Assembly (NCBI RefSeq): GCF_000266945.1 | Contig: NC_018025.1 | Location: 744,001 to 808,000 of the forward strand | DNA: 64,000 nucleotides | Direction of reading: 5' to 3' | Origin: Desulfomonile tiedjei DSM 6799 | Lineage (GTDB): Bacteria; Desulfobacterota; Desulfomonilia; Desulfomonilales; Desulfomonilaceae | Shown here: positions 1 to 64,000 of the stretch, piece by piece | Numbering within the stretch: position 1 is the stretch's first letter | How the letters are laid out: the number at the start of each line of letters is the position of its first letter | The notes under the pieces: generated by a model | The model's database searches: none | What the model was told of the DNA's origin: nothing | The model's input: the letters and a program-made list of their open reading frames with translations, nothing else | Position numbers and translations under genes: made by a program

Positions 1-532
1 CTTCAAGCTGCACGGCGGCCTGGGCGAAGGCTTTCTCAGGATTGCCGCGTGGAGGCGGTGGCGGAGGGATAAACTCCCTGGGTTTCGGTTGATAAGCCTT
101 TTCACGTTCCTGATTGAGATTCGTAGCATGAGGTTGTCGCTCGTATTCAACCCGAATGAGTGAAGCGCCATGCTGCGCGAGCTCAAAGGTGTCGGCCACT
201 ACCAAAGCAACCGGTTGGGCGCTGTATTTGATGTGGCCGTCGTAAAGCGGGCGAAAAGGAGATCCGGGCGGTGCGACCTCGTCGCGATAGCTGTCGTCGG
301 ATTGTGCCAGTTGAGGGATATTTTCGTGAGTGAACACTTGCAGGACGCCGGGCAGTTTGAGCGCCTGGGTCATATCGATCCGAACGATCTTCCCTTTGGC
401 AATGGCGCTGGACACGACGACACCATAGACAAGCCCGGTGATGGAGTACTCTCCTGCGTACTTCGCTGTACCCATCACCTTGGCGCGTCCGTCGACGCGG
501 CTGGTCGGTTTTCCGATATGTTCAGTCCTCAT
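1..532 (-). CDS. Molybdopterin-binding subunit of PaoABC-like aldehyde oxidoreductase (partial)
   Basis: N-terminal 177 codons of a xanthine dehydrogenase family large subunit; the gene runs off the left edge. The visible part is the a/b hammerhead domain (IGKPTSRVDGRAKVMGTAKY near the N-terminus), typical of the subunit that holds the molybdenum cofactor. The ATG overlaps the stop of the FAD subunit gene (ATGA), so the three genes form one operon in the order FeS, FAD, Mo, as in E. coli paoABC (yagTSR). The active-site glutamate region lies outside the window, so the substrate cannot be judged. The order and the cluster-bearing FAD subunit favour an aldehyde oxidoreductase. Family assignment is firm; substrate is inference. 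Confidence 0.9.
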   Translation of the reverse strand, partial: MRTEHIGKPTSRVDGRAKVMGTAKYAGEYSITGLVYGVVVSSAIAKGKIVRIDMTQALKLPGVLQVFTHENIPQLAQSDDSYRDEVAPPGSPFRPLYDGHIKYSAQPVALVVADTFELAQHGASLIRVEYERQPHATNLNQEREKAYQPKPREFIPPPPPPRGNPEKAFAQAAVQLE

Positions 533-1524
533 GCGTGTCCCTCCTTGAAAGCCGCCTGACTTAAGGCGCGCACAATGGCGATCTTCGCCAGCTCGATCTT
601 GAAATTGTTGTGACCATAGCCCTTCGCGTCCTGCAGTAGGGCTCCGGCAATTCGCTCGAAGTTGTTCCGACTGGCGTTTTGGCCGTGCAGCAGTGCCTCG
701 ATTTTGGGATCACGCCACGGCTTATGTGCCACGCTACCCAGCGTGATCCTGGCTTCCGTAATCCTGTCGCCATCCATCTCCAGCGCTACAGCCACTGAAA
801 CAAGAGCGAAAGCATATGAGGCCCGATCGCGGACTTTGAGGTACGAATAGTGTTCGGCAAAGCCTTTCGCTGGTAAATCGACCGCTGTGATGATCTCGTC
901 GGTTCGCAGGTTCGTGTCGATTTCGGGTGAATCGCCGGGCAGCCGATGGAAATCGACCAATGCGACGGTCCGCTCGCCTGTCGGCCCGGTAACGTGAACG
1001 ACAGCGTCAAGTGCAGCCAGGGCTACGCACATGTCCGACGGATGTGTGGCAATGCAGTGACCGCTCGTCCCGAGGATAGCGTGAGAGCGGTTGAACCCTG
1101 CCATGGCAGAGCAGGCAGTCCCAGGCTCGCGCTTGTTGCACGGCGTAGCCGTGTCGTAGAAATAGCAGCACCGGGTCCGCTGCATCAGATTTCCCCCAAC
1201 GGTCGCCATGTTGCGGAGCTGCGCCGATGCCCCGGCCAGGATAGCCTTGGAGAGCAAGGGATAGCGTCGCTCGATTTCCTCGTTGTAAGCGACCTCGGTG
1301 TTCGTTACCAGCGAGCCGAGTCGCAAACCCCCATCCTGCCCAGGCTCGATTTCCCCCAGAGTAAGGCGAGTGATGTCAATGAGCCGGCTCGGCCGCTCTA
1401 CGTTTTCCTTCATCAGATCAACAAGATTTGTGCCTCCCGCGATGAACTTCGCTCCTTTGTCCGATGCGACCTCGCGTACGGCGATACTAACGTCGTCGAC
1501 TCGGGTGTAGGTAAAGCTGTTCAT
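529..1524 (-). CDS. FAD-binding subunit with extra 4Fe-4S cluster, PaoB-like
   Basis: 331 aa, full length for the family. The N-terminal FAD-binding motif is AGGTNLVDLMKE (about residue 29) and a second FAD loop is ATVGGNLMQ (about 107). After it comes an insertion with cysteines at 119/120, 129, 138 and 157. This is the hallmark of PaoB and of the beta subunit of 4-hydroxybenzoyl-CoA reductase, where it binds an additional 4Fe-4S cluster; the ordinary FAD subunits at 34823 and 45008 in this window lack it. The protein passes electrons between the 2Fe-2S subunit and FAD. ATGA overlaps with both neighbours show translational coupling. Confidence 0.92.
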   Translation of the reverse strand: MNSFTYTRVDDVSIAVREVASDKGAKFIAGGTNLVDLMKENVERPSRLIDITRLTLGEIEPGQDGGLRLGSLVTNTEVAYNEEIERRYPLLSKAILAGASAQLRNMATVGGNLMQRTRCCYFYDTATPCNKREPGTACSAMAGFNRSHAILGTSGHCIATHPSDMCVALAALDAVVHVTGPTGERTVALVDFHRLPGDSPEIDTNLRTDEIITAVDLPAKGFAEHYSYLKVRDRASYAFALVSVAVALEMDGDRITEARITLGSVAHKPWRDPKIEALLHGQNASRNNFERIAGALLQDAKGYGHNNFKIELAKIAIVRALSQAAFKEGHA

Positions 1525-2057
1525 CGTTTGTTCCCTCGTTCTTCCGTCTGTATCACTTGCTCGATTGCGGCGATGATATTCGAGTAAGCTCCGCAGCGAC
1601 AGATGTTCCCGCTCATCAGTTCCCGGATGTCGTCCGGTGATTTCGCTCTGCTTTCACCTATCAACCCCACTGCCGAGCAGATTTGGCCGGGCGTGCAGTA
1701 CCCGCATTGAAAGGCGTCGTGTTCGATAAATGCTTCTTGCAAGGGGTGAAGCACCTCTCCCTCTGCAAGCCCTTCGATAGTCGTCACCTCTGCGCCGTCC
1801 TGCATGATCGCCAGGGTCAGGCAAGAGTTGATGCGCTTCCCATTCACGAGGACCGTGCAGGCTCCACACTGGCCGTGATCGCACCCCTTCTTCGTCCCGG
1901 TCAGGCCGAGATGTTCCCGCAGTGCATCCAGCAGGGTTGTCCAGGGAGCAACCCATAGCTGTTTCACTGCACCATTGATTTTGAGAGTGATTTTGCTTTC
2001 TGTGGGCAACGGAACCGTTGCCTTCGCGGTAGTGTCAATTTTTGACTTGCTGCTCAT
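1521..2057 (-). CDS. 2Fe-2S subunit of aldehyde oxidoreductase, PaoA-like, without Tat signal
   Basis: 178 aa. Two 2Fe-2S clusters: the plant-type motif GCDHGQCGACTVLVNG plus the later cysteine of INSC, and the helical-domain motif FQCGYCTPGQ with ICRCGAY. It is the first gene of the three-gene operon. E. coli PaoA carries a twin-arginine signal that exports the whole complex. Here the N-terminus (MSSKSKIDTTAKATVPLP) is a short hydrophilic extension with no RR motif or hydrophobic segment, so the enzyme is probably cytoplasmic. A start upstream cannot be excluded, but no Tat motif was seen. Confidence 0.93.
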   Translation of the reverse strand: MSSKSKIDTTAKATVPLPTESKITLKINGAVKQLWVAPWTTLLDALREHLGLTGTKKGCDHGQCGACTVLVNGKRINSCLTLAIMQDGAEVTTIEGLAEGEVLHPLQEAFIEHDAFQCGYCTPGQICSAVGLIGESRAKSPDDIRELMSGNICRCGAYSNIIAAIEQVIQTEERGNKR

Positions 2058-2194
2058 GCTTACTCCTTATTTGCCCTTACGAAATATGCACAGGTTAGAA
2101 AAGTGGAAGGGAACGGTTTGACGAATAGTGGAGCCGCGCAGTTCTCAACCGTAGCGACTATCCGACATAGATTCTCCTCTTGCTCATGAGGTTC

Positions 2195-2740
2195 TCAGAC
2201 AGCGTGCAGCACCAATTCGGATTCTAAAACGGACAGCATGGAATCATAATCAGGAGACCCGTCATAACGTGTTCCATTGATGAAGAAAGTCGGCGTGCCG
2301 TTAACCCCACTGAGGATACCGTTCTGACGGTCTTTCCTAATGCGCTCTTGAACGATGCCTTGTTTGACATCGTTCCTGAATTTTTCGTGATTCAACCCGA
2401 TTTCCTGAGCCCACAAGTGAATGACGTCCGGATCGAGGAGGTCCTGCCGTTCAAAGAGCAGATCGTGCATCTCCCAAAATTTGTCCTGGAGCGCCGCGGC
2501 TTCCGCGGCTTCAGCTGCGATCAGGGCATAGGGATGCGCTTGGGTCAAAGGGAAGTTCCTGAACACAAATCGCAGCTTTTTCTGTAAAGCTTTCTGTAAG
2601 CGCTTTACCACGGGATATGCAGCTCCGCAGTAAGGACACTGGTAATCGCCGTATTCCACGAGCGTTAACGGTGCATCGGCCGATCCTTTAATATGGTCAT
2701 GTGCTGAAACTGGCTGGGTAAGTGTGGCCGATCTTTCCAT
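2195..2740 (-). CDS. DsbA-family thioredoxin-fold oxidoreductase
   Basis: 181 aa from the ATG at 2740, chosen because AGGAAG lies four bases upstream; a longer frame reading through the neighbouring gene is not credible, and an ATG at 2761 is the alternative. The thioredoxin_4 fold begins at DAPLTLVEYGDYQCPYCG. The active site CPYC is at residues 35-38, and the cis-proline loop is GVNGTPTFFING. There is no signal peptide, so it should act in the cytoplasm, unlike classical DsbA. It follows the peroxiredoxin gene by about 30 bp on the same strand, which suggests a peroxide or thiol stress pair. Its partner is unknown. Confidence 0.88.
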   Translation of the reverse strand: MERSATLTQPVSAHDHIKGSADAPLTLVEYGDYQCPYCGAAYPVVKRLQKALQKKLRFVFRNFPLTQAHPYALIAAEAAEAAALQDKFWEMHDLLFERQDLLDPDVIHLWAQEIGLNHEKFRNDVKQGIVQERIRKDRQNGILSGVNGTPTFFINGTRYDGSPDYDSMLSVLESELVLHAV

Positions 2741-2771
2741 GATACTTCCTGACTCGGACATCGAACCAGCT

Positions 2772-3257
2772 TCAAGCGCTGAGTATTTTGTCGCCTTGGG
2801 CCATCGATTCGAGAGCTTTAAATATGCCGTCAGCCCCCGGATTGATGCCCACCGGCGAGACGTGACTCCAGCGGATGATGCCCTTGGCATCGATGACAAA
2901 CAGCGCCCGCTCCGCTTCGCCGTCCTTCTCACGGTAAACGCCGTACTGACGGGCCACTGCCCCTTTGGGCTCAAAATCCGCCAGGAGAGGAAAGTGCAAT
3001 TTGCGATCTTTGCTGAATGCGAGATGGCACCACACGCCGTCGACTGAAATACCGACTATCTGCGCTTCAAACTGTGCGAATTCAGGCCTCAACTCGTTAT
3101 AGAGCGCTAACTGGTCACTGCAAACGGGACTCCAATCAGCCGGATAGAAGACCAAGACTACCGGATGTCCGCGAAGATCGGAGAGACACACTTTCTGATC
3201 CGGGGTTGTTGAAAGCGAAAATTCAGGCGCTTGGGTACCCGGTTTAAGAGCTGTCAT
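2772..3257 (-). CDS. Peroxiredoxin, AhpC/TSA (BCP/AhpE-like)
   Basis: 161 aa, thioredoxin-fold thiol peroxidase reducing H2O2 or organic peroxides. The peroxidatic cysteine is C46 in FYPADWSPVC, where the usual PxxxTxxC threonine is a serine, an accepted variant. Further cysteines are at C24 and in VWCHLAF, either of which could resolve the sulfenic acid. It has no signal peptide. It lies just upstream of the CPYC thioredoxin-fold gene on the same strand, so that protein may be its reductant (inference). A good GGAGAA-type ribosome site precedes the ATG at 3257. Confidence 0.9.
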   Translation of the reverse strand: MTALKPGTQAPEFSLSTTPDQKVCLSDLRGHPVVLVFYPADWSPVCSDQLALYNELRPEFAQFEAQIVGISVDGVWCHLAFSKDRKLHFPLLADFEPKGAVARQYGVYREKDGEAERALFVIDAKGIIRWSHVSPVGINPGADGIFKALESMAQGDKILSA

Positions 3258-3737
3258 CGGGTTCTCCTCACTGTTACATAGGACCGGCCGGATTTCATGG
3301 ATGCTCCTGCAGTAACAGCAATTTTTGTTTGCTTGTCAGTACTGCCTGATTGAATGCTTGAGCACGTCTCGACAAAACCGATAATGGAAAAACCGTGTCC
3401 GATTTCGATACATCTATCGGGTGACGACTATGCTGAGGCAAAGAACGCGGGCAGTTTCTGCGCTGCCATTTGGACACGCGCGATTCCATTGTCGGTCACG
3501 TGGACGTCTATGACAGCGAAGCTTTGTTGGTCATGGATTTGTCGTATGCCTTGCGTATTCGTACGCCTGACTCACCAGTATTTTCGCATTACGTTGATTG
3601 CATCAATTTCCTTTGTTTCCAACTAATTAATGACTTCAAATTCGTTTGGCCAACACTCTTTTACTATTTTCGGCCCATTCATCGTTTATGCGTTTAGATG
3701 CCCCTTCCTCAAAAAAAGTTCGCAGGCGAGATTCCGG
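3258..3737. other. Intergenic gap between divergent genes
   Basis: About 480 bp between the peroxiredoxin (-) and the TetR gene (+). No reading frame with family resemblance or a convincing ribosome site was found. The right end carries the TetR promoter. Confidence 0.6.
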
Positions 3738-3779
3738 TTGACAAAATTAGAATTGGGTTCTAGAATACAGTTCTAGAAT
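3738..3779 (+). promoter_or_regulatory. Sigma-70 promoter with three phased TAGAAT repeats upstream of tetR
   Basis: A perfect TTGACA (3738-3743) is followed after exactly 17 bp by TAGAAT (3761-3766). TAGAAT occurs three times with a strict 13-bp period (3748, 3761, 3774). The last two sit inside palindromes TTCTAGAA at 3758-3765 and 3771-3778. The palindromes overlap the -10 box and the start codon, as expected of an autorepression operator. The predicted transcription start falls about five bases before the ATG. Confidence 0.75.
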
Positions 3780-4401
3780 GAAAGAGACAATCACACGACG
3801 CGAGAAATCCGCCTCACGGCGGCGAGAGATAATCCAGGCAGGTTTAGCCTGTTTCACCGAGCGTGGATTTACCGAGACAAGTATGGCGGAGATCAGACGC
3901 AGGTCCGGTGCGAGTACCGGGAGCATCTACCACCATTTCAAAAGCAAAGAGCAACTCGCTGCCGCCATTTATCTGGAGGGCATTCGAGATTACCAGACGC
4001 GATTCTTAGCGTCTCTTGAGGAGCAGACGGAGGCTCGCGAAGGCATATTCGCGGTGATTCGTTATCATCTCCGATGGGTCGAAGAGCATCCGGACTGGAC
4101 TCGGTATCTCTTTCGGCAGCGCCATGCGGGGTTCATGGCCGAAACGGAAGAGGAATTCGCGCGGATGAATCAGATCTTTTTTCAGCGCTGCGCTGACTGG
4201 TTTCGGAGGCACGTGAAAGCGGGAACGCTTCGGCAGTTGCCGCCGGATCTGTACGGCTCGTTGCTTTTAGGACCATGTATGGAGTTCACACGGCAATATC
4301 TTGCAGGCCACACTCGGACTTCGCCGGACCAGGCCATCCAGGAGCTTGCGTCTGCCGCTTGGCGGTGCCTTAGTTCTGATACGGACTTGCGGTCAAGATG
4401 A
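3778..4401 (+). CDS. TetR/AcrR family transcriptional regulator
   Basis: 207 aa. The N-terminal helix-turn-helix spans about residues 14-60 (RREIIQAGLACFTERGFTET, then IRRRSGASTGSIYHHFKSKE). The C-terminal half is a variable ligand-binding domain resembling TetR_C_33-type all-helical regions. No other start is possible: an in-frame TAG lies 30 bases upstream and the next Met is inside the HTH. No Shine-Dalgarno site precedes the ATG and the promoter -10 box ends 12 bases before it, so the message is probably leaderless. The last nine codons fall in a dispersed repeat, so the C-terminus seems to have been rewritten by repeat insertion. Targets other than itself are unknown. Confidence 0.9.
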   Translation: MKETITRREKSASRRREIIQAGLACFTERGFTETSMAEIRRRSGASTGSIYHHFKSKEQLAAAIYLEGIRDYQTRFLASLEEQTEAREGIFAVIRYHLRWVEEHPDWTRYLFRQRHAGFMAETEEEFARMNQIFFQRCADWFRRHVKAGTLRQLPPDLYGSLLLGPCMEFTRQYLAGHTRTSPDQAIQELASAAWRCLSSDTDLRSR

Positions 4402-4535
4402 TTTTATAGAGCCGGCGGCTCGGACCTGCTCTACAGGTCCGTGGCACCCAAATTCGATGTTGGTCCTGAGTACAGGGGTGCCACTGACCTGCGGAGCCAG
4501 CAGGTCAGTGGAGTGAGCATCTTGAATGCAAAATG
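4378..4535 (-). repeat. Dispersed palindromic repeat, family A, copy 1
   Basis: Matches the inverted sequence at 60072-60229 over nearly its whole length, and more loosely 22135-22232. It contains two hairpins: GGACCTG/CAGGTCC (4422-4440) and a perfect 12-bp stem CCACTGACCTGC (4481-4492) with GCAGGTCAGTGG (4500-4511). Its left end TACGGACTTGCGG lies inside the tetR coding end. The hairpins may also terminate tetR. Confidence 0.8.
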
Positions 4536-4589
4536 GTATGAAACGGCGGACTGAATCCGCCCCAGTCCCTTATTACAAGGAGTGAGCCC

Positions 4590-5108
4590 ATGAAAGCCTT
4601 TGAAGAGATTGGGAAATCCGCATTGAGGGAATTGCTGATCAAGAACTGGATGACCCATGACGGCACGTGGTTTTATCATTGTCTGCAGACCGTCGGCATC
4701 GAGAAGACCAATGAACTGAACAAGGCTGCGATCAAGTCTCTCGCCGGAATCGAGATGGGGAGAATCCGTAAAATTTTTGAATTCACAAAACCTCGAGTCG
4801 ACAACCTTGAGGAATTGACGGACTTCATTGACGCCGCGTTTCGATTGAACATCGGTGATTTCATGGGAGCCACTCACAGTTTTCCTGAGAAGAACCTCCT
4901 GCGCTGGGAAGTCGGGGACCAGGGATGTTGGGCCTACCGTGGCGTGAAACGGCTTGGGGTGATAGACCGTTATGAATGCGGAGTCATGTACCGAATTTTC
5001 TGCTGGTTGGATTGCCTTGGAATTCAGTACAGAGTGTCTCCCAATGAGATCGGTTGTCTGTTTCACAAGTACGGCAAATGCGCCGGCGATATCAGGTTGT
5101 TTTCTTGA
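4590..5108 (+). CDS. Conserved hypothetical protein, DUF6125-like
   Basis: 172 aa, soluble, no signal peptide. AAGGAG lies eight bases before the ATG. It resembles a cysteine-containing family found in anaerobes, annotated DUF6125 and distantly like L-2-amino-thiazoline-4-carboxylic acid hydrolase. Features are an N-terminal helical part (ALRELLIKNWMTHDGTWFY) and a C-terminal part with clustered cysteines (DQGCWAY, YECGVM, IFCWLDCLGIQY, EIGCLFHKYGKCAGDI). The cysteines could bind a metal or cofactor, but no catalytic motif is certain. It stands alone between two repeats. The family label comes from memory of its sequence pattern; function is unknown. Confidence 0.75.
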   Translation: MKAFEEIGKSALRELLIKNWMTHDGTWFYHCLQTVGIEKTNELNKAAIKSLAGIEMGRIRKIFEFTKPRVDNLEELTDFIDAAFRLNIGDFMGATHSFPEKNLLRWEVGDQGCWAYRGVKRLGVIDRYECGVMYRIFCWLDCLGIQYRVSPNEIGCLFHKYGKCAGDIRLFS

Positions 5109-5239
5109 CAGGAAAAACTGGATCGAAAATCGCAGAGAAAGTTTCCCCAGAATTTGATACAATTACTAACAGCGAGGCTCATTGCCCACCCCGCTCGGTG
5201 GCGATTACACGGGAGAACCTAGCTGAGCTGCAGGTGTTA

Positions 5240-5270
5240 TACCATTTCGTAGTTATGCACATAAGATAGC
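5240..5270 (+). repeat. Dispersed repeat, family D, copy 1
   Basis: 31 bp containing TATGCACATAAGATAGC. It matches 28 of 31 positions of the inverted sequence at 61354-61384. It lies directly upstream of the imperfect hairpin at 5273-5344. Confidence 0.65.
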
Positions 5271-5272
5271 GG

Positions 5273-5344
5273 AGGCTGGAGTGTGTCCTGAGCGGAGTGA
5301 TTAGACGGCCTTGCGTCGTCCGGAGCGAAGGATACCTCCAGCCT
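5273..5344 (+). other. Long structured hairpin upstream of the sigma-54 activator gene
   Basis: Nested complementarity: AGGCTGGAG (5273-5281) with CTCCAGCCT (5336-5344), GTCCT (5285-5289) with AGGAT (5329-5333), and an apical GACG/CGTC stem (5304-5317). It lies 130 bp before the activator gene in a 367-bp non-coding stretch. It may be part of a repeat, a terminator for the upstream gene, or a leader structure. No known RNA family is recognised. Confidence 0.5.
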
Positions 5345-5475
5345 TACAGATTACGAAAAGAAGAGCGAATCGTATTAAGTGTTCAGCGGGTTCGACAATC
5401 ACACGGGAGCAGTGAGACAGATCTCCTCCGGATTGCCGGATCACAGGGCACCTCTTTCGCTGGGATAGAAACCAC

Positions 5476-6909
5476 ATGGAAAGGCCCACGGTCATATTGC
5501 TTATCCATCCTGAGGAACAGATGCACCTTGCGTGCAAACGGATCCTCGGCAGAGAAGGGTACGAAGTCAAGTGTTGTGCGGACTCTACCCAGATCTCTGA
5601 ACTGGTGGACAGGCACTCGCCCAACGCGGTACTTACGGCTGTGAGGATGCCGGACAAGGACGGGTTCCAGGTTTTGAAGGCAGCCCTGGCCAAGATGACG
5701 AGACTGCCTGTGATAGCGATCACGACCCACGCGAGTATTCCCGAGGCTGTCATCTGGCTCAAGCAAGGAGGAGCCGATTACCTTGCCGTCCCTTTTGCGG
5801 CGGACCAGCTCGTCCGAGCAGTGGATGAGGCCCTCCGTGGGCTTCGAGCGTCAGAGGGTCCGCCTAAATCCGACCGTTTGAAGACCAGTACTGCTCTGGA
5901 CGCAATAATCGCAGCGAGCCGCCCTATCCTCAAGCTGAAGAGGGTTTTGCCCAAAGTGGGCCGCACCGACGCGAGCGTCCTTATCCGCGGCGAGACGGGC
6001 ACGGGCAAGGAACTCCTTGCAAAAGCAATACATGAGTTGTCCCCGAGACGATCTGCCCTGTTCTTGCCGGTGGACTGTGCAGCCCTGCCTCCGACCCTTT
6101 TGGAGAGCGAACTCTTCGGACACGAGAAGGGAGCGTTTACAGGAGCAGACAGATCTCGATTCGGACTCTTTGAAGTTGCCAATCACGGAACAGTTTTCCT
6201 CGATGAAATCGGAGAACTCGATGTGGCTACGCAATCCAAGTTGTTCAGGGTCCTCCAGGAAGGGCAGATCCGTCAAATTGGAGGGAGACGGAGCACGCCG
6301 ATTGACGTTCGAATCATCGCCGCGACCAATCGAGATCTGGAGGGGGGGATTCAGCAGGGGTTGTTTCGTCCCGAACTCTATTTTAGGTTGAACGTAGTCT
6401 CGCTCACCATCCCGCCATTGAGACAGAGGAAGGAGGACATCTCCCTGCTTTGTGAACATTTCTTCACGCTATTCAGGCGTACCCACGAGCGACAAGATCT
6501 TGCAGGCTGCGATTCAGGCTTTATTGAAGGACTTATGGAGTACACTTGGCCTGGGAACATCCGGGAACTGATGAACGCTGTCGAACAAGCAGTGGTGCTG
6601 TCTGATGGCCCCAACCTGACGAGGACAGATCTTCCGGCGGCCTTGTTACAAAATCAGCCTGGTCCCAGCGGTCGCGACAGAGACGTAGACAAAGAGACTC
6701 TCGATTATGCGACAGCAAGGGAGCAACTAATTGATGCTTTCGATCAAGAATTCCTCAATCGTCTCCTATCTGTTTGCCAGGGAAATCTTTCGGAGGCAGC
6801 TCGAAGATCGGGTCTAGCTCGTAAGACCCTGTATAATAAACTGAAACGCATCGGCGTCCTACCCTTCGACGTCAACGAGATCGATTCAACAAGCGAAGAT
6901 GTATCCTGA
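5476..6909 (+). CDS. Sigma-54-dependent activator (NtrC type) with degenerate receiver domain
   Basis: 477 aa with three domains. Residues 1-120 form a response-regulator fold, but the conserved acidic pocket reads ILLIHPEE instead of a DD pair. The phospho-acceptor Asp is Ala55 (AVLTAVRMPDKDG) and the conserved Lys is Val105 (YLAVPF), so phosphorylation is not expected. The AAA+ domain is intact: Walker A GETGTGKE (172), the sigma-54 loop GAFTGA (219-224) and Walker B LDEIGELD. A Fis-type HTH closes the protein (NLSEAARRSGLARKTLYNKL). Its gene sits next to a strong sigma-54 promoter that heads the nos operon, so control of N2O reduction is likely (inference). A sensor kinase is absent nearby. 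Confidence 0.93.
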   Translation: MERPTVILLIHPEEQMHLACKRILGREGYEVKCCADSTQISELVDRHSPNAVLTAVRMPDKDGFQVLKAALAKMTRLPVIAITTHASIPEAVIWLKQGGADYLAVPFAADQLVRAVDEALRGLRASEGPPKSDRLKTSTALDAIIAASRPILKLKRVLPKVGRTDASVLIRGETGTGKELLAKAIHELSPRRSALFLPVDCAALPPTLLESELFGHEKGAFTGADRSRFGLFEVANHGTVFLDEIGELDVATQSKLFRVLQEGQIRQIGGRRSTPIDVRIIAATNRDLEGGIQQGLFRPELYFRLNVVSLTIPPLRQRKEDISLLCEHFFTLFRRTHERQDLAGCDSGFIEGLMEYTWPGNIRELMNAVEQAVVLSDGPNLTRTDLPAALLQNQPGPSGRDRDVDKETLDYATAREQLIDAFDQEFLNRLLSVCQGNLSEAARRSGLARKTLYNKLKRIGVLPFDVNEIDSTSEDVS

Positions 6910-6988
6910 CATACACACGTTAGATTATCGCTCTATTTCCCATCCTTGAGAACTCTTCGTTGCTTATTCCTCGTAAGATGTTTCTTCG

Positions 6989-7004
6989 GTTACACAGTTG
7001 TGAC
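6989..7004 (+). promoter_or_regulatory. Candidate upstream activator site (dyad)
   Basis: GTTACACAGTTGTGAC is a dyad of the form GTnACA-N4-TGTnAC. It lies about 105 bp upstream of the sigma-54 promoter, the usual distance for an enhancer bound by an NtrC-type activator. A CRP/FNR-family site is the alternative reading. Only one copy was seen. Confidence 0.4.
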
Positions 7005-7106
7005 GATCGAGACCGCGATGAGAAATCCCTACCAATCAGCTTGGTAAAAACCAAAAGACTAAGCATCACAGCATGTTCATGACCACTGCTTTGCATGGGT
7101 CGTTGT

Positions 7107-7122
7107 TGGCGCGGAACTTGCT
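7107..7122 (+). promoter_or_regulatory. Sigma-54 promoter of the nos operon
   Basis: TGGCGCG (7107-7113), four bases, then TTGCT (7118-7122). This gives the invariant GG-N10-GC spacing of sigma-54 promoters with one change from the TGGCACG consensus. Transcription should begin near 7133. That makes the ATG at 7132 unusable and supports the ATG at 7174 as the start of the first gene. Confidence 0.8.
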
Positions 7123-7173
7123 AAGGCCCGGATGAGCATTTCTAGATTCATTGTGCCAGTGAGTTTCGCCGTC

Positions 7174-9036
7174 ATGAGTATCCGTGTCAGACTGAACCGC
7201 CTCGAAGATTACTCCCTCAAGGTACCTTGCAGGGAGGCATGCCCCGTACACACTGATGCAGGGAGCTACGTCCGTGCTATAGCCCGTGGACGATACGAGG
7301 AGGGCTACCGGCTGGCGAGGAACCCTAATCCGCTGGCATCGGTCTGTGCGCGGGTATGCGCCGCTCCGTGTGAGGACAAATGCAGGCGAGGCACCATAGA
7401 CTCTCCTATAACCATCCGAGCCTTGAAACGGTTTGTCTGTGAGAAACACGAGGCTTCGTTCCCCCCGGAGTTCCATCCGCCTCGACCCGAAGATCGGGCT
7501 GCCTTGTCGCATTACAAAGTCGCCGTCATCGGTGCCGGGCCTGCGGGGATGGCCTGCGCGGACACTCTCCTTGACTGGGGCTATCCAGTGACTCTGTTTG
7601 AAGCGACCGAAATGGTTGGCGGAGCATTGTGGCAGTTCATCCCTGAGTACAGGTTGCCGCGCTCGGTGTTGGATCTCGAAACACGTGCGCTATTGGAAAA
7701 AGGACTCGACCTCCGCCTTGAGGTACCGTTGAACGACAAAGTCACTCTCTCGTCTCTCCGTGAGCAAGGTTACAAGGCTTTCTTCTTGGCCTGCGGCGCC
7801 GCGAGGGGACTTGATCTTGCCATTGAAGGTCGGGACGCGGACGGCATCTTCAGAGCTGTCGACTATCTCCTCAACGTGAACAGAGGATACCGGGTAGATC
7901 TTGGGAAGAAAGTGGTAGCCATCGGAGGGGGCAGCGTAGCTGTTGACGTTGCACGCACTGCACTGAGACCTGCTTACCGAGAAGGCGCTGAGGTTTTTCC
8001 ATCGACCGAAGAAGGGCTCACAGGGCTCGATGCCGCGCGGTCAGCATTGCGAGGCGGAGCGGAGTCCGTGACTATGGTGAGCCTGGAGTCACTAGAAGAC
8101 CTGCCTGCCGCCCGTAGCCAGCAGGGAAAAGAGGAACTCGCCGAAGCTCTCGATGAGGGTGTAAAGCTTGAGGCGGGGTTCGGCCCGAAAAGGATTCTTG
8201 TGGAAAACGGTAAAGTTGTCGGTGTCGAATTCCTGCAAGTCGACCGTCTGTTTGACGAGGAAGGGCGCTTTCATCCCTCTTTCAAGCCAGGGACTGAGTC
8301 CACTCTGGAAGCCGATGCGGTAATCCTGGCAATCGGTCAGTCGCCAGAACTCTCTTTTCTCAAGGAAGAAGACGCCATAGAGCTTACGTCCAGGGGGACC
8401 ATCAAAGTTGACCCCGTCACCATGGCCACGACTGCCCCCGGAATATTCGCCGGAGGAGATGTAGCTTTTGGTCCCCGCATTATCATTGATGCGGTCGCGA
8501 ATGGCAAAAGAGCGGCGAATTCCATTGACAAGTTTCTCCGGGGTGTCTCGATGAGAGAATGCAGGAACGTCGTTGTCGAGGAGCTGAACCCCGATATATT
8601 TCGACGCGATCCGCATTATGATGTAATCAACAGGGAGACTCCGCCTCTTGAGTCTTCTGACCGCAGGATAGGAGCTACGGAGGTTGAGAGAGTTTACGAC
8701 GAGTATACGGCAAGCAATCAGGCTCTCCGATGTTTGGATTGCTACGTCCACACAATCTATGACCCTGAGCTGTGTATTCTCTGTGGTAGGTGCACAAACA
8801 CGTGCCCCACACGCTGCATCACTTTTGTCTCAGCCGACCTTCTCGAATCAGACCACGAATCTACTCGCGATTTTCTCGCGGCCAAATCAGTAATAGATAA
8901 GACAGCGCTCATCAAAGATGACGACTTGTGTATCCGCTGCGGGTTGTGTGCACACGTGTGCCCGACGAATGCCATGACTCTCGAGCGGTTCCAGGTGGAA
9001 GAGCAGATTCTTTGTAATCAGGAGGGGACACTTTGA
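7174..9036 (+). CDS. GltD-like FAD oxidoreductase with C-terminal 2x4Fe-4S ferredoxin domain
   Basis: 620 aa from ATG 7174; an in-frame ATG at 7132 coincides with the predicted transcription start. Domains in order: an N-terminal cysteine-rich Fer4_20 region (CREACPVHTDAG, then CARVCAAPCEDKC), an FAD-binding Rossmann motif GAGPAGMACAD, a second dinucleotide fold (AIGGGSVAVDVA), the FAD-closing motif GIFAGGDVAFGP, and two 4Fe-4S motifs (CILCGRCTNTCP, CIRCGLCAHVCP). It resembles the small subunit of glutamate synthase and related NAD(P)H/ferredoxin enzymes. As first gene of an operon with Rieske, cytochrome b, cytochrome c and nosZ, it probably feeds electrons into that chain. The electron donor is not shown by sequence. 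Confidence 0.9.
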   Translation: MSIRVRLNRLEDYSLKVPCREACPVHTDAGSYVRAIARGRYEEGYRLARNPNPLASVCARVCAAPCEDKCRRGTIDSPITIRALKRFVCEKHEASFPPEFHPPRPEDRAALSHYKVAVIGAGPAGMACADTLLDWGYPVTLFEATEMVGGALWQFIPEYRLPRSVLDLETRALLEKGLDLRLEVPLNDKVTLSSLREQGYKAFFLACGAARGLDLAIEGRDADGIFRAVDYLLNVNRGYRVDLGKKVVAIGGGSVAVDVARTALRPAYREGAEVFPSTEEGLTGLDAARSALRGGAESVTMVSLESLEDLPAARSQQGKEELAEALDEGVKLEAGFGPKRILVENGKVVGVEFLQVDRLFDEEGRFHPSFKPGTESTLEADAVILAIGQSPELSFLKEEDAIELTSRGTIKVDPVTMATTAPGIFAGGDVAFGPRIIIDAVANGKRAANSIDKFLRGVSMRECRNVVVEELNPDIFRRDPHYDVINRETPPLESSDRRIGATEVERVYDEYTASNQALRCLDCYVHTIYDPELCILCGRCTNTCPTRCITFVSADLLESDHESTRDFLAAKSVIDKTALIKDDDLCIRCGLCAHVCPTNAMTLERFQVEEQILCNQEGTL

Positions 9037-9581
9037 ACAACACGAATAAGCCAGGATCCACCAGGCGTTCATTTCTTGCCAGGCTTTCTCTCTGGATCGG
9101 TGGCCTGGCAGCCGGAGGCAGCGTTTTCGCCGCAGTGAGATCGCTGATCCCCAACGTGCTGTACGAGCCGTCCAAGAAAGTCAAGATCGGGACGGTTGAT
9201 TTCATTCCGGAAGGCGTGACCCTTTACAAGGACGCGAAGACGTTCATCTGCAAACACAGCGCTGGAGGGAAGACGAAGATTCACGCCATATCAGCCATCT
9301 GTACACATCTGGGCTGCATTGTTCAACATACGGAGAGCGAAGAAGGAAAGGCCGGAATAAGAGACAAATCTACCGTAGGATTTTCCTGCGCATGTCATGG
9401 GAGTCAGTTCACCATCGACGGCGATGTGATCAAGGGACCCGCTCCGGAGCCGCTGCCGTGGTTGGGAGTATCGATATCTCCTGATGACGGCCAATTAGTT
9501 GTGGACACCAGCAAGATCGTCGAAAGGCAGAAGTCCCTCCTCGTACTGAAGCCCAAAGATTCCAACGTCAGGAAGGTTTGA
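9033..9581 (+). CDS. Rieske iron-sulfur protein with Tat-type anchor
   Basis: 182 aa from a TTG start that has AGGAGGGG six bases upstream and overlaps the previous stop. The N-terminus has a twin-arginine motif (STRRSFLARL) before a hydrophobic stretch, the usual uncleaved anchor of Rieske subunits. Cluster ligands are in CTHLGC (residues 90-95) and CACHGS (119-124), with a 23-residue spacer loop between them. It works with the cytochrome b encoded next door as a quinol:cytochrome c oxidoreductase on the periplasmic side. Clade II nos clusters often include such a Rieske/cytochrome b pair. Confidence 0.95.
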   Translation: MNNTNKPGSTRRSFLARLSLWIGGLAAGGSVFAAVRSLIPNVLYEPSKKVKIGTVDFIPEGVTLYKDAKTFICKHSAGGKTKIHAISAICTHLGCIVQHTESEEGKAGIRDKSTVGFSCACHGSQFTIDGDVIKGPAPEPLPWLGVSISPDDGQLVVDTSKIVERQKSLLVLKPKDSNVRKV

Positions 9582-9583
9582 CC

Positions 9584-10900
9584 ATGGAAGTGTTCCAAAG
9601 GAGCCGTCGTTTCTTCTGGTCATACTCTCCGCAGTCTGCTCGTGAGGCGTCGGATTCAGTGGTCAGGAATTTTCTGCTCCACGTCTTCCCAGCCTACGTC
9701 ACAAAGAAAACCCTGAGTCTTGCCACGACCTTCTGGTTGGGGACTATCACGTGGGTCCTGTTTATGATCCTGACGATCACCGGAGTGATCCTCATGTTCG
9801 TGTACGTTCCCTCTGTTGAACGGGCGTATCAGAGCATGAAAGACATTGAATTTGTGGTCAGCTATGGATCGATCCTCCGATCTATGCATCGAATGGCTGC
9901 TCACGGTATGGTGGCTCTTGCATTCTTACACATGATCAGGATCTGGTACACCAAGGCGTACAGCGGTCCCCGAAAACATGGAAGCAAAAGGGAGATTAAC
10001 TGGCTGATCGGTCTTATTCTTTTCGTGCTCACCCTGGCATTGTCCTACACAGGGTATCTCCTTCCCTGGGACCAATTGGCGTACTGGGCGCTTGTCATCG
10101 GGGCCAACGTCGCGAAGAGCGCTCCTCTCGTGGGCGACAAGATGCGCGAAATCCTCATTGGAGGAACCGAAATCGGCCAAAATACCCTCATCCGATTCTA
10201 CATTCTCCACTGCGTGGCCCTGCCAATTCTCCTCGTCGTCGTGGGGGCTTATCATATGTGGCGCCTTAGAAGAGATGGAGGGTTGGCAGTCACCGATCGT
10301 TTGACCCTGCTCCACGATGCCCAGGGAGAAGAATTGAAGCCGAGTCCCACCAAGACGTACACCTTGCTCGGCATCAAGGAAGGAACGACACTTTCGGTGC
10401 GAAGCAGCGCCCTGCCGGATTCTCTGCTGGCCCGAGCTAATCCGGAGTTGACCACACGGCTTCTCATTGTGATTTTGCTAACCCATGTGGTGGTCTTGGG
10501 TGTTTCACTATACGTCACGGCCCCGCTGGAGGCGCCTGCCAATCCGTTGGCTCCTCCGAATCCCGCGAAGGCTCCCTGGTATTTCCTTTGGCTGCAAGAA
10601 CTCATAGCGGACACTACCCTAAAAGTCGGCAACTACGTGATAAACGGGGGCTTCGTAGGAGGAATCCTGATCCCTACGATTGCACTGGTTGTTCTCGCAG
10701 TCTGGCCCTTCTTGGACAGGAGTCCGGACGCTGCCATCGGCGTGTGGTTCCACCGGTCCAGGTGGGTGCAAAACGCGATCTTCACTATAGCCGTTATCGC
10801 TATCATCGGGCTCATCATCGTGGCTGCGTACCTCAGGGGGCCATTCTGGAACCTCTATTGGTTCGGCGAACCATGGCCGCAGGTCCCCAAATTGTACTGA
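9584..10900 (+). CDS. Cytochrome b (b6-type haem spacing, fused subunit IV-like C-terminus)
   Basis: 438 aa; the ATG at 9584 follows AGGAAGG by seven bases. Multiple membrane helices. Haem ligand pairs are His102/His116 (13 residues between) and His209/His224 (14 between). The 14-residue gap in the second pair is typical of cytochrome b6 rather than bc1. A hydrophilic linker of about 60 residues separates the four-helix haem domain from the C-terminal helices. The Qo-site PEWY motif is altered to KAPWYFLW, so its catalytic glutamate is replaced. Operon position ties it to the Rieske protein and the five-haem cytochrome c, forming the quinol-oxidising branch that should deliver electrons to NosZ. 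Confidence 0.94.
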   Translation: MEVFQRSRRFFWSYSPQSAREASDSVVRNFLLHVFPAYVTKKTLSLATTFWLGTITWVLFMILTITGVILMFVYVPSVERAYQSMKDIEFVVSYGSILRSMHRMAAHGMVALAFLHMIRIWYTKAYSGPRKHGSKREINWLIGLILFVLTLALSYTGYLLPWDQLAYWALVIGANVAKSAPLVGDKMREILIGGTEIGQNTLIRFYILHCVALPILLVVVGAYHMWRLRRDGGLAVTDRLTLLHDAQGEELKPSPTKTYTLLGIKEGTTLSVRSSALPDSLLARANPELTTRLLIVILLTHVVVLGVSLYVTAPLEAPANPLAPPNPAKAPWYFLWLQELIADTTLKVGNYVINGGFVGGILIPTIALVVLAVWPFLDRSPDAAIGVWFHRSRWVQNAIFTIAVIAIIGLIIVAAYLRGPFWNLYWFGEPWPQVPKLY

Positions 10901-10911
10901 AATGAGGAACC

Positions 10912-12117
10912 ATGAGAGAACTGCCTTTATATTCTTCCCGCAAGCTTCAGTTGATTGTCTTGATACTGGTTGTGGCCCTCGCAGTACTGGTAGCGCTTCT
11001 GATTCGCACCGACTTCATCCAGGGCTGGCGGACCCATCAGGCGAAATTCAAGAGTGTCATAGCGGAAAAATTCGGGCCGGAGAAAGCGGCCGAAGTAGAG
11101 ACAGGGATTCTCCAAATCTGGGTCCCTGATCTGGAGACTGCTGACCGATGCATCACCTGTCATATGGGAGTGACGTGGAAGGGACTTGAAGACCAATACA
11201 TACCGTATTCCAGTCACTCACGCCCTGAACTGATGAAGAAACATCCGATTAACAAGTTCGGATGTACAACCTGTCATGGCGGCCAGGGCTATGCTACCGA
11301 CATGAAGGAAGCGCATGGCTGGGTGGAACATTGGGAGGATCCGAGACCCGATCTTCAGTTGGCCGAGAGCTATTTGCTCAAAGACACCAGCGGATTCATC
11401 CAGATGAAGTGCAACTACTGCCACCGGTACGAAGAGAAGGTTCCCGGTATGGAGTTTATCGACCACGCGAAAGAGCTCGTGAAGAAGAAAGGGTGTAAGG
11501 CCTGCCATGTAATCAGTGGCACTGGTGGGAACATCGGACCGGATCTCACGTACGAAGGTGACAAAGGTAGAGAAGAATACGATTTTTCCTCCGGGGCCGT
11601 CAGCTCTCCTACTATCTTCAACTGGCACATGACCCATTACAAAAATCCGAAAACAGTAGTACCAACGTCGATCATGCCTGAATTCCAGTTTTCGACTCAG
11701 GATCTCCAGTCTCTGACCCTTTTGACCCTGAGCTGGAAGAAGAAGAAACTTGCAACACACTATTTACCCCACGTGAAAGCTATTCCTGAGAGAGCACCGG
11801 AGGATCTGGCCAAAGAGGAAGCGATGCTCAAGGGCGCGGGAGCCTTTTTCGTGAAAAAAAGATGTTTCATCTGCCACTCAATTTCAAGCCTCGACGTCGA
11901 TTCCCCAACCAATATCGGTCCTGATTTGGCACTGGCGGTCAAGAATGTCCCTAAGAAGCACCTTATGGAAGTTGATAAATTCCTCTTTGAACCCAAAGGG
12001 ACTATGGCAGTGATTCTCGCTACCCCTCAGTACAGTTTGACCGACGAAGAGAAGAAACAGGCGACGACACTCCTGAAGGAGGCCTTCGACAAGGCTCCCG
12101 AGGAAGTCAAGAAGTGA
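10912..12117 (+). CDS. Membrane-anchored five-haem cytochrome c
   Basis: 401 aa. One N-terminal membrane helix (about residues 12-30) leaves the rest in the periplasm. Five CxxCH sites: CITCH (80), CTTCH (118), CNYCH (167), CKACH (195) and CFICH (318). The spacing suggests an N-terminal four-haem part and a separate C-terminal mono-haem cytochrome c domain. It follows cytochrome b by 11 bp and takes the place of cytochrome c1. It likely carries electrons from the Rieske/b complex to NosZ (inference). Confidence 0.93.
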   Translation: MRELPLYSSRKLQLIVLILVVALAVLVALLIRTDFIQGWRTHQAKFKSVIAEKFGPEKAAEVETGILQIWVPDLETADRCITCHMGVTWKGLEDQYIPYSSHSRPELMKKHPINKFGCTTCHGGQGYATDMKEAHGWVEHWEDPRPDLQLAESYLLKDTSGFIQMKCNYCHRYEEKVPGMEFIDHAKELVKKKGCKACHVISGTGGNIGPDLTYEGDKGREEYDFSSGAVSSPTIFNWHMTHYKNPKTVVPTSIMPEFQFSTQDLQSLTLLTLSWKKKKLATHYLPHVKAIPERAPEDLAKEEAMLKGAGAFFVKKRCFICHSISSLDVDSPTNIGPDLALAVKNVPKKHLMEVDKFLFEPKGTMAVILATPQYSLTDEEKKQATTLLKEAFDKAPEEVKK

Positions 12118-12339
12118 AGATAAACCGGGATATGTCAGATATCGGATTGAGCTGGCGACCTGTCGTCCGACTCTAGTCTGTGGGAAAAGGAGGTGGAAGG
12201 AGAATATTCTGCCGAGGTTTGAGCAACACCGGTATTGGTATCCATCCAAGGCGGACCTTAGGACACTTTGGCAGGGAGTCTGAGGGATTCGACTTGGTAG
12301 TGGATGATGTGAACCATGAGACTCTGGAGGTAACACAAA
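12118..12339. other. Leader region upstream of nosZ
   Basis: 222 bp without a supported gene. No sigma-54 consensus was found here, so nosZ may be read through from the upstream promoter or have its own undetected promoter. GGAGG lies nine bases before the nosZ ATG. Confidence 0.5.
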
Positions 12340-14241
12340 ATGAATTGGAAGAGGATGATTTTCTTCGTGGGCCTTGGGATTGCGGCTCTGGCCATGATCG
12401 GCCTGACGAGCGATCCCGCATGCGCCCAGCAGCGTCGTGAAAGAGTAAAAGAAGGCGCTCCGGCGAAAGCCGACATAGGGGAGAACGCCCTAAAGGTGTA
12501 CGTGCCACCGGGAGACCTGGATGAATACTATGCATTCTTGTCAGGAGGTCACAGCGGTCAGCTTTACGTTTTCGGGCTGCCTTCCATGCGTCACATACGA
12601 ACGATCCCCGTCTTCACCCCGTATCCCGCCACGGGTTACGGTTACGACGATGAGTCGAAAAAGATGTTGGGTGGACTCACCTGGGGTGACACTCATCACC
12701 CGGGTCTCTCCGAGACTAAGGGCGAATATGACGGGCGATGGCTGTTCATCAATGACAACGCTCATGGGCGGGTCGCTCGCATCGATTTGAGAGACTTCAA
12801 AACCAAACAGATATTCGGCCCTATCCCCAATCTGGCTGGAAATCATGCGTCCGTGTACCTGACCTGGAATACAGAGTACCTCTTTGGGGCAACTCGGTTC
12901 TCGATTCCGATTCCCAAAGGGACCGCGGCAGACGTGAAAGATTACAAGGAGAAATATAAGGGAGTCATCTCGGCCATCGCGGTGGATCCCAAGGACGGCA
13001 CCATGAGCCTTGGCTGGCAGATCGTGATGCCGCCCTGGAATTACGACGTGGCCGATGCCGGCAAGCTCGTCTCCGGTGATTGGTGGTTTGTGACAACGTA
13101 CAACACCGAAGCCGAATTCATTGACGGCAAACCGCTTGAGATCACCGCGTCGCAAAGAGACAAAGATTATATCATAGCCGTCAACTGGAAGGGAGTGGAA
13201 GGCGAAATAAAAAAGGGCAATTTCACGGAGATCGACGGAGCAAAGGTCTTTGATCCCGTCAAGACCCCAGGGTTCGTGTTCGCCGTGCCTTGTGCCAAGT
13301 CTCCCCACGGAGTGGACGTTTCGCCTGACGGCAAATGGTTCATTGGAAACGGCAAGCTGTCCCCAACGGTGTCCATCTTCAGTTTCGAAAAACTCCAGAA
13401 GGCCATCCAAGAGAAAAACTTCGCTCAGCACGATATGGGAATTCCTGTGGTGAAGTTCGAGGCGGTGACCGAAGCAGACATCCCCGTCGGCCTTGGTCCG
13501 CTCCACACAGTATTTGACGACAAGGGTTTCGCATACACATCGCTCTTCGTCGAAAGCGCAGTTGCCAAATGGCAATGGGGTGGCGGCGGACGTGAATGGA
13601 AGATGGTGGACAAGATTCCTATCCAGTACAACATCGGCCATATCGCTTCCTGTGAAGGCGACACGGTCTCGCCAAAGGGCAAGTGGGTGTTCGCACTTAA
13701 CAAGCTCTCCAAGGGCACCCATCTTCCCGTAGGACCGGATCAGCCGGAGAGCGGCCAACTGATTGACATCAGCGGCCCTAAGATGAAGCTGATAGCTCAA
13801 GCCTTTCCTGAGCCTGAACCTCACTATGCCCAGATTATCAAAACCGACAAGATCAAGAACGTCATCGAGGTGTACGCCAAGGCGGAAAATAAGAACCCGA
13901 ACGCTGTCTGGGACCCGAAGGATGCCAAGGTTGTGCGTGAAGGAAATACCGTGAAGGTGTGGATGACGCAGATCAGATCCTCCCTCATGCCGAACGTTGT
14001 TCGCTGTAATGAAGGAGACAAAGTAATTATGCACGTCACCAACATCGAAGAGATGCGGGATGAACTGCATGGGTTCGGGATCTGCGGATATGACATCAAC
14101 GGTGTGCCTTCGCCCGGCGAGACACTCTCCTATGAGTTCATCGCAGACAAACCCGGCGTGTGGCCATACTACTGCACAAACTTCTGCTCGGCTCTCCACC
14201 AGGAGATGCAAGGCTATCTGATCGTGAATCCAAAAAAATAG
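12340..14241 (+). CDS. nosZ: Nitrous-oxide reductase, clade II (Sec-dependent)
   Basis: 633 aa copper enzyme reducing N2O to N2 in the periplasm. The N-terminus (MNWKRMIFFVGLGIAALAMI, cleavage near ACAQQ) is a Sec signal without the twin-arginine motif, which defines clade II. The beta-propeller with CuZ shows GDTHHP (His119, His120) and NDNAHGR (His142). The C-terminal cupredoxin domain holds CuA: His577 (DELHGFG) and the CTNFCSALHQEM motif with Cys612, Cys616, His620 and Met623. All checked ligands are present, so the enzyme should be functional. No C-terminal cytochrome c extension is present, unlike NosZ of some Campylobacterota. The operon supplies electron donors upstream and maturation proteins downstream. 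Confidence 0.98.
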   Translation: MNWKRMIFFVGLGIAALAMIGLTSDPACAQQRRERVKEGAPAKADIGENALKVYVPPGDLDEYYAFLSGGHSGQLYVFGLPSMRHIRTIPVFTPYPATGYGYDDESKKMLGGLTWGDTHHPGLSETKGEYDGRWLFINDNAHGRVARIDLRDFKTKQIFGPIPNLAGNHASVYLTWNTEYLFGATRFSIPIPKGTAADVKDYKEKYKGVISAIAVDPKDGTMSLGWQIVMPPWNYDVADAGKLVSGDWWFVTTYNTEAEFIDGKPLEITASQRDKDYIIAVNWKGVEGEIKKGNFTEIDGAKVFDPVKTPGFVFAVPCAKSPHGVDVSPDGKWFIGNGKLSPTVSIFSFEKLQKAIQEKNFAQHDMGIPVVKFEAVTEADIPVGLGPLHTVFDDKGFAYTSLFVESAVAKWQWGGGGREWKMVDKIPIQYNIGHIASCEGDTVSPKGKWVFALNKLSKGTHLPVGPDQPESGQLIDISGPKMKLIAQAFPEPEPHYAQIIKTDKIKNVIEVYAKAENKNPNAVWDPKDAKVVREGNTVKVWMTQIRSSLMPNVVRCNEGDKVIMHVTNIEEMRDELHGFGICGYDINGVPSPGETLSYEFIADKPGVWPYYCTNFCSALHQEMQGYLIVNPKK

Positions 14242-14259
14242 CGATATACGGAGATGATC

Positions 14260-14889
14260 ATGAAACCAGTGGCTGTTGCACGGTTCTTGATTCTGGTCGC
14301 GGCTGCGGCGCTCATTATCGTCAGCATGCGTTACCCCATGTGGTACATGTATCTCGATTCCAATAATTTTCCCAATGGCATCGGGATGTCGGTCTGGGCT
14401 ACTCATCCGGGCGATCCGGAAGACATTGCCCAGTTGGACGGTGGCCTCAAGGAGGTTAACGTTCTCAATCATTTCATTGGAATGAAAGAGATCTCCAAAG
14501 AGACCATGCTGATCTTCACTGTCCTGCCCGTCGTGCTGGTGATAGCAGCGATTGCCTGTGTTGCTGCCGCATTGTTTCGGAGGAAGTGGACCAGTCTTGC
14601 GGTAGTCATTCTCTTCGCAGCTATCTCTGTTGGCGGAGTGATTGTACTGGTCTATAGTCTCTATTCCTTTGGACACCATCTGGACCCAACAGCCGCTATC
14701 AAGATTGACCCCTTCATGCCCGGCATTTACGGAGAGCACCAGTTGGCCCAGTTCACCACCTATTCAAACTTCTACTGGGGGACCTATCTTCTGGTAATCG
14801 CGTTCCTTCTCATACTGGCGGCTTGGGTCATCGACATCATTTCCTTTCGCCGCGAGCGTGAAGGGCTCACTGCCCCACCTGGGGAGTGA
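14260..14889 (+). CDS. nosB: NosB-like membrane protein
   Basis: 209 aa from ATG 14260, six bases after GGAG; an in-frame ATG at 14254 touches the ribosome site. Four predicted membrane helices: one near the N-terminus, two in the middle, and one before the charged C-terminus (SFRREREGL). A periplasmic loop after helix 1 (WYMYLDSNNFPNGIGMSVWA) and a second one (FGHHLDP, YGEHQLAQF) contain several histidines and methionines that could bind copper. Its place directly after nosZ is that of nosB in clade II clusters. The molecular role of NosB is not established. Confidence 0.75.
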   Translation: MKPVAVARFLILVAAAALIIVSMRYPMWYMYLDSNNFPNGIGMSVWATHPGDPEDIAQLDGGLKEVNVLNHFIGMKEISKETMLIFTVLPVVLVIAAIACVAAALFRRKWTSLAVVILFAAISVGGVIVLVYSLYSFGHHLDPTAAIKIDPFMPGIYGEHQLAQFTTYSNFYWGTYLLVIAFLLILAAWVIDIISFRREREGLTAPPGE

Positions 14890-14900
14890 AAGGAAACACC

Positions 14901-15305
14901 ATGAAAAAGCTTAAGGCTGCAAAATCCGTTCTCGGAATGATTACGGCGTTAATTTTCGTTTTAGTGGCTGGTTCGGTCTGTGCTCAGGAACAGGCCATAA
15001 AGATGGAAGACCTCGAAAAACTCGCTAAGGAAGCTCTCGCGAATGCAGAAGGCACCAGGAAGATCGTCGCAGGCGTGATTGAAAAAGTGGAAAAGGAGAT
15101 GCCCAAAGACGCAAGCAGTCTCCTTAAGGGCGAAGTCGACGGCGCCAAAATGTGGTTCAAGAAAGGCGATGATCTGCTGGCCAAATGTAAGAAACAGATC
15201 GAAGAGAAGAAGTTCACGAAAGAACTTGTTATCGATCTCAACCAGGCCTGGCGATGGCTGGTAGAGGCCGGATCGGAAATCGTAAGGGCGTCCATGATGG
15301 AATAG
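14901..15305 (+). CDS. Small exported helical protein of the nos operon
   Basis: 134 aa from ATG 14901, the start that begins a clean Sec signal peptide (MKKLKAAKSVLGMITALIFV, cleavage near VCAQ); an upstream ATG at 14886 overlaps the nosB stop. The mature part is about 105 aa, highly charged and probably all helical (LEKLAKEALANAEGTRKI). It has one cysteine and no metal-binding motif. No family is recognised. The short gap to nosB and the shared strand suggest it belongs to the N2O operon, perhaps as a periplasmic assembly or scaffold protein. Confidence 0.75.
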   Translation: MKKLKAAKSVLGMITALIFVLVAGSVCAQEQAIKMEDLEKLAKEALANAEGTRKIVAGVIEKVEKEMPKDASSLLKGEVDGAKMWFKKGDDLLAKCKKQIEEKKFTKELVIDLNQAWRWLVEAGSEIVRASMME

Positions 15306-15312
15306 CCCATCT

Positions 15313-15425
15313 AGTATCCATTCAGTTATTCGTGGGTAAAATCCCCCCTGCCCCCCTTTAAAAAAGGGGGGTAAAGAAGCAACTTGCAATTCCCCCCTTA
15401 ATAAAGGGGGGTTAGGAGGGATTTA
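15313..15425 (+). repeat. Dispersed double-hairpin repeat, family C, copy 1
   Basis: Two C-rich/G-rich hairpins joined by GGTAAAGAAGCAACTTGCAA. It matches the inverted sequence at 62645-62757, including the flanking ATCCATTCAGTTAT. It separates the nosZ part of the cluster from nosD and could act as a terminator or processing site in both directions. Confidence 0.75.
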
Positions 15426-15567
15426 TAATGTCGGAGGGACCCTGATGCAGGGAAGGTACTCTCTACCCCCTGTAACTAAATAGCTACCTCATCTATCAAC
15501 AAGCCCTCACTTTCCTTCTCCCGGTTAGCTCGCCGGGAGAAGGCCTACCTGGGCGGGAGCGAACCGG

Positions 15568-17013
15568 ATGCGAGGAGGATACAACTATTCGGGACTCATG
15601 AGAGGGTTTGTCATTGCTGCGGTGACTGCTTTTGTCGCGATAGTGGTCTCGCCGCTCTGGGCTGCTGTCATTACTGTCGGCAGACCCGCTGACGGAGAGA
15701 GCTTCGACTCCATTCAAGAAGCCCTCGACAAGGCGTCGCCGGGCGACGAGATCCGCGTATATCCCGGTATCTACCACGGTAACATCCAAATCAGAACAAA
15801 TGGCATCGTCATGGAAGGAATCGACCGGCCGGTGATCCAGGGTGAGAAGACCGGCAACGCCGTCACGCTGGAGGCGGACGGTGTGACCTTCAAAGGCTTC
15901 TTGATTCGCGGGGGAGGTCGGGATCTCCTCAAGGACGATGCCGGCATCAAGTTCGTGAAAGCGAAAGAATGCCTCGTAACTGAAAACCGGTTGGAAGACA
16001 ACCTTTATGGAATGTATCTGTCACAGGCCGAGAAGTGTGTGATCACTCATAATGTCATACGAGGAAGGACCTACGATTTTCAAGAAGACCGAGGCAACGG
16101 AATCCACACCTGGGATTCACCCTTCAACAGGATCGAGCACAACGATATCGCCGACGCACGTGACGGCTTTTACATTTCGTTCTCACACTTTTGCACGATT
16201 GATCATAACAAGGTTCACAGGACACGCTACGGGCTTCATTACATGTATTCAAACAACAACTCGTTTTCATACAACACACTCATCGACAATGTGGCTGGAG
16301 CCGCCGTAATGTATGCGAAGGGATTCAAATTTTCCGGGAACGTGTTCGCTCATAACCGCGGGTTCAGGGCGTATGGTGTCCTGTGGCAGGATGTAAGGCA
16401 TTCGGACTGCTTCGATAATCTCGTATTTGACAACACGATCGGTTTCTACTTCGATCAAGCCGGGATGTCCAAAGTACACAATAACCTGGTCATATCCAAC
16501 GACGTTGCCAGTGTCATCCTGGAGAACTCGGAGGATAACGTCATCTTCGAGAACAACTTCGTCAACAACCTTTCTCTCTTAAGATTACGAGGCGCAACTC
16601 AGGCAGGTCGAAACAACGTCTTTTATAAAGACGGCAAAGGAAACTATTGGAGCGACTATCGGGGATATGATCTCGACGGGGATGGTGTCGGGGACCGATC
16701 GTACAAGCTGGAAGGGATTTTCGATGCTTTGGAAGCTGACATACCAGAGCTTCGGTTATTCTTGTTCAGCCCGTTGACTGCCGCCCTGGAGTTGGCAGAG
16801 AGGGCATTCCCTATCATCGAAGTCACAGTTACGGCCGAAGACAAATTCCCTCTCATGAAACCTGTCAAGATCGGTGGACCGCCTCCCGAAGCCATCGCCA
16901 AGAGCCGCGTGGGGAGTGCTGAAGCATTCGAACGTGTCTTTGTCGGCCTATTTTCGTCGGTTCTTCTCGGCGTTTGTCTCCTGATGGCAAAGAAAGGACG
17001 TGCTGTCGGATGA
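15568..17013 (+). CDS. nosD: NosD, beta-helix copper-site maturation protein
   Basis: 481 aa. The ATG at 15568 has GGGAG eight bases upstream; the ATG at 15598 would start directly at the signal peptide and is an alternative. A Sec signal (FVIAAVTAFVAIVVSPLWAA) is followed by a right-handed beta-helix with PbH1-type repeats (for example NRLEDNLYGMYLSQAEKCVI, NRIEHNDIADARDGFYI). One C-terminal membrane helix (VFVGLFSSVLLGVCLLMA) anchors it. NosD works with the NosFY ABC transporter in assembling the CuZ cluster of NosZ. Its gene overlaps nosF by ATGA. Confidence 0.96.
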   Translation: MRGGYNYSGLMRGFVIAAVTAFVAIVVSPLWAAVITVGRPADGESFDSIQEALDKASPGDEIRVYPGIYHGNIQIRTNGIVMEGIDRPVIQGEKTGNAVTLEADGVTFKGFLIRGGGRDLLKDDAGIKFVKAKECLVTENRLEDNLYGMYLSQAEKCVITHNVIRGRTYDFQEDRGNGIHTWDSPFNRIEHNDIADARDGFYISFSHFCTIDHNKVHRTRYGLHYMYSNNNSFSYNTLIDNVAGAAVMYAKGFKFSGNVFAHNRGFRAYGVLWQDVRHSDCFDNLVFDNTIGFYFDQAGMSKVHNNLVISNDVASVILENSEDNVIFENNFVNNLSLLRLRGATQAGRNNVFYKDGKGNYWSDYRGYDLDGDGVGDRSYKLEGIFDALEADIPELRLFLFSPLTAALELAERAFPIIEVTVTAEDKFPLMKPVKIGGPPPEAIAKSRVGSAEAFERVFVGLFSSVLLGVCLLMAKKGRAVG

Positions 17014-17960
17014 TCACGTTACGCAACCTCCAGAAGAGATTTGGCCCCGTCAAAGCCCTGGACGGTCTCGAATTCGATTGTGACGCTGGAGAAATCGTTG
17101 CGTTGGTAGGACCCAATGGCAGCGGTAAATCGACAGCACTGAGGATACTTGCGGGCATTATGGGAGCCAGCGGCGGAGAAGCGCGGATTGGGTCGGATAA
17201 GATAGACATGTCATCGGTCAGATTACGCAACAGGTTATCTTATCTGCCACAGCGGATCGAGTTCCCGCGTCAGATTACGGCGAAAGAAGTGCTTACCTTT
17301 TTTGCCGGGATCAGGCAGATTTCCGCAGAAAGAGTCGCTCAGTCCATATCCAGGTTCGGATTTCATGGATTCGAGAAGAAGAAGGTTGGAGAGCTCTCTG
17401 GCGGTATGCTACAGAGACTGGCCCTTGCCGTGGTGTTCCTCCCTTGTGCTGATGCGTATGTGTTGGACGAACCTACGAACAATCTGGATGCCGAGGGCCT
17501 TGCACGCTTCCGAGAACAGACAACCGAAGCCGCAGGCCGCGGGGCATCGGTGATCATGTCAACGCATATTTTAAGAGAGGTCGAACACTTGGCGCACAGA
17601 ATAGTCGTCATGGCGAACGGGAAGAATTTGTTCACTAAAAGAATTGAACAGTTCTCCAGTGACCTTAGCCAATCCCGGAAGATGTGGCTCACCATAGACA
17701 ATCTCTCTGAAGCCCATCGGTCCATTGCACTTCAGTCAGGTGCAGAAAAGGTGGTGATGAATTGCAACACCATAACCGTGGAATGTGGGCAAACACTCAG
17801 AATTCCCATTCTGAACTCCCTTTTTCAGGCAGGAGCAGCGATAAGGCAGTTCGGGCTGTGCGAGCCTTCCCTTGAAGACATGTACAAGCAAGTCCTGGAG
17901 TCTGAGAAGATGGATTCGCATGATCAAGGCTCGTCCTTGCAGCGATTGTCATCTTGCTAA
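17010..17960 (+). CDS. nosF: NosF, ABC transporter ATPase
   Basis: 316 aa from ATG 17010, which overlaps the nosD stop. Walker A GPNGSGKST, signature LSGGM, Walker B AYVLDEPTNNLD and the switch histidine in STHILREV are all present, so the ATPase should be active. The C-terminal ~90 residues resemble the extra domain of CcmA/NosF-type ATPases. It pairs with NosY (20131) and NosD. In the usual nosDFY order nosY follows directly; here a binding-protein gene and nosL are placed between. Confidence 0.95.
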   Translation: MITLRNLQKRFGPVKALDGLEFDCDAGEIVALVGPNGSGKSTALRILAGIMGASGGEARIGSDKIDMSSVRLRNRLSYLPQRIEFPRQITAKEVLTFFAGIRQISAERVAQSISRFGFHGFEKKKVGELSGGMLQRLALAVVFLPCADAYVLDEPTNNLDAEGLARFREQTTEAAGRGASVIMSTHILREVEHLAHRIVVMANGKNLFTKRIEQFSSDLSQSRKMWLTIDNLSEAHRSIALQSGAEKVVMNCNTITVECGQTLRIPILNSLFQAGAAIRQFGLCEPSLEDMYKQVLESEKMDSHDQGSSLQRLSSC

Positions 17961-17998
17961 CGCAAGGAACCTCTGCATTCCCTGGAGGAATGTGCATC

Positions 17999-19249
17999 AT
18001 GCGTAGACTGGTACTGCTCACAATGATATTACTCTTGTGCGGCTCTTCCCCAGCTCTTCCAGGGAACACGGCTAAGGCAGTGAAGATTGTGTTTTTGTCG
18101 GCATTCACCGCCGAGGACTCTGTAACGGCAGGTTTGCCCAGACAGGGAGCCGAAACTGCCCTCAAGGATATTAATCCACCCAACGGAACAGGTATATCCG
18201 GTAGAATCATCCAAGGCATCTTCGTGCACCTCGATACTGCACAGGAGATACCTACACCGACTTTTGAAGCACTGGCGTCCGGGAAGGATGTTGATCTGAT
18301 TGTTGCCTTTCTGTCCGAGGATTTCGCCACCGAGGTATCCGGCCTTGCTAAACGGCTGGGGGTTCCCTTGATAATCACCAACTGCCTCAGCAGAGAACTT
18401 GCACTGGGGAAATCCAACCGTTACACGTTCAATATCGGATGGAATTCCTGCCAGATTGCGAAGTCGGCGGCCATCACCGCGGCCAATACGGGAAAGAAAA
18501 AGTGGACAAGCGTGACTCCCTACAAAGGTACCGGCAGAGAAGTCTGGGATCTTTTCAAGGAATTTATCAAGAGGATATCGCCCACCACCGAAGTCGCCAA
18601 TGACGACGAAGTCGCATTCATTGAACGCGGCGCAACCGACTGGTCAGGGGCCATATCGCATGTTGCGAAATCAGGAGCGGAGGGTATATTGGTGACCCTT
18701 CGGGGAAGCGATCTGACAAGTTTTCTTTCGCGAGCCACCGACATCGGGCTGTTTGGTGAACGTCGCGAAATCGTCATTCCCTTCGGAGGATCCATAGCCG
18801 TTCTTGCATCTGCAAGAGCACGCATGCCTGTGGGGGCAAGAATCGGTGCGCCATACTGGTACGAAGCCAAGCCCACGTCCATTAACCAGCAGTTTGTCGA
18901 GACTTACATCCAGGAGTTCGGATTTCCTCCGTCGTATGAGGCAGAAAGAGCATACGCCGCTGTTCGGCTTTACCAGATGGCCGTGACCAAGGTCGGCGGT
19001 ACGGACAAGGAGGGCATCGTTAATGCGCTGAAGACAATCTCGACGGAGGATGATTCTTTGCCCGCTGGCGCTTTTAGCATGAGACCGGAAGATCATCAAG
19101 GCATTTTCAACATCGTATGGGGACGCATGTCCCGGCACATGCGAGCCATCGGCCCTAGGAATCGTCATGTCATGCGGTCGCTGGAGGACATTCGGGTTCT
19201 GTCACCCAGCGATTTGGCTCTACCCACTGGCGACTGTAGGGGTAAGTAG
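17999..19249 (+). CDS. Type I periplasmic binding protein inside the nos operon
   Basis: 416 aa from ATG 17999, ten bases after GGAGG and at the start of a Sec signal (MRRLVLLTMILLLCGSSPAL). The mature part resembles the leucine/branched-chain amino acid binding family (Peripla_BP_6): two Rossmann-like lobes with KIVFLSAFTAEDSVTAGLP at the start, VDLIVAFLSEDFATEV, and YEAERAYAAVRLYQMAV near the end. No matching LIV-type permease is nearby. The gene lies between nosF and nosL, overlapping nosF in an operon that encodes an ABC transporter, so it may be a solute-binding partner of NosDFY. No such role is established for NosDFY; this is inference. Confidence 0.85.
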   Translation: MRRLVLLTMILLLCGSSPALPGNTAKAVKIVFLSAFTAEDSVTAGLPRQGAETALKDINPPNGTGISGRIIQGIFVHLDTAQEIPTPTFEALASGKDVDLIVAFLSEDFATEVSGLAKRLGVPLIITNCLSRELALGKSNRYTFNIGWNSCQIAKSAAITAANTGKKKWTSVTPYKGTGREVWDLFKEFIKRISPTTEVANDDEVAFIERGATDWSGAISHVAKSGAEGILVTLRGSDLTSFLSRATDIGLFGERREIVIPFGGSIAVLASARARMPVGARIGAPYWYEAKPTSINQQFVETYIQEFGFPPSYEAERAYAAVRLYQMAVTKVGGTDKEGIVNALKTISTEDDSLPAGAFSMRPEDHQGIFNIVWGRMSRHMRAIGPRNRHVMRSLEDIRVLSPSDLALPTGDCRGK

Positions 19250-19352
19250 ATTGTCATGTGTAACGTTTAGCCGAATCGGTTGTTCAATCGCTGCAGGAAA
19301 CGGCGTAGTGCAGTGGTGGGGTCAAAATGAACTTGGCAGAGAGAATTCCCGG

Positions 19353-20123
19353 ATGAAGTACAAGTGTAAAGAGATGCTGATCTTGCTCTGTGTGGGTATG
19401 GCTTTTGTATCGTGCGGCGGCACAGACCCGGTTCCGGTGGAAATCTATCCTGAAGAGGACGTTTGTGAAACATGCCGCATGCTGATCACGGATCAACGAT
19501 TTGCGTCTGAGTGCCTCATGAAGAAAGGGCGGGCCAAGAAATTTGACGATGTCATCTGCATGATCCGCTATTTCGACATGGCAGCGACTCTCGGGATTGC
19601 CAAGAGAGAAGATGTCAGAGCCTATTTTGTCAAGGATTATGACTCCAAAGAGTGGGTCGACGCAAGGAAAGCTCATTTCGTGAAAGCAAATGTAGTCACA
19701 GTTATGGGATACGGAGTCGTGGCGTTCAAGAATTCGGATCGCGCGGCTCAATTCGCTAGGGACTTTTCCGGACAGCTCCTCACGTTCGATGGACTCTGGG
19801 AAATCTATAAAAGGCCGAATGCCGAGAAAGAGATCACCATCAAGGATGGAGTTATGAATCCGGACGTGGTTACCGTGAAGTTTGGAGATCTGGTGGAAAT
19901 ACGGCTGAATGTAGAAGATGACAAATCCTACCGAATCGCTGTGAAGGGTTACGACAATGAAGGAGTCTTCCCCATTGCCTCAAAGGGACACCCGGCTTTC
20001 CTGAGACTCAACGCGGTGCGGCCGGGCGCGGACTTTGCGTTCATCGAAATGGAATCAGGCGGCATACTCGGAAAATTCCGAGTCGAGGGCGCCCATTTTC
20101 AGGAGGAGTTGAAGAGAAAGTGA
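19353..20123 (+). CDS. nosL: NosL lipoprotein with C-terminal beta domain
   Basis: 256 aa from ATG 19353, chosen because it begins a lipoprotein signal with lipobox VSCGG; the frame is open further upstream but overlaps the previous gene without resemblance. The NosL domain (about 35-150) holds the copper-binding CETCRM motif and a WVDARKAHFV segment. NosL is a Cu(I) chaperone for NosZ maturation. About 100 residues beyond a normal NosL form a beta-rich extension (VVTVKFGDLVEIRLNVEDDK) reminiscent of cupredoxin or EfeO-type domains but without clear copper ligands. Confidence 0.9.
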   Translation: MKYKCKEMLILLCVGMAFVSCGGTDPVPVEIYPEEDVCETCRMLITDQRFASECLMKKGRAKKFDDVICMIRYFDMAATLGIAKREDVRAYFVKDYDSKEWVDARKAHFVKANVVTVMGYGVVAFKNSDRAAQFARDFSGQLLTFDGLWEIYKRPNAEKEITIKDGVMNPDVVTVKFGDLVEIRLNVEDDKSYRIAVKGYDNEGVFPIASKGHPAFLRLNAVRPGADFAFIEMESGGILGKFRVEGAHFQEELKRK

Positions 20124-20130
20124 GCACACG

Positions 20131-20967
20131 ATGAAGACCCGAGCCATCGCTGAAATAGCAAAACTTGAGTTCCGAATCCAAGTCAGAGGCCGATGGATGC
20201 TGGGTTTTGGCGTTCTATTCGCGGCACTCGTCTCCGGAGTCTCCTATTATGGCTTGACTTTCCTGGGTTACGAGGCAAAGTTCCAGGATTTTTATCGCAC
20301 CACAGCGACTATGCTCAATCTCGTGATGATCATTGTGCCTGTTGTGGCGCTTGTGGCTGGTGGACAAAGTCTCTGTGGGGACCCGGGTTACTTCGAATTC
20401 CTGGCGTCACAACCTCTGGGACGCACTGACATTCTTCTTGGAAAAGTTCTGGGACTGTTTGCCGCTCTCGCTGTCATGACGATACTCGGCTTTGGGCTTG
20501 GCGGGCTAATCATAGCTTTGAAAACCCAATCAGCAGGCATGTGGAAATACTTCATTTTTGTTGGCGTATCATTGGCGCTGGGGCTCGTTTTCGTGGCACT
20601 AGCCGCTCTTTTGTCCATAATGGCTCACCGGAAACCGATGGCTATCGTGACGGGGCTGATTCTTTGGCTTTTTTTTCTCTTCATCTACGATCTGATAGTG
20701 CTATCGGCCTCTTATTATGCCGATGAAGCCTATCTGAGGAAGATACTTTATTTCTCGCTCTTAGGAAACCCCATTGATATTGCACGTGTGGTGGTCTTGA
20801 TGTCCGTGGGCGGTGAGTCTGCCCTGGGTGCTGCTGGAGCCGGGCTCCTGCGGATGTTTGGGGGAGGAGTGACGTCGGCGATTTCGGCCGCAGGCCTCTT
20901 CATCATATGGATCGTAGCGCCGCTGACAGCGGCCGCACTGATGTTCAGGCGACAGGATATGACGTAA
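20131..20967 (+). CDS. nosY: NosY, ABC transporter permease
   Basis: 278 aa with six predicted membrane helices, the size and layout of NosY. It starts eight bases after nosL. The first cytoplasmic segment (KTRAIAEIAKLEFRIQVRGR) and the loop CGDPGYFEFLASQPLGRTDI match the family. With NosF and NosD it forms the transporter that supplies sulfur or copper components for the CuZ site of NosZ. Confidence 0.93.
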   Translation: MKTRAIAEIAKLEFRIQVRGRWMLGFGVLFAALVSGVSYYGLTFLGYEAKFQDFYRTTATMLNLVMIIVPVVALVAGGQSLCGDPGYFEFLASQPLGRTDILLGKVLGLFAALAVMTILGFGLGGLIIALKTQSAGMWKYFIFVGVSLALGLVFVALAALLSIMAHRKPMAIVTGLILWLFFLFIYDLIVLSASYYADEAYLRKILYFSLLGNPIDIARVVVLMSVGGESALGAAGAGLLRMFGGGVTSAISAAGLFIIWIVAPLTAAALMFRRQDMT

Positions 20968-20969
20968 CC

Positions 20970-21494
20970 ATGTGTGCTCTTCACAATATGCGTGCTCATG
21001 GAAGTATGGTTGGATTCGGATGGGCTGTAGTCATATGCGTGCTTCTATCGTCGTGTGTCAGCCAAAAAGGAGCTGACCTTGGTGACCGAGCGCCTGCGTT
21101 TGAGACAAGAGTCCTGGAAGGAGACTCGCTCATCTTCAATCCTGTTTCAGGCAAAGTGCATCTCCTATACTTTTGGGCAGACTGGTGCCCTCGGTGTGAA
21201 GACGACTTCCACCTCATGGAAAAACTGTACCAGCAATGGTCAAATCAGGCAAATGCTCCCCGCTTCCTTGCCATCGACGTCGGTCAGAGCGAGGAGCACG
21301 TGAAAAATTTCGTAAAGAGGATGAAAATATCCTTTCCCATTTGCATGGATCACGATGGAAAAGCGGCCAGGAGCTATGGAGTGAAAGGGTTACCCACGTA
21401 CTTCCTGATCGATAAACAAGGTGCAATCAGGCACATAATCCTCGGCTGGGCGGAGGAGAAGACGTTGCTCGCCGAGATCGAGAAAATCCAGTAG
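20970..21494 (+). CDS. TlpA/ResA-like thioredoxin lipoprotein
   Basis: 174 aa from ATG 20970, three bases after nosY; ATGs at 20988 and 21006 are alternatives. A hydrophobic segment ends in a lipobox-like LLSSC, so the protein is probably anchored in the membrane facing the periplasm. The thioredoxin fold contains the redox site WADWCPRCE and the cis-proline GLPTYFLID. Proteins of this type reduce disulfides in copper or haem chaperones; here the likely clients are NosL, the CuA site of NosZ or the multihaem cytochrome (inference). Confidence 0.88.
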   Translation: MCALHNMRAHGSMVGFGWAVVICVLLSSCVSQKGADLGDRAPAFETRVLEGDSLIFNPVSGKVHLLYFWADWCPRCEDDFHLMEKLYQQWSNQANAPRFLAIDVGQSEEHVKNFVKRMKISFPICMDHDGKAARSYGVKGLPTYFLIDKQGAIRHIILGWAEEKTLLAEIEKIQ

Positions 21495-21572
21495 CCTGCT
21501 TCGTCAGTCACCTCGGGCGGACCTGCGAGATACAATGTCTTTCAGGCTTTCATCAAGGGAGAGACGGGAACC

Positions 21573-22070
21573 ATGACCGGCAAGTTTGTCATAAAGACTT
21601 TGACCAAGACCCGCCCCCTGTTTGCCATGCTGTTTGTTCCGGTGGTGGTACTGCACCTCGCGTGGATTACCCCCGTGGTGGAATGGTCTTGCTTTTGCCC
21701 CAACGATGAGCCAAATCATCGATGCTGCTGCAATTGCCCAAGATGCGTAGAGAACCGAGGTGGTTTCAAGAGCTTTTGTCACGTGAGACCGGAGATGGTC
21801 GACGAAACTCAGATTGCCAAGCGGGGACCAATCGCCGGCCTGCTCTCCAGTCAGGATAATGCATTGGTGTCCGAAAGCTCTCACCATAGCCGGGAACTGT
21901 CTATCTGCCAATGCGATTCCCACATTAAGAAGATCTCACTGGATATTAAACCATTCCTTCCCCAGGCGCTGTTCAACTGCGCCCGTCCATTTCCGGTCGT
22001 CAGAATCATCGCAACTGACGAGCGGCGGCCTCCAGAGGCCATTCCCTGCCAACCCAACCCGCCGGGATAA
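21573..22070 (+). CDS. Cys-rich membrane-associated hypothetical protein
   Basis: 165 aa. A hydrophobic segment (residues 15-35) is followed by a dense cysteine cluster, SCFCPNDEPNHRCCCNCPRC, then more cysteines in SFCHV and ICQCD. A metal-binding or metal-sensing role outside the membrane is plausible. It resembles in layout the Cys/His-rich protein encoded at 32847-33278 beside the metal pump, though no clear alignment was made. It sits between the nos operon and the second NosL module. No family is recognised and the start is unsure. Confidence 0.6.
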   Translation: MTGKFVIKTLTKTRPLFAMLFVPVVVLHLAWITPVVEWSCFCPNDEPNHRCCCNCPRCVENRGGFKSFCHVRPEMVDETQIAKRGPIAGLLSSQDNALVSESSHHSRELSICQCDSHIKKISLDIKPFLPQALFNCARPFPVVRIIATDERRPPEAIPCQPNPPG

Positions 22071-22134
22071 CTTCCATTTCTCCTCAGTAAGAAGCGTAAA
22101 TTAGATGAGCCAGGTTGGAATCAACCCTGTAATA

Positions 22135-22232
22135 CGATTTTGCATTCAAGATGCTAATGCACTGACCTGACTGCGCAGGTCCGTGCTGTCGCCCCAATGA
22201 GGCCTATCTTGATTGCAGGTCCGTATAAATGG
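22135..22232 (+). repeat. Dispersed repeat, family A, copy 2 (internally deleted)
   Basis: Begins ATTTTGCATTCAAGATGC like copy 3 and ends CAGGTCCGTATAAATGG. The central part present in copies 1 and 3 is missing. It lies in the 256-bp gap before the double-NosL gene. Confidence 0.65.
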
Positions 22233-22326
22233 TCGATGCATACCAATGCGCTTTCACATAGAGAATATTGAGATGAGCATATTTCGGTCACGCCGGCACT
22301 GAGACCGGTGGATGAAGGAGGTTCGC

Positions 22327-23262
22327 ATGCGACTCTGTTCTCGTCGCGAATTCAATCTGATAGCTTTGGCAGTCATAACGCTGGTCCTCTTGCAGGCAGG
22401 TCCGCTACTTGCAGATGACCCATGTGCGGTTCAACATCCGTTCATGCCGCCCAAGGCAGAGTTCGTCGGGCAGTGCCCGAACTGCGGGATGATGCGCGGC
22501 ATGTGGGCGCGTACGTGGATGGAGTTTGAAAACTCCTCTGGAAAACACGGGGTTTGCTCGATTCATTGCCTGGCCCACATGGCGATCAAAGCGGGAGAAA
22601 AACCTCGATCCGTACAAACGGCGCTCTACATGGCTCCTGAGAAAATGGTTCCGGCTAACACCGCATGGTTTGTGGTTGGCTCCAAGGCCAAAGGCACCAT
22701 GACCATGAACAGCAAGATCGCTTTTCCGTCCAAGGACGAGGCGGAAGCTTTCGCCAGATCCTGCGAAGGGAAGGTCTCGAGTTTTCAGGACACCTTCGCT
22801 CTTGCCAGGGCGGATCTACCGAAAGAAAACGCCATGATAGCGGAAAAGCGTGTCAAGGACGGCAAGATAATCGAACCGATCGACAACAAGGACGAGTGCG
22901 CTGTCTGCCGCATGTACCCAGCCAGGTATTCAAAACACAAATGTCAGCTCATCGACAAAGACAAGAAGGTCCATCATTTCTGTTCGACTCAATGTCTCTT
23001 TCGGTTCCTCGGTAATCCGCGAGAGTTCGTCAACAACGACACGAAACCCGCAATGATCTGGGTAACTGACTACCAGTCCGGCTCGTGGATCAGCGCCAAA
23101 ACGGCATACTATCTCGTGGGCTCGAGAATCCAAGGACCGATGGGACATGAAGCTCTCGCGTTTGACAAGAATGCCGAGGCATTGTCCACGGCCCACCAGC
23201 AAGGCGGGGACGTGCTCGTGTTTTCGGAAGTGGGCATCCAGAGGATCGAAGCAAAGGAATGA
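22327..23262 (+). CDS. Double NosL-domain protein
   Basis: 311 aa from ATG 22327, six bases after AAGGAGG. A Sec signal (LIALAVITLVLLQAGPLLAD) leads into two NosL-like domains. The first has CPNCGMMRG and CSIHC, the second CAVCRMYP and CSTQC; each is followed by the family's WFVVGSK / YYLVGSR strand. Such CxxC-M sites bind Cu(I) in NosL. The tandem arrangement may let one protein carry or pass two copper ions. It heads a module with an FtsX/LolD-type ABC transporter, distinct from NosDFY. Confidence 0.88.
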   Translation: MRLCSRREFNLIALAVITLVLLQAGPLLADDPCAVQHPFMPPKAEFVGQCPNCGMMRGMWARTWMEFENSSGKHGVCSIHCLAHMAIKAGEKPRSVQTALYMAPEKMVPANTAWFVVGSKAKGTMTMNSKIAFPSKDEAEAFARSCEGKVSSFQDTFALARADLPKENAMIAEKRVKDGKIIEPIDNKDECAVCRMYPARYSKHKCQLIDKDKKVHHFCSTQCLFRFLGNPREFVNNDTKPAMIWVTDYQSGSWISAKTAYYLVGSRIQGPMGHEALAFDKNAEALSTAHQQGGDVLVFSEVGIQRIEAKE

Positions 23263-23265
23263 CAA

Positions 23266-23613
23266 TTGATCCACGCGAAGGTTTATGGAGCAATCCTGGC
23301 TGTCCTCATGCTTCTCTTCTGTGGGATGCTTGCGGACAGACTATTTCGAGGCCACTCTGCTATTGGGTTGGGAGACCTGAAAGCCATCTCCAGAGTGCTC
23401 CCATCAGCGGACCCCGGGATGGATAATTCAGCCCGCTATATACGCCATTGGGCGCATAGCACTCCAGGGGCGGCTTTTCCGGATTACCCCGGACAGCCGG
23501 ATTATCTGCCATCGGGCATGATGTGGCCGCCTCCACCCTTCTTCGTGGGATCGGCGCCGCAAGGGCCTTTATTTCAGGTGGTGGAATCCGCAGATGAGGG
23601 AGCGGGGAAATGA
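23266..23613 (+). CDS. Small membrane-anchored protein, NosL module
   Basis: 115 aa from a TTG start preceded by AAAGGAA. One N-terminal hydrophobic helix (YGAILAVLMLLFCGMLADRL) and a short proline- and aromatic-rich periplasmic tail (DYPGQPDYLPSGMMWPPPPF). The gene overlaps the next one by ATGA, so it is coupled to the ABC permease. No family is recognised; it may be an accessory subunit of that transporter. Confidence 0.7.
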   Translation: MIHAKVYGAILAVLMLLFCGMLADRLFRGHSAIGLGDLKAISRVLPSADPGMDNSARYIRHWAHSTPGAAFPDYPGQPDYLPSGMMWPPPPFFVGSAPQGPLFQVVESADEGAGK

Positions 23614-24800
23614 GAGCGCTCCTATATACCATTGACTTTGCTTTGAAAGCACTGCTTCGCCAGAAGACCAAGAACTTGTCGATCGTTGCTCTGTTTGGGT
23701 TGATTGTCTTTCTCTTTTCCGGGATCGATTTCATGTCCAACGCACTGTACCATGAGACGTTGAAGGCCCTCGCCTTTCAGCCTTCCCTCATCATCCAGGA
23801 CGTTCGAGCGGGTCGGCAAGTTCCCATTAGCTTGGCTCATGTAGAAGATATTGCACAGATTCCTGGAGTCTCCTCAGTCAAAGGACGCGTGTGGGGATAT
23901 TACTTCGATCCCTTCACTGGAGCGAACTACACGATTGTAGGAGATTCCGAGGATCTCACGGAGTTATGGGATCTGAGGGTGATTTCACCTGAGCCGGCTC
24001 CCTCGGATGCGGGGACACAGCCCATAAAGGGTGGAGAGGCTCTCGTGGGCGAGGGGGTCATCAAGTTACGGCGTACTCGTGTAGGAGGAGTCCTGAACTT
24101 TCAGGATTATGCCGGCCACCCAGTCCCGTTGAAAGTTCGAGGAACTTTTTCCTCGAGTGTTTCATTGTGGGCTCACGATCTCATTCTCCTGACAGAAGAG
24201 GACGCTCGCAGACTATTCGGTCTGGACCCCGGAAGCGCTTGGGACCTGGCCGTGTATGTGCCCAATGAATTTGAAGTCCCAAAGGTCGGTGAGAAGATTC
24301 TCCGAATTATCCCGGGCGCTCGCGTCATTGCCACAAATCAACTCAAGCGCACCTATGGCAGTTCATACGGGTTTCGAAGCGGTCTTGTTCTGTCTCTCAA
24401 CATGACGTGTCTGCTTGCCTTTCTCATTTTGGCGTACGATCGAGTGGCCAGTCCTTCTCAGGAAGAGCAGCGTGAGATAGCGATTCTCAAGGCAACCGGA
24501 TGGCAGACAAGTGACGTGATCCGCCTTAACATGCTCCAGAGCCTGATCCTCTCTTTGACTGGTTTTCTGGTCGGGGTCGTTGCGTCATACTGTCATGTGT
24601 TTATTGCCGGAGCTCCGCTCCTGAGGATTGTGTTTGCCGGATGGTCCGTCCTCTATCCTCCGCATCCGATACCTCCATCGTTCGATATTTCAAAAGTCTT
24701 CGGTCTTATGTTTCTCACAGTGGTTCCCTACATCGCAGTGGGAATTCTCCCGGTGTGGCGAGCTGCGGTCAGAGATCCGGAGGAGGTCTTTCGCTCGTGA
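23610..24800 (+). CDS. FtsX/MacB-type ABC transporter permease
   Basis: 396 aa. Helix 1 at about 25-45, a large periplasmic domain of about 210 residues, then three C-terminal helices, the standard LolC/MacB layout. The C-terminal part has the typical REIAILKATGWQTSDVIRLN coupling segment. This class moves lipoproteins or works as a mechanotransmitter on periplasmic substrates rather than importing ions. It overlaps its ATPase gene (GTGA). The NosL-like neighbours suggest copper-protein handling (inference). Confidence 0.9.
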   Translation: MRALLYTIDFALKALLRQKTKNLSIVALFGLIVFLFSGIDFMSNALYHETLKALAFQPSLIIQDVRAGRQVPISLAHVEDIAQIPGVSSVKGRVWGYYFDPFTGANYTIVGDSEDLTELWDLRVISPEPAPSDAGTQPIKGGEALVGEGVIKLRRTRVGGVLNFQDYAGHPVPLKVRGTFSSSVSLWAHDLILLTEEDARRLFGLDPGSAWDLAVYVPNEFEVPKVGEKILRIIPGARVIATNQLKRTYGSSYGFRSGLVLSLNMTCLLAFLILAYDRVASPSQEEQREIAILKATGWQTSDVIRLNMLQSLILSLTGFLVGVVASYCHVFIAGAPLLRIVFAGWSVLYPPHPIPPSFDISKVFGLMFLTVVPYIAVGILPVWRAAVRDPEEVFRS

Positions 24801-25480
24801 GCATCATCACTTTGGAAACGGTGTCAAAGACCTACAATCCCGGCAGGCCCAACGAGTTTGTCGCACTCCACGAGATCTCAGTAGAAATAGCTTCAGGGCA
24901 GTGCGCGATACTGGCAGGACCCAGTGGGTCGGGCAAGACCACACTACTATCACTGATGGGTCTGATGAGTCGGCCGAGCTCCGGACGAATAGCTATTCTC
25001 GATAGGGAAACTACGCTCTTGGCGGAAAACTTCAGGACCTTATTTCGCCGAAGGCACATTGGGTTCATTTTTCAGCATTTTCAACTGATCGCCGATTTAA
25101 CTGTGAACGATAACCTCGATCTCGTGCTCTATCCCGAAGGAACCTCCTTCGACACTATACGAGAAAGGCGTACAAGCCTGCTCGAGCGGTTCGGGTTGAT
25201 CTCCAAGGGAGCTGAGAAGACTTCAATTTTATCCGGCGGTGAGCAGCAACGTCTCGCCATCGCCAGGGCTCTCATGAACAATCCCGAAATCCTCCTGGTG
25301 GATGAGCCGACGGCGCATCTCGATACAGCACTTTCCGAGCATGTGATTGCTCTGTTTAGGGATCTGAAGAAGGATGGGAAAACACTTGTAATAACCTCGC
25401 ACGATCCGTTGGTTCTCGCAAGCGGCCTGGCAGAGAAGGTAATTCATCTTCGAGACGGTCGCATAATCAAGCAGGTGTGA
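24797..25480 (+). CDS. LolD/MacB-type ABC ATPase
   Basis: 227 aa from a GTG start at 24797 overlapping the permease stop; longer frames upstream lie inside the permease gene. Walker A GPSGSGKTT, signature LSGGEQQR and Walker B ILLVDEPTAHLD are intact, and the switch region is ITSHDPLV. Length and the Q-loop segment FIFQHFQLIADLTV match the LolD subfamily, which partners FtsX-type permeases. Confidence 0.93.
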   Translation: MSIITLETVSKTYNPGRPNEFVALHEISVEIASGQCAILAGPSGSGKTTLLSLMGLMSRPSSGRIAILDRETTLLAENFRTLFRRRHIGFIFQHFQLIADLTVNDNLDLVLYPEGTSFDTIRERRTSLLERFGLISKGAEKTSILSGGEQQRLAIARALMNNPEILLVDEPTAHLDTALSEHVIALFRDLKKDGKTLVITSHDPLVLASGLAEKVIHLRDGRIIKQV

Positions 25481-26515
25481 ATGATCTGGAACGCGTGGGT
25501 CCTGGGATTGATTATAGGTCAAATGGCGACCGCTGCGATCACTGCGGTAGCGTTCGCTAATGCCCTAAGGATTGTTCGCAATTGGGATACGAAATCGATG
25601 CTTCCAATGCAACTGGACCTGGAGCACCGTTCGGAGTTAATCGCCACGATTGTCTCATGGAGTCTGCTCTTTCAAGTCTTCTCGCTGATTGTTTTCGAGA
25701 TAACGGCAAGATCTTTGGCTCCTTTTGTGCCCGGAGCTATGTGTACGGTAGGGATACTCGAAGCTCAGCCTCTCGGTTGGCCGGTTCTGTTTCTCAAGAC
25801 GGCAGCTCTGTTCTTGTACGGTTGGTGGATCGTGCTCAACCACTTGGACAACCGGGTGGAAGGGTTTCTGCTCACTACTTTTAAGAGTTGGTATTTGATC
25901 GTGCTTTTTCCCTTGATTCTCACCGATCTTGCATTGCAGATCGGCTTCTTCACACATCTTGATCCTGCCGTAATAACATCCTGTTGCGGTGTTGTGTTCG
26001 AGGTTGAGGGAGAAGGGTTCGGCTCCTCGGTCGCCTCGCTGCCGCCAAAGCTCACGATGGTCGGACTTGTCGGGCTCATAACTGCCCTGGTCCTATTTTC
26101 ATTCGTACTGAGGCGACGAAGCTCACAAAGTGGCTGCATTGCGTATGCGTTGGGTTCCGCTGTGGGGTTCGTCCTGGGAATTGCGGGCGTGATTTCGTTC
26201 GTTGCGCCGTACGTGTACACTATGCCCGCACTGCACTGCCCTTTCATCTTTCTGGATGAAGAACACCTCAATTATGGTTACCTGGTTTACCTTCCGCTTT
26301 TTGCTGCTTCCTTTTTTGGCATCTCGGCTGGGATTCTCGTTGCGATCGAGCGCCGATTCCCGCTTCTGGTCACCGTTTCCCACAATATCAGGATGCAATA
26401 TGTCCGTTGGTCCGGGTTGTTGTGGGTGGTGTTCCTGGCTGCTGCCTACGGACCTGTAATCGAATTTTGGTTGGCAACAGGAGGCAAGGCCGACCTGTTT
26501 CAAGTGGGCTACTAA
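25481..26515 (+). CDS. Polytopic membrane protein of the NosL/ABC module
   Basis: 344 aa, about nine predicted membrane helices, starting right after the ATPase stop. Two conserved-looking extracytoplasmic segments stand out: a vicinal cysteine pair in VITSCCGVVFEVEGEGFG, and ALHCPFIFLDEEHLNYG with a cysteine, histidines and acidic residues. These could bind a metal. No family is recognised. It closes a tight operon of double-NosL, small anchor, permease and ATPase, so it probably serves the same process. Confidence 0.75.
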   Translation: MIWNAWVLGLIIGQMATAAITAVAFANALRIVRNWDTKSMLPMQLDLEHRSELIATIVSWSLLFQVFSLIVFEITARSLAPFVPGAMCTVGILEAQPLGWPVLFLKTAALFLYGWWIVLNHLDNRVEGFLLTTFKSWYLIVLFPLILTDLALQIGFFTHLDPAVITSCCGVVFEVEGEGFGSSVASLPPKLTMVGLVGLITALVLFSFVLRRRSSQSGCIAYALGSAVGFVLGIAGVISFVAPYVYTMPALHCPFIFLDEEHLNYGYLVYLPLFAASFFGISAGILVAIERRFPLLVTVSHNIRMQYVRWSGLLWVVFLAAAYGPVIEFWLATGGKADLFQVGY

Positions 26516-26560
26516 CCCTACTAGAGCGTCTGTACGCCACTCGTGGAACGATCGGAGGCT

Positions 26561-26834
26561 TAACATCAATTTGCATTCAAAATCCCCCCATTCCCCCCTT
26601 TAATAAAGGGGGGTTAGAGGCATAGGCGTTAAAATAACGTGCTTGATTCACCAAAATCCCCCTAACCCCCTTTAGAAAAGGGGGCGGAAAGCCAACTTCT
26701 GCTCCCCCCTTTGGTAAAGGGGGGCGAGGGGGGATTTTTCTAACCCATTGATTTTGATATGGCTCCATTCTTATTTTAACGCCTATGGGGGTTAGAGGGG
26801 ATTTTCGTATAACTTTGAGATCAAATTGGCTTAA
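26561..26834 (+). mobile_element. Miniature inverted-repeat element, family B, carrying a nested insertion
   Basis: The ends are TTAACATCAATTTGCATTCAA and the inverted match TTTGAGATCAAATTGGCTTAA. These are the same termini as in the family B copies at 48689, 51209 and 58014. The middle is interrupted at 26621-26787 by a second element. It encodes no protein. Confidence 0.8.
26621..26787 (+). mobile_element. 167-bp miniature element inserted into a family B repeat
   Basis: Perfect 17-bp terminal inverted repeats CATAGGCGTTAAAATAA (26621-26637) and TTATTTTAACGCCTATG (26771-26787). They are flanked by an 11-bp direct repeat GGGGTTAGAGG (26610-26620 and 26788-26798), as expected of a target duplication. 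The interior has its own C-rich/G-rich hairpins but no gene, so mobility would need a transposase in trans. Confidence 0.85.
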
Positions 26835-26873
26835 CACGTGACAAATTGAACGGCCATCCTTGTAGGAGGATTC

Positions 26874-27386
26874 ATGCTGATGGAAAGAAGATCTTTCTTC
26901 AAGTCTGTCGGAGTGCTTTGTGGGTTCTTATGGCTCCCTGCAACACATAGCCTATCATCTGGAGAGGGTTTCCCCAAACCGGGGAAAGACGATCGCTGTC
27001 CCGTATGTGGTATGTTTGTAAACAAGTATCCCAAATGGGCTGCCGGCTTCGTGTTTCACTCTGGGGCACGATACTTTCACTGCTGTCCCAAATGCATGGT
27101 CCATAACCTTCTCAGCGTGCCAAAGTATCAACCTGGCGAAACACGCGAGAATATTCGCCAGATCTGGATCACGGAGTACTATACGACCAGGCAAAGGGAC
27201 GCTCGCGAGGTATTCTTTATTGCGGGCACGAGTCTCGTGGGTCCTATGGGCCTCGATCTGATACCGGTAGCAGGCGACCGTGCTGCGGAGACTCTAAAGC
27301 GAGATTATAATGGTGAATCTATCTTGCGCCTCGATCAAATTACACCTGACATATTGGATAAGGCGCGGAGAGGTCAGTTGAAATAG
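26874..27386 (+). CDS. NosL-like protein with Tat-type N-terminus
   Basis: 170 aa; AGGAGG lies four bases before the ATG. The N-terminus MLMERRSFFKSVGVLCGFLW resembles a twin-arginine signal. The mature part is a NosL-like domain with CPVCGMFV as Cu(I) motif and CCPKC further on, plus the VFFIAGTSLVGPMG strand seen in the double-NosL protein. It is the third NosL-type gene in the region and is separated from the others by the nested repeat. A copper chaperone role is inferred. Confidence 0.85.
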   Translation: MLMERRSFFKSVGVLCGFLWLPATHSLSSGEGFPKPGKDDRCPVCGMFVNKYPKWAAGFVFHSGARYFHCCPKCMVHNLLSVPKYQPGETRENIRQIWITEYYTTRQRDAREVFFIAGTSLVGPMGLDLIPVAGDRAAETLKRDYNGESILRLDQITPDILDKARRGQLK

Positions 27387-27566
27387 ACCCCACCACGATG
27401 CAGATTGCAGTGCGCCGTCGAATCCTGGTCCTGGCAAGTCTCCTCCGCTGCGAAGGGCGGGGCCGATACGAGTTCGCAATCAAAGAAGGAAAATCGGGGA
27501 GGAACTTCTTGTAATCTCGCTATAGCGGAACTCCCCGAACCCCACCTCAAGGACTTCTAACACTTG

Positions 27567-27605
27567 CCGGAACTCGAATTTCCCTCCAGGAAATTCGAGT
27601 TCCGG
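27567..27605 (-). terminator. Perfect 17-bp hairpin between convergent genes
   Basis: CCGGAACTCGAATTTCC (27567-27583), loop CTCCA, GGAAATTCGAGTTCCGG (27589-27605). It lies 22 bases after the small Cys-rich gene on the - strand and 180 bases after the + strand NosL-like gene. No T-run follows on either strand, so it may be a factor-dependent terminator, a processing site or a repeat. Confidence 0.55.
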
Positions 27606-27627
27606 CGAATGATTCCAGCAGACAGAC

Positions 27628-27846
27628 CTACTTACATTCCTTGCAGTTGCTGACGACCCTTCCACCCTCCTTTTCGCATTCATCCTTGGTGTGCAGCTTA
27701 TCACATTTTCCTTTTTCAGGGCCTTTCTCATGGCAGCAATAGACCCTCTCAGCTTTTGTCGACTTCGTCGATTTTTCATGAGCAATCGTCAGAGGTGGAA
27801 TCGCCGCAAAGGCCAACAAGGCGACTACGAGAAAAAAAGCTTTCAT
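27628..27846 (-). CDS. Small exported Cys-rich protein
   Basis: 72 aa from ATG 27846, six bases after GGAG; the frame is open upstream but only this start gives a signal peptide (MKAFFLVVALLAFAAIPPLT). The mature part of about 50 residues has six cysteines (VYCCHEKGPEKGKC, DECEKEGG, NCKECK) and histidines. That pattern suggests metal binding in the periplasm. It is next to the CzcBA pump on the same strand. No family is recognised. Confidence 0.75.
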   Translation of the reverse strand: MKAFFLVVALLAFAAIPPLTIAHEKSTKSTKAERVYCCHEKGPEKGKCDKLHTKDECEKEGGRVVSNCKECK

Positions 27847-27952
27847 ATAAATCTCCATGCCGAAATATTTACCCCGGGTAAAGCCCGCGGTTTTGCACTC
27901 CATCCGAATCGGAGCTATGGCCGGTTCTGATGGCTATTCCGTGAAATCATCG

Positions 27953-30900
27953 CTAATCCATAATCGAGGTGTCATCTGGAACCGATCGTCTTTCTACCAG
28001 GGAATAGAGCGCCGGTAGGACCATGAGCGTAAGGACGGTACTCGATATGAGTCCGCCTATCACGACGGTAGCGAGAGGCTTCTGAACTTCAGCGCCCGTC
28101 CCCGTAGCAATGGCCATGGGAACAAAACCGAGTGAGGCGACGAGAGCTGTCATGAGGACCGGACGGAGCCGTGTCAGTGCACCCTGTATTATCGCTTCAT
28201 CGACCGATTTCCCTTCGCTCCTCAATTTGTTGATAAAGGTTATCATTACGAGTCCGTTCAACACAGCGACTCCCGAGAGTGCAATAAAACCGACTGCCGC
28301 CGAGATCGAGAGCGGTATATCGCGTAGCCACAGTGCTATTATTCCCCCTGTCAGTGCAAGAGGCACACCGGTGAAAACCAGCAATGCATATCCGAGGGAT
28401 CCGAAAGCAGCGAAGAGCAGGGCAAGAATAAGAAACAAAGCAAGGGGTACCACTATTTCCAAACGTTTTGCTGCCGAGAGCAACTGCTCGAACTCACCGC
28501 CCCAGGTTATCCAATAACCCGCCGGGAGTTTCATGTTATTCTTCACAGTCTTTTGCGCTTCATCCACAAATGAACCGAGGTCCCGATCCCTGACATTGCA
28601 GGTCACTACCACTCGACGTTTCCCGTCTTCTCGGCTGATTTGATTGGGACCTGTCACGACGGCCACATCGGCAATCGATTCCAGGCTCACAAACGATCTT
28701 TGTTTGCGTTCCTCGCTTACATTGGTCGTGGCCCTGACCAATTCAAAGCCGGTTTCCTGTCGAGGGAGAGGAATAGGTAAGCGCTTAAGAGCCTCCACAT
28801 CGGCTCTCAGTTTCTCCGGCAGTCGAACAACTATGTCAAACCGGCGGTCACCCTCGAAGACCTGGCCTGCCGATTTGCCTCCTACGGCTATCTCCACAAT
28901 GTCCTGAACTTCTGAGACGTTCAATCCGTAACGGGCCATCTCACCCCGTTTCAACTGCACCGTGAGTATCGGCAACCCGGTTACCTGCTCAACTTTCACA
29001 TGCGATGCTCCGGGAATTTTGCGCACCAACTCCGCTGCATCTTCGGCGTTGCGAAGGAGAGTATCCATGTCATCGCCAAAAACTTTTACGGCTACATCGC
29101 TGAAAACGCCCGACAGAAGATGATTGAACCGCATGCGAATGGGTTGGCTGAACTCGAAGTTGCTCCCCAACAGTTTACTTGCCTCTTCTTCGATCTCTTT
29201 CACTAAATCTGCTTTAGACAGGTTCGGGTCAGGCCACCGATCCCGTGGCTTTATCACGAGTGTGTTGTCTCCTACGCTTGGAGGATGAGGTTCGGTGGCG
29301 ATTTCTGAAGTGCCGACCCGTCCTACGATTGTCTCGATTTGCGGAAATTTCTCTTTGAGGGTTTTTTCCAGAATCGACTGCAGTTCAAGCGCCTGAGACA
29401 AGCTCGTGTCAGGAAGCCGCATAGTGTGGATAGCTGCATCTCCTTCGTCGAGCGTAGGGATGAACTCCCTTCCCATCAACGTGGCGGCAACCGCTGTGAC
29501 CGCTACGAGAACCAGTGCGGTGACCACAACCAGTACTCGGTATTTGAGCACGAGTTGCAGCAGAGGACGATAAATCTGTTTAGTGCTTCTTGTTATCAAG
29601 TTCTCCCTGTGCGAGATCTGACTCGATAAAAAGACTGCAACAGCGGAGGGAACGAACGTGAATGACAGTATCAAGGCTCCGGTGAGTGCTAATAGAACCG
29701 TAAGAGCCATAGGAGTAAACATCTTTCCCTCTACTCCGGTCAACGTAAGTATGGGAAGGTAGACGATTATGATAATGAGTTCCCCGAACAGCATGGGTTT
29801 GCGGACTTCTTGAGAGGCTTCCCAAATCACGTCGATTCGTTCACTCTCAGTGAGAGCTCGTCCAATATCTTGTCGTGCATCGGTTAGCTTACGAGCACAG
29901 TTTTCAACGATAACCACAGCACCGTCCACAATAATCCCGAAATCGATGGCTCCCAGGCTCATGAGGTTCGCTGTCAACTTGCTTGTGACCATGCCTGTAA
30001 CGGTGAACAACATGGAAAGGGGAATCACCAAAGCGGTGATGAACGCTGCTCGGATATTACCGAGGAAAATGAAGAGGATGATGACGACGAGTATCGCTCC
30101 CTCAGCCAGGCTTTTAGTCACCGTTTTGATAGTCTTATCCACGAGAGTTGTGCGGTCATAGACTGCTTTAGCCTCCACACCCTCAGGCAGTGTTCGGTTC
30201 ACTTCCTCGAGTTTACGGGCGGCTCTTTGAGCAACCTCTCGGCTGTTTTCTCCCATGAGCATAAACACTGTCCCAAGAACCGTTTCTTCCCCGTTCTTGG
30301 TCGCCGCTCCCAGTCGCAGCTCTTTTCCAAACTGAACAGTCGCCACGTCCCGTATGAAGATGGGGGTTCCGTGGACGCTCTTGAGCGTGATATTCCGAAT
30401 GTCTTCCAGGTCAGTCACCTGTCCGGGAACCCTCACGAGGTACTGCCCGCTGCTGCGCTCGATGTACCCGGCCCCTACATTTGCATTATTCGCGGAAAGT
30501 GCCGATATCACATCTCCAAAAGTTAATCCGTGCGAAATGAGTTTATACGGGTCGGGCGTCACGTGGAATTGCTTTTCATACCCACCTATGGTGTTGATCT
30601 CCGTCACGCCGGGAGTGTTTCTGAGCTGCGGTCGGATGATCCACTCTTGAATCGTACGCAAATCGGTAAGGGTGTACGGGGTGCCGTCGGGTTTCTTGGC
30701 CCCTTCCACAGCTTCCACCGTCCACATGAAAATCTCCCCCAACCCAGTGGAGATCGGCCCCATTGCAGGTTCTATTCCTGGGGGCAATTTTCCCTTGATC
30801 TCCTGAATTCGCTCGCTCACAAGCCTTCGAGCAAAGTAGATATCAGTCCCTTCCTCGAATATAACGGTAATGAGCGTAATGCCATATTGTGAGAGAGACC

Positions 30901-31147
30901 TGGTTCTTACCAACCGAGGTAGCCCCGCCATCCCTGTCTCAAGAGGAAAGGTGATCCGTTGCTCCATTTCAAGAGCTGATAGACCTGGAGCCTGAGCACT
31001 GACCTGAACTTGTATGTTCGTGATGTCCGGCACTGCATCGATGTTGAGACGGGTTACATTGTATGCGCCCAAGCCGACCATAATCAGCGTCAGAGCCAGC
31101 ATTATCCATCGATGCTGAATCGAAAATTTAAGAATTTCTCCGATCAT
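27953..31147 (-). CDS. czcA: CzcA-type heavy-metal RND efflux pump
   Basis: 1064 aa from ATG 31147 (AGGA seven bases upstream; an in-frame TTG six bases earlier is less likely). Twelve membrane helices and two large periplasmic loops as in the HME-RND family. The fourth helix carries DFGIIVDGAVVIVEN (Asp402, Asp408, Glu415). This is the pattern of the HME1 subgroup that exports Zn, Co, Cd or Ni, rather than the CusA-type Cu/Ag motif. It works with the adaptor encoded upstream, using the proton gradient to export metal ions. No outer-membrane channel gene is present in the window. Confidence 0.95.
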   Translation of the reverse strand: MIGEILKFSIQHRWIMLALTLIMVGLGAYNVTRLNIDAVPDITNIQVQVSAQAPGLSALEMEQRITFPLETGMAGLPRLVRTRSLSQYGITLITVIFEEGTDIYFARRLVSERIQEIKGKLPPGIEPAMGPISTGLGEIFMWTVEAVEGAKKPDGTPYTLTDLRTIQEWIIRPQLRNTPGVTEINTIGGYEKQFHVTPDPYKLISHGLTFGDVISALSANNANVGAGYIERSSGQYLVRVPGQVTDLEDIRNITLKSVHGTPIFIRDVATVQFGKELRLGAATKNGEETVLGTVFMLMGENSREVAQRAARKLEEVNRTLPEGVEAKAVYDRTTLVDKTIKTVTKSLAEGAILVVIILFIFLGNIRAAFITALVIPLSMLFTVTGMVTSKLTANLMSLGAIDFGIIVDGAVVIVENCARKLTDARQDIGRALTESERIDVIWEASQEVRKPMLFGELIIIIVYLPILTLTGVEGKMFTPMALTVLLALTGALILSFTFVPSAVAVFLSSQISHRENLITRSTKQIYRPLLQLVLKYRVLVVVTALVLVAVTAVAATLMGREFIPTLDEGDAAIHTMRLPDTSLSQALELQSILEKTLKEKFPQIETIVGRVGTSEIATEPHPPSVGDNTLVIKPRDRWPDPNLSKADLVKEIEEEASKLLGSNFEFSQPIRMRFNHLLSGVFSDVAVKVFGDDMDTLLRNAEDAAELVRKIPGASHVKVEQVTGLPILTVQLKRGEMARYGLNVSEVQDIVEIAVGGKSAGQVFEGDRRFDIVVRLPEKLRADVEALKRLPIPLPRQETGFELVRATTNVSEERKQRSFVSLESIADVAVVTGPNQISREDGKRRVVVTCNVRDRDLGSFVDEAQKTVKNNMKLPAGYWITWGGEFEQLLSAAKRLEIVVPLALFLILALLFAAFGSLGYALLVFTGVPLALTGGIIALWLRDIPLSISAAVGFIALSGVAVLNGLVMITFINKLRSEGKSVDEAIIQGALTRLRPVLMTALVASLGFVPMAIATGTGAEVQKPLATVVIGGLISSTVLTLMVLPALYSLVERRSVPDDTSIMD

Positions 31148-31156
31148 GATCAAATC

Positions 31157-32686
31157 CTAATGTTCATGGGACATTCCGGCTTTGCCCATCTCAGCTTTGA
31201 GGATGTAACTGTTCCTCGTGACGTAACGCTCACCCGGGACGAGACCCTTGAGAATTTCCGAGAACTTGTCGTTCGATCTTCCCACGGTCACAGGACGAGC
31301 CTCGTATTGGTCGTCATATTGAACAAAAACAACCGATTTATTCTGATGGGTCTGAATTGCTTCATTCCGTATGACCATAGGTGGTGAAGCATTATGCTGC
31401 ACGAGTTCCACTTTGGCGAACAATCCGGGACGCCATCTGCCATCGGTATTCGGGATAACAATGCGGGCTTTGGCTGTACGGGTGTCCTCGCCTACGAGCG
31501 GACCGACGTAGGATACTGTTCCGACCGCTTCAAGACCGCACGAATCGGCCTTTACGGTAGCCTTCTGATTCAGATGAACAGACTCTGTGTCCCTCGCGTA
31601 AACGATAATCTCTACCCATACCGTCGAGAGATCGGCAATCACATAGATCTCTTGATCCTCTTTTATCCATTCTCCTTGTGACAAATGTTTTCTGGTGATA
31701 ATGCCGTTAAAGGGAGCCCGAATGACAAAATGCGTTAGTGTGCTATCGTCTTCATTCGAGAGATTACTCAAGTCTTGTTTGCTTAAGCCCAAAGCGATCA
31801 GCTTGCGAGCTGCCGCGGCCAGCTCTATCTTTTCTTCCAGGTAGCTTTTTTTTGCGGTGAGAAACTCCTTCTCTGCAACGGTCTGAGCTTCCCATAGACG
31901 CTGGATTCGTTCAAAGTTGTAGCTTGCGAGCTTTTCCCGCTCAACTGCAACAAGGTATCTACTTTTCGCATCCCCGAGGTCACGGCTGTCGATGACCGCA
32001 ATAGCCTCTCCTGCTTGCACCATGTCTCCCTGGTTCTTCCGCGATTCCAGGACAACACCTGCGACACGTGGAGTTACGTGTGAAACCATGTCAGCATTCA
32101 GAGCAATTTCGCCGGGCAATTCAAGGACCGAGATCACCGTGCCCGGACCGGCGGTTTCCGTTTCAAAGCCCATCTTCCTGGCCAAATCCGGCGGAACGGT
32201 CAGTCGGTTTTCATATTGGGAGTATTCCCAATCAAATTGCTCGCCCTTGTATTCTGCCAAGACTTTGATGAAGAAAGAGTGAGGCTCCTCGATTTCCTGT
32301 TCGCTATAGAGAAACTCACCTGTGGGTTTAAAAGTAAACCTGTCCGTCTTTTCTCCAAGTCTTTCAAGCTCCACATTCATTGTCACGTCTTTGGGGTCGG
32401 CGGGTTTGTGATTGTGGTAAGGGTATATCCGAAAGTGAGGAGGCACGCCCTTTTCAAAAATGACCACCTCCAGCTCAAACTCTCCCTCGGTCAACATCTT
32501 ACCGCCGTGTGGCCCCTGGGACCCCGAATGATCGTGGCCATGATCATGAGATTCTGCCCCATGACCGTGTCCGTGATGGTCATGAGTCGTGCCTTGCGCC
32601 TTCTTTCCAAAGAAGATCATCATGGCTATGGCGAGTATCCCCACTGCCATCACGGTGCAAATGCTAATGAGTTCCTTTTTCGGCAT
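31157..32686 (-). CDS. czcB: CzcB-like periplasmic adaptor with His-rich N-terminus
   Basis: 509 aa. One N-terminal membrane anchor, then a histidine-rich stretch (HDHHGHGHG, HDHGHDHSG at about 35-55), a beta-rich domain, a coiled-coil hairpin (EKLASYNFERIQRLWEAQTV) and lipoyl/beta-barrel parts (AGVVLESRKNQGDMVQAGEA; VRAPFNGI-type FVIRAPFNGIITRK). It bridges the RND pump to an outer-membrane channel. The histidine stretch likely binds zinc, cobalt or nickel. It lies nine bases upstream of czcA in the same operon. Confidence 0.93.
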   Translation of the reverse strand: MPKKELISICTVMAVGILAIAMMIFFGKKAQGTTHDHHGHGHGAESHDHGHDHSGSQGPHGGKMLTEGEFELEVVIFEKGVPPHFRIYPYHNHKPADPKDVTMNVELERLGEKTDRFTFKPTGEFLYSEQEIEEPHSFFIKVLAEYKGEQFDWEYSQYENRLTVPPDLARKMGFETETAGPGTVISVLELPGEIALNADMVSHVTPRVAGVVLESRKNQGDMVQAGEAIAVIDSRDLGDAKSRYLVAVEREKLASYNFERIQRLWEAQTVAEKEFLTAKKSYLEEKIELAAAARKLIALGLSKQDLSNLSNEDDSTLTHFVIRAPFNGIITRKHLSQGEWIKEDQEIYVIADLSTVWVEIIVYARDTESVHLNQKATVKADSCGLEAVGTVSYVGPLVGEDTRTAKARIVIPNTDGRWRPGLFAKVELVQHNASPPMVIRNEAIQTHQNKSVVFVQYDDQYEARPVTVGRSNDKFSEILKGLVPGERYVTRNSYILKAEMGKAGMSHEH

Positions 32687-32846
32687 CTCTTACCCTCTTT
32701 TTCCAAAACGTGGAATTTTCTTGGGTTCATCCAATGAGTTCGTCAGTCACTGTTCTTCTGGGTCGATGTCACCGACGCGGCGAAACATACGGACTACCAA
32801 GCGAATCAATTCATGACTTAATTGGTGTAGAATGTGTGAAAAGCTG

Positions 32847-33278
32847 TCAAATCAGGAGTATGGTAGTGTGGATAGACGGAAAGATGAATGCAGTACCGGG
32901 ATTGTTCAATAGATAGAGTGAGCCTGTGCCTGGAACGACAGCCGGAACGTCGAGGCTTACGGAAGCAACTGCGCTTGGGAAGTTCAAGGGCTTGGGTGCA
33001 TGAGACTTCGCAATCAGATGGGGCGGGAAGCCGGGGGTTTGTCCCCCTTGTTCTACACAACAACAATGCTTGGGGCCTACACGCTGGGTGTTCTCGGGTA
33101 CCACAGAATGTGACAAAGCATGTACCACGAACAGGACTTTGGAATGCGAGTGTTCTTGAGTCGAATGTTCGTCAGAGGCGTGTGCTGCCTCGATTCGGCA
33201 ACAACCTGAGTCCAGCATGTCTCCACATGCAATGAGTGTGTATGAAATTAAGACTAACCAGACTGCCGCACGCTTCAT
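32847..33278 (-). CDS. Exported Cys/His-rich hypothetical protein beside the metal pump
   Basis: 143 aa from ATG 33278 (ATG 33287 is possible; AGGA lies upstream of both). Signal peptide MKRAAVWLVLISYTLIACGD; then GCCRIEAAH, a His-rich stretch (DEHSTQEHSHSK) and HCCCVEQGG. The layout fits a small periplasmic metal-binding or sensing protein, as often found with Czc/Cus pumps. It is upstream of czcB on the same strand. No family is recognised. Confidence 0.65.
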   Translation of the reverse strand: MKRAAVWLVLISYTLIACGDMLDSGCCRIEAAHASDEHSTQEHSHSKVLFVVHALSHSVVPENTQRVGPKHCCCVEQGGQTPGFPPHLIAKSHAPKPLNFPSAVASVSLDVPAVVPGTGSLYLLNNPGTAFIFPSIHTTILLI

Positions 33279-33500
33279 ATCATTCATTATCCTGCTTACA
33301 GAGCCTGAGAGGCTGTCGCAAAACCTCACCGGTTCTGTCAACATTGGATAACGCAATCAGGAATTGCTGTCAAGACTTCCCTGCGCGGCGATTTTGGTCT
33401 TGCCGAATCTGAAGCTTTGCGTTAGGTGCATTCTGCTCTGAGATCATGCCTGACCAACTTAAACGAAACCACGAGTAAAGCTGCAGATCGATTTACAGAA

Positions 33501-33770
33501 TCATCTTTTTTCCAATTTACGATTCTCCCGGTCCATGGCCTTCCAAAATCTGCGCTCGCATTTCAAAATACAGTCAGCATGTCCGACCGGGGCTCTTTTT
33601 GAAGGAAAAATGTCCAGTCCGCCATAAGCTTCGTTGCAGTCTATCTTGCACTGCTCAAATGCATCGAATATTTCATTACTCGCACTCCATGACACTGGCA
33701 CTGCAGTTACCAATACAATTAATGATGCCAGCAAGATAGCGCTTCCCAAATAGATCTTTCGTCTTTCCAT
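33501..33770 (-). CDS. Small exported protein with paired cysteines
   Basis: 89 aa. GAGGAG precedes the ATG at 33770. Signal peptide (YLGSAILLASLIVLVTAVPV, cleavage near WSAS). The mature part has four cysteines as CKIDC and CILKC, a twin CxxxC arrangement typical of small helical-hairpin proteins stabilised by disulfides or metal. No family is recognised. It is separated from the czc genes by about 220 bp without a gene. Confidence 0.75.
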   Translation of the reverse strand: MERRKIYLGSAILLASLIVLVTAVPVSWSASNEIFDAFEQCKIDCNEAYGGLDIFPSKRAPVGHADCILKCERRFWKAMDRENRKLEKR

Positions 33771-34030
33771 CTCACTGCTCCTCTATCCCAGGCTATTTTA
33801 AACCTTCGACCGGAAAAAGTTCGGTCCGGATCTTTTCCAGACTCATCTTCTACATCCTTATTATTTTAACTCAATATTTCGAATCCACGTGTTTGTCAAA
33901 TTTATGCACCAGGAAAGGTCCCGCGATATTCCCTTTGATTGGAAAATGGCATCCCGAAGGGTCCCGAAGCGTTTCAAGGGAAGACAGTTCGGGATCGCGG
34001 ATTATTCGATCGGTCGGCGCGGGATTTTTC

Positions 34031-34064
34031 TTGACATGTCACATGTGGTGTGTGATATATCACA
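34031..34064 (+). promoter_or_regulatory. Promoter and palindromic operator of the GntR gene
   Basis: TTGACA (34031-34036) is followed after about 17 bp by a TATA-rich -10 region (34054). A perfect 14-bp palindrome TGTGATATATCACA (34051-34064) covers the -10 box, 16 bases before the start codon. This fits autorepression by the FadR-type regulator encoded downstream. Confidence 0.65.
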
Positions 34065-34079
34065 TCCTAAGGAGGGTGC

Positions 34080-34778
34080 ATGGAAGACGATCTTGGACTC
34101 GCAACTGTAGAGCAGCCGGCTCAACTCGCCGCATTGGCCTACGAATCACTTCACAGGTCTATACTCAGCGGCCGCTTGAAAGTCGGCTCCCTCCACAATG
34201 AGATGAAGCTGGCAAGGGAACTCGGCATATCTAGAACCCCAGTCAGGGAGGCCCTCCTTGAATTGGCTTCCCGGGGCCTCGTAGAAATTCTCCCCCGTAA
34301 GGGAATTCGCGTTAAGCTTTTCACTGAAAAGGATGTTCACGAAGTATTTCAGATCCGAGAGATCATGGAAGTGGGTCTCATCGAATCGGTGGTAAGGCAA
34401 GGATGTGCGGGGCGATTGTCGGATCTTGAGGCAGCGCTGGAGCAGCAGCAGTCAGAGGCCGACAAAGGCAATCACCAGGGATTTCTCACGGCCGATCGAT
34501 TATTTCACAGCACTCTGTGTCAGCTCGCAGATAATAACCGTTTATCGGCTATCCTGGAGAACCTTCGCGATCTTATCCACGTCATGGGAGCCGAAGCACT
34601 TCTGCAGCAGGGAAGATTCAACGAGGTCGTCGCGGAGCATCGTGAAATTTGCCAGTATCTCAAAATGGGAAACGCGGAAGAAGCACGAGGTGCCGTGGTC
34701 CGACACTTGCTGCGATCCAAGAATGCCGTACTAGAACAATACCGCCAGCATCACACCATCACCGAGGATTCTCGTTAG
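34080..34778 (+). CDS. GntR family regulator, FadR subfamily (FCD domain)
   Basis: 232 aa; AAGGAGG lies five bases before the ATG. N-terminal winged helix (YESLHRSILSGRLKVGSLHN, LARELGISRTPVREALLELA) and a C-terminal all-helical FCD ligand domain with the usual metal-binding region (DRLFHSTLCQLADNN, AEHREICQYL). FadR-type regulators respond to carboxylic acid metabolites. It opens a long same-strand run of catabolic genes and probably represses them until the substrate is present (inference). Confidence 0.93.
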   Translation: MEDDLGLATVEQPAQLAALAYESLHRSILSGRLKVGSLHNEMKLARELGISRTPVREALLELASRGLVEILPRKGIRVKLFTEKDVHEVFQIREIMEVGLIESVVRQGCAGRLSDLEAALEQQQSEADKGNHQGFLTADRLFHSTLCQLADNNRLSAILENLRDLIHVMGAEALLQQGRFNEVVAEHREICQYLKMGNAEEARGAVVRHLLRSKNAVLEQYRQHHTITEDSR

Positions 34779-34822
34779 CCGATCCATCCCTTGTCTCACC
34801 AGGGTCGGCCCAGGAGTGAACA

Positions 34823-35722
34823 ATGAGGATTCGTTCGTTTGAGTATCATTCGTGCTCCAACGTCCAGGAGGCACTCGAATTTCTTAACGAGTATGGGTCA
34901 GACGCAAGAGTACTCGCCGGGGGCACTGACCTGGTTCTCGCCTTAAAAGCCAAAAAAATCAGACCTCCTCATGTTGTAAATATCGTCGATATTCCCGATC
35001 TGGATTACATCAGCAATTCGTCCGGAGCCATACGCATTGGTGCCCTGGCAAAACATGCGAGGATCACGTCGAGTTCCTTGCTGAAGGAGCATCTGTCTGC
35101 TCTTGGCAATGCCGCTGGGCTCATAGGTTCATGGCAACTCCGGAATGTCGGCACCATCGGGGGCAATCTGTGTAACGCCTCGCCGTCTGCGGATTCGGCT
35201 CCGCCATTGCTTGCCGCTGAAGCTGAAGCAGTCGTTCTTGATTCCAGAGGTGAATATCGGATTCCGATGAAGGATTTCTTTGTCGGTCCGGGGACCACTC
35301 GAATGAAGCCGACTCAGCTTCTCAAGGAAATCGTGATTCCGCTTAAGCAGGGAGGGGCGTGTCATAGCGTCTATCTGAAACTCAAAAGGAAAAAGGCGGT
35401 CGATCTAGCGCTGGTAGGCGTCTGCGTGCAAGCGCAACTCGATGAAGTCGGAGGCACGTTAAAGAGCGTCACAATCGCTCTTGGCGGAGTTGCTCCCACT
35501 CCTGTTCGAGCAGATGAGGCGGAAAAGATGCTCGTTGGTGTCACTCTGAAGCAAGCTCTTGAGATGCTGCCGGAGGTAGCCGAAGCAGCGATAGCCGTTA
35601 CGCGCCCCATAAGCGACGTGCGCGCAACTGCCGCATATCGCAAAGACATGGTACGAGTCTATGTGAGCAGAGCAGCCGGGGAGGTGTTCCAGTGCCTATC
35701 AGCGAGGATGGAGGACCAATGA
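34823..35722 (+). CDS. FAD-binding subunit of molybdenum hydroxylase 1 (CoxM-like)
   Basis: 299 aa. FAD motifs VLAGGTDLVLALKAKK (about 31) and GTIGGNLCNASPSADSAPPL (about 110). No extra 4Fe-4S insertion, in contrast to the subunit at 529. It transfers electrons from the iron-sulfur subunit to an acceptor. Gene order FAD, FeS, Mo with ATGA overlap makes this a three-subunit xanthine dehydrogenase/CO dehydrogenase family enzyme. Confidence 0.94.
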   Translation: MRIRSFEYHSCSNVQEALEFLNEYGSDARVLAGGTDLVLALKAKKIRPPHVVNIVDIPDLDYISNSSGAIRIGALAKHARITSSSLLKEHLSALGNAAGLIGSWQLRNVGTIGGNLCNASPSADSAPPLLAAEAEAVVLDSRGEYRIPMKDFFVGPGTTRMKPTQLLKEIVIPLKQGGACHSVYLKLKRKKAVDLALVGVCVQAQLDEVGGTLKSVTIALGGVAPTPVRADEAEKMLVGVTLKQALEMLPEVAEAAIAVTRPISDVRATAAYRKDMVRVYVSRAAGEVFQCLSARMEDQ

Positions 35723-36216
35723 AAACGCGGATTTCTGTAACAGTCAACGGTGAGAAACACGAACTGGAGATTAAACCGAATCGGACTCTCGCCGATCTCA
35801 TACGTATCGACTTGGGGTTGACTGGAACCAAGAAAGGATGCGGCCAAGGGAAGTGCGGAACCTGCACTGTGCTGCTTGAAGGAAAACCGGTCAACTCGTG
35901 TCTTATTCTGGCTCCTCAGGTAAATGGGAAGTCGGTTGTAACCATCGAAGGTTTGGCGAACGGTGAAAAACACCCCCTGCAGAGGGCCTTTGCGGAAAAA
36001 GGAGCCATCCAATGCGGATTTTGCACTCCCGGCATGATCATGACCGCAAAGGCGCTCCTCGACCAGAACCCTCATCCCACTGAGATGCAGATCAAAGAGG
36101 CAATTGGCGGGAACCTTTGTCGTTGCACCGGATATGCAAAGATTGTGGATGCGATCGATGCTGCGGCCGACATTATGAATGATGCTGCAGTCGAAATTGG
36201 AGGCCGCGATGTCTGA
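35719..36216 (+). CDS. 2Fe-2S subunit of molybdenum hydroxylase 1 (CoxS-like)
   Basis: 165 aa from ATG 35719, overlapping the previous stop and preceded by GGAGGA. Two 2Fe-2S sites: [14 protein letters not shown] with NSC, and [10 protein letters not shown] with LCRCTGY. Length and motifs are standard. It links the molybdenum site of the next gene product to the FAD subunit. Confidence 0.95.
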
Positions 36217-38485
36217 ATTCAGAGTTGTCGGCAAGTCGCTTCCCCAGATTGACGCTCTTCAAAAAGCCATCGGTGAAACAAGGTACGTCTCGGACATCAC
36301 ATTACCGAGGATGCTATACGGTCGTATTCTTCGTAGCCCTTATCCCCACGCTCGGATCCGAAATATTGACGTGTCTCGGGCTGAAGCGCTTCCTGGCGTA
36401 AAATCTGTCATCACCTATGCTGACACGCCCGCAGTAAGATTTGGCCCGCGATCCGAAGACTGGACGATCCTGGCGAATACCAAAGCGATCTTCGAAGGTG
36501 ATGAAATAGCCGCTGTGGCCGCTGTTGACGAAGATGTCGCCGAAGAAGCTTTGGAGCTCATCACGGTTGATTACGAACCGATTCCCGGCGTTTTCGATCC
36601 TCTGGATGCGATGGCTCCAGATGCTCCTCTTGTTCACGACGACAAACCCGGAAACATTGCCGCTGAGTTTTCCATTCAGGCAGGTGATGTGGACGATGCT
36701 CTCAAGCGTTCTCATTTCGTTTATGAGGCACGCTACTTCACCAACCAGGTGTACCAGGCATACCTGGAACCTATGGGAGCTGTCGCTCAAACAGATATAT
36801 CAGGGCGTCTTACGCTGTGGGTCGGCACCCAGATCCCCAACATGATGCGGATGAGCTATGCCAAAGCTTTGAGTATGGCTCCGGAAGACATTCGCATTGT
36901 CGTGCCGGATTATGGCGGAGCTTTCGGCGCCAAAATGGAAAACAATTCACATCTGGTGGCTGCTGTTCTCGCCAGGAAATCCGGACGACCTGTTAAGGTG
37001 ATCAATCCCCGCCAGGATGATTTCCTCGCCGGAAATCCCCGTGTCCCCATGTATATCGACATAAAGCTGGGGGTGGATTCCGACGGTATTCTCACCGGTA
37101 AAGACGTCAAAATTGTCGGTGGAAACGGCGCCCGCACCGTGTATGGGCCTGCCATTGTCTCCACCGCGTGCTATCGAGTCGATTCACTTTATCGTTTCAA
37201 GCACGTCCGGGCCAAAGGCTACACCGTCTATACGAACACGATTCCCACTGGCTGTTTCAGGGGTTTCGGTAATTCTCAATCAACATTCGCTTTGGAATCT
37301 TCGCTGGACGCGATCGCAGAAGAATTGAGCATGGATCCCATCGAGCTGCGGATGAAGAATGCGATAGGCCCGAATGAAGTAAGCGTCCATGGCTGGAAAA
37401 TAGGGAGTAACGGCCTCCGAGAATGCATGACGAGAGCAGCGGAAAGCGCACAATGGTCCGAAAAACGGTCCCAAAAGAAACCTTTCAGAGGCATTGGCCT
37501 TGCATGCTGTAATCACGTGTCAGGAAACAGGGCTTTTGCCAGAGAATTCGATGGAGGCTCAGGAATCATCCGAGTGGGACGTGACGGCCGAGTCACCCTT
37601 TATCATGGCGAGTCCGATATGGGGCAAGGTCAAAAGACTGCATTCGCTCAGATCGCTGCTGAAAAACTCGGCATCTCTCTTGAGCAAATCGAAGTCGCCG
37701 TTGTCGATACCGACGTATCTCCTTTCGGGCTGGGAAGCTTCGCCACCAGAGGGACTACCATCGGCGGTAATGGCGTGCTCTCTGCCGCAACGGAAGCTTT
37801 TCGTCAATTGGCGGGCGTCGCCGCGGACATGTTGGAGGCCAACGAGGACGACATTGTCGCTGCGAACGGTAAGTTCTTCGTCAAGGGGTCACCCGAAAAA
37901 TACATTTTGTTCAAGGAAGTGGCAAATCAGGCATCGACGAGTAGAGGAGGGGCGCCTCTGATTGCAGTAGGCAGTTACATTCCCCCGACGCAACTTCCCG
38001 ACCCCGTAACAAAATACGGCAATATATCGCCTGCTTACCCCTTTGGGTGCCACATCGCCGAAGTTGAAGTCGATCCGGAGACAGGGGAGATAACCGTGGT
38101 GAACTTTGTGGCAGCCCACGATGTAGGTAGAGCCATCAATCCTATGGCAACAGAGGGACAGATCGAAGGTGGTGTGGTTCAGGGACTGGGTTGGACGTTA
38201 ATGGAGAAGATGGTGGTAGAAAACGGCCATCTTGTTAACCCGAGCTTTCTTGACTACGAAATACCAGGCCCTCTCGATGTCCCTAAAATAACTCCTTTAC
38301 TGATTGAGTCCATTGAACCCGAAGGACCTTACGGTGCCAAGGGAATAGGGGAACCGGCGCTCAACCCGAGCATGGCTGCCATAACCAATGCCATTTATAA
38401 TGCCACCGGCGTGCGCATTCTCGCTCTTCCGGTCACTGCGGAAAAGTTGCTAAGCGAGTTGCACAAGCTAAGTGCGAATAAGTGA
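36209..38485 (+). CDS. Molybdopterin-binding subunit of molybdenum hydroxylase 1
   Basis: 758 aa from ATG 36209, five bases after GGAGG and overlapping the FeS gene. An a/b hammerhead domain comes first, then cofactor-binding motifs YGGAFGAKM, CFRGFGNSQ and the active-site glutamate motif GAKGIGEPA near the C-terminus. The CoxL active loop with its cysteine (AYxCSFR) is absent: the matching loop reads TGCFRGFGNS. So this is a hydroxylase of organic substrates, not CO dehydrogenase. Context points to an aromatic N-heterocycle or its derivative (inference). Confidence 0.93.
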   Translation: MSEFRVVGKSLPQIDALQKAIGETRYVSDITLPRMLYGRILRSPYPHARIRNIDVSRAEALPGVKSVITYADTPAVRFGPRSEDWTILANTKAIFEGDEIAAVAAVDEDVAEEALELITVDYEPIPGVFDPLDAMAPDAPLVHDDKPGNIAAEFSIQAGDVDDALKRSHFVYEARYFTNQVYQAYLEPMGAVAQTDISGRLTLWVGTQIPNMMRMSYAKALSMAPEDIRIVVPDYGGAFGAKMENNSHLVAAVLARKSGRPVKVINPRQDDFLAGNPRVPMYIDIKLGVDSDGILTGKDVKIVGGNGARTVYGPAIVSTACYRVDSLYRFKHVRAKGYTVYTNTIPTGCFRGFGNSQSTFALESSLDAIAEELSMDPIELRMKNAIGPNEVSVHGWKIGSNGLRECMTRAAESAQWSEKRSQKKPFRGIGLACCNHVSGNRAFAREFDGGSGIIRVGRDGRVTLYHGESDMGQGQKTAFAQIAAEKLGISLEQIEVAVVDTDVSPFGLGSFATRGTTIGGNGVLSAATEAFRQLAGVAADMLEANEDDIVAANGKFFVKGSPEKYILFKEVANQASTSRGGAPLIAVGSYIPPTQLPDPVTKYGNISPAYPFGCHIAEVEVDPETGEITVVNFVAAHDVGRAINPMATEGQIEGGVVQGLGWTLMEKMVVENGHLVNPSFLDYEIPGPLDVPKITPLLIESIEPEGPYGAKGIGEPALNPSMAAITNAIYNATGVRILALPVTAEKLLSELHKLSANK

Positions 38486-38656
38486 ATTTTACCTAGCTTA
38501 CAGTTTATTCTCAGCGTTTCACTCCTGACCGCCATGCGTACGTGGGTGCAAGACCCACGATAACTATTAATCGTATATTTTCCTGAGAAATGGTTTGGCA
38601 ACATTGCCCACTTTGGAAATCTGAACAGAAGGGCATCCAGACGAGAGGAGTAGGAA

Positions 38657-39697
38657 ATGAGAAGAAGGTGCGTTGTAGTGTTGGCGGTCTGTGCAGCCGT
38701 CACGATGCTGTTAGCTCTAATGGTAGGCCCGGTCTCGGCCGCGGACAAGACGTTTAAATGGCGTATGCAGACTTATGCATCATCGGGAACACCCGGGTTC
38801 CAGTCTCAGAAGATCGCACTGGAACACTTGAAAAAAGCTACGAACGGAAGACTTGACGTGACGCTTTTTGGGGTTGGTACCCTGGTCGGTCTCAGCGAGA
38901 TGTTGGAAGCCATCGGGAAGCGGAATTTCGAAGTGGGCCACAATGTGGACGCGTTCTTTGCAGGTAAAGATCCCGGTTTTGCTCCGATCTTTAGCGCCAT
39001 TGGTCTCTGGACGGACCCGAGGGAAGTTCGGGTATGGATCGAGGCCTTTGGTGGTAAGGAGCTCATGAAAAAGGCTTACGCCAAGTACAATGTTCATTAT
39101 GCGGGGTCGACACTGATCGGAGCCGAACCGATCATGTCGAAAAAACCGTTGAAGACCCTTGAGGACTTCAAAGGCTTGAAGATTAGAACACCCAGTGGTC
39201 TGACGGCCATGCTGTTCGAGAAACTTGGAGCGGTCCCTGTGGCTCTGGCTGGTAGCGAAATATATTCAGCTCTGGATACCAACGTGATTGACGCTGCCGA
39301 ATTCACCACACTTGGTGAGAATGTTCAAATGGGTCTTCATGAAGTCACCAAGTACGTTCTTTATCCGTCTTTTCACGGTCCTATAGCGGTGGTCAATATC
39401 GGCGTCAATATGGATGCCTGGAAAAGTCTGCCACCGGATCTTCAGGTCGCGTTCGAGATGATGGTGAAGGAAGCTGATTACCTGTATGACATACTTTCAG
39501 CCGCATCCGACTATAAAGCTCTGGCCGAGATCAAGAAGAAGGGCCTGCAGGTCGACAATCTTTCTCCGCAGGATATGGAAAAAGCCAAGCTTCTTTCGAT
39601 GGAAGTGGCCCTTGAATTTGCCAAGAAAAGTGAACTGTCAAAAGAGGTCATAGATTCCATTCTCAACTTCCTTCGAGTGGGAGACAAAATCAAGTAG
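38657..39697 (+). CDS. dctP: TRAP transporter solute-binding protein (DctP)
   Basis: 346 aa; GAGGAG precedes the ATG. Sec signal ending GPVSAADK. The mature protein has the DctP fold, with the family segment SKKPLKTLEDFKGLKIRTPS and the ligand-facing DAAEFTT region (residues ~210). TRAP systems import organic acids with a sodium gradient. Together with the next two genes it is a complete transporter, probably for the substrate of the surrounding catabolic genes. Confidence 0.93.
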   Translation: MRRRCVVVLAVCAAVTMLLALMVGPVSAADKTFKWRMQTYASSGTPGFQSQKIALEHLKKATNGRLDVTLFGVGTLVGLSEMLEAIGKRNFEVGHNVDAFFAGKDPGFAPIFSAIGLWTDPREVRVWIEAFGGKELMKKAYAKYNVHYAGSTLIGAEPIMSKKPLKTLEDFKGLKIRTPSGLTAMLFEKLGAVPVALAGSEIYSALDTNVIDAAEFTTLGENVQMGLHEVTKYVLYPSFHGPIAVVNIGVNMDAWKSLPPDLQVAFEMMVKEADYLYDILSAASDYKALAEIKKKGLQVDNLSPQDMEKAKLLSMEVALEFAKKSELSKEVIDSILNFLRVGDKIK

Positions 39698-39860
39698 GTT
39701 TGAACACCCCACTCGGACTATTCCTCGGACACGCGTACCAACCGTTTTACGCTGCTGTCCGTCAGTGCTGGGCCTTGGCACTCTTTCAAGGCCTGGCACG
39801 CCAAGAACCGGGCTGTCTCAGCGTGTCAGTGGAATAGTGACAAAGTGATGTGAGGTAAAT

Positions 39861-40367
39861 ATGGAGAAACTTGTCTCGGCAATAGACCACATTAGTGAGT
39901 GTCAAGGGAAAATCTTTTCCGTACTCTTGCTCGTGGTGACTCTACAAGTGTGTTACGAGGTTTTGCGGCGGTATTTTTTCGGATCCCCGACAATATGGGG
40001 ACTTGAACTCACCGAGTTTCTCTGTGCAATCATGTATATCATGGGTGGAGCATATGCCTCTGTAACAGATGCTCACATCAAGGTGGATGTGTTCTCTTCC
40101 CTGTGGTCGCCTAAAACGAGGGCACTAATAGACGTGTTCGTCACTGATGTGGTCTTCTTTCTGTTTTGCGGTGTGCTCGTTTGGCAAAGTGCTGTGTGGG
40201 CATGGGAAGCAATCGCATCAGGAATTACTACCGGCAGCATGTGGGACCCTCCTGTCTGGCCTGCTCGTGGAATCCTCTTTCTGGGCTCTGTAACTCTCTT
40301 TCTGCAGGGTTTTGCCAAGTTCGTCAGAGATATCCAGGTAGCTCTAGGCAAAAGGAGCGTGACATGA
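39861..40367 (+). CDS. dctQ: TRAP transporter small permease (DctQ)
   Basis: 168 aa with four membrane helices, the size and layout of DctQ. A 163-bp gap without a gene separates it from dctP; GAGGTAA precedes the ATG. It overlaps dctM by ATGA. Confidence 0.92.
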   Translation: MEKLVSAIDHISECQGKIFSVLLLVVTLQVCYEVLRRYFFGSPTIWGLELTEFLCAIMYIMGGAYASVTDAHIKVDVFSSLWSPKTRALIDVFVTDVVFFLFCGVLVWQSAVWAWEAIASGITTGSMWDPPVWPARGILFLGSVTLFLQGFAKFVRDIQVALGKRSVT

Positions 40368-41680
40368 GTCCGGCTGAAATCACCATCCTGATGTTCGGTT
40401 CCTTCTTTATCCTACTCATGGTCGGAGTGCCACTTGCATGGACCACGGCTGCTCTGGGACTGTTTTTCACCTATTTCCTCTGGGGAGTGGGGAACCTCAA
40501 TATCATCGTATTGCGCATTTACGATGTCATGGGTAGTTTCAGCCTTGTCGCCATACCTCTATTCGTCTTCATGGGCAACATACTCCAACAGTCTGGAATA
40601 GCGGAAGATCTCTTTCATGCGATTCACGTCTGGCTCGGTCGCCTAAAAGGAGGTTTGGCAGCAGCTACTATCGTCCTATGTTGCATCTTGGGAGCGATGA
40701 TCGGCACCGCCGGAGCGGATATCACTATTACCGGACTCATATGTCTTCCTTTCATGCTTCAGCGCGGATATGACCGTAAGATGGCTCTAGGAGCTATCGC
40801 TTCGGGTGGCGCTCTCGGTGTCCTTATTCCGCCGAGCATCATGTTTATCATCTACGGCGTCACCACCGGTCAATCTATCGGCAAACTCTTCATGGGCGGT
40901 ATCGGACCGGGATTGCTGTTCGGGGGGCTCTATATTGTTTACATTTTGACCAAATGTCATCTGAATCCAACTGCGGGGCCTCCGGCGACAGAAGATGAAA
41001 GAAACATGACGTTTCGCGAAAAATTGGGCCTGACCCGATCGTTGTTACTACCGATCCTCCTGATCATTGCAGTAATGGGAGCGATATTTTTCGGAGTAGC
41101 CACCCCTGGCGAAGCATCAGGAATAGGTGCACTCGGAGCGTTAGTCTGTGCAGCAGTACGGAAGACGTTGACCTGGGGCAACCTGAAGCAAAGTCTTTTT
41201 GCAACTATGAAGACTGTTGGACTGATTATGTGGATCGTATTCGGAGCAATGGTGTTCATCTGCACGTACACGCTTGCCGGCGGCGCCGAATTCGTCAGAG
41301 AGAGCTTGACAGCGCTTCCCCTCGGCCCATGGGGAATCCTCATTCTGATGCAACTCATTCTCCTGGCTCTCGGCATGGTTCTGGACATCATTGGAATTAC
41401 CGTATTGTTTGCTCCCATGTTCGTTCCAGTAATCAAGGAGTTGGGATTCGATCCTTTGTGGTTCGGGGTTCTATTCAATTTGAACTTGCAGATAGCATAT
41501 CTTTCGCCACCATTCGGCTACTCCCTGTTTTATCTCAAAGGAGTTGCCCCGTCTGACGTTACAATGACAGAGTTGTACAAGTCAGCTCTACCGTTCATGC
41601 TTCTGCAAGTGATTGGCATGATAATCTGTATGCTGTTTCCCCCGGTTATCACCTGGTTACCCAGCGTGATGATTAAATAA
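40364..41680 (+). CDS. dctM: TRAP transporter large permease (DctM)
   Basis: 438 aa from ATG 40364, overlapping the dctQ stop; the frame is open upstream inside dctQ. About twelve membrane helices. Typical DctM segments include IALFVFMGNILQQSGIA-like PLFVFMGNILQQSGIAEDLF and GALGVLIPPSIMFIIYGV. It forms the channel that couples sodium to uptake of the ligand held by DctP. Confidence 0.93.
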   Translation: MSPAEITILMFGSFFILLMVGVPLAWTTAALGLFFTYFLWGVGNLNIIVLRIYDVMGSFSLVAIPLFVFMGNILQQSGIAEDLFHAIHVWLGRLKGGLAAATIVLCCILGAMIGTAGADITITGLICLPFMLQRGYDRKMALGAIASGGALGVLIPPSIMFIIYGVTTGQSIGKLFMGGIGPGLLFGGLYIVYILTKCHLNPTAGPPATEDERNMTFREKLGLTRSLLLPILLIIAVMGAIFFGVATPGEASGIGALGALVCAAVRKTLTWGNLKQSLFATMKTVGLIMWIVFGAMVFICTYTLAGGAEFVRESLTALPLGPWGILILMQLILLALGMVLDIIGITVLFAPMFVPVIKELGFDPLWFGVLFNLNLQIAYLSPPFGYSLFYLKGVAPSDVTMTELYKSALPFMLLQVIGMIICMLFPPVITWLPSVMIK

Positions 41681-41809
41681 GAGAGCGTCAGGCACACGCA
41701 ACCTTATTGTGGGATCGTTAGACAAACCAGCCGGGCGTGAGCTGTCCGGCCCAGGACTCCCTGAGGAGTGAGAATACTGAAGTCGAAAATTCAAGGAGGA
41801 GCTTGACTA

Positions 41810-42151
41810 ATGCCTAAACCCGAAATCGAATTCATCGATTGCGACCTGAAGTACGAGTGGCGCCCCGTGGAAGGGGATAAATATGGCATTATGGAAAAAA
41901 TCCTGTCCCACGATCCGGAAACCGGCGACTATACTCGTTTGCTAAAATTTCCTCCAGGTACTGAAACCGAAGAAACGCTGGTTCATGATTTCTGGGAAGA
42001 AGTTTGGATCGTGGAGGGTTCGTTGTACGATATCGCTAAGGAGCAAACCTTCCTGGCCGGTTATTATGCATGTCGACCCCCGGGAATGATTCATGGACCC
42101 TACAGGATTCCTTACGGCTGTGTCACTTTCGAGCAGCGGTATTACAAATGA
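41810..42151 (+). CDS. Cupin-domain protein
   Basis: 113 aa, AAGGAGG before the ATG. A single cupin barrel: HDFWEEVWIVEGSLYD contains the first motif (His/Glu ligands) and PPGMIHGPYRIPYG the second with its histidine. It most likely binds a metal and acts on a small molecule or as a tautomerase/isomerase. Small cupins of this kind are common in organic acid catabolic operons; the exact reaction cannot be read from sequence. Confidence 0.82.
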   Translation: MPKPEIEFIDCDLKYEWRPVEGDKYGIMEKILSHDPETGDYTRLLKFPPGTETEETLVHDFWEEVWIVEGSLYDIAKEQTFLAGYYACRPPGMIHGPYRIPYGCVTFEQRYYK

Positions 42152-42236
42152 TGGGGCCAGTGCACTCCATTGGTAACCGAAGCCTTAAATCCGCAGCAAG
42201 GATTTGGCCTGCTGATGGATATAAAGGGGGGTTTTC

Positions 42237-42932
42237 TTGAACATAGTAATAGATGTGATCCATGGCGGTGAAGCTCATCAGTGGAGTTTCGAATTCTCAC
42301 GAATGGTGAATGCCGGATATGTCGGCCGCAACCAGGATGAAGTGAGACGCCATATCGAAGAATTGGCAGTGAAGGGAATACCGGGTCCAAAGAAGACGCC
42401 AACTCTCTACCCTGTTATCACCAGAGCACTGCAAACCGATCCGTTGGTGGAGGTTTACGGTGCCGCAACTTCCGGCGAAATTGAATATGTGTTGCTGGTG
42501 GAGAATGAAGAAAAAGTCTTGGTAGGGCTCGGTAGCGACCATACAGACAGGCATCTGGAAGAGACGGATATCCCCAGGGCCAAGCAGATCTGCCCAAATA
42601 TCATGAGCAAGCAAGTCTGGCTACTCTCAGATGTGGAAGATCACTGGGACGATCTCATTATGCGGAGCCGGGCTGTGTCCGAAGGCAAGGAAGTTCCTTA
42701 TCAGGAAGGTCGCCTTGGGCTACTCATGAGTCCAAGACAGTTGATGGCCTTTATCAAGTCGGAAATAGGTCCCCTGGATAACACAGTTATCTTCTCCGGT
42801 ACACTGGGCATGCTCACCGGCGACTTCGTTTGCGGTGAACGCTTCCTGGGAGAACTCGTAGATGAACGACTGAACAGGCGTTTAACGCTTGAATATGAAG
42901 TCAGCAAGCTTGACTATGTAAATCTGGACTAG
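42237..42932 (+). CDS. DUF2848 family protein (fumarylacetoacetate hydrolase-like)
   Basis: 231 aa from a TTG start preceded by a GGGGGG ribosome site. The GLGSDHTDRHLEE segment and the RQLMAFIKSEIGPL region match the DUF2848 family, related to fumarylacetoacetate hydrolases that cleave C-C bonds or decarboxylate ring-opened acids. In this operon it could process a ring-cleavage product (inference). Family assignment is from memory of the motif. Confidence 0.82.
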   Translation: MNIVIDVIHGGEAHQWSFEFSRMVNAGYVGRNQDEVRRHIEELAVKGIPGPKKTPTLYPVITRALQTDPLVEVYGAATSGEIEYVLLVENEEKVLVGLGSDHTDRHLEETDIPRAKQICPNIMSKQVWLLSDVEDHWDDLIMRSRAVSEGKEVPYQEGRLGLLMSPRQLMAFIKSEIGPLDNTVIFSGTLGMLTGDFVCGERFLGELVDERLNRRLTLEYEVSKLDYVNLD

Positions 42933-42954
42933 TCATTTGAGGAGATGGTCGGCC

Positions 42955-43746
42955 ATGAAGGTCTCATCAATACAGATGGCGGTTGTTGAAGGAAATAAAA
43001 CCGCCACCATCGAAAAAGCTTTGGAACTGATCCGCAAGGAACGAGAAGCCGATCTCATTATTCTACCTGAACTGTGGAATGTAGGATTTATGAGCTTCGA
43101 CCGATATGTCCCGGAGGCGGAAACCAAAGACGGACCGTTGTTAAATACGTTGAAAGACCTGGCGAGGGAGATGCAGGTTCATCTCCATACGGGTAGCTTC
43201 GTCGAAGAAGATAATGGACGCTACTACAATTCGAGTTATCTCTTATCGCCTGGTGGAGAGATCTTGGCCAACTATCGCAAGATCCATCTCTTCGGTTTTA
43301 ACTCAAAAGAAACACAGATCCTGAGCCCAGGCCACGAGGTAGTGGTGGCCGATACGAAGCTCGGAAAGCTGGGTATGGCGACATGTTACGACTTGAGATT
43401 CCCCGAACTCTTCCGTCGTATGGCTTTCATGGGCGCCGAGCTCTTTCTCGTGTGTTCTGCTTGGCCATACCCACGCCTCGAGCATTGGATAATGTTGAAT
43501 CGAGTGCGAGCCTTGGAAAACCTTTGCTTTCTCGTCTCATCCAACTCGGTTGGTCCCAATGCAGGAGCAAACTTCATGGGACACAGCATGATGGTGGACC
43601 CAATGGGAATAATCCTGACAAGCGGCGGTGACGAGGAAGTCACGCTCAGATACGATCTTGAGTTAAAGGATGTGGACAGGCATAGAGGCAGTTTTCCTGC
43701 TTTTTCAGACCGAGTGGATTGGTTGAATCCAGTGGGCTCGCAATAG
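42955..43746 (+). CDS. Nitrilase-superfamily amidohydrolase (carbon-nitrogen hydrolase)
   Basis: 263 aa from ATG 42955, about nine bases after GAGGAGA. The catalytic triad is complete: Glu39 (ILPELWNVGF), Lys109 (NYRKIHLF) and Cys144 (ATCYDLRFPE). Sequence around the triad is most like omega-amidases and related small amide hydrolases. It would hydrolyse an amide or carbamoyl compound, which fits the opening of a reduced lactam or a later amide step in N-heterocycle breakdown. Confidence 0.93.
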   Translation: MKVSSIQMAVVEGNKTATIEKALELIRKEREADLIILPELWNVGFMSFDRYVPEAETKDGPLLNTLKDLAREMQVHLHTGSFVEEDNGRYYNSSYLLSPGGEILANYRKIHLFGFNSKETQILSPGHEVVVADTKLGKLGMATCYDLRFPELFRRMAFMGAELFLVCSAWPYPRLEHWIMLNRVRALENLCFLVSSNSVGPNAGANFMGHSMMVDPMGIILTSGGDEEVTLRYDLELKDVDRHRGSFPAFSDRVDWLNPVGSQ

Positions 43747-43797
43747 GACTCTGTTTCAAACCAATCGAAACAGAGGGAGTAACGAGGAGTTTAGAAC

Positions 43798-44991
43798 ATG
43801 GCTGATCTATCAGTCCAATTTTGTGGAGTACGTATCAAGAATCCCGTATTAGCAGCATCCGCCGAACCTACTTTAAATGCCGGCAATATGAACAAGTGCA
43901 TCGAAGCAGGTGCCGGTGGTGTAATCGCTAAGACAATGACAGACTCACCTGCGATGCGTGAGCTCACAACTCGCTCCAAATGGCGTTTTCTTGACCAACG
44001 TCATGAGGTGTGTCATGGCAAAGTTCCGCGAGCGTTCAGTCTATACGGGCGAAGCGGCCTGGCGCTTGAAACCCCGGAGGAGTTTCTGCCGGAAATACGG
44101 AAAACACTTAAGTTTGCTGCTGACAATGATGCAGTCGTGGTCGGTAGTATCGGTTCCACCGAGATATCCGGATGGGTCGAACTGGCAAAGCAGATGGAAG
44201 ACGTAGGCGTACCTCTGCTCGAGTGCAACTTCGGATGCCCTCACCCCAAAATGATGCCCGGAGTCAGAACCGGTATGAATGTAGGCCAGGATTTCAATTA
44301 TGCCTGCGAGATCACCCAGGCGGTCGCAGAAGCAGTGCGCATACCAGTGATGATCAAGGTGACACCCCAGGTGAACGATCTCGTCGGATTCTCGGGCCGT
44401 CTCCTTGATGTAGGGGCGAAAGCGGTCACATTGACGAACCGATTTATCGGATTTGTGCCTGATATTGAGAGCGGAAAGCCACTCATTTGGGGTCAAGCGG
44501 GAATCGGCGGACCGTGGGTAAAACCCCTCACCCTTAGATGGATACGAGAAGTCTACCTGGCATACAAGGAGCGAGTGGCTATTGCAGGCACGAACGGCGC
44601 GTACGACTGGCGTGACATTGTCATGTTCGTCATGAGTGGAGCGGATATCGTGGAGATGTGCTCTGCCGTCATGGTTTACGGCTATGAGTGGTTGGGCAAG
44701 CAGGTCAAGGGGCTCGAAGAATGGATGGATGCTAAAGGATATAAGAGCCTGGCCCAAATGAAGGGAATCGCAGCGGAAGCAGCTTTACCGTATGCGAACA
44801 TGCCCTCCGAAAAAGCTCGAGTTATCGAAGACGCCTGCATCGGCTGTAAACGCTGTTTGGACGCATGTTTCTATAACGCCATGCAAGATGGTGGCGAAAA
44901 AACACACGTGCTTGAAGAAAATTGCATCGGCTGTGGCGGATGTCTCTCAGTCTGCCCCCAAGCAGGAGCAATCGAAATAAACGTCGTGTGA
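43798..44991 (+). CDS. PreA-type dihydropyrimidine dehydrogenase-like ring reductase with ferredoxin domain
   Basis: 397 aa. Residues 1-320 form a dihydroorotate dehydrogenase-like FMN barrel. The loop ECNFGCPHPKMM keeps the Cys-Pro-His of dihydropyrimidine dehydrogenase, but the following GMGERG part differs (PGVRTGMNVGQ), so the substrate may not be uracil. C-terminal 4Fe-4S motifs CIGCKRCLDAC and CIGCGGCLSVCP supply electrons. No PreT-like FAD partner lies next to it, so reduced ferredoxin may be the direct donor. Expected reaction: reduction of a C=C bond in a hydroxylated N-heterocycle. Confidence 0.9.
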   Translation: MADLSVQFCGVRIKNPVLAASAEPTLNAGNMNKCIEAGAGGVIAKTMTDSPAMRELTTRSKWRFLDQRHEVCHGKVPRAFSLYGRSGLALETPEEFLPEIRKTLKFAADNDAVVVGSIGSTEISGWVELAKQMEDVGVPLLECNFGCPHPKMMPGVRTGMNVGQDFNYACEITQAVAEAVRIPVMIKVTPQVNDLVGFSGRLLDVGAKAVTLTNRFIGFVPDIESGKPLIWGQAGIGGPWVKPLTLRWIREVYLAYKERVAIAGTNGAYDWRDIVMFVMSGADIVEMCSAVMVYGYEWLGKQVKGLEEWMDAKGYKSLAQMKGIAAEAALPYANMPSEKARVIEDACIGCKRCLDACFYNAMQDGGEKTHVLEENCIGCGGCLSVCPQAGAIEINVV

Positions 44992-45007
44992 ACCGGGCCT
45001 AGTCCCA

Positions 45008-45916
45008 ATGAGGTTTACGAACGTGCGCTGGCAAAACTATCACGTGATGAGCAACCTTCCTGAGTTGCTCGAGAGCCTTGGCCAACTTGATGGCCGAGGC
45101 AGAGTGGTCGCAGGCGGAACCGATCTGATCGTGCGGCTGAAAGAAACGGATATGCCTTCGCAGCCGCTGACCTTGCTGGATGTCACCAGAATCGATGCCA
45201 TGCGAGGAATCAAGCAGATTGGTGACGACATCCATATCGGGGCCGCAACAACCATTTCAGAGATCTCAAACTCACCGCTTATCGGGTTAAAAGCTCGGGC
45301 TCTGGCGCAAGGAGCCGGCTGGTTAGGATCGCCTCAAATAAGAACCGTTGCCACCATCGGCGGCAATGTCGTTAACGCTCTCCCTGCAGCGGATACGTCG
45401 GTTCCTCTGGTGGCTCTCGGCGCTCGCGCTCGTATCGTGTCCGCGCGTGGCGAGAGGATAGCACTCGTTGAAGATCTTTTCCGTCGGGTCGGCGAGAGCG
45501 CGATAGATCCGACTCGTGAGGTGGTCACAGAATTTATCGTAAAGGCCGATCTTGCTCCCTGTGGGGCCAGTGCCATGACCCGTATGGCCAAACGCAAAGC
45601 ATTCACCCTTCCGATTCTCTCAGCAGCGGTTTGGATAGATCTGGACAAAGCAGGCGAGCGCTTCCAGGCTGTTCGCATCGTTGCGGCTCCGGTCGCTCCT
45701 GTTCCGTGGCGAGCCAAACGTGCGGAAGAGGTTATCTCGGGACGAGAAATCTCGAGCAGGAGTATTGAAGAAGCAGCCGCTCTGGCTGGCGAGGATGCGA
45801 AGCCTGGTAGTTCGTTACGCGGTGGCTCGGCGTACCGCAAGGATATGGTCGTTGTCCTGGTGCGGAGGGCTCTACGGGATGCTTTGAAGCAAGTGGATAG
45901 AGTGCCCCATGAATGA
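45008..45916 (+). CDS. FAD-binding subunit of molybdenum hydroxylase 2
   Basis: 302 aa, starting 16 bp after the ring reductase gene. FAD motifs VVAGGTDLIVRLKE (about 36) and ATIGGNVVNALPAADTSVPL (about 117). No extra cluster insertion. It overlaps the next gene by eight bases. It is a paralogue of the subunit at 34823. Confidence 0.93.
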   Translation: MRFTNVRWQNYHVMSNLPELLESLGQLDGRGRVVAGGTDLIVRLKETDMPSQPLTLLDVTRIDAMRGIKQIGDDIHIGAATTISEISNSPLIGLKARALAQGAGWLGSPQIRTVATIGGNVVNALPAADTSVPLVALGARARIVSARGERIALVEDLFRRVGESAIDPTREVVTEFIVKADLAPCGASAMTRMAKRKAFTLPILSAAVWIDLDKAGERFQAVRIVAAPVAPVPWRAKRAEEVISGREISSRSIEEAAALAGEDAKPGSSLRGGSAYRKDMVVVLVRRALRDALKQVDRVPHE

Positions 45917-47666
45917 AACTACAATAACTTTCAGCGTCAACAATGTGATGCGCACGGTCAGAGTGGCCGAAGACGCCCTGTTACTGGAAATCCTGCGGGA
46001 CGACCTGAAATTGACCGGAACCAAGGAAGGCTGTGGAAACGGCGAATGCGGAGCCTGCACGGTGCTGATCGATGGAGAACCTGTGGCATCTTGCATCTAC
46101 CCGGCCAAGGCAATCCATGGGCGAAGTGTGGAAACCATCGAGGGCCTGGGAGCGCAGAATCGACTGCATCCACTCCAGAGTTGGTTTCTGAAGCTCGGGG
46201 CAATCCAGTGCGGGTTTTGTACTCCAGGCCTGTTGATGACGTGCAAGTCGTTCCTTGACCGAAATCCCAACCCCACTCCGGAAGAGGTGAAAGAAGCAAT
46301 CACCGGCAATCTTTGTCGATGTACCGGTTACACCAAAGTTGTCAAGGCCGTGATGGCTGCCGCGGCAGAGCTGAGAGGAGAAACCCCGGAAGCTCCTGAA
46401 GATGCTCCCGGATGCCCTCCTGTCGGTCGCTCTTTGATCAAAGTAGATGGATTGCCCAAGGTGCTAGGCGCGGCGAAGTTTGCAGCAGATATCGGCAGAG
46501 CCGATATGCTCCACGCCGCTATGGCGGTCAGTCCGTACCCTCATGCCAGGATACTCTCCATTGATCCGGGGGCCGCTCTGGCTATGGCCGGAGTACATAG
46601 GGTCATTACCGGTCATGATATCCAGGGAGAGACCTTGTACGGCGTGAACATAAAGGATCAGCCATTCCTGACCCGTGAGGTCGTGCGGTTCGCCGGTGAG
46701 CCTGTTGCTATTGTTGTGGCTGAGACCAGAAGGTTGGCGCGGCTTGCCGTGAACGCGGTGCATGTCACTTACGAAGAGCTTCCGGCTGTCTTCGACCCCA
46801 GGGAGGCTATGAGCCCCGATGCCGTGAAGGTGCATGACAACGGAAACGTGCTGCTCTACCGCAAAATGAGAAAGGGCGACATCGATAAAGGATTTGCCGA
46901 GGCCCATGTGATTGTGGAGCGCAGTTTCACGACTCAGTCTGTGGATCATGCTTATATCGAACCGGAGGCGGCTCTTGCTTATTGGGATGGTGAGATGCTC
47001 GTGGTGGAATGCTGCAGTCAGGGGCCGCACTACCTGCGCCATGAAATCGCTCGTATGTTGAAGTTCCCCATCAGCCGGATCAGGGTGATACAGGCTACAA
47101 CGGGCGCCGGATTCGGCGGTAAGATAGATTTGCTCCTGCAGCACTTCGTCGCGTTGGGTACCTATCTGACCGGCCGACCTGTCAAGATGGTGTGGAGCCG
47201 GGAAGAGTCGCTGCGTACCAGCACCAAGCGCCATGCGTTTTACCTTCAGTACACTTTTGGAGCCACAAGAGAGGGAAGGCTCACTGCAGCAAAGGCCGAA
47301 ATCATCGGGAATACCGGCGCTTATGCATCATTCGGACCGGCGGTGCTTACTCGCTCGGCCACTATGGCCCTTGGTCCGTACGATTGCCCGAACGTGTGGG
47401 TCGATTCATATGCCGTGTACACCAACACTCCTATTGCCGGCGCGATGCGTGGCTTTGGGGCACCTCAGATGTCTCCTTGCCATGAGCCACTCATGGATGA
47501 GATTGGCCGAAGATGCGGGCTTTCCGCTGTTGAAATACGCAGGATCAACATGGTGCGTCCGGGGTCGTCCACTGTCACCCAACAAGTTTTGGAGGCCGGC
47601 GTAGGAGCCCTGGAAACTCTGGAGCGAGTGACCGGCCACCTCCCTTCACGGGAAATGGAGGGATAA
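45909..47666 (+). CDS. Fused 2Fe-2S subunit and N-terminal half of molybdopterin subunit, hydroxylase 2
   Basis: 585 aa. Residues 1-155 are a complete two-cluster 2Fe-2S subunit ([33 protein letters not shown]). Residues 170-585 hold the a/b hammerhead and first cofactor-binding domain (VGRSLIKVDGLPKVLGAAKF; GAGFGGKIDLLL; AMRGFGAPQM). The protein stops at the border to the second cofactor-binding domain, which is a separate gene. Nicotinate dehydrogenase of Eubacterium barkeri also has its molybdopterin chain split into NdhL and NdhM of similar sizes, but without the iron-sulfur fusion. Confidence 0.9.
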   Translation: MNETTITFSVNNVMRTVRVAEDALLLEILRDDLKLTGTKEGCGNGECGACTVLIDGEPVASCIYPAKAIHGRSVETIEGLGAQNRLHPLQSWFLKLGAIQCGFCTPGLLMTCKSFLDRNPNPTPEEVKEAITGNLCRCTGYTKVVKAVMAAAAELRGETPEAPEDAPGCPPVGRSLIKVDGLPKVLGAAKFAADIGRADMLHAAMAVSPYPHARILSIDPGAALAMAGVHRVITGHDIQGETLYGVNIKDQPFLTREVVRFAGEPVAIVVAETRRLARLAVNAVHVTYEELPAVFDPREAMSPDAVKVHDNGNVLLYRKMRKGDIDKGFAEAHVIVERSFTTQSVDHAYIEPEAALAYWDGEMLVVECCSQGPHYLRHEIARMLKFPISRIRVIQATTGAGFGGKIDLLLQHFVALGTYLTGRPVKMVWSREESLRTSTKRHAFYLQYTFGATREGRLTAAKAEIIGNTGAYASFGPAVLTRSATMALGPYDCPNVWVDSYAVYTNTPIAGAMRGFGAPQMSPCHEPLMDEIGRRCGLSAVEIRRINMVRPGSSTVTQQVLEAGVGALETLERVTGHLPSREMEG

Positions 47667-47667
47667 G

Positions 47668-48690
47668 ATGAAGAAGCGCGGAGTAGGTCTTGCTTGCATT
47701 TACTTTGGTATGGGCAATACAGCGAAACCCAATCCATCCAGCGCGTACGTGGAGTTGCTGGAGGACGGTTCTTGTCTTGTGCGTTGCGGAGCAGCCGACC
47801 TGGGGCAGGGTTCGGACACGGTACTGGTCCAGATCGCCGCGATGGCGCTGGGCTTGAAGCCTGAAGTAGTGTTCATCGAATCCGCAGACACGCTCACAAC
47901 CCCTGAGGCCGGTATGAGCTCCGCCAGTCGGCAGACGTATGTGTCGGGAAATGCGGTGCGCATTGCAGCAGAAAAAGTGAAGGAGCTAATTCTGAAGCAA
48001 GCAGAGGATGACTTAGAGGCCAGGGGAGAGGATCTCGTCATATTTGACGGCCTGGTGTACGTTCAGGGGGCTCCCGATTCCGGCACCACGGTCGAACACA
48101 TTTGCCGTAATCTGCGTGCCCGAGGCATTCTAACCTCTGCATGGGGCTCCTTCAACCCGCCAACTCCGGAGATGCTGGATCAGGAAACTGGAGCCGGCAT
48201 CCCTTACGGAGCTTATTCGTACGCTGCTCAAGCGGTGGAAGTTGAAGTAGACACCGAGACTGGCGAGTTTGACATCATCCGTGTCATAGCAGCGCATGAT
48301 GTGGGAAAGGCCGTCAATCCCATGGGAGTAGAAGGGCAGATTGAGGGAGGAGTGGTAATGGGCCTCGGATACGGGACCATGGAGGAATTGGTGTACAAGG
48401 ATGGTCAGTTAACTACGACCGGCTTTGGCACGTACCTTCTTCCGACTGCGCTCGATGCTCCTCCCGTCGTGCCAATCATCGTCGAAGAGCCGGAACCCAC
48501 GGGGCCGTTCGGCGCAAAGGGCACCGGAGAACCGCCTGCCTGCCCGACTGCAGCAGCTCTTCTCAATGCCATATATGATGCCGTGGGCGTGAACATTACC
48601 TCGCTACCCGTGACAGCCGAGAAGGTCTATGAAGGTCTTCGCACTCTTGAAAAGGATCGAAATGAGATTGGCCGAAATGGTAGCAATTAA
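47668..48690 (+). CDS. C-terminal half of molybdopterin subunit, hydroxylase 2 (NdhM-like)
   Basis: 340 aa with its own ATG and a GGAGGG site six bases upstream, two bases after the previous stop and in a different frame. It begins with KKRGVGLACIYFGMGNT, which in unsplit relatives lies mid-protein, and carries GAADLGQGSDT, DVGKAVNPMGVEGQIEGG and the active-site glutamate motif GAKGTGEPP. With the preceding 420 residues it adds up to 760, matching the intact subunit of hydroxylase 1. A frameshift is possible, but the clean start signal favours a true split. The stop codon overlaps a family B repeat. Confidence 0.9.
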   Translation: MKKRGVGLACIYFGMGNTAKPNPSSAYVELLEDGSCLVRCGAADLGQGSDTVLVQIAAMALGLKPEVVFIESADTLTTPEAGMSSASRQTYVSGNAVRIAAEKVKELILKQAEDDLEARGEDLVIFDGLVYVQGAPDSGTTVEHICRNLRARGILTSAWGSFNPPTPEMLDQETGAGIPYGAYSYAAQAVEVEVDTETGEFDIIRVIAAHDVGKAVNPMGVEGQIEGGVVMGLGYGTMEELVYKDGQLTTTGFGTYLLPTALDAPPVVPIIVEEPEPTGPFGAKGTGEPPACPTAAALLNAIYDAVGVNITSLPVTAEKVYEGLRTLEKDRNEIGRNGSN

Positions 48691-48781
48691 TGCCAATTTG
48701 CTCTCAAGTTAAACGAAAATCCCCTCTAACCCCTTTTTATTAAAGGGGGGAATGGGGGGATTTTGAATCAAATTGGTATAA
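48689..48781 (+). repeat. Family B inverted-repeat element
   Basis: Ends TAATGCCAATTTGCTCTCAA and the inverse TTGAATCAAATTGGTATAA, with a C-rich/G-rich hairpin between. Its left end includes the stop codon of the hydroxylase gene and its right end lies 16 bp before the next gene. Confidence 0.8.
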
Positions 48782-48797
48782 GCAGGAGCTTGAAGAA

Positions 48798-49916
48798 ATG
48801 GGTCTTACGTTAATGGACGGCAACGAGGCTGTCGCGTGGGGAGCTCTCGACGCCGGATGTCGTTTTTTCGCCGGATATCCGATTACTCCGGCGACCACAA
48901 TATTCGAGACTATGATCAGGATTTTGCCTCCTTCCGGCGGCATAGTGCTGCAAGGAGAAGACGAAATCGCTTCCCTGGGATACTGCCTGGGAGCGTCCAT
49001 GGCTGGGTTCAAGTCGCTGACAGCCACGTCAGGTCCAGGAATCAGTCTTTACAGCGAGCACATCTCCTTCGCAATAGGATCTGAAATACCCGTAGTAATC
49101 GCTGATGTTCAACGACTGGGGCCCAGCACCGGCTATGCTACTATGGGTGCAGACGGCGATATCCAGTTCCTGCGCTGGGGAAATTCCGGTGGATTGCCTG
49201 TGATCGTCCTTTCCCCGGTGGACGTGCGGGACTGCTACATTCTCACCATACATGCATTCAATTTGGCTGAGACATTGAGATGTCCGGTATTTATTGCCTC
49301 AAGTAAGGAAATTGGCATGACCCGCGAGTCCGTAGACTTTGAGGCTTTTGAACCACCTGCATTAGTGGAAAGGGTCTACAACCCCAAAGGGTCTGAGTAC
49401 GCTCCTTTCAGGGCGGCACCAGGCACTCACGTTCCGTATTTCGCACCGATCGGAGATGACGTAATTTCCCGCCAAACTTCTTCCATGCATGGCGAGAATG
49501 GCTACATTACTGCGGATGCGGTTCAGATTGCGGCCCAGGTGGAGCGGTTAAAGCAAAAGTTGGAAGCCGAAATCGACACATTCACGTTCCACGAGGCCCA
49601 CATGCGGGCAGGAGCCGACACTCTGGTTATAACGTATGGGATTACGACTCGTGCGGCTCGCCAGGCTTGTCGGGAACTCGATGAATTGGGCACGCCTGTC
49701 TCGCACCTGGTGCTCAAGACCCTGTGGCCTGTTCCTGAAAAATTGATTCAGGAGACTGCCGTAGCATTCAGGCGAGTCGTGGTGATTGAAGCCAACCTGG
49801 GACAATACGTGCATGAAGTGCAAAGAGTGCTGAGAGACAAACGAGTAGAATTCTACGGGAAGATGGATGGCCACTTGATTTCCCCAGATCGCATCAAGGA
49901 GGTAATCCATGGCTGA
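48798..49916 (+). CDS. 2-oxoacid:ferredoxin oxidoreductase alpha subunit
   Basis: 372 aa, preceded by AGGAGC. Pyrimidine-binding N-terminal domain with GYPITPAT and the EDEIASLGYCLGASMAG region, then domain II (MRAGADTLVITYGITTRAAR). It lacks a fused gamma domain. With the next protein it oxidatively decarboxylates a 2-oxo acid to the acyl-CoA while reducing ferredoxin. In this operon it could process a 2-oxo acid end product and recycle ferredoxin for the ring reductase (inference). Confidence 0.92.
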   Translation: MGLTLMDGNEAVAWGALDAGCRFFAGYPITPATTIFETMIRILPPSGGIVLQGEDEIASLGYCLGASMAGFKSLTATSGPGISLYSEHISFAIGSEIPVVIADVQRLGPSTGYATMGADGDIQFLRWGNSGGLPVIVLSPVDVRDCYILTIHAFNLAETLRCPVFIASSKEIGMTRESVDFEAFEPPALVERVYNPKGSEYAPFRAAPGTHVPYFAPIGDDVISRQTSSMHGENGYITADAVQIAAQVERLKQKLEAEIDTFTFHEAHMRAGADTLVITYGITTRAARQACRELDELGTPVSHLVLKTLWPVPEKLIQETAVAFRRVVVIEANLGQYVHEVQRVLRDKRVEFYGKMDGHLISPDRIKEVIHG

Positions 49917-51210
49917 ACGGACACTTCTCAATCATGAGCGGCCACCCATATTCTGCCCTGGTTGCTCCCACGATAAGGTGCTCAGAGTTCTGGACAAGAC
50001 CCTTGTGAAAATGGGCCTTCAGGGTAACGAGATTTGCATTGTGACCGATATAGGCTGCTCGGGTTTTTTCGACGTTTTCTTGAACACCCATGCTTTCCAT
50101 GGCGTTCATGGTCGAGCCCTGACATACGCTGCGGGTATTAAGCTATGCCGGCCCGATCTCACTGTGATAGTGACTATGGGAGACGGTGGGCTCGGTATCG
50201 GTGGCGCACATATTCTATCAGCTTGTCGGCGAAACCTCGATCTCACGCTTCTCGTTCTGAATAACTTCAACTTTGGCATGACAGGCGGTCAGTGCTCGGT
50301 AACCACTCCGAACGAAGCTGTGGTGGCTTCGGGATTCTTGAACAGACTGGACAAGCCACTTGAAATAACATCAGTGGCTGCAAGTGCAGGTGCTCCGTTC
50401 GTATGCGATTGTTCTGCATACCAACCGGACCTCGGAGATATACTGGAGCGTGCCATCCGTTTCAAAGGTTTTTCCGTTGTAGATATACTCGAGCTTTGTC
50501 CCGGCAGGTACACGCGGCGCAACAAACTGACGGTCAAACATCTTGAAGAATCGTTGAAAGCTAAGGGTGCGTCCTGCAGCGAGGTTCCTCAAAATCAACG
50601 ACCGGAATACGGACAGCAGTATCGATTTGAGGCAGCCCAACAGCGATCCGTGAAACGGCCTAAGACGGTGGATGTGCGCTTCAAGCGCCACCAGGCAGGG
50701 CGCGAGGAAGTCGTCATCCTTGGAGCAGCCGGGCAACGGGTTGTCACTGCCGGCGAATTGCTCACCATAGCCGGTGTCACTGCAGGAATGTACTGCAGTC
50801 AGAAGAACGAATACGACGTCACTGTGTTGCGTGGTCCTTCTATCAGTGAGGTCATTCTTTCAGCTCACCCTATAGAGTATAACGGCTCTACAAGTCCAAA
50901 GGCGGTTATCGCCCTGGCCAACGAAGGAGTGAATCGACGTGTCAAACTCTTGAAGAATCTGCCGGAAGATGCCTTTGTGCTCGCCGCGGCCGGAATAGAC
51001 CTTCCGGAAACCGCTGCCGCAGTGCACCGGGTGGATTTCCGGTCCATGGGGATCAAACGGGAGGACTGGGCACTGGCCTCACTGGGTGTCCTGGCGAGTC
51101 GCGGGGAAGTCCTGTCCCGGGAGGAGCTTGATGCAGCGACCGAGTTCCGTTTCCAGGGCGAAACATTGCGACTTGTAAGAGAGTTACTGACTGGAATCCG
51201 TAGCCTTTGA
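49909..51210 (+). CDS. 2-oxoacid:ferredoxin oxidoreductase beta-gamma fusion
   Basis: 433 aa, overlapping the alpha gene by eight bases. Residues 1-250 are the thiamine pyrophosphate-binding beta subunit: FCPGCSHDK, the TPP motif MGDGGLGIGG ending in LNNFNFGMTGGQCS. Residues 265-433 are a gamma domain (VVILGAAGQRVVTAGELLTI) in which the usual GxGGQG motif is changed to GAAGQR. No separate delta ferredoxin subunit is present. The changed gamma motif may mean weaker CoA binding or an altered role. Confidence 0.88.
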   Translation: MAERTLLNHERPPIFCPGCSHDKVLRVLDKTLVKMGLQGNEICIVTDIGCSGFFDVFLNTHAFHGVHGRALTYAAGIKLCRPDLTVIVTMGDGGLGIGGAHILSACRRNLDLTLLVLNNFNFGMTGGQCSVTTPNEAVVASGFLNRLDKPLEITSVAASAGAPFVCDCSAYQPDLGDILERAIRFKGFSVVDILELCPGRYTRRNKLTVKHLEESLKAKGASCSEVPQNQRPEYGQQYRFEAAQQRSVKRPKTVDVRFKRHQAGREEVVILGAAGQRVVTAGELLTIAGVTAGMYCSQKNEYDVTVLRGPSISEVILSAHPIEYNGSTSPKAVIALANEGVNRRVKLLKNLPEDAFVLAAAGIDLPETAAAVHRVDFRSMGIKREDWALASLGVLASRGEVLSREELDAATEFRFQGETLRLVRELLTGIRSL

Positions 51211-51303
51211 TGCCAATTTGCAGTCAAAATCCCCCCATTCCCCCCTTTAATAAAGGGGGGTTAGAGGGGATTTTTATCTAACTTTGAAAGCAAAATTGGT
51301 ATG
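51209..51303 (+). repeat. Family B inverted-repeat element
   Basis: Ends GATGCCAATTTGCAGTCAAA and the inverse TTTGAAAGCAAAATTGGTATG. The central hairpin CCCCCC-TTTAATAAA-GGGGGG is followed by TTAGAGGGGATTTTT and may terminate the catabolic operon. The left end overlaps the stop codon of the fusion gene. Confidence 0.82.
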
Positions 51304-51562
51304 ACTCTCGGGAATCCTGCTCTCCTGTAAACTGAACAAAATGTCGAGGAAGAATGACCGACCTCCCGCATTCTTCCTCGTGCAAACACCAGGCGATGAA
51401 CCAGCCGTTCCCGCTCCGGGTCGGACAACCGGCCGATCTGAGGTCGCTTCTCATTCTCTCCTCCGATTCTTCTCTTTTGGTATTGACAGGTCAGGAACTC
51501 CTCTTCACAATGTATCGTCGATCCAGAGACAGAGGGCGACAGAAATAAGAGCTGGAATAAGG

Positions 51563-53131
51563 ATGCTCAGCAGGTTACGTAATTTCATGAATATCAAGCC
51601 GGAAGAATTCGTCTTCTCGGGATTTCAGATAGTACTTTTGTTGCTTTTCCTTGTCATTGCGGGTCAGTCGATAACATGGCCTGTAGTCGATGATTTAGCG
51701 TACCTGCAATACTGCGGTTATCTCTTCGCGGAACATGGATTAACACCCTACAAAGATTTTTACGACTTCCAAATGCCCGGCACACATCTGCTCTTTTCTG
51801 CTCTGGTGTGGCTTGTCGGAGTTTCGGCATTAAAATGGCGACTTCTTGATATCGCACTGACTTCTCTGCTGTTGACAGTGACCGCCCTTTGGATGAGGAA
51901 AAAATTCAACTGGCAAGTAGCGTTATTCGGTTCTCAGTTGGTCGGTTTCATGTACTTTAGTTTCGGACCGAACTGGTCACTGCAGAGAGATTTCATCATG
52001 CTTTTGCCTATCAGCCTGGCCCTGGTGCTTTTGGCTGCTGTAAAGCACAAATCTCTGTACAGAACCTGTTGGTGCATCGGGCTTTTGTTCGGACTATCTG
52101 CCGCAATAAAGCCGCAGGCGGCTATTGGGCTGCCGGTGGTGCTTTTCATGGCAGAACTAGAGGCTCGAGAGAAAGATGCTTACCGAAAAGGATCCTTCCT
52201 GAGGCTTATATACGTATCCCTGTCAGGTTTTTTTGGCTTTCTGTTGCCTCTGGCTCTCATTTTTTTGTGGTTATACCATACTGATGCGTTTTACCCGTTT
52301 CTTGACATTTGGACCAAATACTTGCCCTGCTATAATTCTTTGTTAGGATGGGACGTTTGTGGATCAACCTACGAAAGGATAGCTTTCATAGCCAAGAATT
52401 ATGTCAAGTTTGGTGGGTTCGCCATTTTGATCGCTCCGCTAACCTTAAGCCTTTATTTCACATTATTCTTCTCTTCGGCACCAAGATCGCAGAAAAGGTG
52501 GTCATTATTTCTTACTGCTCTGGCATTTGTTTACAGCGTCAATGTTGCGATGGCAGGGAAATTTTTCCCATATCATTGGCTGCCGGTTTTCTATTTCTTT
52601 GTTCTCGTCGCCTCCCTCTGTATAGCGGCACTGAGTCAGGAAATGGCGAGGTCGGCAAAGACATTTCCAATTATGGTTTTGCTAATATCCAGCGCAATTC
52701 TCTTTCGCCCGTCCGGTTTTACACTGCGACCTCTTATCGGACATCCGGTATCGATTGAAAGGGATTTGGTTCAAATGGTGAGATGTCTGACAACAGGAGG
52801 GGACACTCCTCACAGTGTGCAAGTGCTCGCACATAATGGTACAGCGCATCGAGCCGCAATCTTGTCGAAATCTATTTCAGGTTCTCGTTTTCTTACAGAC
52901 ACTATTTTTTACGTAAATGAGCAATCCCCGACTGTTCAAGAATTGCGACAACGTTTTCTCAAAGAATTTCTCGCAAATAAACCGGAGTTCATACTCGAAG
53001 GCGGCTGTCAAGTAAGATCCAAAACGACCGATGGATTTCCCGCCTTGCAACGAGCCATCAGAGAAAACTACTCCATTGTATGCGAAAAAGATGATTTCAA
53101 AGTGTGGAGACGATCATTCTGTAGCAGATGA
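51563..53131 (+). CDS. Polytopic glycosyltransferase-like membrane protein (GT39/ArnT type)
   Basis: 522 aa from ATG 51563; the frame is open further upstream but the extra part is not membrane-like, and ATG 51587 is also possible. About ten to twelve membrane helices. After helix 1 comes PVVDDLAYLQYCGYLFAEHG with an acidic pair, then FYDFQMPGTHLLFSALVWL. Both resemble the catalytic first loop and following segment of lipid-linked sugar transferases (PMT_2 / DUF2029-like). It likely transfers sugar from a polyprenyl carrier on the outer face of the membrane. The acceptor is unknown, and it is alone. Confidence 0.7.
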   Translation: MLSRLRNFMNIKPEEFVFSGFQIVLLLLFLVIAGQSITWPVVDDLAYLQYCGYLFAEHGLTPYKDFYDFQMPGTHLLFSALVWLVGVSALKWRLLDIALTSLLLTVTALWMRKKFNWQVALFGSQLVGFMYFSFGPNWSLQRDFIMLLPISLALVLLAAVKHKSLYRTCWCIGLLFGLSAAIKPQAAIGLPVVLFMAELEAREKDAYRKGSFLRLIYVSLSGFFGFLLPLALIFLWLYHTDAFYPFLDIWTKYLPCYNSLLGWDVCGSTYERIAFIAKNYVKFGGFAILIAPLTLSLYFTLFFSSAPRSQKRWSLFLTALAFVYSVNVAMAGKFFPYHWLPVFYFFVLVASLCIAALSQEMARSAKTFPIMVLLISSAILFRPSGFTLRPLIGHPVSIERDLVQMVRCLTTGGDTPHSVQVLAHNGTAHRAAILSKSISGSRFLTDTIFYVNEQSPTVQELRQRFLKEFLANKPEFILEGGCQVRSKTTDGFPALQRAIRENYSIVCEKDDFKVWRRSFCSR

Positions 53132-53178
53132 CATAATTTCTGACCTTTTGAACGCATTGTTCTTTAAAAGAACAGTAG

Positions 53179-53284
53179 GGGCCGGCGTCCCAGCCGGCCC
53201 GAATCGGTTGATTTTTATTTGAAAAATGTGCCGGCACGGAGGCACGGCACCTACCAATTGCCGAGAAGTGCTTTTCGCAATTGG
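53179..53284. terminator. Hairpin cluster between convergent genes
   Basis: Three palindromes: GGGCCGGC/GCCGGCCC (53179-53200) followed by a T-rich stretch, an imperfect GTGCCGGCAC/GGCACGGCAC pair (53228-53250), and CCAATTGC/GCAATTGG (53254-53284). They separate the + strand glycosyltransferase-like gene from the - strand autotransporter gene and may terminate both. A partial copy of the last one appears at 55134. Confidence 0.55.
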
Positions 53285-53329
53285 ACATTGTTTTATACAC
53301 TTGCTATAAATGCTGGTTCTGCTATCGGA

Positions 53330-54832
53330 TCATTCATAAAAACTGTACGTTGCCGAAAGACCTGCTGACCCTGAGGAAAAACGAAAAGAAACCGCATCCA
53401 CCAACGCTGTGAACTGCCCGGGCGTAAGTTCATACGTGAACGTTCCGCTTCCGCTGCCTATGTCAGGCGCTCCCTGATCGTAGAAAGCATTCGAGCCCGC
53501 GTTTCCCAAACCAATTCTTAGACTTGTAAACGAAGTGCCGCTGACGTTCAATCGGACAATGATTTTTCTGGCGGAATTGGCCACATTCTGCGGAATTGAA
53601 GACTGGCCGATTCCCGTAAGAGGCATGAGAATTGACCCATTTGCCCCTGCGTTCAGAGTAACGGCAAAGTTCCGCTGTGCAACAAGCGTCATGGATCTTT
53701 CTGCTGCTGAGGATCTGGAAAGTATGACTGCTGACGGCTGATGCCAGTTTCGACGAACTTTGGCAGTGAGATTCCTCTCCATATTGCGGGAATTCTTGAA
53801 AACGGGCTCCGGTAATGTGAAAGGATTTTCCCAGTTCAGGAGGTTTTGCGAGTCGAAGGCCAGGTTTATGTACGCACCGATACTATCGTACGATTGATCG
53901 ATCCTGTCACGGCCGTGTTCATAGCGCAATGTAGCCAGACCATCGCGTGTTGTGAGTTCCGCAGTCCCTCGCCAACCCCAGTGCCGGTCATCTGACACAA
54001 ACATGTACCCGTCGACACCAAGCCGGAGATCCAATCTCTCATCAAAAAGCGACATCGAATATCCACCGCCGAAATCAAGGCTAGTCCCTTGCGCCCGAAA
54101 TGCGTTCAGGAATGCATGGCGCCGAAACAAATTTCCGTACTGGTTGAAATGCAAGTCTATTGCCGAATCGTAAGGACCTGTCGCACAATATTCCAGGCCC
54201 CATCCCCACGAAGAATACCAATTATTGTAAAGGCGAGATGCGTCGAAAAAGGAATTGAAGCCTACCAGAGTGGAATCGGCTAACAATCTTCGATATCCTC
54301 CACCAAAAGAAAAGTCATACCGGTTCGGGTACGAATCGACCATAGAGCTGGTTAACAGTTCGACAGGTACACCGGAAGGGAGTTCGGATTGAGTCTGTGC
54401 GGTAGATTTTGTTCTTCGGTACCCCAGGTATTCCGTATGGGCCTCAAGGAAGAAGCTTTCCTGCGGGCTTCGGTGTAATGGCAATAAATAATCCGCGGAA
54501 TATACTCCGGTCGTAAGCGAATCACTAAAAACAATGTTAAAGCCGTAATCCAAGTTTACCCATTTAGGAAGGATGTTTCGCACCAATGCGTCCGAAATAT
54601 TCAAAGACTCGCCGAACCCGGAGAAGGGTCCCATTCCCCGATCGAAAGCATCCTCTTGCTTATATCTTTGGATCGCAGTGTCCGTATTGCTTTTCTGTGT
54701 CAGAGTCCTATTATCGGTCACAGCAAAGAGTGATTGGGCCAAAGTTGAAGACGGGCGGAACAACACAATTGAGACAATTGGGACGAGAAAAATGAAGGTT
54801 GCAGCAAATCGTAACCAAACCCGAACGTACAT
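53330..54832 (-). CDS. Inverse autotransporter beta-barrel protein with short passenger
   Basis: 500 aa from ATG 54832, chosen for its signal peptide (YVRVWLRFAATFIFLVPIVS; cleavage near TLAQS); an ATG at 54889 gives 19 more residues. The central ~280 residues look like the intimin/invasin-type inverse autotransporter barrel: FGGGYRRLLADSTLVGFNSF, FDASRLYNNWYSSWGWGLEY, DRHWGWRGTAELTTRDGL. After the barrel only about 130 residues remain (VTLNAGANGSILMPLTGIGQ onward), beta-rich and possibly a single domain, rather than long Ig-repeat passengers. No LysM domain was seen. Confidence 0.78.
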   Translation of the reverse strand: MYVRVWLRFAATFIFLVPIVSIVLFRPSSTLAQSLFAVTDNRTLTQKSNTDTAIQRYKQEDAFDRGMGPFSGFGESLNISDALVRNILPKWVNLDYGFNIVFSDSLTTGVYSADYLLPLHRSPQESFFLEAHTEYLGYRRTKSTAQTQSELPSGVPVELLTSSMVDSYPNRYDFSFGGGYRRLLADSTLVGFNSFFDASRLYNNWYSSWGWGLEYCATGPYDSAIDLHFNQYGNLFRRHAFLNAFRAQGTSLDFGGGYSMSLFDERLDLRLGVDGYMFVSDDRHWGWRGTAELTTRDGLATLRYEHGRDRIDQSYDSIGAYINLAFDSQNLLNWENPFTLPEPVFKNSRNMERNLTAKVRRNWHQPSAVILSRSSAAERSMTLVAQRNFAVTLNAGANGSILMPLTGIGQSSIPQNVANSARKIIVRLNVSGTSFTSLRIGLGNAGSNAFYDQGAPDIGSGSGTFTYELTPGQFTALVDAVSFRFSSGSAGLSATYSFYE

Positions 54833-55233
54833 TGCAAAATCGCCTCTGGAGCTAGGCAGAGATTCACTCCTGACTTGAACTGAAGGCATTTTGCTACTGA
54901 GAATACTGTGCCGGTTACTATTCGGTCAACCACATTTTTTGAGGGCCAGAGACGCCGTACATTTCGCGGAGTGCTTCGTACATCAGAAAAATGCGCTGGA
55001 ACTCTCAAGAAATGAAGCCATTACAAATGCAAACCGAATCTGAGTGAAATAGTGACACTAAAATTAACAGCATCGTTTCCGGAGTTCGTGGGCCGTTACC
55101 ATCTGCCTTGTGTGAATGGCGGGAGGAGCAATACCAATTGAGAAGTGCTATAGTGTCCGCCGGAATCTCGCTCAAGGACATGTTCTCAAAGCCTTGATCG
55201 ATTCCAGTCACTGATTCTGTAAAGGAGTTTTGA
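54833..55233. other. Intergenic gap between divergent genes
   Basis: About 400 bp without a supported gene. It contains a partial copy (near 55134) of the CCAATTG hairpin found at 53254, and the AAGGAG ribosome site of the MFS gene at its right end. Confidence 0.55.
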
Positions 55234-56430
55234 ATGCGCGCCGACGCTCCCTCTCCAAGAACTTTTAACCTCAAAGTGCTATTCATTTTGTCTTTCGGGC
55301 ATTTCGCCACTGATGTTTGCCAGAGTGCGTTACCGGCCATCTTGCCCTTTCTCAAAGCAAAACTTCTCCTGTCGTACACCATGGCCGGTGTGATCATGCT
55401 GGCTTCGAATGTTACATCTTCAGTAATTCAGCCTCTTTTCGGATATTTTTCCGATAAAAGAGAAAAGGCATTTTTGCTTCCTGCTGGCTGCCTGTGTGCA
55501 GGACTGGGATTGTCCTTGCTGTCTCTTCCGAATCACTACATCTTGGTTCTCGCACTGGTGGTGCTCAGTGGACTCGGAATCGCTTCGTACCATCCCGAAG
55601 GGTTCAAGACAGCCCATTTCTTTACTGGCGACAAAATGGCGACCGGATTGGCGGTATTTACCGTGGGTGGAAATTTGGGCCTGGCACTAGGTCCGGTAGC
55701 TCCAACCTTCATTGCCACCTATTTCGGGTTTGATTATCTCCCGTTAATGCTCATATTTTCCGTGGCATTCCTTTTGTTGCTGACTCAAAGCTGGGGCTTG
55801 CTGGCTCAGGCCCGTACCGAATCAGTTGCAAGAGGAAGCTCAGGGACCAAACCGCCAAAGGCTGCATTGATTTCAGTTGGTCTGATCGTCGCGGCAGTGG
55901 TCATGAGATCGTGGATCCACTTCGGTCTGATGGCGTACATTCCATTCTACTACATCGATTTCGAAAAGGGAGATCCTCTTTACGCGGGCACACTGGTATC
56001 GGTTTTCCTCCTCGGAGGGGCAATCGGCACACTGGTGGGGTCGCCCCTTGCCGATCGTTGGGGGTACAAACGGTTCCTCATTTTTTCCATGGCCATGACC
56101 AGCCTTCTGCTTCCGCTGATTCTCATGACGCACGGTGCCATGCTATTCGTGGCTCTGGGCATAATCGGTATGGTGCTCATTTCCAGTTTCACGGTAACCA
56201 TCGTCATGGCTCAACAGTTGCTACCAAACAATTTGGGCATCGCTTCCGGACTCATGGCCGGGTTTGCAATCGGAACAGGGGGGATTGGTGTAACGCTCCT
56301 GGGAGTAATTGCCGATCGGTTCGGTGTGCCGGCTGCACTGCAATCCATTATGGTGCTACCACTGATTGGACTCATCATAAGTATCTTTATAAAGTTTCCC
56401 GGAAATCGTCGAACATTGATAGGGCCATAG
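55234..56430 (+). CDS. MFS transporter, fosmidomycin-resistance (Fsr) type
   Basis: 398 aa with twelve predicted helices. The N-terminal segment (LFILSFGHFATDVCQSALPA, ILPFLKAKLLLSYTMAGVIM) is characteristic of the Fsr-like branch of the major facilitator superfamily. AAGGAG precedes the ATG. Substrate is unknown; it lies upstream of the nickel transporter genes with a 150-bp gap, so a functional link is uncertain. Confidence 0.88.
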   Translation: MRADAPSPRTFNLKVLFILSFGHFATDVCQSALPAILPFLKAKLLLSYTMAGVIMLASNVTSSVIQPLFGYFSDKREKAFLLPAGCLCAGLGLSLLSLPNHYILVLALVVLSGLGIASYHPEGFKTAHFFTGDKMATGLAVFTVGGNLGLALGPVAPTFIATYFGFDYLPLMLIFSVAFLLLLTQSWGLLAQARTESVARGSSGTKPPKAALISVGLIVAAVVMRSWIHFGLMAYIPFYYIDFEKGDPLYAGTLVSVFLLGGAIGTLVGSPLADRWGYKRFLIFSMAMTSLLLPLILMTHGAMLFVALGIIGMVLISSFTVTIVMAQQLLPNNLGIASGLMAGFAIGTGGIGVTLLGVIADRFGVPAALQSIMVLPLIGLIISIFIKFPGNRRTLIGP

Positions 56431-56582
56431 AGCCGATCTCGTTGTCGCCCCGGCTATGGCAAGTCCAAGAGAATCAGGGCGAGAATTATGCTCGAAACTC
56501 TTGACTCGTGCTACGAATTGAGGTAGCGTAGTACCTTATTTCCCATTGCCCAAAGATTCTTTCAGTGTGAAAGGAGGAAAAT

Positions 56583-57368
56583 ATGAAGAGGTTTCTCGGA
56601 CTCTGTGCTCTTTGTATGTTGCTTATTTCGGCCATGGTGACCGCAACTTCAGCTCATTTCGCAATGATAATTCCTTCCAAGGATGTGGTTGGAAAGGATG
56701 ACAAGAAGGAGATTGGATTTCTAATACAGTTCACTCACCCGTTTGAGGGTGGTCCTCTGATGCAGATGGATAAACCGGAGAAATTCGGCGTTGTTATTGG
56801 CGAACAGAAGGTCGATCTACTGGGGGTGCTGAAAGAAAAGAAAATAGAAGGAAAGTCTACCTGGGATGCTAATTTCAAAATCACGAAACCCGCGGATTAC
56901 ATCTTTTTTCTGCAACCTAAGCCATATTGGGAGCCGGCTGAAGATAAGTTCATCGTCCATGTGACAAAAGTCATCGTGGACGCGTTGGGAGCGGAGGAAG
57001 GCTGGGATAAACCGATTGCTGAAAAAGTGGGCATTCCCGTGGAGATCGTTCCTCTGACCCGTCCGTACAGCCTCTATGCAGGCAACCTTTTCAAGGGCCA
57101 AGTGCTTAAGAACGGCAAACCTGTTCCTGATGTGGACATTGAGGTGGAATTTTGGGGAAAAGGTAAGACCAAGGCCCCGACCGACGCGCATGTCACTCAG
57201 GTGGTAAAAGCCGACTCCAACGGCGTCTTTTCCTTTGCCATGCCCAAGGCGGGCTGGTGGGGATTTGCCGCGCTCATGGAAGGCGACAAACCGATGAAGC
57301 ACGAAGGACAGGACAAAAAGGTGGAAGTTGGCGCGGTGCTCTGGGTTCACGCGTATCCCATGGAGTAG
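56583..57368 (+). CDS. nikK: DUF4198 periplasmic component of nickel ECF transporter (NikK-like)
   Basis: 261 aa; AAAGGAGG precedes the ATG. Sec signal (MKRFLGLCALCMLLISAMVT, cleavage near SAHF). The mature N-terminus HFAMIIPSKDVV and the later PYSLYAGNLFKGQVLKNGKPV are characteristic of DUF4198 proteins such as NikK. An N-terminal histidine exposed after cleavage is typical of nickel binding in this family. Four genes on the same strand form NikK, NikM, NikL and NikQ. Confidence 0.87.
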   Translation: MKRFLGLCALCMLLISAMVTATSAHFAMIIPSKDVVGKDDKKEIGFLIQFTHPFEGGPLMQMDKPEKFGVVIGEQKVDLLGVLKEKKIEGKSTWDANFKITKPADYIFFLQPKPYWEPAEDKFIVHVTKVIVDALGAEEGWDKPIAEKVGIPVEIVPLTRPYSLYAGNLFKGQVLKNGKPVPDVDIEVEFWGKGKTKAPTDAHVTQVVKADSNGVFSFAMPKAGWWGFAALMEGDKPMKHEGQDKKVEVGAVLWVHAYPME

Positions 57369-57375
57369 GGCAGGT

Positions 57376-57972
57376 ATGCACATTTCTGAAGGTGTTCTTA
57401 CCGCTCCGGTGCTTGGGGCCGGGGCGATCCTCACCGTCGCGGGGCTCGCGATAGGGCTCAAGAAAATGGACTACGAGAAGTTGCCTGAAGTGGCAGTTTT
57501 ATCTTCCGTTTTTTTTGTAGCCTCGCTCATACATGTTCCAATCGGGCCTTCCGCTGCTCATCTGATACTCAATGGGATTTGTGGACTGTTGCTGGGCTGG
57601 CTCGCGTTTCCTGCCATATTTGTCGGCCTGACGCTTCAGGCGATTCTCTTTGAATTCGGTGGACTGACGACGCTGGGGATAAACACGTTCAATATGGCAT
57701 TTCCCGCTGTAATTCTGGGTTATGCATGTCGTCGTTTCATCAAGAGCCCGCAGACGGCAGTGCGTGCAGTGGCCGAATTCCTGACGGGAGCGGGAGCGGT
57801 TTTGCTATCCGGGTTCATGGTTGCAGTCTCTCTTGTGCTGGCTCTCGGTGAATCTATCGATACCGCCGCGAAGCTGATAGTGGTGGCACATATTCCGGTC
57901 ATGATTTTGGAAGGGATAATAACCATCTTCATTATCGAGTTCATCCGAAAAGTCAGGCCGGAGATGCTTTGA
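57376..57972 (+). CDS. nikM: CbiM/NikM family metal-binding ECF subunit
   Basis: 198 aa from ATG 57376, whose N-terminal MHISEGVL contains the invariant His2 that coordinates the metal in CbiM/NikM. About six to seven helices; GINTFNMAFPAV and LNGICGLLLGW match the family. The NikK and NikL neighbours favour nickel over cobalt. It is about 60% identical by eye to the cbiM at 61442 in its first half. Confidence 0.92.
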   Translation: MHISEGVLTAPVLGAGAILTVAGLAIGLKKMDYEKLPEVAVLSSVFFVASLIHVPIGPSAAHLILNGICGLLLGWLAFPAIFVGLTLQAILFEFGGLTTLGINTFNMAFPAVILGYACRRFIKSPQTAVRAVAEFLTGAGAVLLSGFMVAVSLVLALGESIDTAAKLIVVAHIPVMILEGIITIFIIEFIRKVRPEML

Positions 57973-58013
57973 AATCGACCGGGAAGAGTTTTTGCGATCG
58001 TTGGAGAGGCGCA

Positions 58014-58108
58014 CTGATACCGATTTGCTTTCAGAGTTAGACGAAAAACCCCTCTGCCCCCCTTTTATTAAAGAGGGGGAATGGGGGGGTTGAATGCAAA
58101 TTAGTATG
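58014..58108 (+). repeat. Family B inverted-repeat element
   Basis: Ends GATACCGATTTGCTTTCAG and the inverse TTGAATGCAAATTAGTATGG around a C-rich/G-rich hairpin. It splits the nickel transporter operon between nikM and nikL. Confidence 0.8.
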
Positions 58109-58179
58109 GCCAGGAGAGTTCCTCTCCGAGATCGGAAACTCTGTGACCAGGATCGATGATTTCAAACAGGAGGACGAGA

Positions 58180-58875
58180 GTGAAGGCACTCAAGATCTAT
58201 TCCGTCATAGAACCAAAGATATTTGCGGTCTGCATAGCTTTCGTGTTGGGAATTGTTTTTATGACGGTACCGGTTCATGCCCACAAAGTGAACCTGTTTG
58301 CCTATGTTGAAGGAGACCGGGTGGTCGTGGAAGGTTACTTTAGCGCTAAATCAAAGGCCCAGGATTCTGTGGTCGAAGTTTTCGATGAAACCGGTAAAAA
58401 GATACATGAGGGCAAAACCGGTAAAGACGGGATCTATTCCTTTAAGCTTGCAGACCTGCCGGCATTCACGGGCGGGTTGAAATTTGTGCTTGAGGCCGGT
58501 ATGGGGCACAAGGCCGAATATACTCTAAGTTCATCGGACCTCCCCAGTTCTCCAAAGAAAGCGAAACCAGCGAAGGAAGTGGAACCGGCGCAGGAACAAG
58601 CTCCCAGGGACCGGTCAGAGGCTGTACCCGAGCCTGCAAAAGCAGCCTCCGTTCAAGTCCTGGACCAGGCTGCCCTTTCGGCAGTCCTGGAATCGGCTAT
58701 GGACAAGAAGCTTGAACCCCTTGTGAGAATGCTGGGAAGACAAGAAAAGCTCTTGTTGGAAGAGAAGAATAGCGGCCCCAGAATCAACGACATCGTTGGA
58801 GGCATCGGATGGATTGTGGGTATAGTCGGTATCGCAGCCTTTTTCTGGGGTCGCAACCGGTCAGGTAAGAATTAA
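58180..58875 (+). CDS. nikL: NikL-like accessory component of nickel ECF transporter
   Basis: 231 aa from a GTG start, six bases after AGGAGG; an ATG at 58156 lacks such a site. A hydrophobic signal ends near VHAHKVNL, leaving an N-terminal histidine as in NikK. A carboxypeptidase-like beta domain (VVEVFDETGKKIHEGKTGKD) is followed by a Pro/Glu/Ala-rich linker, a helical stretch and one C-terminal membrane helix (IGWIVGIVGIAAFFWG). NikL replaces CbiN in some nickel transporters and works with NikM. Confidence 0.82.
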   Translation: MKALKIYSVIEPKIFAVCIAFVLGIVFMTVPVHAHKVNLFAYVEGDRVVVEGYFSAKSKAQDSVVEVFDETGKKIHEGKTGKDGIYSFKLADLPAFTGGLKFVLEAGMGHKAEYTLSSSDLPSSPKKAKPAKEVEPAQEQAPRDRSEAVPEPAKAASVQVLDQAALSAVLESAMDKKLEPLVRMLGRQEKLLLEEKNSGPRINDIVGGIGWIVGIVGIAAFFWGRNRSGKN

Positions 58876-58897
58876 ACTTATAAGAGGATGCATTTAT

Positions 58898-59641
58898 ATG
58901 GAACTGGAAGAATTCGCGCTCGGAGACTCCTGGGTTCACAACCTGGACCCCCGTGCAAAGATACTAGTGACTTTTATCTTCTCCGTTGTAGTGGCGCTGA
59001 ATCAGCATTTGCCTGGGACTGCGTTGAGTCTGGTATTGCCGTTGATTCTGCTTGCATGTGCCCGGGTCAGTTTTGGAAAAGTGTTGTCTCGCCTGGCAAT
59101 TGTGAATGGTTTCATTGTGTTCATCTGGTTTTTCCTTCCCTTCACCACACCGGGTCACACGATCTACACCCTGGGGCCTCTCACTGTCCAAAGCGAAGGC
59201 ATACTCGCTGCATTGCTCATCACGTTAAAGTCTAATTCCATTATTCTCATGGTCATCGCTCTCCTCGGTACATCCTCGATATTTACGCTGGTGCACGCTC
59301 TAAGCCACTTGTGGGTACCCGATAAGCTTGTGCATCTGTTCTTCTTCTGTTTTCGTTACATACATGTCATCCACGAGGAATATCATCGTCTGGTAAATGC
59401 CATGAAGATGAGGGGCTTCAAACCCAAGACAGATATGCACACGTATCGAGCTTATGCCTACCTGGTAGGAATGCTTCTGGTGAGGAGCTTCGATCGCTCC
59501 AAGAGAATCCTTCAATCCATGAGATGCAGAGGTTTTAGGGGAAAATTCTACATCCTGCACCATTATGAGATGAAGCGCTCCGACTATGCTCTTGCCGGCA
59601 CCAGTGTGGTTTTTTCCGTTTTACTTTTAGCAGCGAGATAA
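58898..59641 (+). CDS. nikQ: ECF transporter T component (CbiQ/NikQ)
   Basis: 247 aa with about five helices. The two coupling signatures of EcfT proteins are present: AMKMRGFKP and SMRCRGFRG. It links the metal-binding NikM to an ATPase. It follows nikL by 22 bp. The expected ATPase gene (nikO/cbiO) does not follow: the next frame is a short zinc-ribbon-like protein, then repeats and an opposite-strand gene. Confidence 0.92.
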   Translation: MELEEFALGDSWVHNLDPRAKILVTFIFSVVVALNQHLPGTALSLVLPLILLACARVSFGKVLSRLAIVNGFIVFIWFFLPFTTPGHTIYTLGPLTVQSEGILAALLITLKSNSIILMVIALLGTSSIFTLVHALSHLWVPDKLVHLFFFCFRYIHVIHEEYHRLVNAMKMRGFKPKTDMHTYRAYAYLVGMLLVRSFDRSKRILQSMRCRGFRGKFYILHHYEMKRSDYALAGTSVVFSVLLLAAR

Positions 59642-59739
59642 TCCGGATTTATTGCAAAAAATGTCTCGCGCCTGGACCCTGAACCCTTTTCTCTCTTTTC
59701 GTCGTCTAAAGCATAAGATGATGCAGTGGAGGTGCAAGC

Positions 59740-59919
59740 ATGACCGAGATGACAGAAGAACAGAAAAAGAGAGCCGAATCGGAAAGAAAAGCGGAAGAGA
59801 TCTATGCAGAATGTAACAGGATTGACGATCCGGTCAGGAGAGGACTTTGCAAGGTTTGTGGAACCCCGGTGGCTGGCGCATTACCATTCTGCCAGCAGCA
59901 CGAGCCACCTGTGCCATAA
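59740..59919 (+). CDS. Small protein with CxxC zinc-ribbon-like C-terminus
   Basis: 59 aa, preceded by GGAGG seven bases before the ATG. The N-terminal half is a charged helix (TEEQKKRAESERKAEEIYAE). The C-terminal half has LCKVCGTPV and FCQQHEPP, a CxxC...CxxH pattern able to bind zinc. It follows nikQ on the same strand by about 100 bp. Function unknown. Confidence 0.6.
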   Translation: MTEMTEEQKKRAESERKAEEIYAECNRIDDPVRRGLCKVCGTPVAGALPFCQQHEPPVP

Positions 59920-60071
59920 TCCCCAGGGACAGGCATTTTCACCATCCTTGCCATTGCCTGATCTTTCCGTACTCCTCTTAGCAGTTTACCGAACGAGAGG
60001 GGATGACGATGACGATCAGCGTAGCTTTCTTTCTATCCCCAGCAGGGGACATCGCTCGCATGCCTCTGATA

Positions 60072-60229
60072 CTATTTTGCATTCAAGATGCGAACTACAC
60101 TGACCTGGCTCCGCAGGTCAGTGGCACCCCCGTACCGAGACTGACAGCAGTTTTGGGTGCCACGGACCTGCCCTGCAGGTCCGTGCTTCCGCTTCAGTAA
60201 GAACTATCTTCATCGCAAGTCCGTATGAG
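60072..60229 (+). repeat. Dispersed repeat, family A, copy 3
   Basis: Starts ATTTTGCATTCAAGATGC and ends CGCAAGTCCGTATGAG. Hairpins CTGACCTGGCTCCGCAGGTCAG (split by its short loop) and GGACCTGCCCTGCAGGTCC lie inside. It is the near full-length inverted counterpart of copy 1 at 4378. The stretch 59920-60327 holds nothing else that can be supported. Confidence 0.8.
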
Positions 60230-60327
60230 ACCGCGGTACGCAGGAACGGGAACCGGATTTCTGAGCCAAAGCAATCCCGAAAAAAGCAACGGTCCTCGTC
60301 CTTGGTAGTAAGGGCTTCCACTGGCGA

Positions 60328-61122
60328 TTAGAAAGCCTTATCAGGCTTCCAGACCTTCCACACGTTTCCCACCAGTTCGGGGCCTGGTTTTAAGGTCGGC
60401 TTTCCCGGCTGCCAACCGGATGGGGTAGCCTCTCCTGACTGTCGCACGTGCTGAAATGCTTTTACCTGTCGGATCAGTTCAGAAACATTTCGTCCCACTG
60501 ACGGGGTTAAGATTTCCATTGCCTGGATTGTTCCATCCGGGTCAATTATAAATCTTCCACGAATGTTGACCCCGGACTCCTGGTCATAAATCCCGTAAAT
60601 CTTGCCGATCAGTCCTCCCGCATCTGACAGCATTGGAAATGGAACGCCGCCGGGGATCATCTTGGACAGCTCGGTTTCCTGCCATATCTTGTGCGAGAAA
60701 CGACTATCAGTGCTGAGAGCCAGCACTTCGACGCCCAGTGACTTGAGTTCATCGTATTTCGCGGCAACTGCCGTGAGTTCCGTCGGTCAAACGAAGGTGA
60801 AATCCCCAGGATAGAAGCAGAGCGCCACCCATTTACCCTTAAGGTCGGACAGCTTGATGTTCTTGAACTGACCGTTGACAAACGCATTGGCCTCGAAGTC
60901 GGGCGCAGGTTTGCCGACCTTCGCAATAGGCTGCGTTGGTGTCATAGGAGTCTGAATCTGACCACCAGCCGACTCCTGCGCCATGGCGAGGATGGGACCT
61001 CGGGCGGGAGCAACGCACGAACTCGACACTTCTTCACTGGTCGCGGCGAAACCAGTGAGGGAAGTGACGACGATGAGCAGAAGAATGGCAACCATGAGCG
61101 GACTTATTAAGGATCGTTTCAT
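60328..61122 (-). CDS. Exported selenocysteine-containing peroxiredoxin (TGA recoded)
   Basis: 264 aa if the in-frame TGA at 60787-60789 is read as selenocysteine (residue 112). Start ATG 61122, five bases after AGGAGGG. A Sec signal peptide ([20 protein letters not shown]) is followed by an AhpC/Prx1-type domain: [20 protein letters not shown], then FYPGDFTFV-Sec-PTEL. The TGA sits exactly where the peroxidatic cysteine of FVCPTE is found in every normal member. Beyond the TGA the same frame continues with perfect family sequence ([32 protein letters not shown]). The usual resolving cysteine motif VCPxxW is replaced by ATPSGW. A pseudogene is unlikely because only this one codon is changed. 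Confidence 0.9.
60762..60773 (-). promoter_or_regulatory. Candidate bacterial SECIS hairpin
   Basis: Directly downstream of the recoded TGA on the - strand, a stem CGGC/GCCG closes the loop AGUU. The stem starts 13 nt after the UGA. A GU in the apical loop and this distance are features of bacterial SECIS elements read by SelB. Stem pairing can extend by one more pair beyond a mismatch. Confidence 0.55.
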
Positions 61123-61353
61123 CTGAACCCTCCTGTTTTGTGACATAATTTTGGTTTGTTAATAATTTCCCAAGACGGATCCGCATCCATTGCTGAATCA
61201 CCGCATGAGTTCAATCACGTGGCTTAGTAACGATCTCTGTCAGGATACCCCCGATTAACTCCAATCGCAACCTCTGAACGTTGTCGCCGTCGACTGTCGC
61301 CACGGGGCAGGACTGTTGGACGTTGACGTCCGCAATCTTCAAGAATCGTAAAG

Positions 61354-61384
61354 GCTATCTTATGTGCATAGCTGCGAAGTGGTA
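61354..61384 (-). repeat. Dispersed repeat, family D, copy 2
   Basis: 31 bp, inverted relative to 5240-5270, with three differences. It lies in the 319-bp gap between the peroxiredoxin and cbiM genes, in which no other feature was recognised. Confidence 0.65.
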
Positions 61385-61441
61385 TGAGATATCTCATCTT
61401 CATGCGCCGTTGTCTCAAACCGGAACTTCGTTCAAGCAGTT

Positions 61442-62053
61442 TTACGCCGGAGAATTAGCTGGTAGGATTTCCGGTCTGACCTTCCGGATAAACTCCACAC
61501 AGAATACAGTAAGAATGCCTTCAATTCCCGCAACCGGCAAATGAGCGAGAATCACCAAGGTGGCTGCAGAAGCAAAAGATTCACCTGTGGCTGTTAAACA
61601 GATTGCCACACACACAGCCGTGAGCAGGACTGAGCATGCTCCGCAGGCAAAAACGCACACACAGCGCACCAAAGTGAAATCCGAATGTAAGCAATTCCGG
61701 CAGAGTCCTCCGAGAAGGACAGCCGGAAACGCGACGTTAAAAGTGTTCACTCCCAGAACGGTGAGCCCTCCGAACTGAAATAGGACTGCCTGGAGAACAA
61801 GACCTACCAAAATGGCCGGAAAAGCGCTCCATCCCAGGAGAAGTCCGCAAATTCCATTGAGTATGAGATGAACGGAGGAAGGCCCCAGGGGGACATGAAT
61901 GAGCGAAGCGACGAAAAAAACTGAGGCGAAGAGACCTAACGTGGGAAGCTGGTCGTAATCTATTTTCTTGAGTCCGACAGCCGTACCAACAGCAGTAAGC
62001 CCTGCTCCCGTGAGCAATACCGGTGCACTGAGAACTCCTTCGGAAATATGCAT
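61442..62053 (-). CDS. cbiM: CbiM, cobalt ECF transporter metal-binding subunit
   Basis: 203 aa, GGGAG seven bases before the ATG. Begins MHISEGVL with the metal-binding His2; GVNTFNVAFPAV and LNGICGLLLGW match the family. The cobalamin riboswitch upstream shows it is regulated by B12 and so is a cobalt transporter, unlike the nickel-linked paralogue at 57376. No cbiN, cbiQ or cbiO follows within the window, so it must share these with another locus or act alone. C-terminal helices contain several cysteines (LVRCVCVFACGACSVLL) that are not usual. Confidence 0.93.
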   Translation of the reverse strand: MHISEGVLSAPVLLTGAGLTAVGTAVGLKKIDYDQLPTLGLFASVFFVASLIHVPLGPSSVHLILNGICGLLLGWSAFPAILVGLVLQAVLFQFGGLTVLGVNTFNVAFPAVLLGGLCRNCLHSDFTLVRCVCVFACGACSVLLTAVCVAICLTATGESFASAATLVILAHLPVAGIEGILTVFCVEFIRKVRPEILPANSPA

Positions 62054-62185
62054 GATTAACTCCCTGAGAACGCACTGAGCGCAGGTTGTGGAGTGTGCTT
62101 TGAAAAAGCAAACCGCAGCGACACCCTTGATTGGACCGCACGGAATGCACGGCCAAAATCGAACATCGAATATTTTCCTTCGTTA

Positions 62186-62222
62186 GAACAACAAAACCCT
62201 CTCGCCCAGTGGGCTTGAGGGT
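62186..62222 (-). terminator. Rho-independent terminator of the riboswitch
   Basis: On the - strand, CCCTCAAGCCC-ACT-GGGCGAGAGGG forms a hairpin followed by TTTTGTTGTT. It sits between the riboswitch aptamer and cbiM, as an expression platform that stops transcription when cobalamin is bound. Confidence 0.8.
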
Positions 62223-62254
62223 CAATCGACGGTACACCCTCTCTCGCCCGCGCA

Positions 62255-62425
62255 AGAAACATAGGGCACGCGGAAATTCGGGTATTCTGGCTCCCGTTTC
62301 TTCCTACTCTCCGTGCCTTCCCGGAGAAAAAACGCTCCAGTGGCTCATTACGGATTTCGTCTACGGTTACAGCTGCGGGGCAGCGACGGCCTTTCACCGT
62401 CTTCCCCGAAGATCCGGTTTAGGAC
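62255..62425 (-). promoter_or_regulatory. Cobalamin riboswitch upstream of cbiM
   Basis: Reading the - strand, all main conserved blocks occur in order: GGTGAAA (62398-62392), GCTGCCCCGCAGCTGTAA (62384-62367), CCACTGG (62343-62337), GGGAAGG (62322-62316) and the B12 box GAGCCAGAATACCCG (62294-62280). This is the class I adenosylcobalamin aptamer layout. A terminator hairpin follows before cbiM. Confidence 0.93.
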
Positions 62426-62644
62426 AATCTGTTGTTCAACCAGATCGGAGAATAGACGGACCGACCTCACCATGTCAAGGACTTCTCGGTTTGATAATAT
62501 GAACTGCTCCTCATCCCACCAAACCGTAAGTTCGATTAGTTCGTTCTTCTTCTCAGAGAAGATGCAATTTGAGGATCATCGTAACGATTCAGTTACTCGG
62601 GGTAGAGAGAATCTTTTCTCGGATCACAGTCCTTCCAACTTTCC

Positions 62645-62757
62645 AAATCCCCCCAAACCCCCCTTTACTAAGGGGGGAATTTCGGGTTGCTTCTTTACCC
62701 CCCTTTTATAAAGGGGGGGGAGGGGGGATTTTCCCCACGTATAACTGAATGGATCCG
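62645..62757 (-). repeat. Dispersed double-hairpin repeat, family C, copy 2
   Basis: Inverted copy of 15313-15425, sharing the GGTAAAGAAGCAAC linker (here GTTGCTTCTTTACC) and the end ATAACTGAATGGAT. It lies 100 bp upstream of the porin gene. Confidence 0.75.
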
Positions 62758-62860
62758 GATCATCACACATTTTACTTGACACGAAAACGAACAAAGTGCT
62801 ACGCCAATACTATAATCTTAGAAAATTGTACCTGATTGCATTGTAATAGGAGGACGGACC

Positions 62861-64000
62861 ATGCGAGGGACGAGATGTCTCCTTCCAGTAGTACTTTTCG
62901 TGGGTTGTCTCTGTCTTTTTTCTAATCCCCCGGCAATGGCGTGGGAATTCGAGCTGGCGGGATCTTTTAACTGGACGTACGAGTGGTACAATCAGACCGG
63001 TCACAAAGGCTTTTTCGGGCAGTACAATGTGGATAACGGCGGAGCGACCAGAGCCGCCAATCTCAACTTCTGGAATGGCGGCCAGTTCGATACGAATATA
63101 ACCACCTCGGCCGAGGCGAGGTGGTCTTACTTCAATGTGGGATTTCAACCGGTTATCAAGATCAACCCTGCGATAAAGATAACCGGTTTGTACCGATTAG
63201 GGACGTACGGCGACCCGTTTGCTTCCGATTATCACACTCAGGATGCCCCTGGCACGAAAAACGCTTTCAGTGAAGGACAGTGGACACTCTTCTGGGTGAC
63301 AGCGCAGACACCGATCGGTGTATTCGGCATCGGGAAGAGGCCCTGGACCTTCGGAAATGCATTGCAGTACGATGGAGAGGACGCCGCGAGCACCGAATCC
63401 ATATCGCTTACAGTTCCCTATGGGCCTTTGGATATCGGGATCGCTTTTTATCCGTACCGATTTGCAGGAAGCTCCAGCATTCGGGAGGTCGTTGAAAATC
63501 AGGTGTCCCTTGGAGACAATTTCAACCCATACACTATTGCAGTGTACCCCGGCCAGCCTAACGGCGTAAATCCGTACCGACAATATTTCAGTCGTGCTGA
63601 CGGAAGCGGGAGTTTCTCCAAAGACTTCCTGGCATTTGTGATGTATAGCTGCGGGCCGCTAAGAGCCGGCATTCTCGGTTCTTATGGAGCATATCACATC
63701 GGTCCTGAAGCTCAGTTGATTGACCCTGCGGGGATTCCCGCTCAAACCACCTGGGCGGCTCAGGACACGGAACTCTCTCACGGCACCACCTTTCTCAAGT
63801 ACAACAACGGCCGGTTCTTCTTCAATGCGGAGGCAGCGTGGTTATACTGGACGGATCGCTTTGGATCGGACCCCAACGGAGAGGTTACGCCGCCCCATAC
63901 CCGGTATGCGGAGCAGTGGCGCTATATGGTTGAATTGGGGCTGATGGCGGGACCTGCCAAAGTGAGTCTCCTGCATGCCTGGACTCCAGGTCCGGACAGA
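62861..64000 (+). CDS. Outer membrane porin-like beta-barrel protein (partial)
   Basis: First 380 codons; the gene runs off the right edge. AGGAGG lies seven bases before the ATG, and a TATAAT box is at 62811. Signal peptide (CLLPVVLFVGCLCLFSNPPA, cleavage near AMAWEF). The mature part alternates hydrophobic and polar residues with many aromatic and glycine residues (FELAGSFNWTYEWYNQTG, LNFWNGGQFDTNI, LGSYGAYHIGPEAQLI). This matches large porin-like barrels of deltaproteobacteria. Solute is unknown. Confidence 0.78.
   Translation, partial: MRGTRCLLPVVLFVGCLCLFSNPPAMAWEFELAGSFNWTYEWYNQTGHKGFFGQYNVDNGGATRAANLNFWNGGQFDTNITTSAEARWSYFNVGFQPVIKINPAIKITGLYRLGTYGDPFASDYHTQDAPGTKNAFSEGQWTLFWVTAQTPIGVFGIGKRPWTFGNALQYDGEDAASTESISLTVPYGPLDIGIAFYPYRFAGSSSIREVVENQVSLGDNFNPYTIAVYPGQPNGVNPYRQYFSRADGSGSFSKDFLAFVMYSCGPLRAGILGSYGAYHIGPEAQLIDPAGIPAQTTWAAQDTELSHGTTFLKYNNGRFFFNAEAAWLYWTDRFGSDPNGEVTPPHTRYAEQWRYMVELGLMAGPAKVSLLHAWTPGPDR

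Follow-up and report, generated by a model that had tools for sequence, protein, structure and literature searches.

A molybdenum hydroxylase chain divided between two genes, the first fused to the iron-sulfur subunit, in Desulfomonile tiedjei DSM 6799

Two adjacent reading frames on the chromosome of Desulfomonile tiedjei DSM 6799, probably a dehalogenating sulfate reducer, together hold what is elsewhere one molybdenum (Mo) chain, and the question they raise is whether they encode two subunits of a working enzyme or the pieces of a broken gene. They lie in a stretch of 64,000 nucleotides (hereafter the window; G000:C1:744001-808000, part of a 6,500,104-bp chromosome), whose relevant features are collected in Table 1. 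An initial annotation, made from the letters alone, described 585-aa and 340-aa frames with a change of frame between them and a separate GGAGGG and ATG for the second, all of which are present in the sequence as claimed. Here, we refer to the first product as the fused S-L subunit, since it carries the iron-sulfur (Fe-S) domains and the first half of the Mo chain, and to the second as subunit M.

Table 1. Features of the operon that contains the split gene pair, in window coordinates
Feature	Position	Strand	Evidence
GntR/FCD regulator; second, unsplit Mo hydroxylase (FAD, Fe-S, Mo); DctPQM TRAP transporter	34080..41680	+	Pfam; tblastn to G188
Cupin-like, DUF2848, carbon-nitrogen hydrolase (three genes)	41810..43746	+	Pfam; syntenic in G188
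PreA-like dihydropyrimidine-dehydrogenase-type protein, two [4Fe-4S] motifs	43798..44991	+	Pfam DHO_dh + Fer4
FAD-binding subunit (302 aa)	45008..45916	+	Pfam FAD_binding_5, CO_deh_flav_C; 54% to syntenic G188 gene
Fused S-L subunit (585 aa)	45909..47666	+	Pfam; cysteine motifs; NdhL 3hrd_A match; model
Shine-Dalgarno-like GGAGGG	47657..47662	+	Sequence; five bases before M-gene ATG
Subunit M (340 aa), Mo chain second half	47668..48690	+	Pfam MoCoBD_2; NdhM 3hrd_B match
2-oxoacid:acceptor oxidoreductase, two genes	48798..51210	+	Pfam POR_N, TPP_enzyme_C, POR; NCBIfam; syntenic in G188

By their domain content, the pair and the FAD gene, whose stop overlaps the S-L start by a few bases, belong to the xanthine oxidase family of molybdenum hydroxylases. 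The domain set of the family, together with FAD_binding_5, is complete across the three genes above Pfam cut-offs, and the scores for the pair lie far over the cut-off for every domain but Fer2, where the margin is smaller. The 585-aa protein contains Fer2, Fer2_2, Ald_Xan_dh_C and MoCoBD_1, laid out as two [2Fe-2S] domains (residues ~1-155), a flexible linker (~156-171) and the first half of the Mo chain (172-574), and the 340-aa protein contains MoCoBD_2 alone. All of the iron-sulfur cysteines fall within the former, in [2Fe-2S] motifs at 42-62 and 101-138. The cofactor loops are present, with an RGFG loop motif at 512-517 of the 585-aa protein, and the GxKGxGE motif reads GAKGTGE at 282-288 of the 340-aa protein, with Glu288 as the catalytic residue. 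Such a layout is exceptional in its own genome: among 19 MoCoBD_2 matches, only that of the 45909-48690 locus has a frame as short as ~350 aa, the remainder being found in open frames of 764-908 aa. Against the NCBIfam equivalogs for xanthine, 4-hydroxybenzoyl-CoA and aldehyde enzymes, the gene pair stays below every cut-off, and the two halves score 527 and 157 bits against TIGR03311 (selenium-dependent xanthine dehydrogenase), together below its curated cut-off of 830.

At the junction, one base separates the S-L stop from the M start (TAA g ATG), and subunit M has no alternative start codon in its frame from 47632 to 47668. The break had been placed at a domain border, which Pfam bears out, though with a correction: the cut falls within the linker that joins MoCoBD_1 to MoCoBD_2, and by comparison with whole homologues part of this variable linker of ~14 residues is absent, with all core residues kept. 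Among PDB entries, the Mo part of the S-L protein best matches the NdhL chain from nicotinate dehydrogenase (3hrd_A, residues 8-411 of 425), and the 340-aa protein aligns end to end on NdhM (1-328 on 3hrd_B 1-329), both second halves starting with MKKRG. AlphaFold models of the two proteins have a pLDDT of 85.0 and 82.7, respectively, and the best Foldseek match of the 340-aa model is again 3hrd_B (TM 0.86/0.88). In the 585-aa model, residues 166-191 (the S-L linker) and the last 11 residues (575-585) fall below pLDDT 50, and a disordered linker and C-terminal tail would fit a two-domain S-L protein that ends at the cut.

The similarity to nicotinate dehydrogenase NdhFSLM (Eubacterium barkeri, PDB 3HRD) that the initial annotation had pointed to thus holds down to the residue: its Mo chain is cut at exactly the same place, its FAD subunit is separate as here, and the halves of the window pair best match NdhL and NdhM. 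The two differ in that the E. barkeri enzyme has four genes, one of them for a stand-alone Fe-S subunit, NdhS (PMC10331938), whereas the Fe-S domains are here fused to the L half. In addition, the Acetobacterium Ndh subunits are only about 42-44% identical to the window proteins and, unlike with Ndh, the window genes that adjoin the pair include no recognisable 6-hydroxynicotinate reductase or enamidase. The fusion, in turn, resembles the Desulfovibrio aldehyde oxidoreductase MOP (1SIJ/1VLB, 1DGJ), where two [2Fe-2S] domains are also N-terminally fused to the Mo chain; in MOP, however, this chain is whole (907 aa), whereas here it is cut in two with an FAD gene directly upstream. Consistently, the halves score 433 and 164 bits against NCBIfam NF045668 (MOP-type; one chain, no FAD subunit), short of its cut-off of 1100.

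Fused but unsplit Fe-S/Mo chains are common, at ~885-967 aa overall and ~889-967 aa for those from the family and the phylum. Next to an FAD gene, they are found in the TIGR03311 and TIGR03313 families and on Sulfitobacter and Fuscovulum plasmids (Roseobacter group), the latter with an adjoining 6-hydroxynicotinate reductase; these comparators have one gene of ~885-947 aa where the window has two. Of the whole chains that carry the fusion, the closest comes from the Chloroflexota genome G904 (L156:7419-10262) and is 48% and 51% identical to the two halves; this 947-aa Fe-S/Mo chain, accompanied by an FAD gene and a gene that by eye is enamidase-like, is possibly a one-chain nicotinate dehydrogenase. 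Conversely, split chains whose Fe-S gene stands apart turned up in Formimonas, in the Chloroflexota genome G809 and in five of 291 Clostridia, and in all split relatives detected in Clostridia and Chloroflexota the Fe-S subunit is separate. These further split relatives are cut at the same residue, with junctions that differ between lineages: the second gene follows in-frame after TAG in Formimonas, two Clostridia have an ATGA overlap, and the Acetobacterium genes are about 80 bases apart. In Formimonas (L139:9056-9061), the TAG that ends the L gene is followed immediately by the GTG of the M gene, and readthrough would rebuild the whole chain.

Our search for homologues with both the fusion and the split, as the initial annotation had proposed, identified two besides the window genome. 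One is genome G188, from another family of the same phylum; the other is the Phaeobacter piscinae plasmid pS26_248 (OL67_RS18510-18520), in which FAD, fused S-L (628 aa) and M (350 aa) genes are arranged as here, the pair is annotated in RefSeq as two separate genes, a tripartite tricarboxylate transporter adjoins, and the Mo halves are ~42-43% identical to those of the window. Across 395 sampled genomes of the phylum, the window genome and G188 were the only ones to yield second halves at E <= 1e-98, and both are split. Searches of further classes of the phylum, an archaeal phylum and the Formimonas class gave no additional fused-and-split case, and in a contig scan the nearest relative was about 43-46% identical over the whole query, with no fused-and-split form among the relatives. 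The cut-offs in our homologue searches were strict, so that remoter cases can have escaped. A literature search found no paper on the fission of such molybdenum chains. The architecture is distinct from nicotinate dehydrogenase, as had been claimed, though not unique to this genome; it is a novel combination of two rearrangements that are each already known, its novelty is modest, and the split is a real, modest variation on known enzymes.

Did the split arise once? We built three careful trees of 33-35 rows, in which split forms are scattered over four or five positions between whole chains. A single clade of all split forms was rejected (AU p 0.008 and 0.010), and Ndh clusters with whole-chain relatives to the exclusion of the window pair, with 96-97% support. 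Both results argue against descent of the window pair and nicotinate dehydrogenase from a common split ancestor, in which only the Fe-S fusion would be new. This reading is compatible with the function of a two-subunit enzyme, and in its favor are the break and start residues, identical to those of NdhL/NdhM, as well as the AU test, which does not reject one clade of the window pair with Ndh (p 0.084), even though the pair lies outside the Ndh clade (E. barkeri, A. bakii) in the best trees; we consider it a tentative and rather unlikely alternative. Deep branches are weak, so that the window pair and Ndh may share one origin, and clades of the window pair with Formimonas (p 0.108) or with Phaeobacter (AU p 0.26), or of all fused chains (p 0.099), are likewise not rejected. 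As judged from these trees, at least two fissions at the same MoCoBD_1/MoCoBD_2 linker are supported, with re-fusion of split genes as an alternative to repeated fission. We lean, by a small degree, towards the linker being a recurrent cut point to which at least two lineages, perhaps four or five, came independently, each time just before the same basic (K)-K-R-G strand and both with and without Fe-S fusion, such that subunit borders would shift freely with the electron path preserved.

Conservation in G188 bears directly on whether both genes are functional. The two proteins are 70% and 69.5% identical to those of G188, where the second half likewise comes after a fused protein, here of 579 aa, and lies in a different frame. 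Synonymous sites are saturated between the two genomes, with a pN of 0.21 against a pS of about 0.75 in both halves, and the resulting pN/pS of 0.28 for each half compares with 0.14-0.46 for neighbouring genes; both genes are under purifying selection. Conservation does not extend to the junction: the distance from stop to ATG is one base in the window versus about 16 in G188, and the junction sequences are unlike. Subunit M is in the +1 frame relative to the S-L gene in both genomes, and this shared frame relation could suggest a programmed +1 ribosomal frameshift that joins the frames into a fused chain, instead of or beside two proteins. We find this improbable, as the junctions are of unequal length and have no obvious common slippery motif, the frame relation varies in other split lineages, and the crystal contains NdhL and NdhM as two distinct chains.

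Still less probable is a decaying pseudogene, with the second half a remnant and the enzyme dead. The genome has many other Mo hydroxylases, so that such a loss could be tolerated, but the domains are full-length with intact catalytic motifs, both halves are under purifying selection, and the 17-kb operon is kept in another family. The least credible reading, in which a sequencing or assembly indel near 47600-47680 broke a single 925-aa chain, draws on the frame ahead of the M-gene ATG, which reads ...GKWRDKMKKRG and has a genome Pfam match starting just ahead of the ATG, so that it could mimic a continuing chain; it is refuted because G188 carries the same fusion and split with another junction sequence and spacing, and it also conflicts with the selection on both genes over saturated synonymous divergence, the lack of conservation in G188 of the open stretch upstream in the M frame, and the strong Shine-Dalgarno site at the ATG. 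Where the initial annotation had looked to raw reads for a frame-restoring indel, the comparison with G188 at ~70% identity answered in their place, and our search for a restored single frame at 47570-47760 gave only stops or unconserved sequence in the other frames.

We therefore hold it highly probable that S-L and M are partner subunits of a single functional enzyme from the xanthine oxidase family of molybdenum hydroxylases, most likely a normal Mo/two [2Fe-2S]/FAD enzyme. In our proposed model, which draws on the analogy with Ndh, the two [2Fe-2S] clusters and the initial half of the Mo-cofactor domain would reside in the 585-aa protein, subunit M would complete this domain and bring the catalytic glutamate, and FAD would come from the product of the overlapping upstream gene. 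Translation of subunit M would restart at its own ribosome site straight after the S-L stop, and the two halves would fold jointly around one molybdenum cofactor, like NdhL and NdhM, with electrons predicted to pass from Mo through the two [2Fe-2S] clusters to FAD. The arrangement may have originated by fission at the MoCoBD_1/MoCoBD_2 linker, with the N-terminal fusion of the Fe-S subunit occurring earlier or later.

The pair is part of a 17-kb operon (34080-51210) that contains two different Mo hydroxylases and whose order is conserved with G188. The order cupin, DUF2848, C-N hydrolase, PreA-like, FAD, S-L, M, 2-oxoacid oxidoreductase alpha and beta is the same in both genomes, and for the upstream part tblastn gave 42-73% identity with the order kept (DctM 77%). 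The PreA-like protein matches NCBIfam PRK08318 (PreA) below cut-off, and a relative of it (33%) also adjoins the split enzymes of Formimonas and G809. The beta gene of the oxidoreductase (49909-51210) has TPP_enzyme_C followed by a C-terminal gamma-type POR domain and is equal in length in G188. Outside the operon, a third Mo hydroxylase gene set on the minus strand at 1-2057 comprises FAD and Fe-S genes and a Mo chain that the edge of the window truncates.

The operon content led us to propose a substrate, probably an imported N-heteroaromatic acid, as guessed from the gene neighbours; pyridine carboxylates or pyrimidines would fit as a substrate class. In such a route, the TRAP transporter would take up the organic acid, the two Mo enzymes would carry out two hydroxylations, the PreA-like protein would reduce the ring, the C-N hydrolase and perhaps DUF2848 would perform a hydrolysis, and the neighbouring oxidoreductase would oxidise a 2-oxoacid. 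A literature search found no paper on DUF2848 and nothing useful on isonicotinate.

Nicotinate dehydrogenase hydroxylates nicotinate at C6, and its Mo carries selenium. YqeB, which marks selenium-dependent Mo hydroxylases (PMC2276186), is found in both genomes, in that of the window away from the operon. In G188, the operon is followed (L125:11457-14407) by a MoxR-like ATPase and a VWA-like protein, both read by eye as CoxD/CoxE-like, and by YqeB (TIGR03309), the last of these ~2.3 kb past the operon end; all three genes are absent from the corresponding place in the window genome. This circumstantial association suggests that the enzyme is possibly selenium-dependent, with a Mo-Se centre.

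Taken together, the split and fused pair is real, conserved and probably functional, with what is most likely ordinary chemistry in an unusual gene layout. The molybdenum-hydroxylase scaffold appears to tolerate a cut between its two cofactor domains and a joining elsewhere, and the break seen in nicotinate dehydrogenase turns up again in other operons. In annotation, such pairs should not be called frameshifted pseudogenes. The operon itself is a candidate locus for the anaerobic conversion of an N-heteroaromatic acid by a so far undescribed route.
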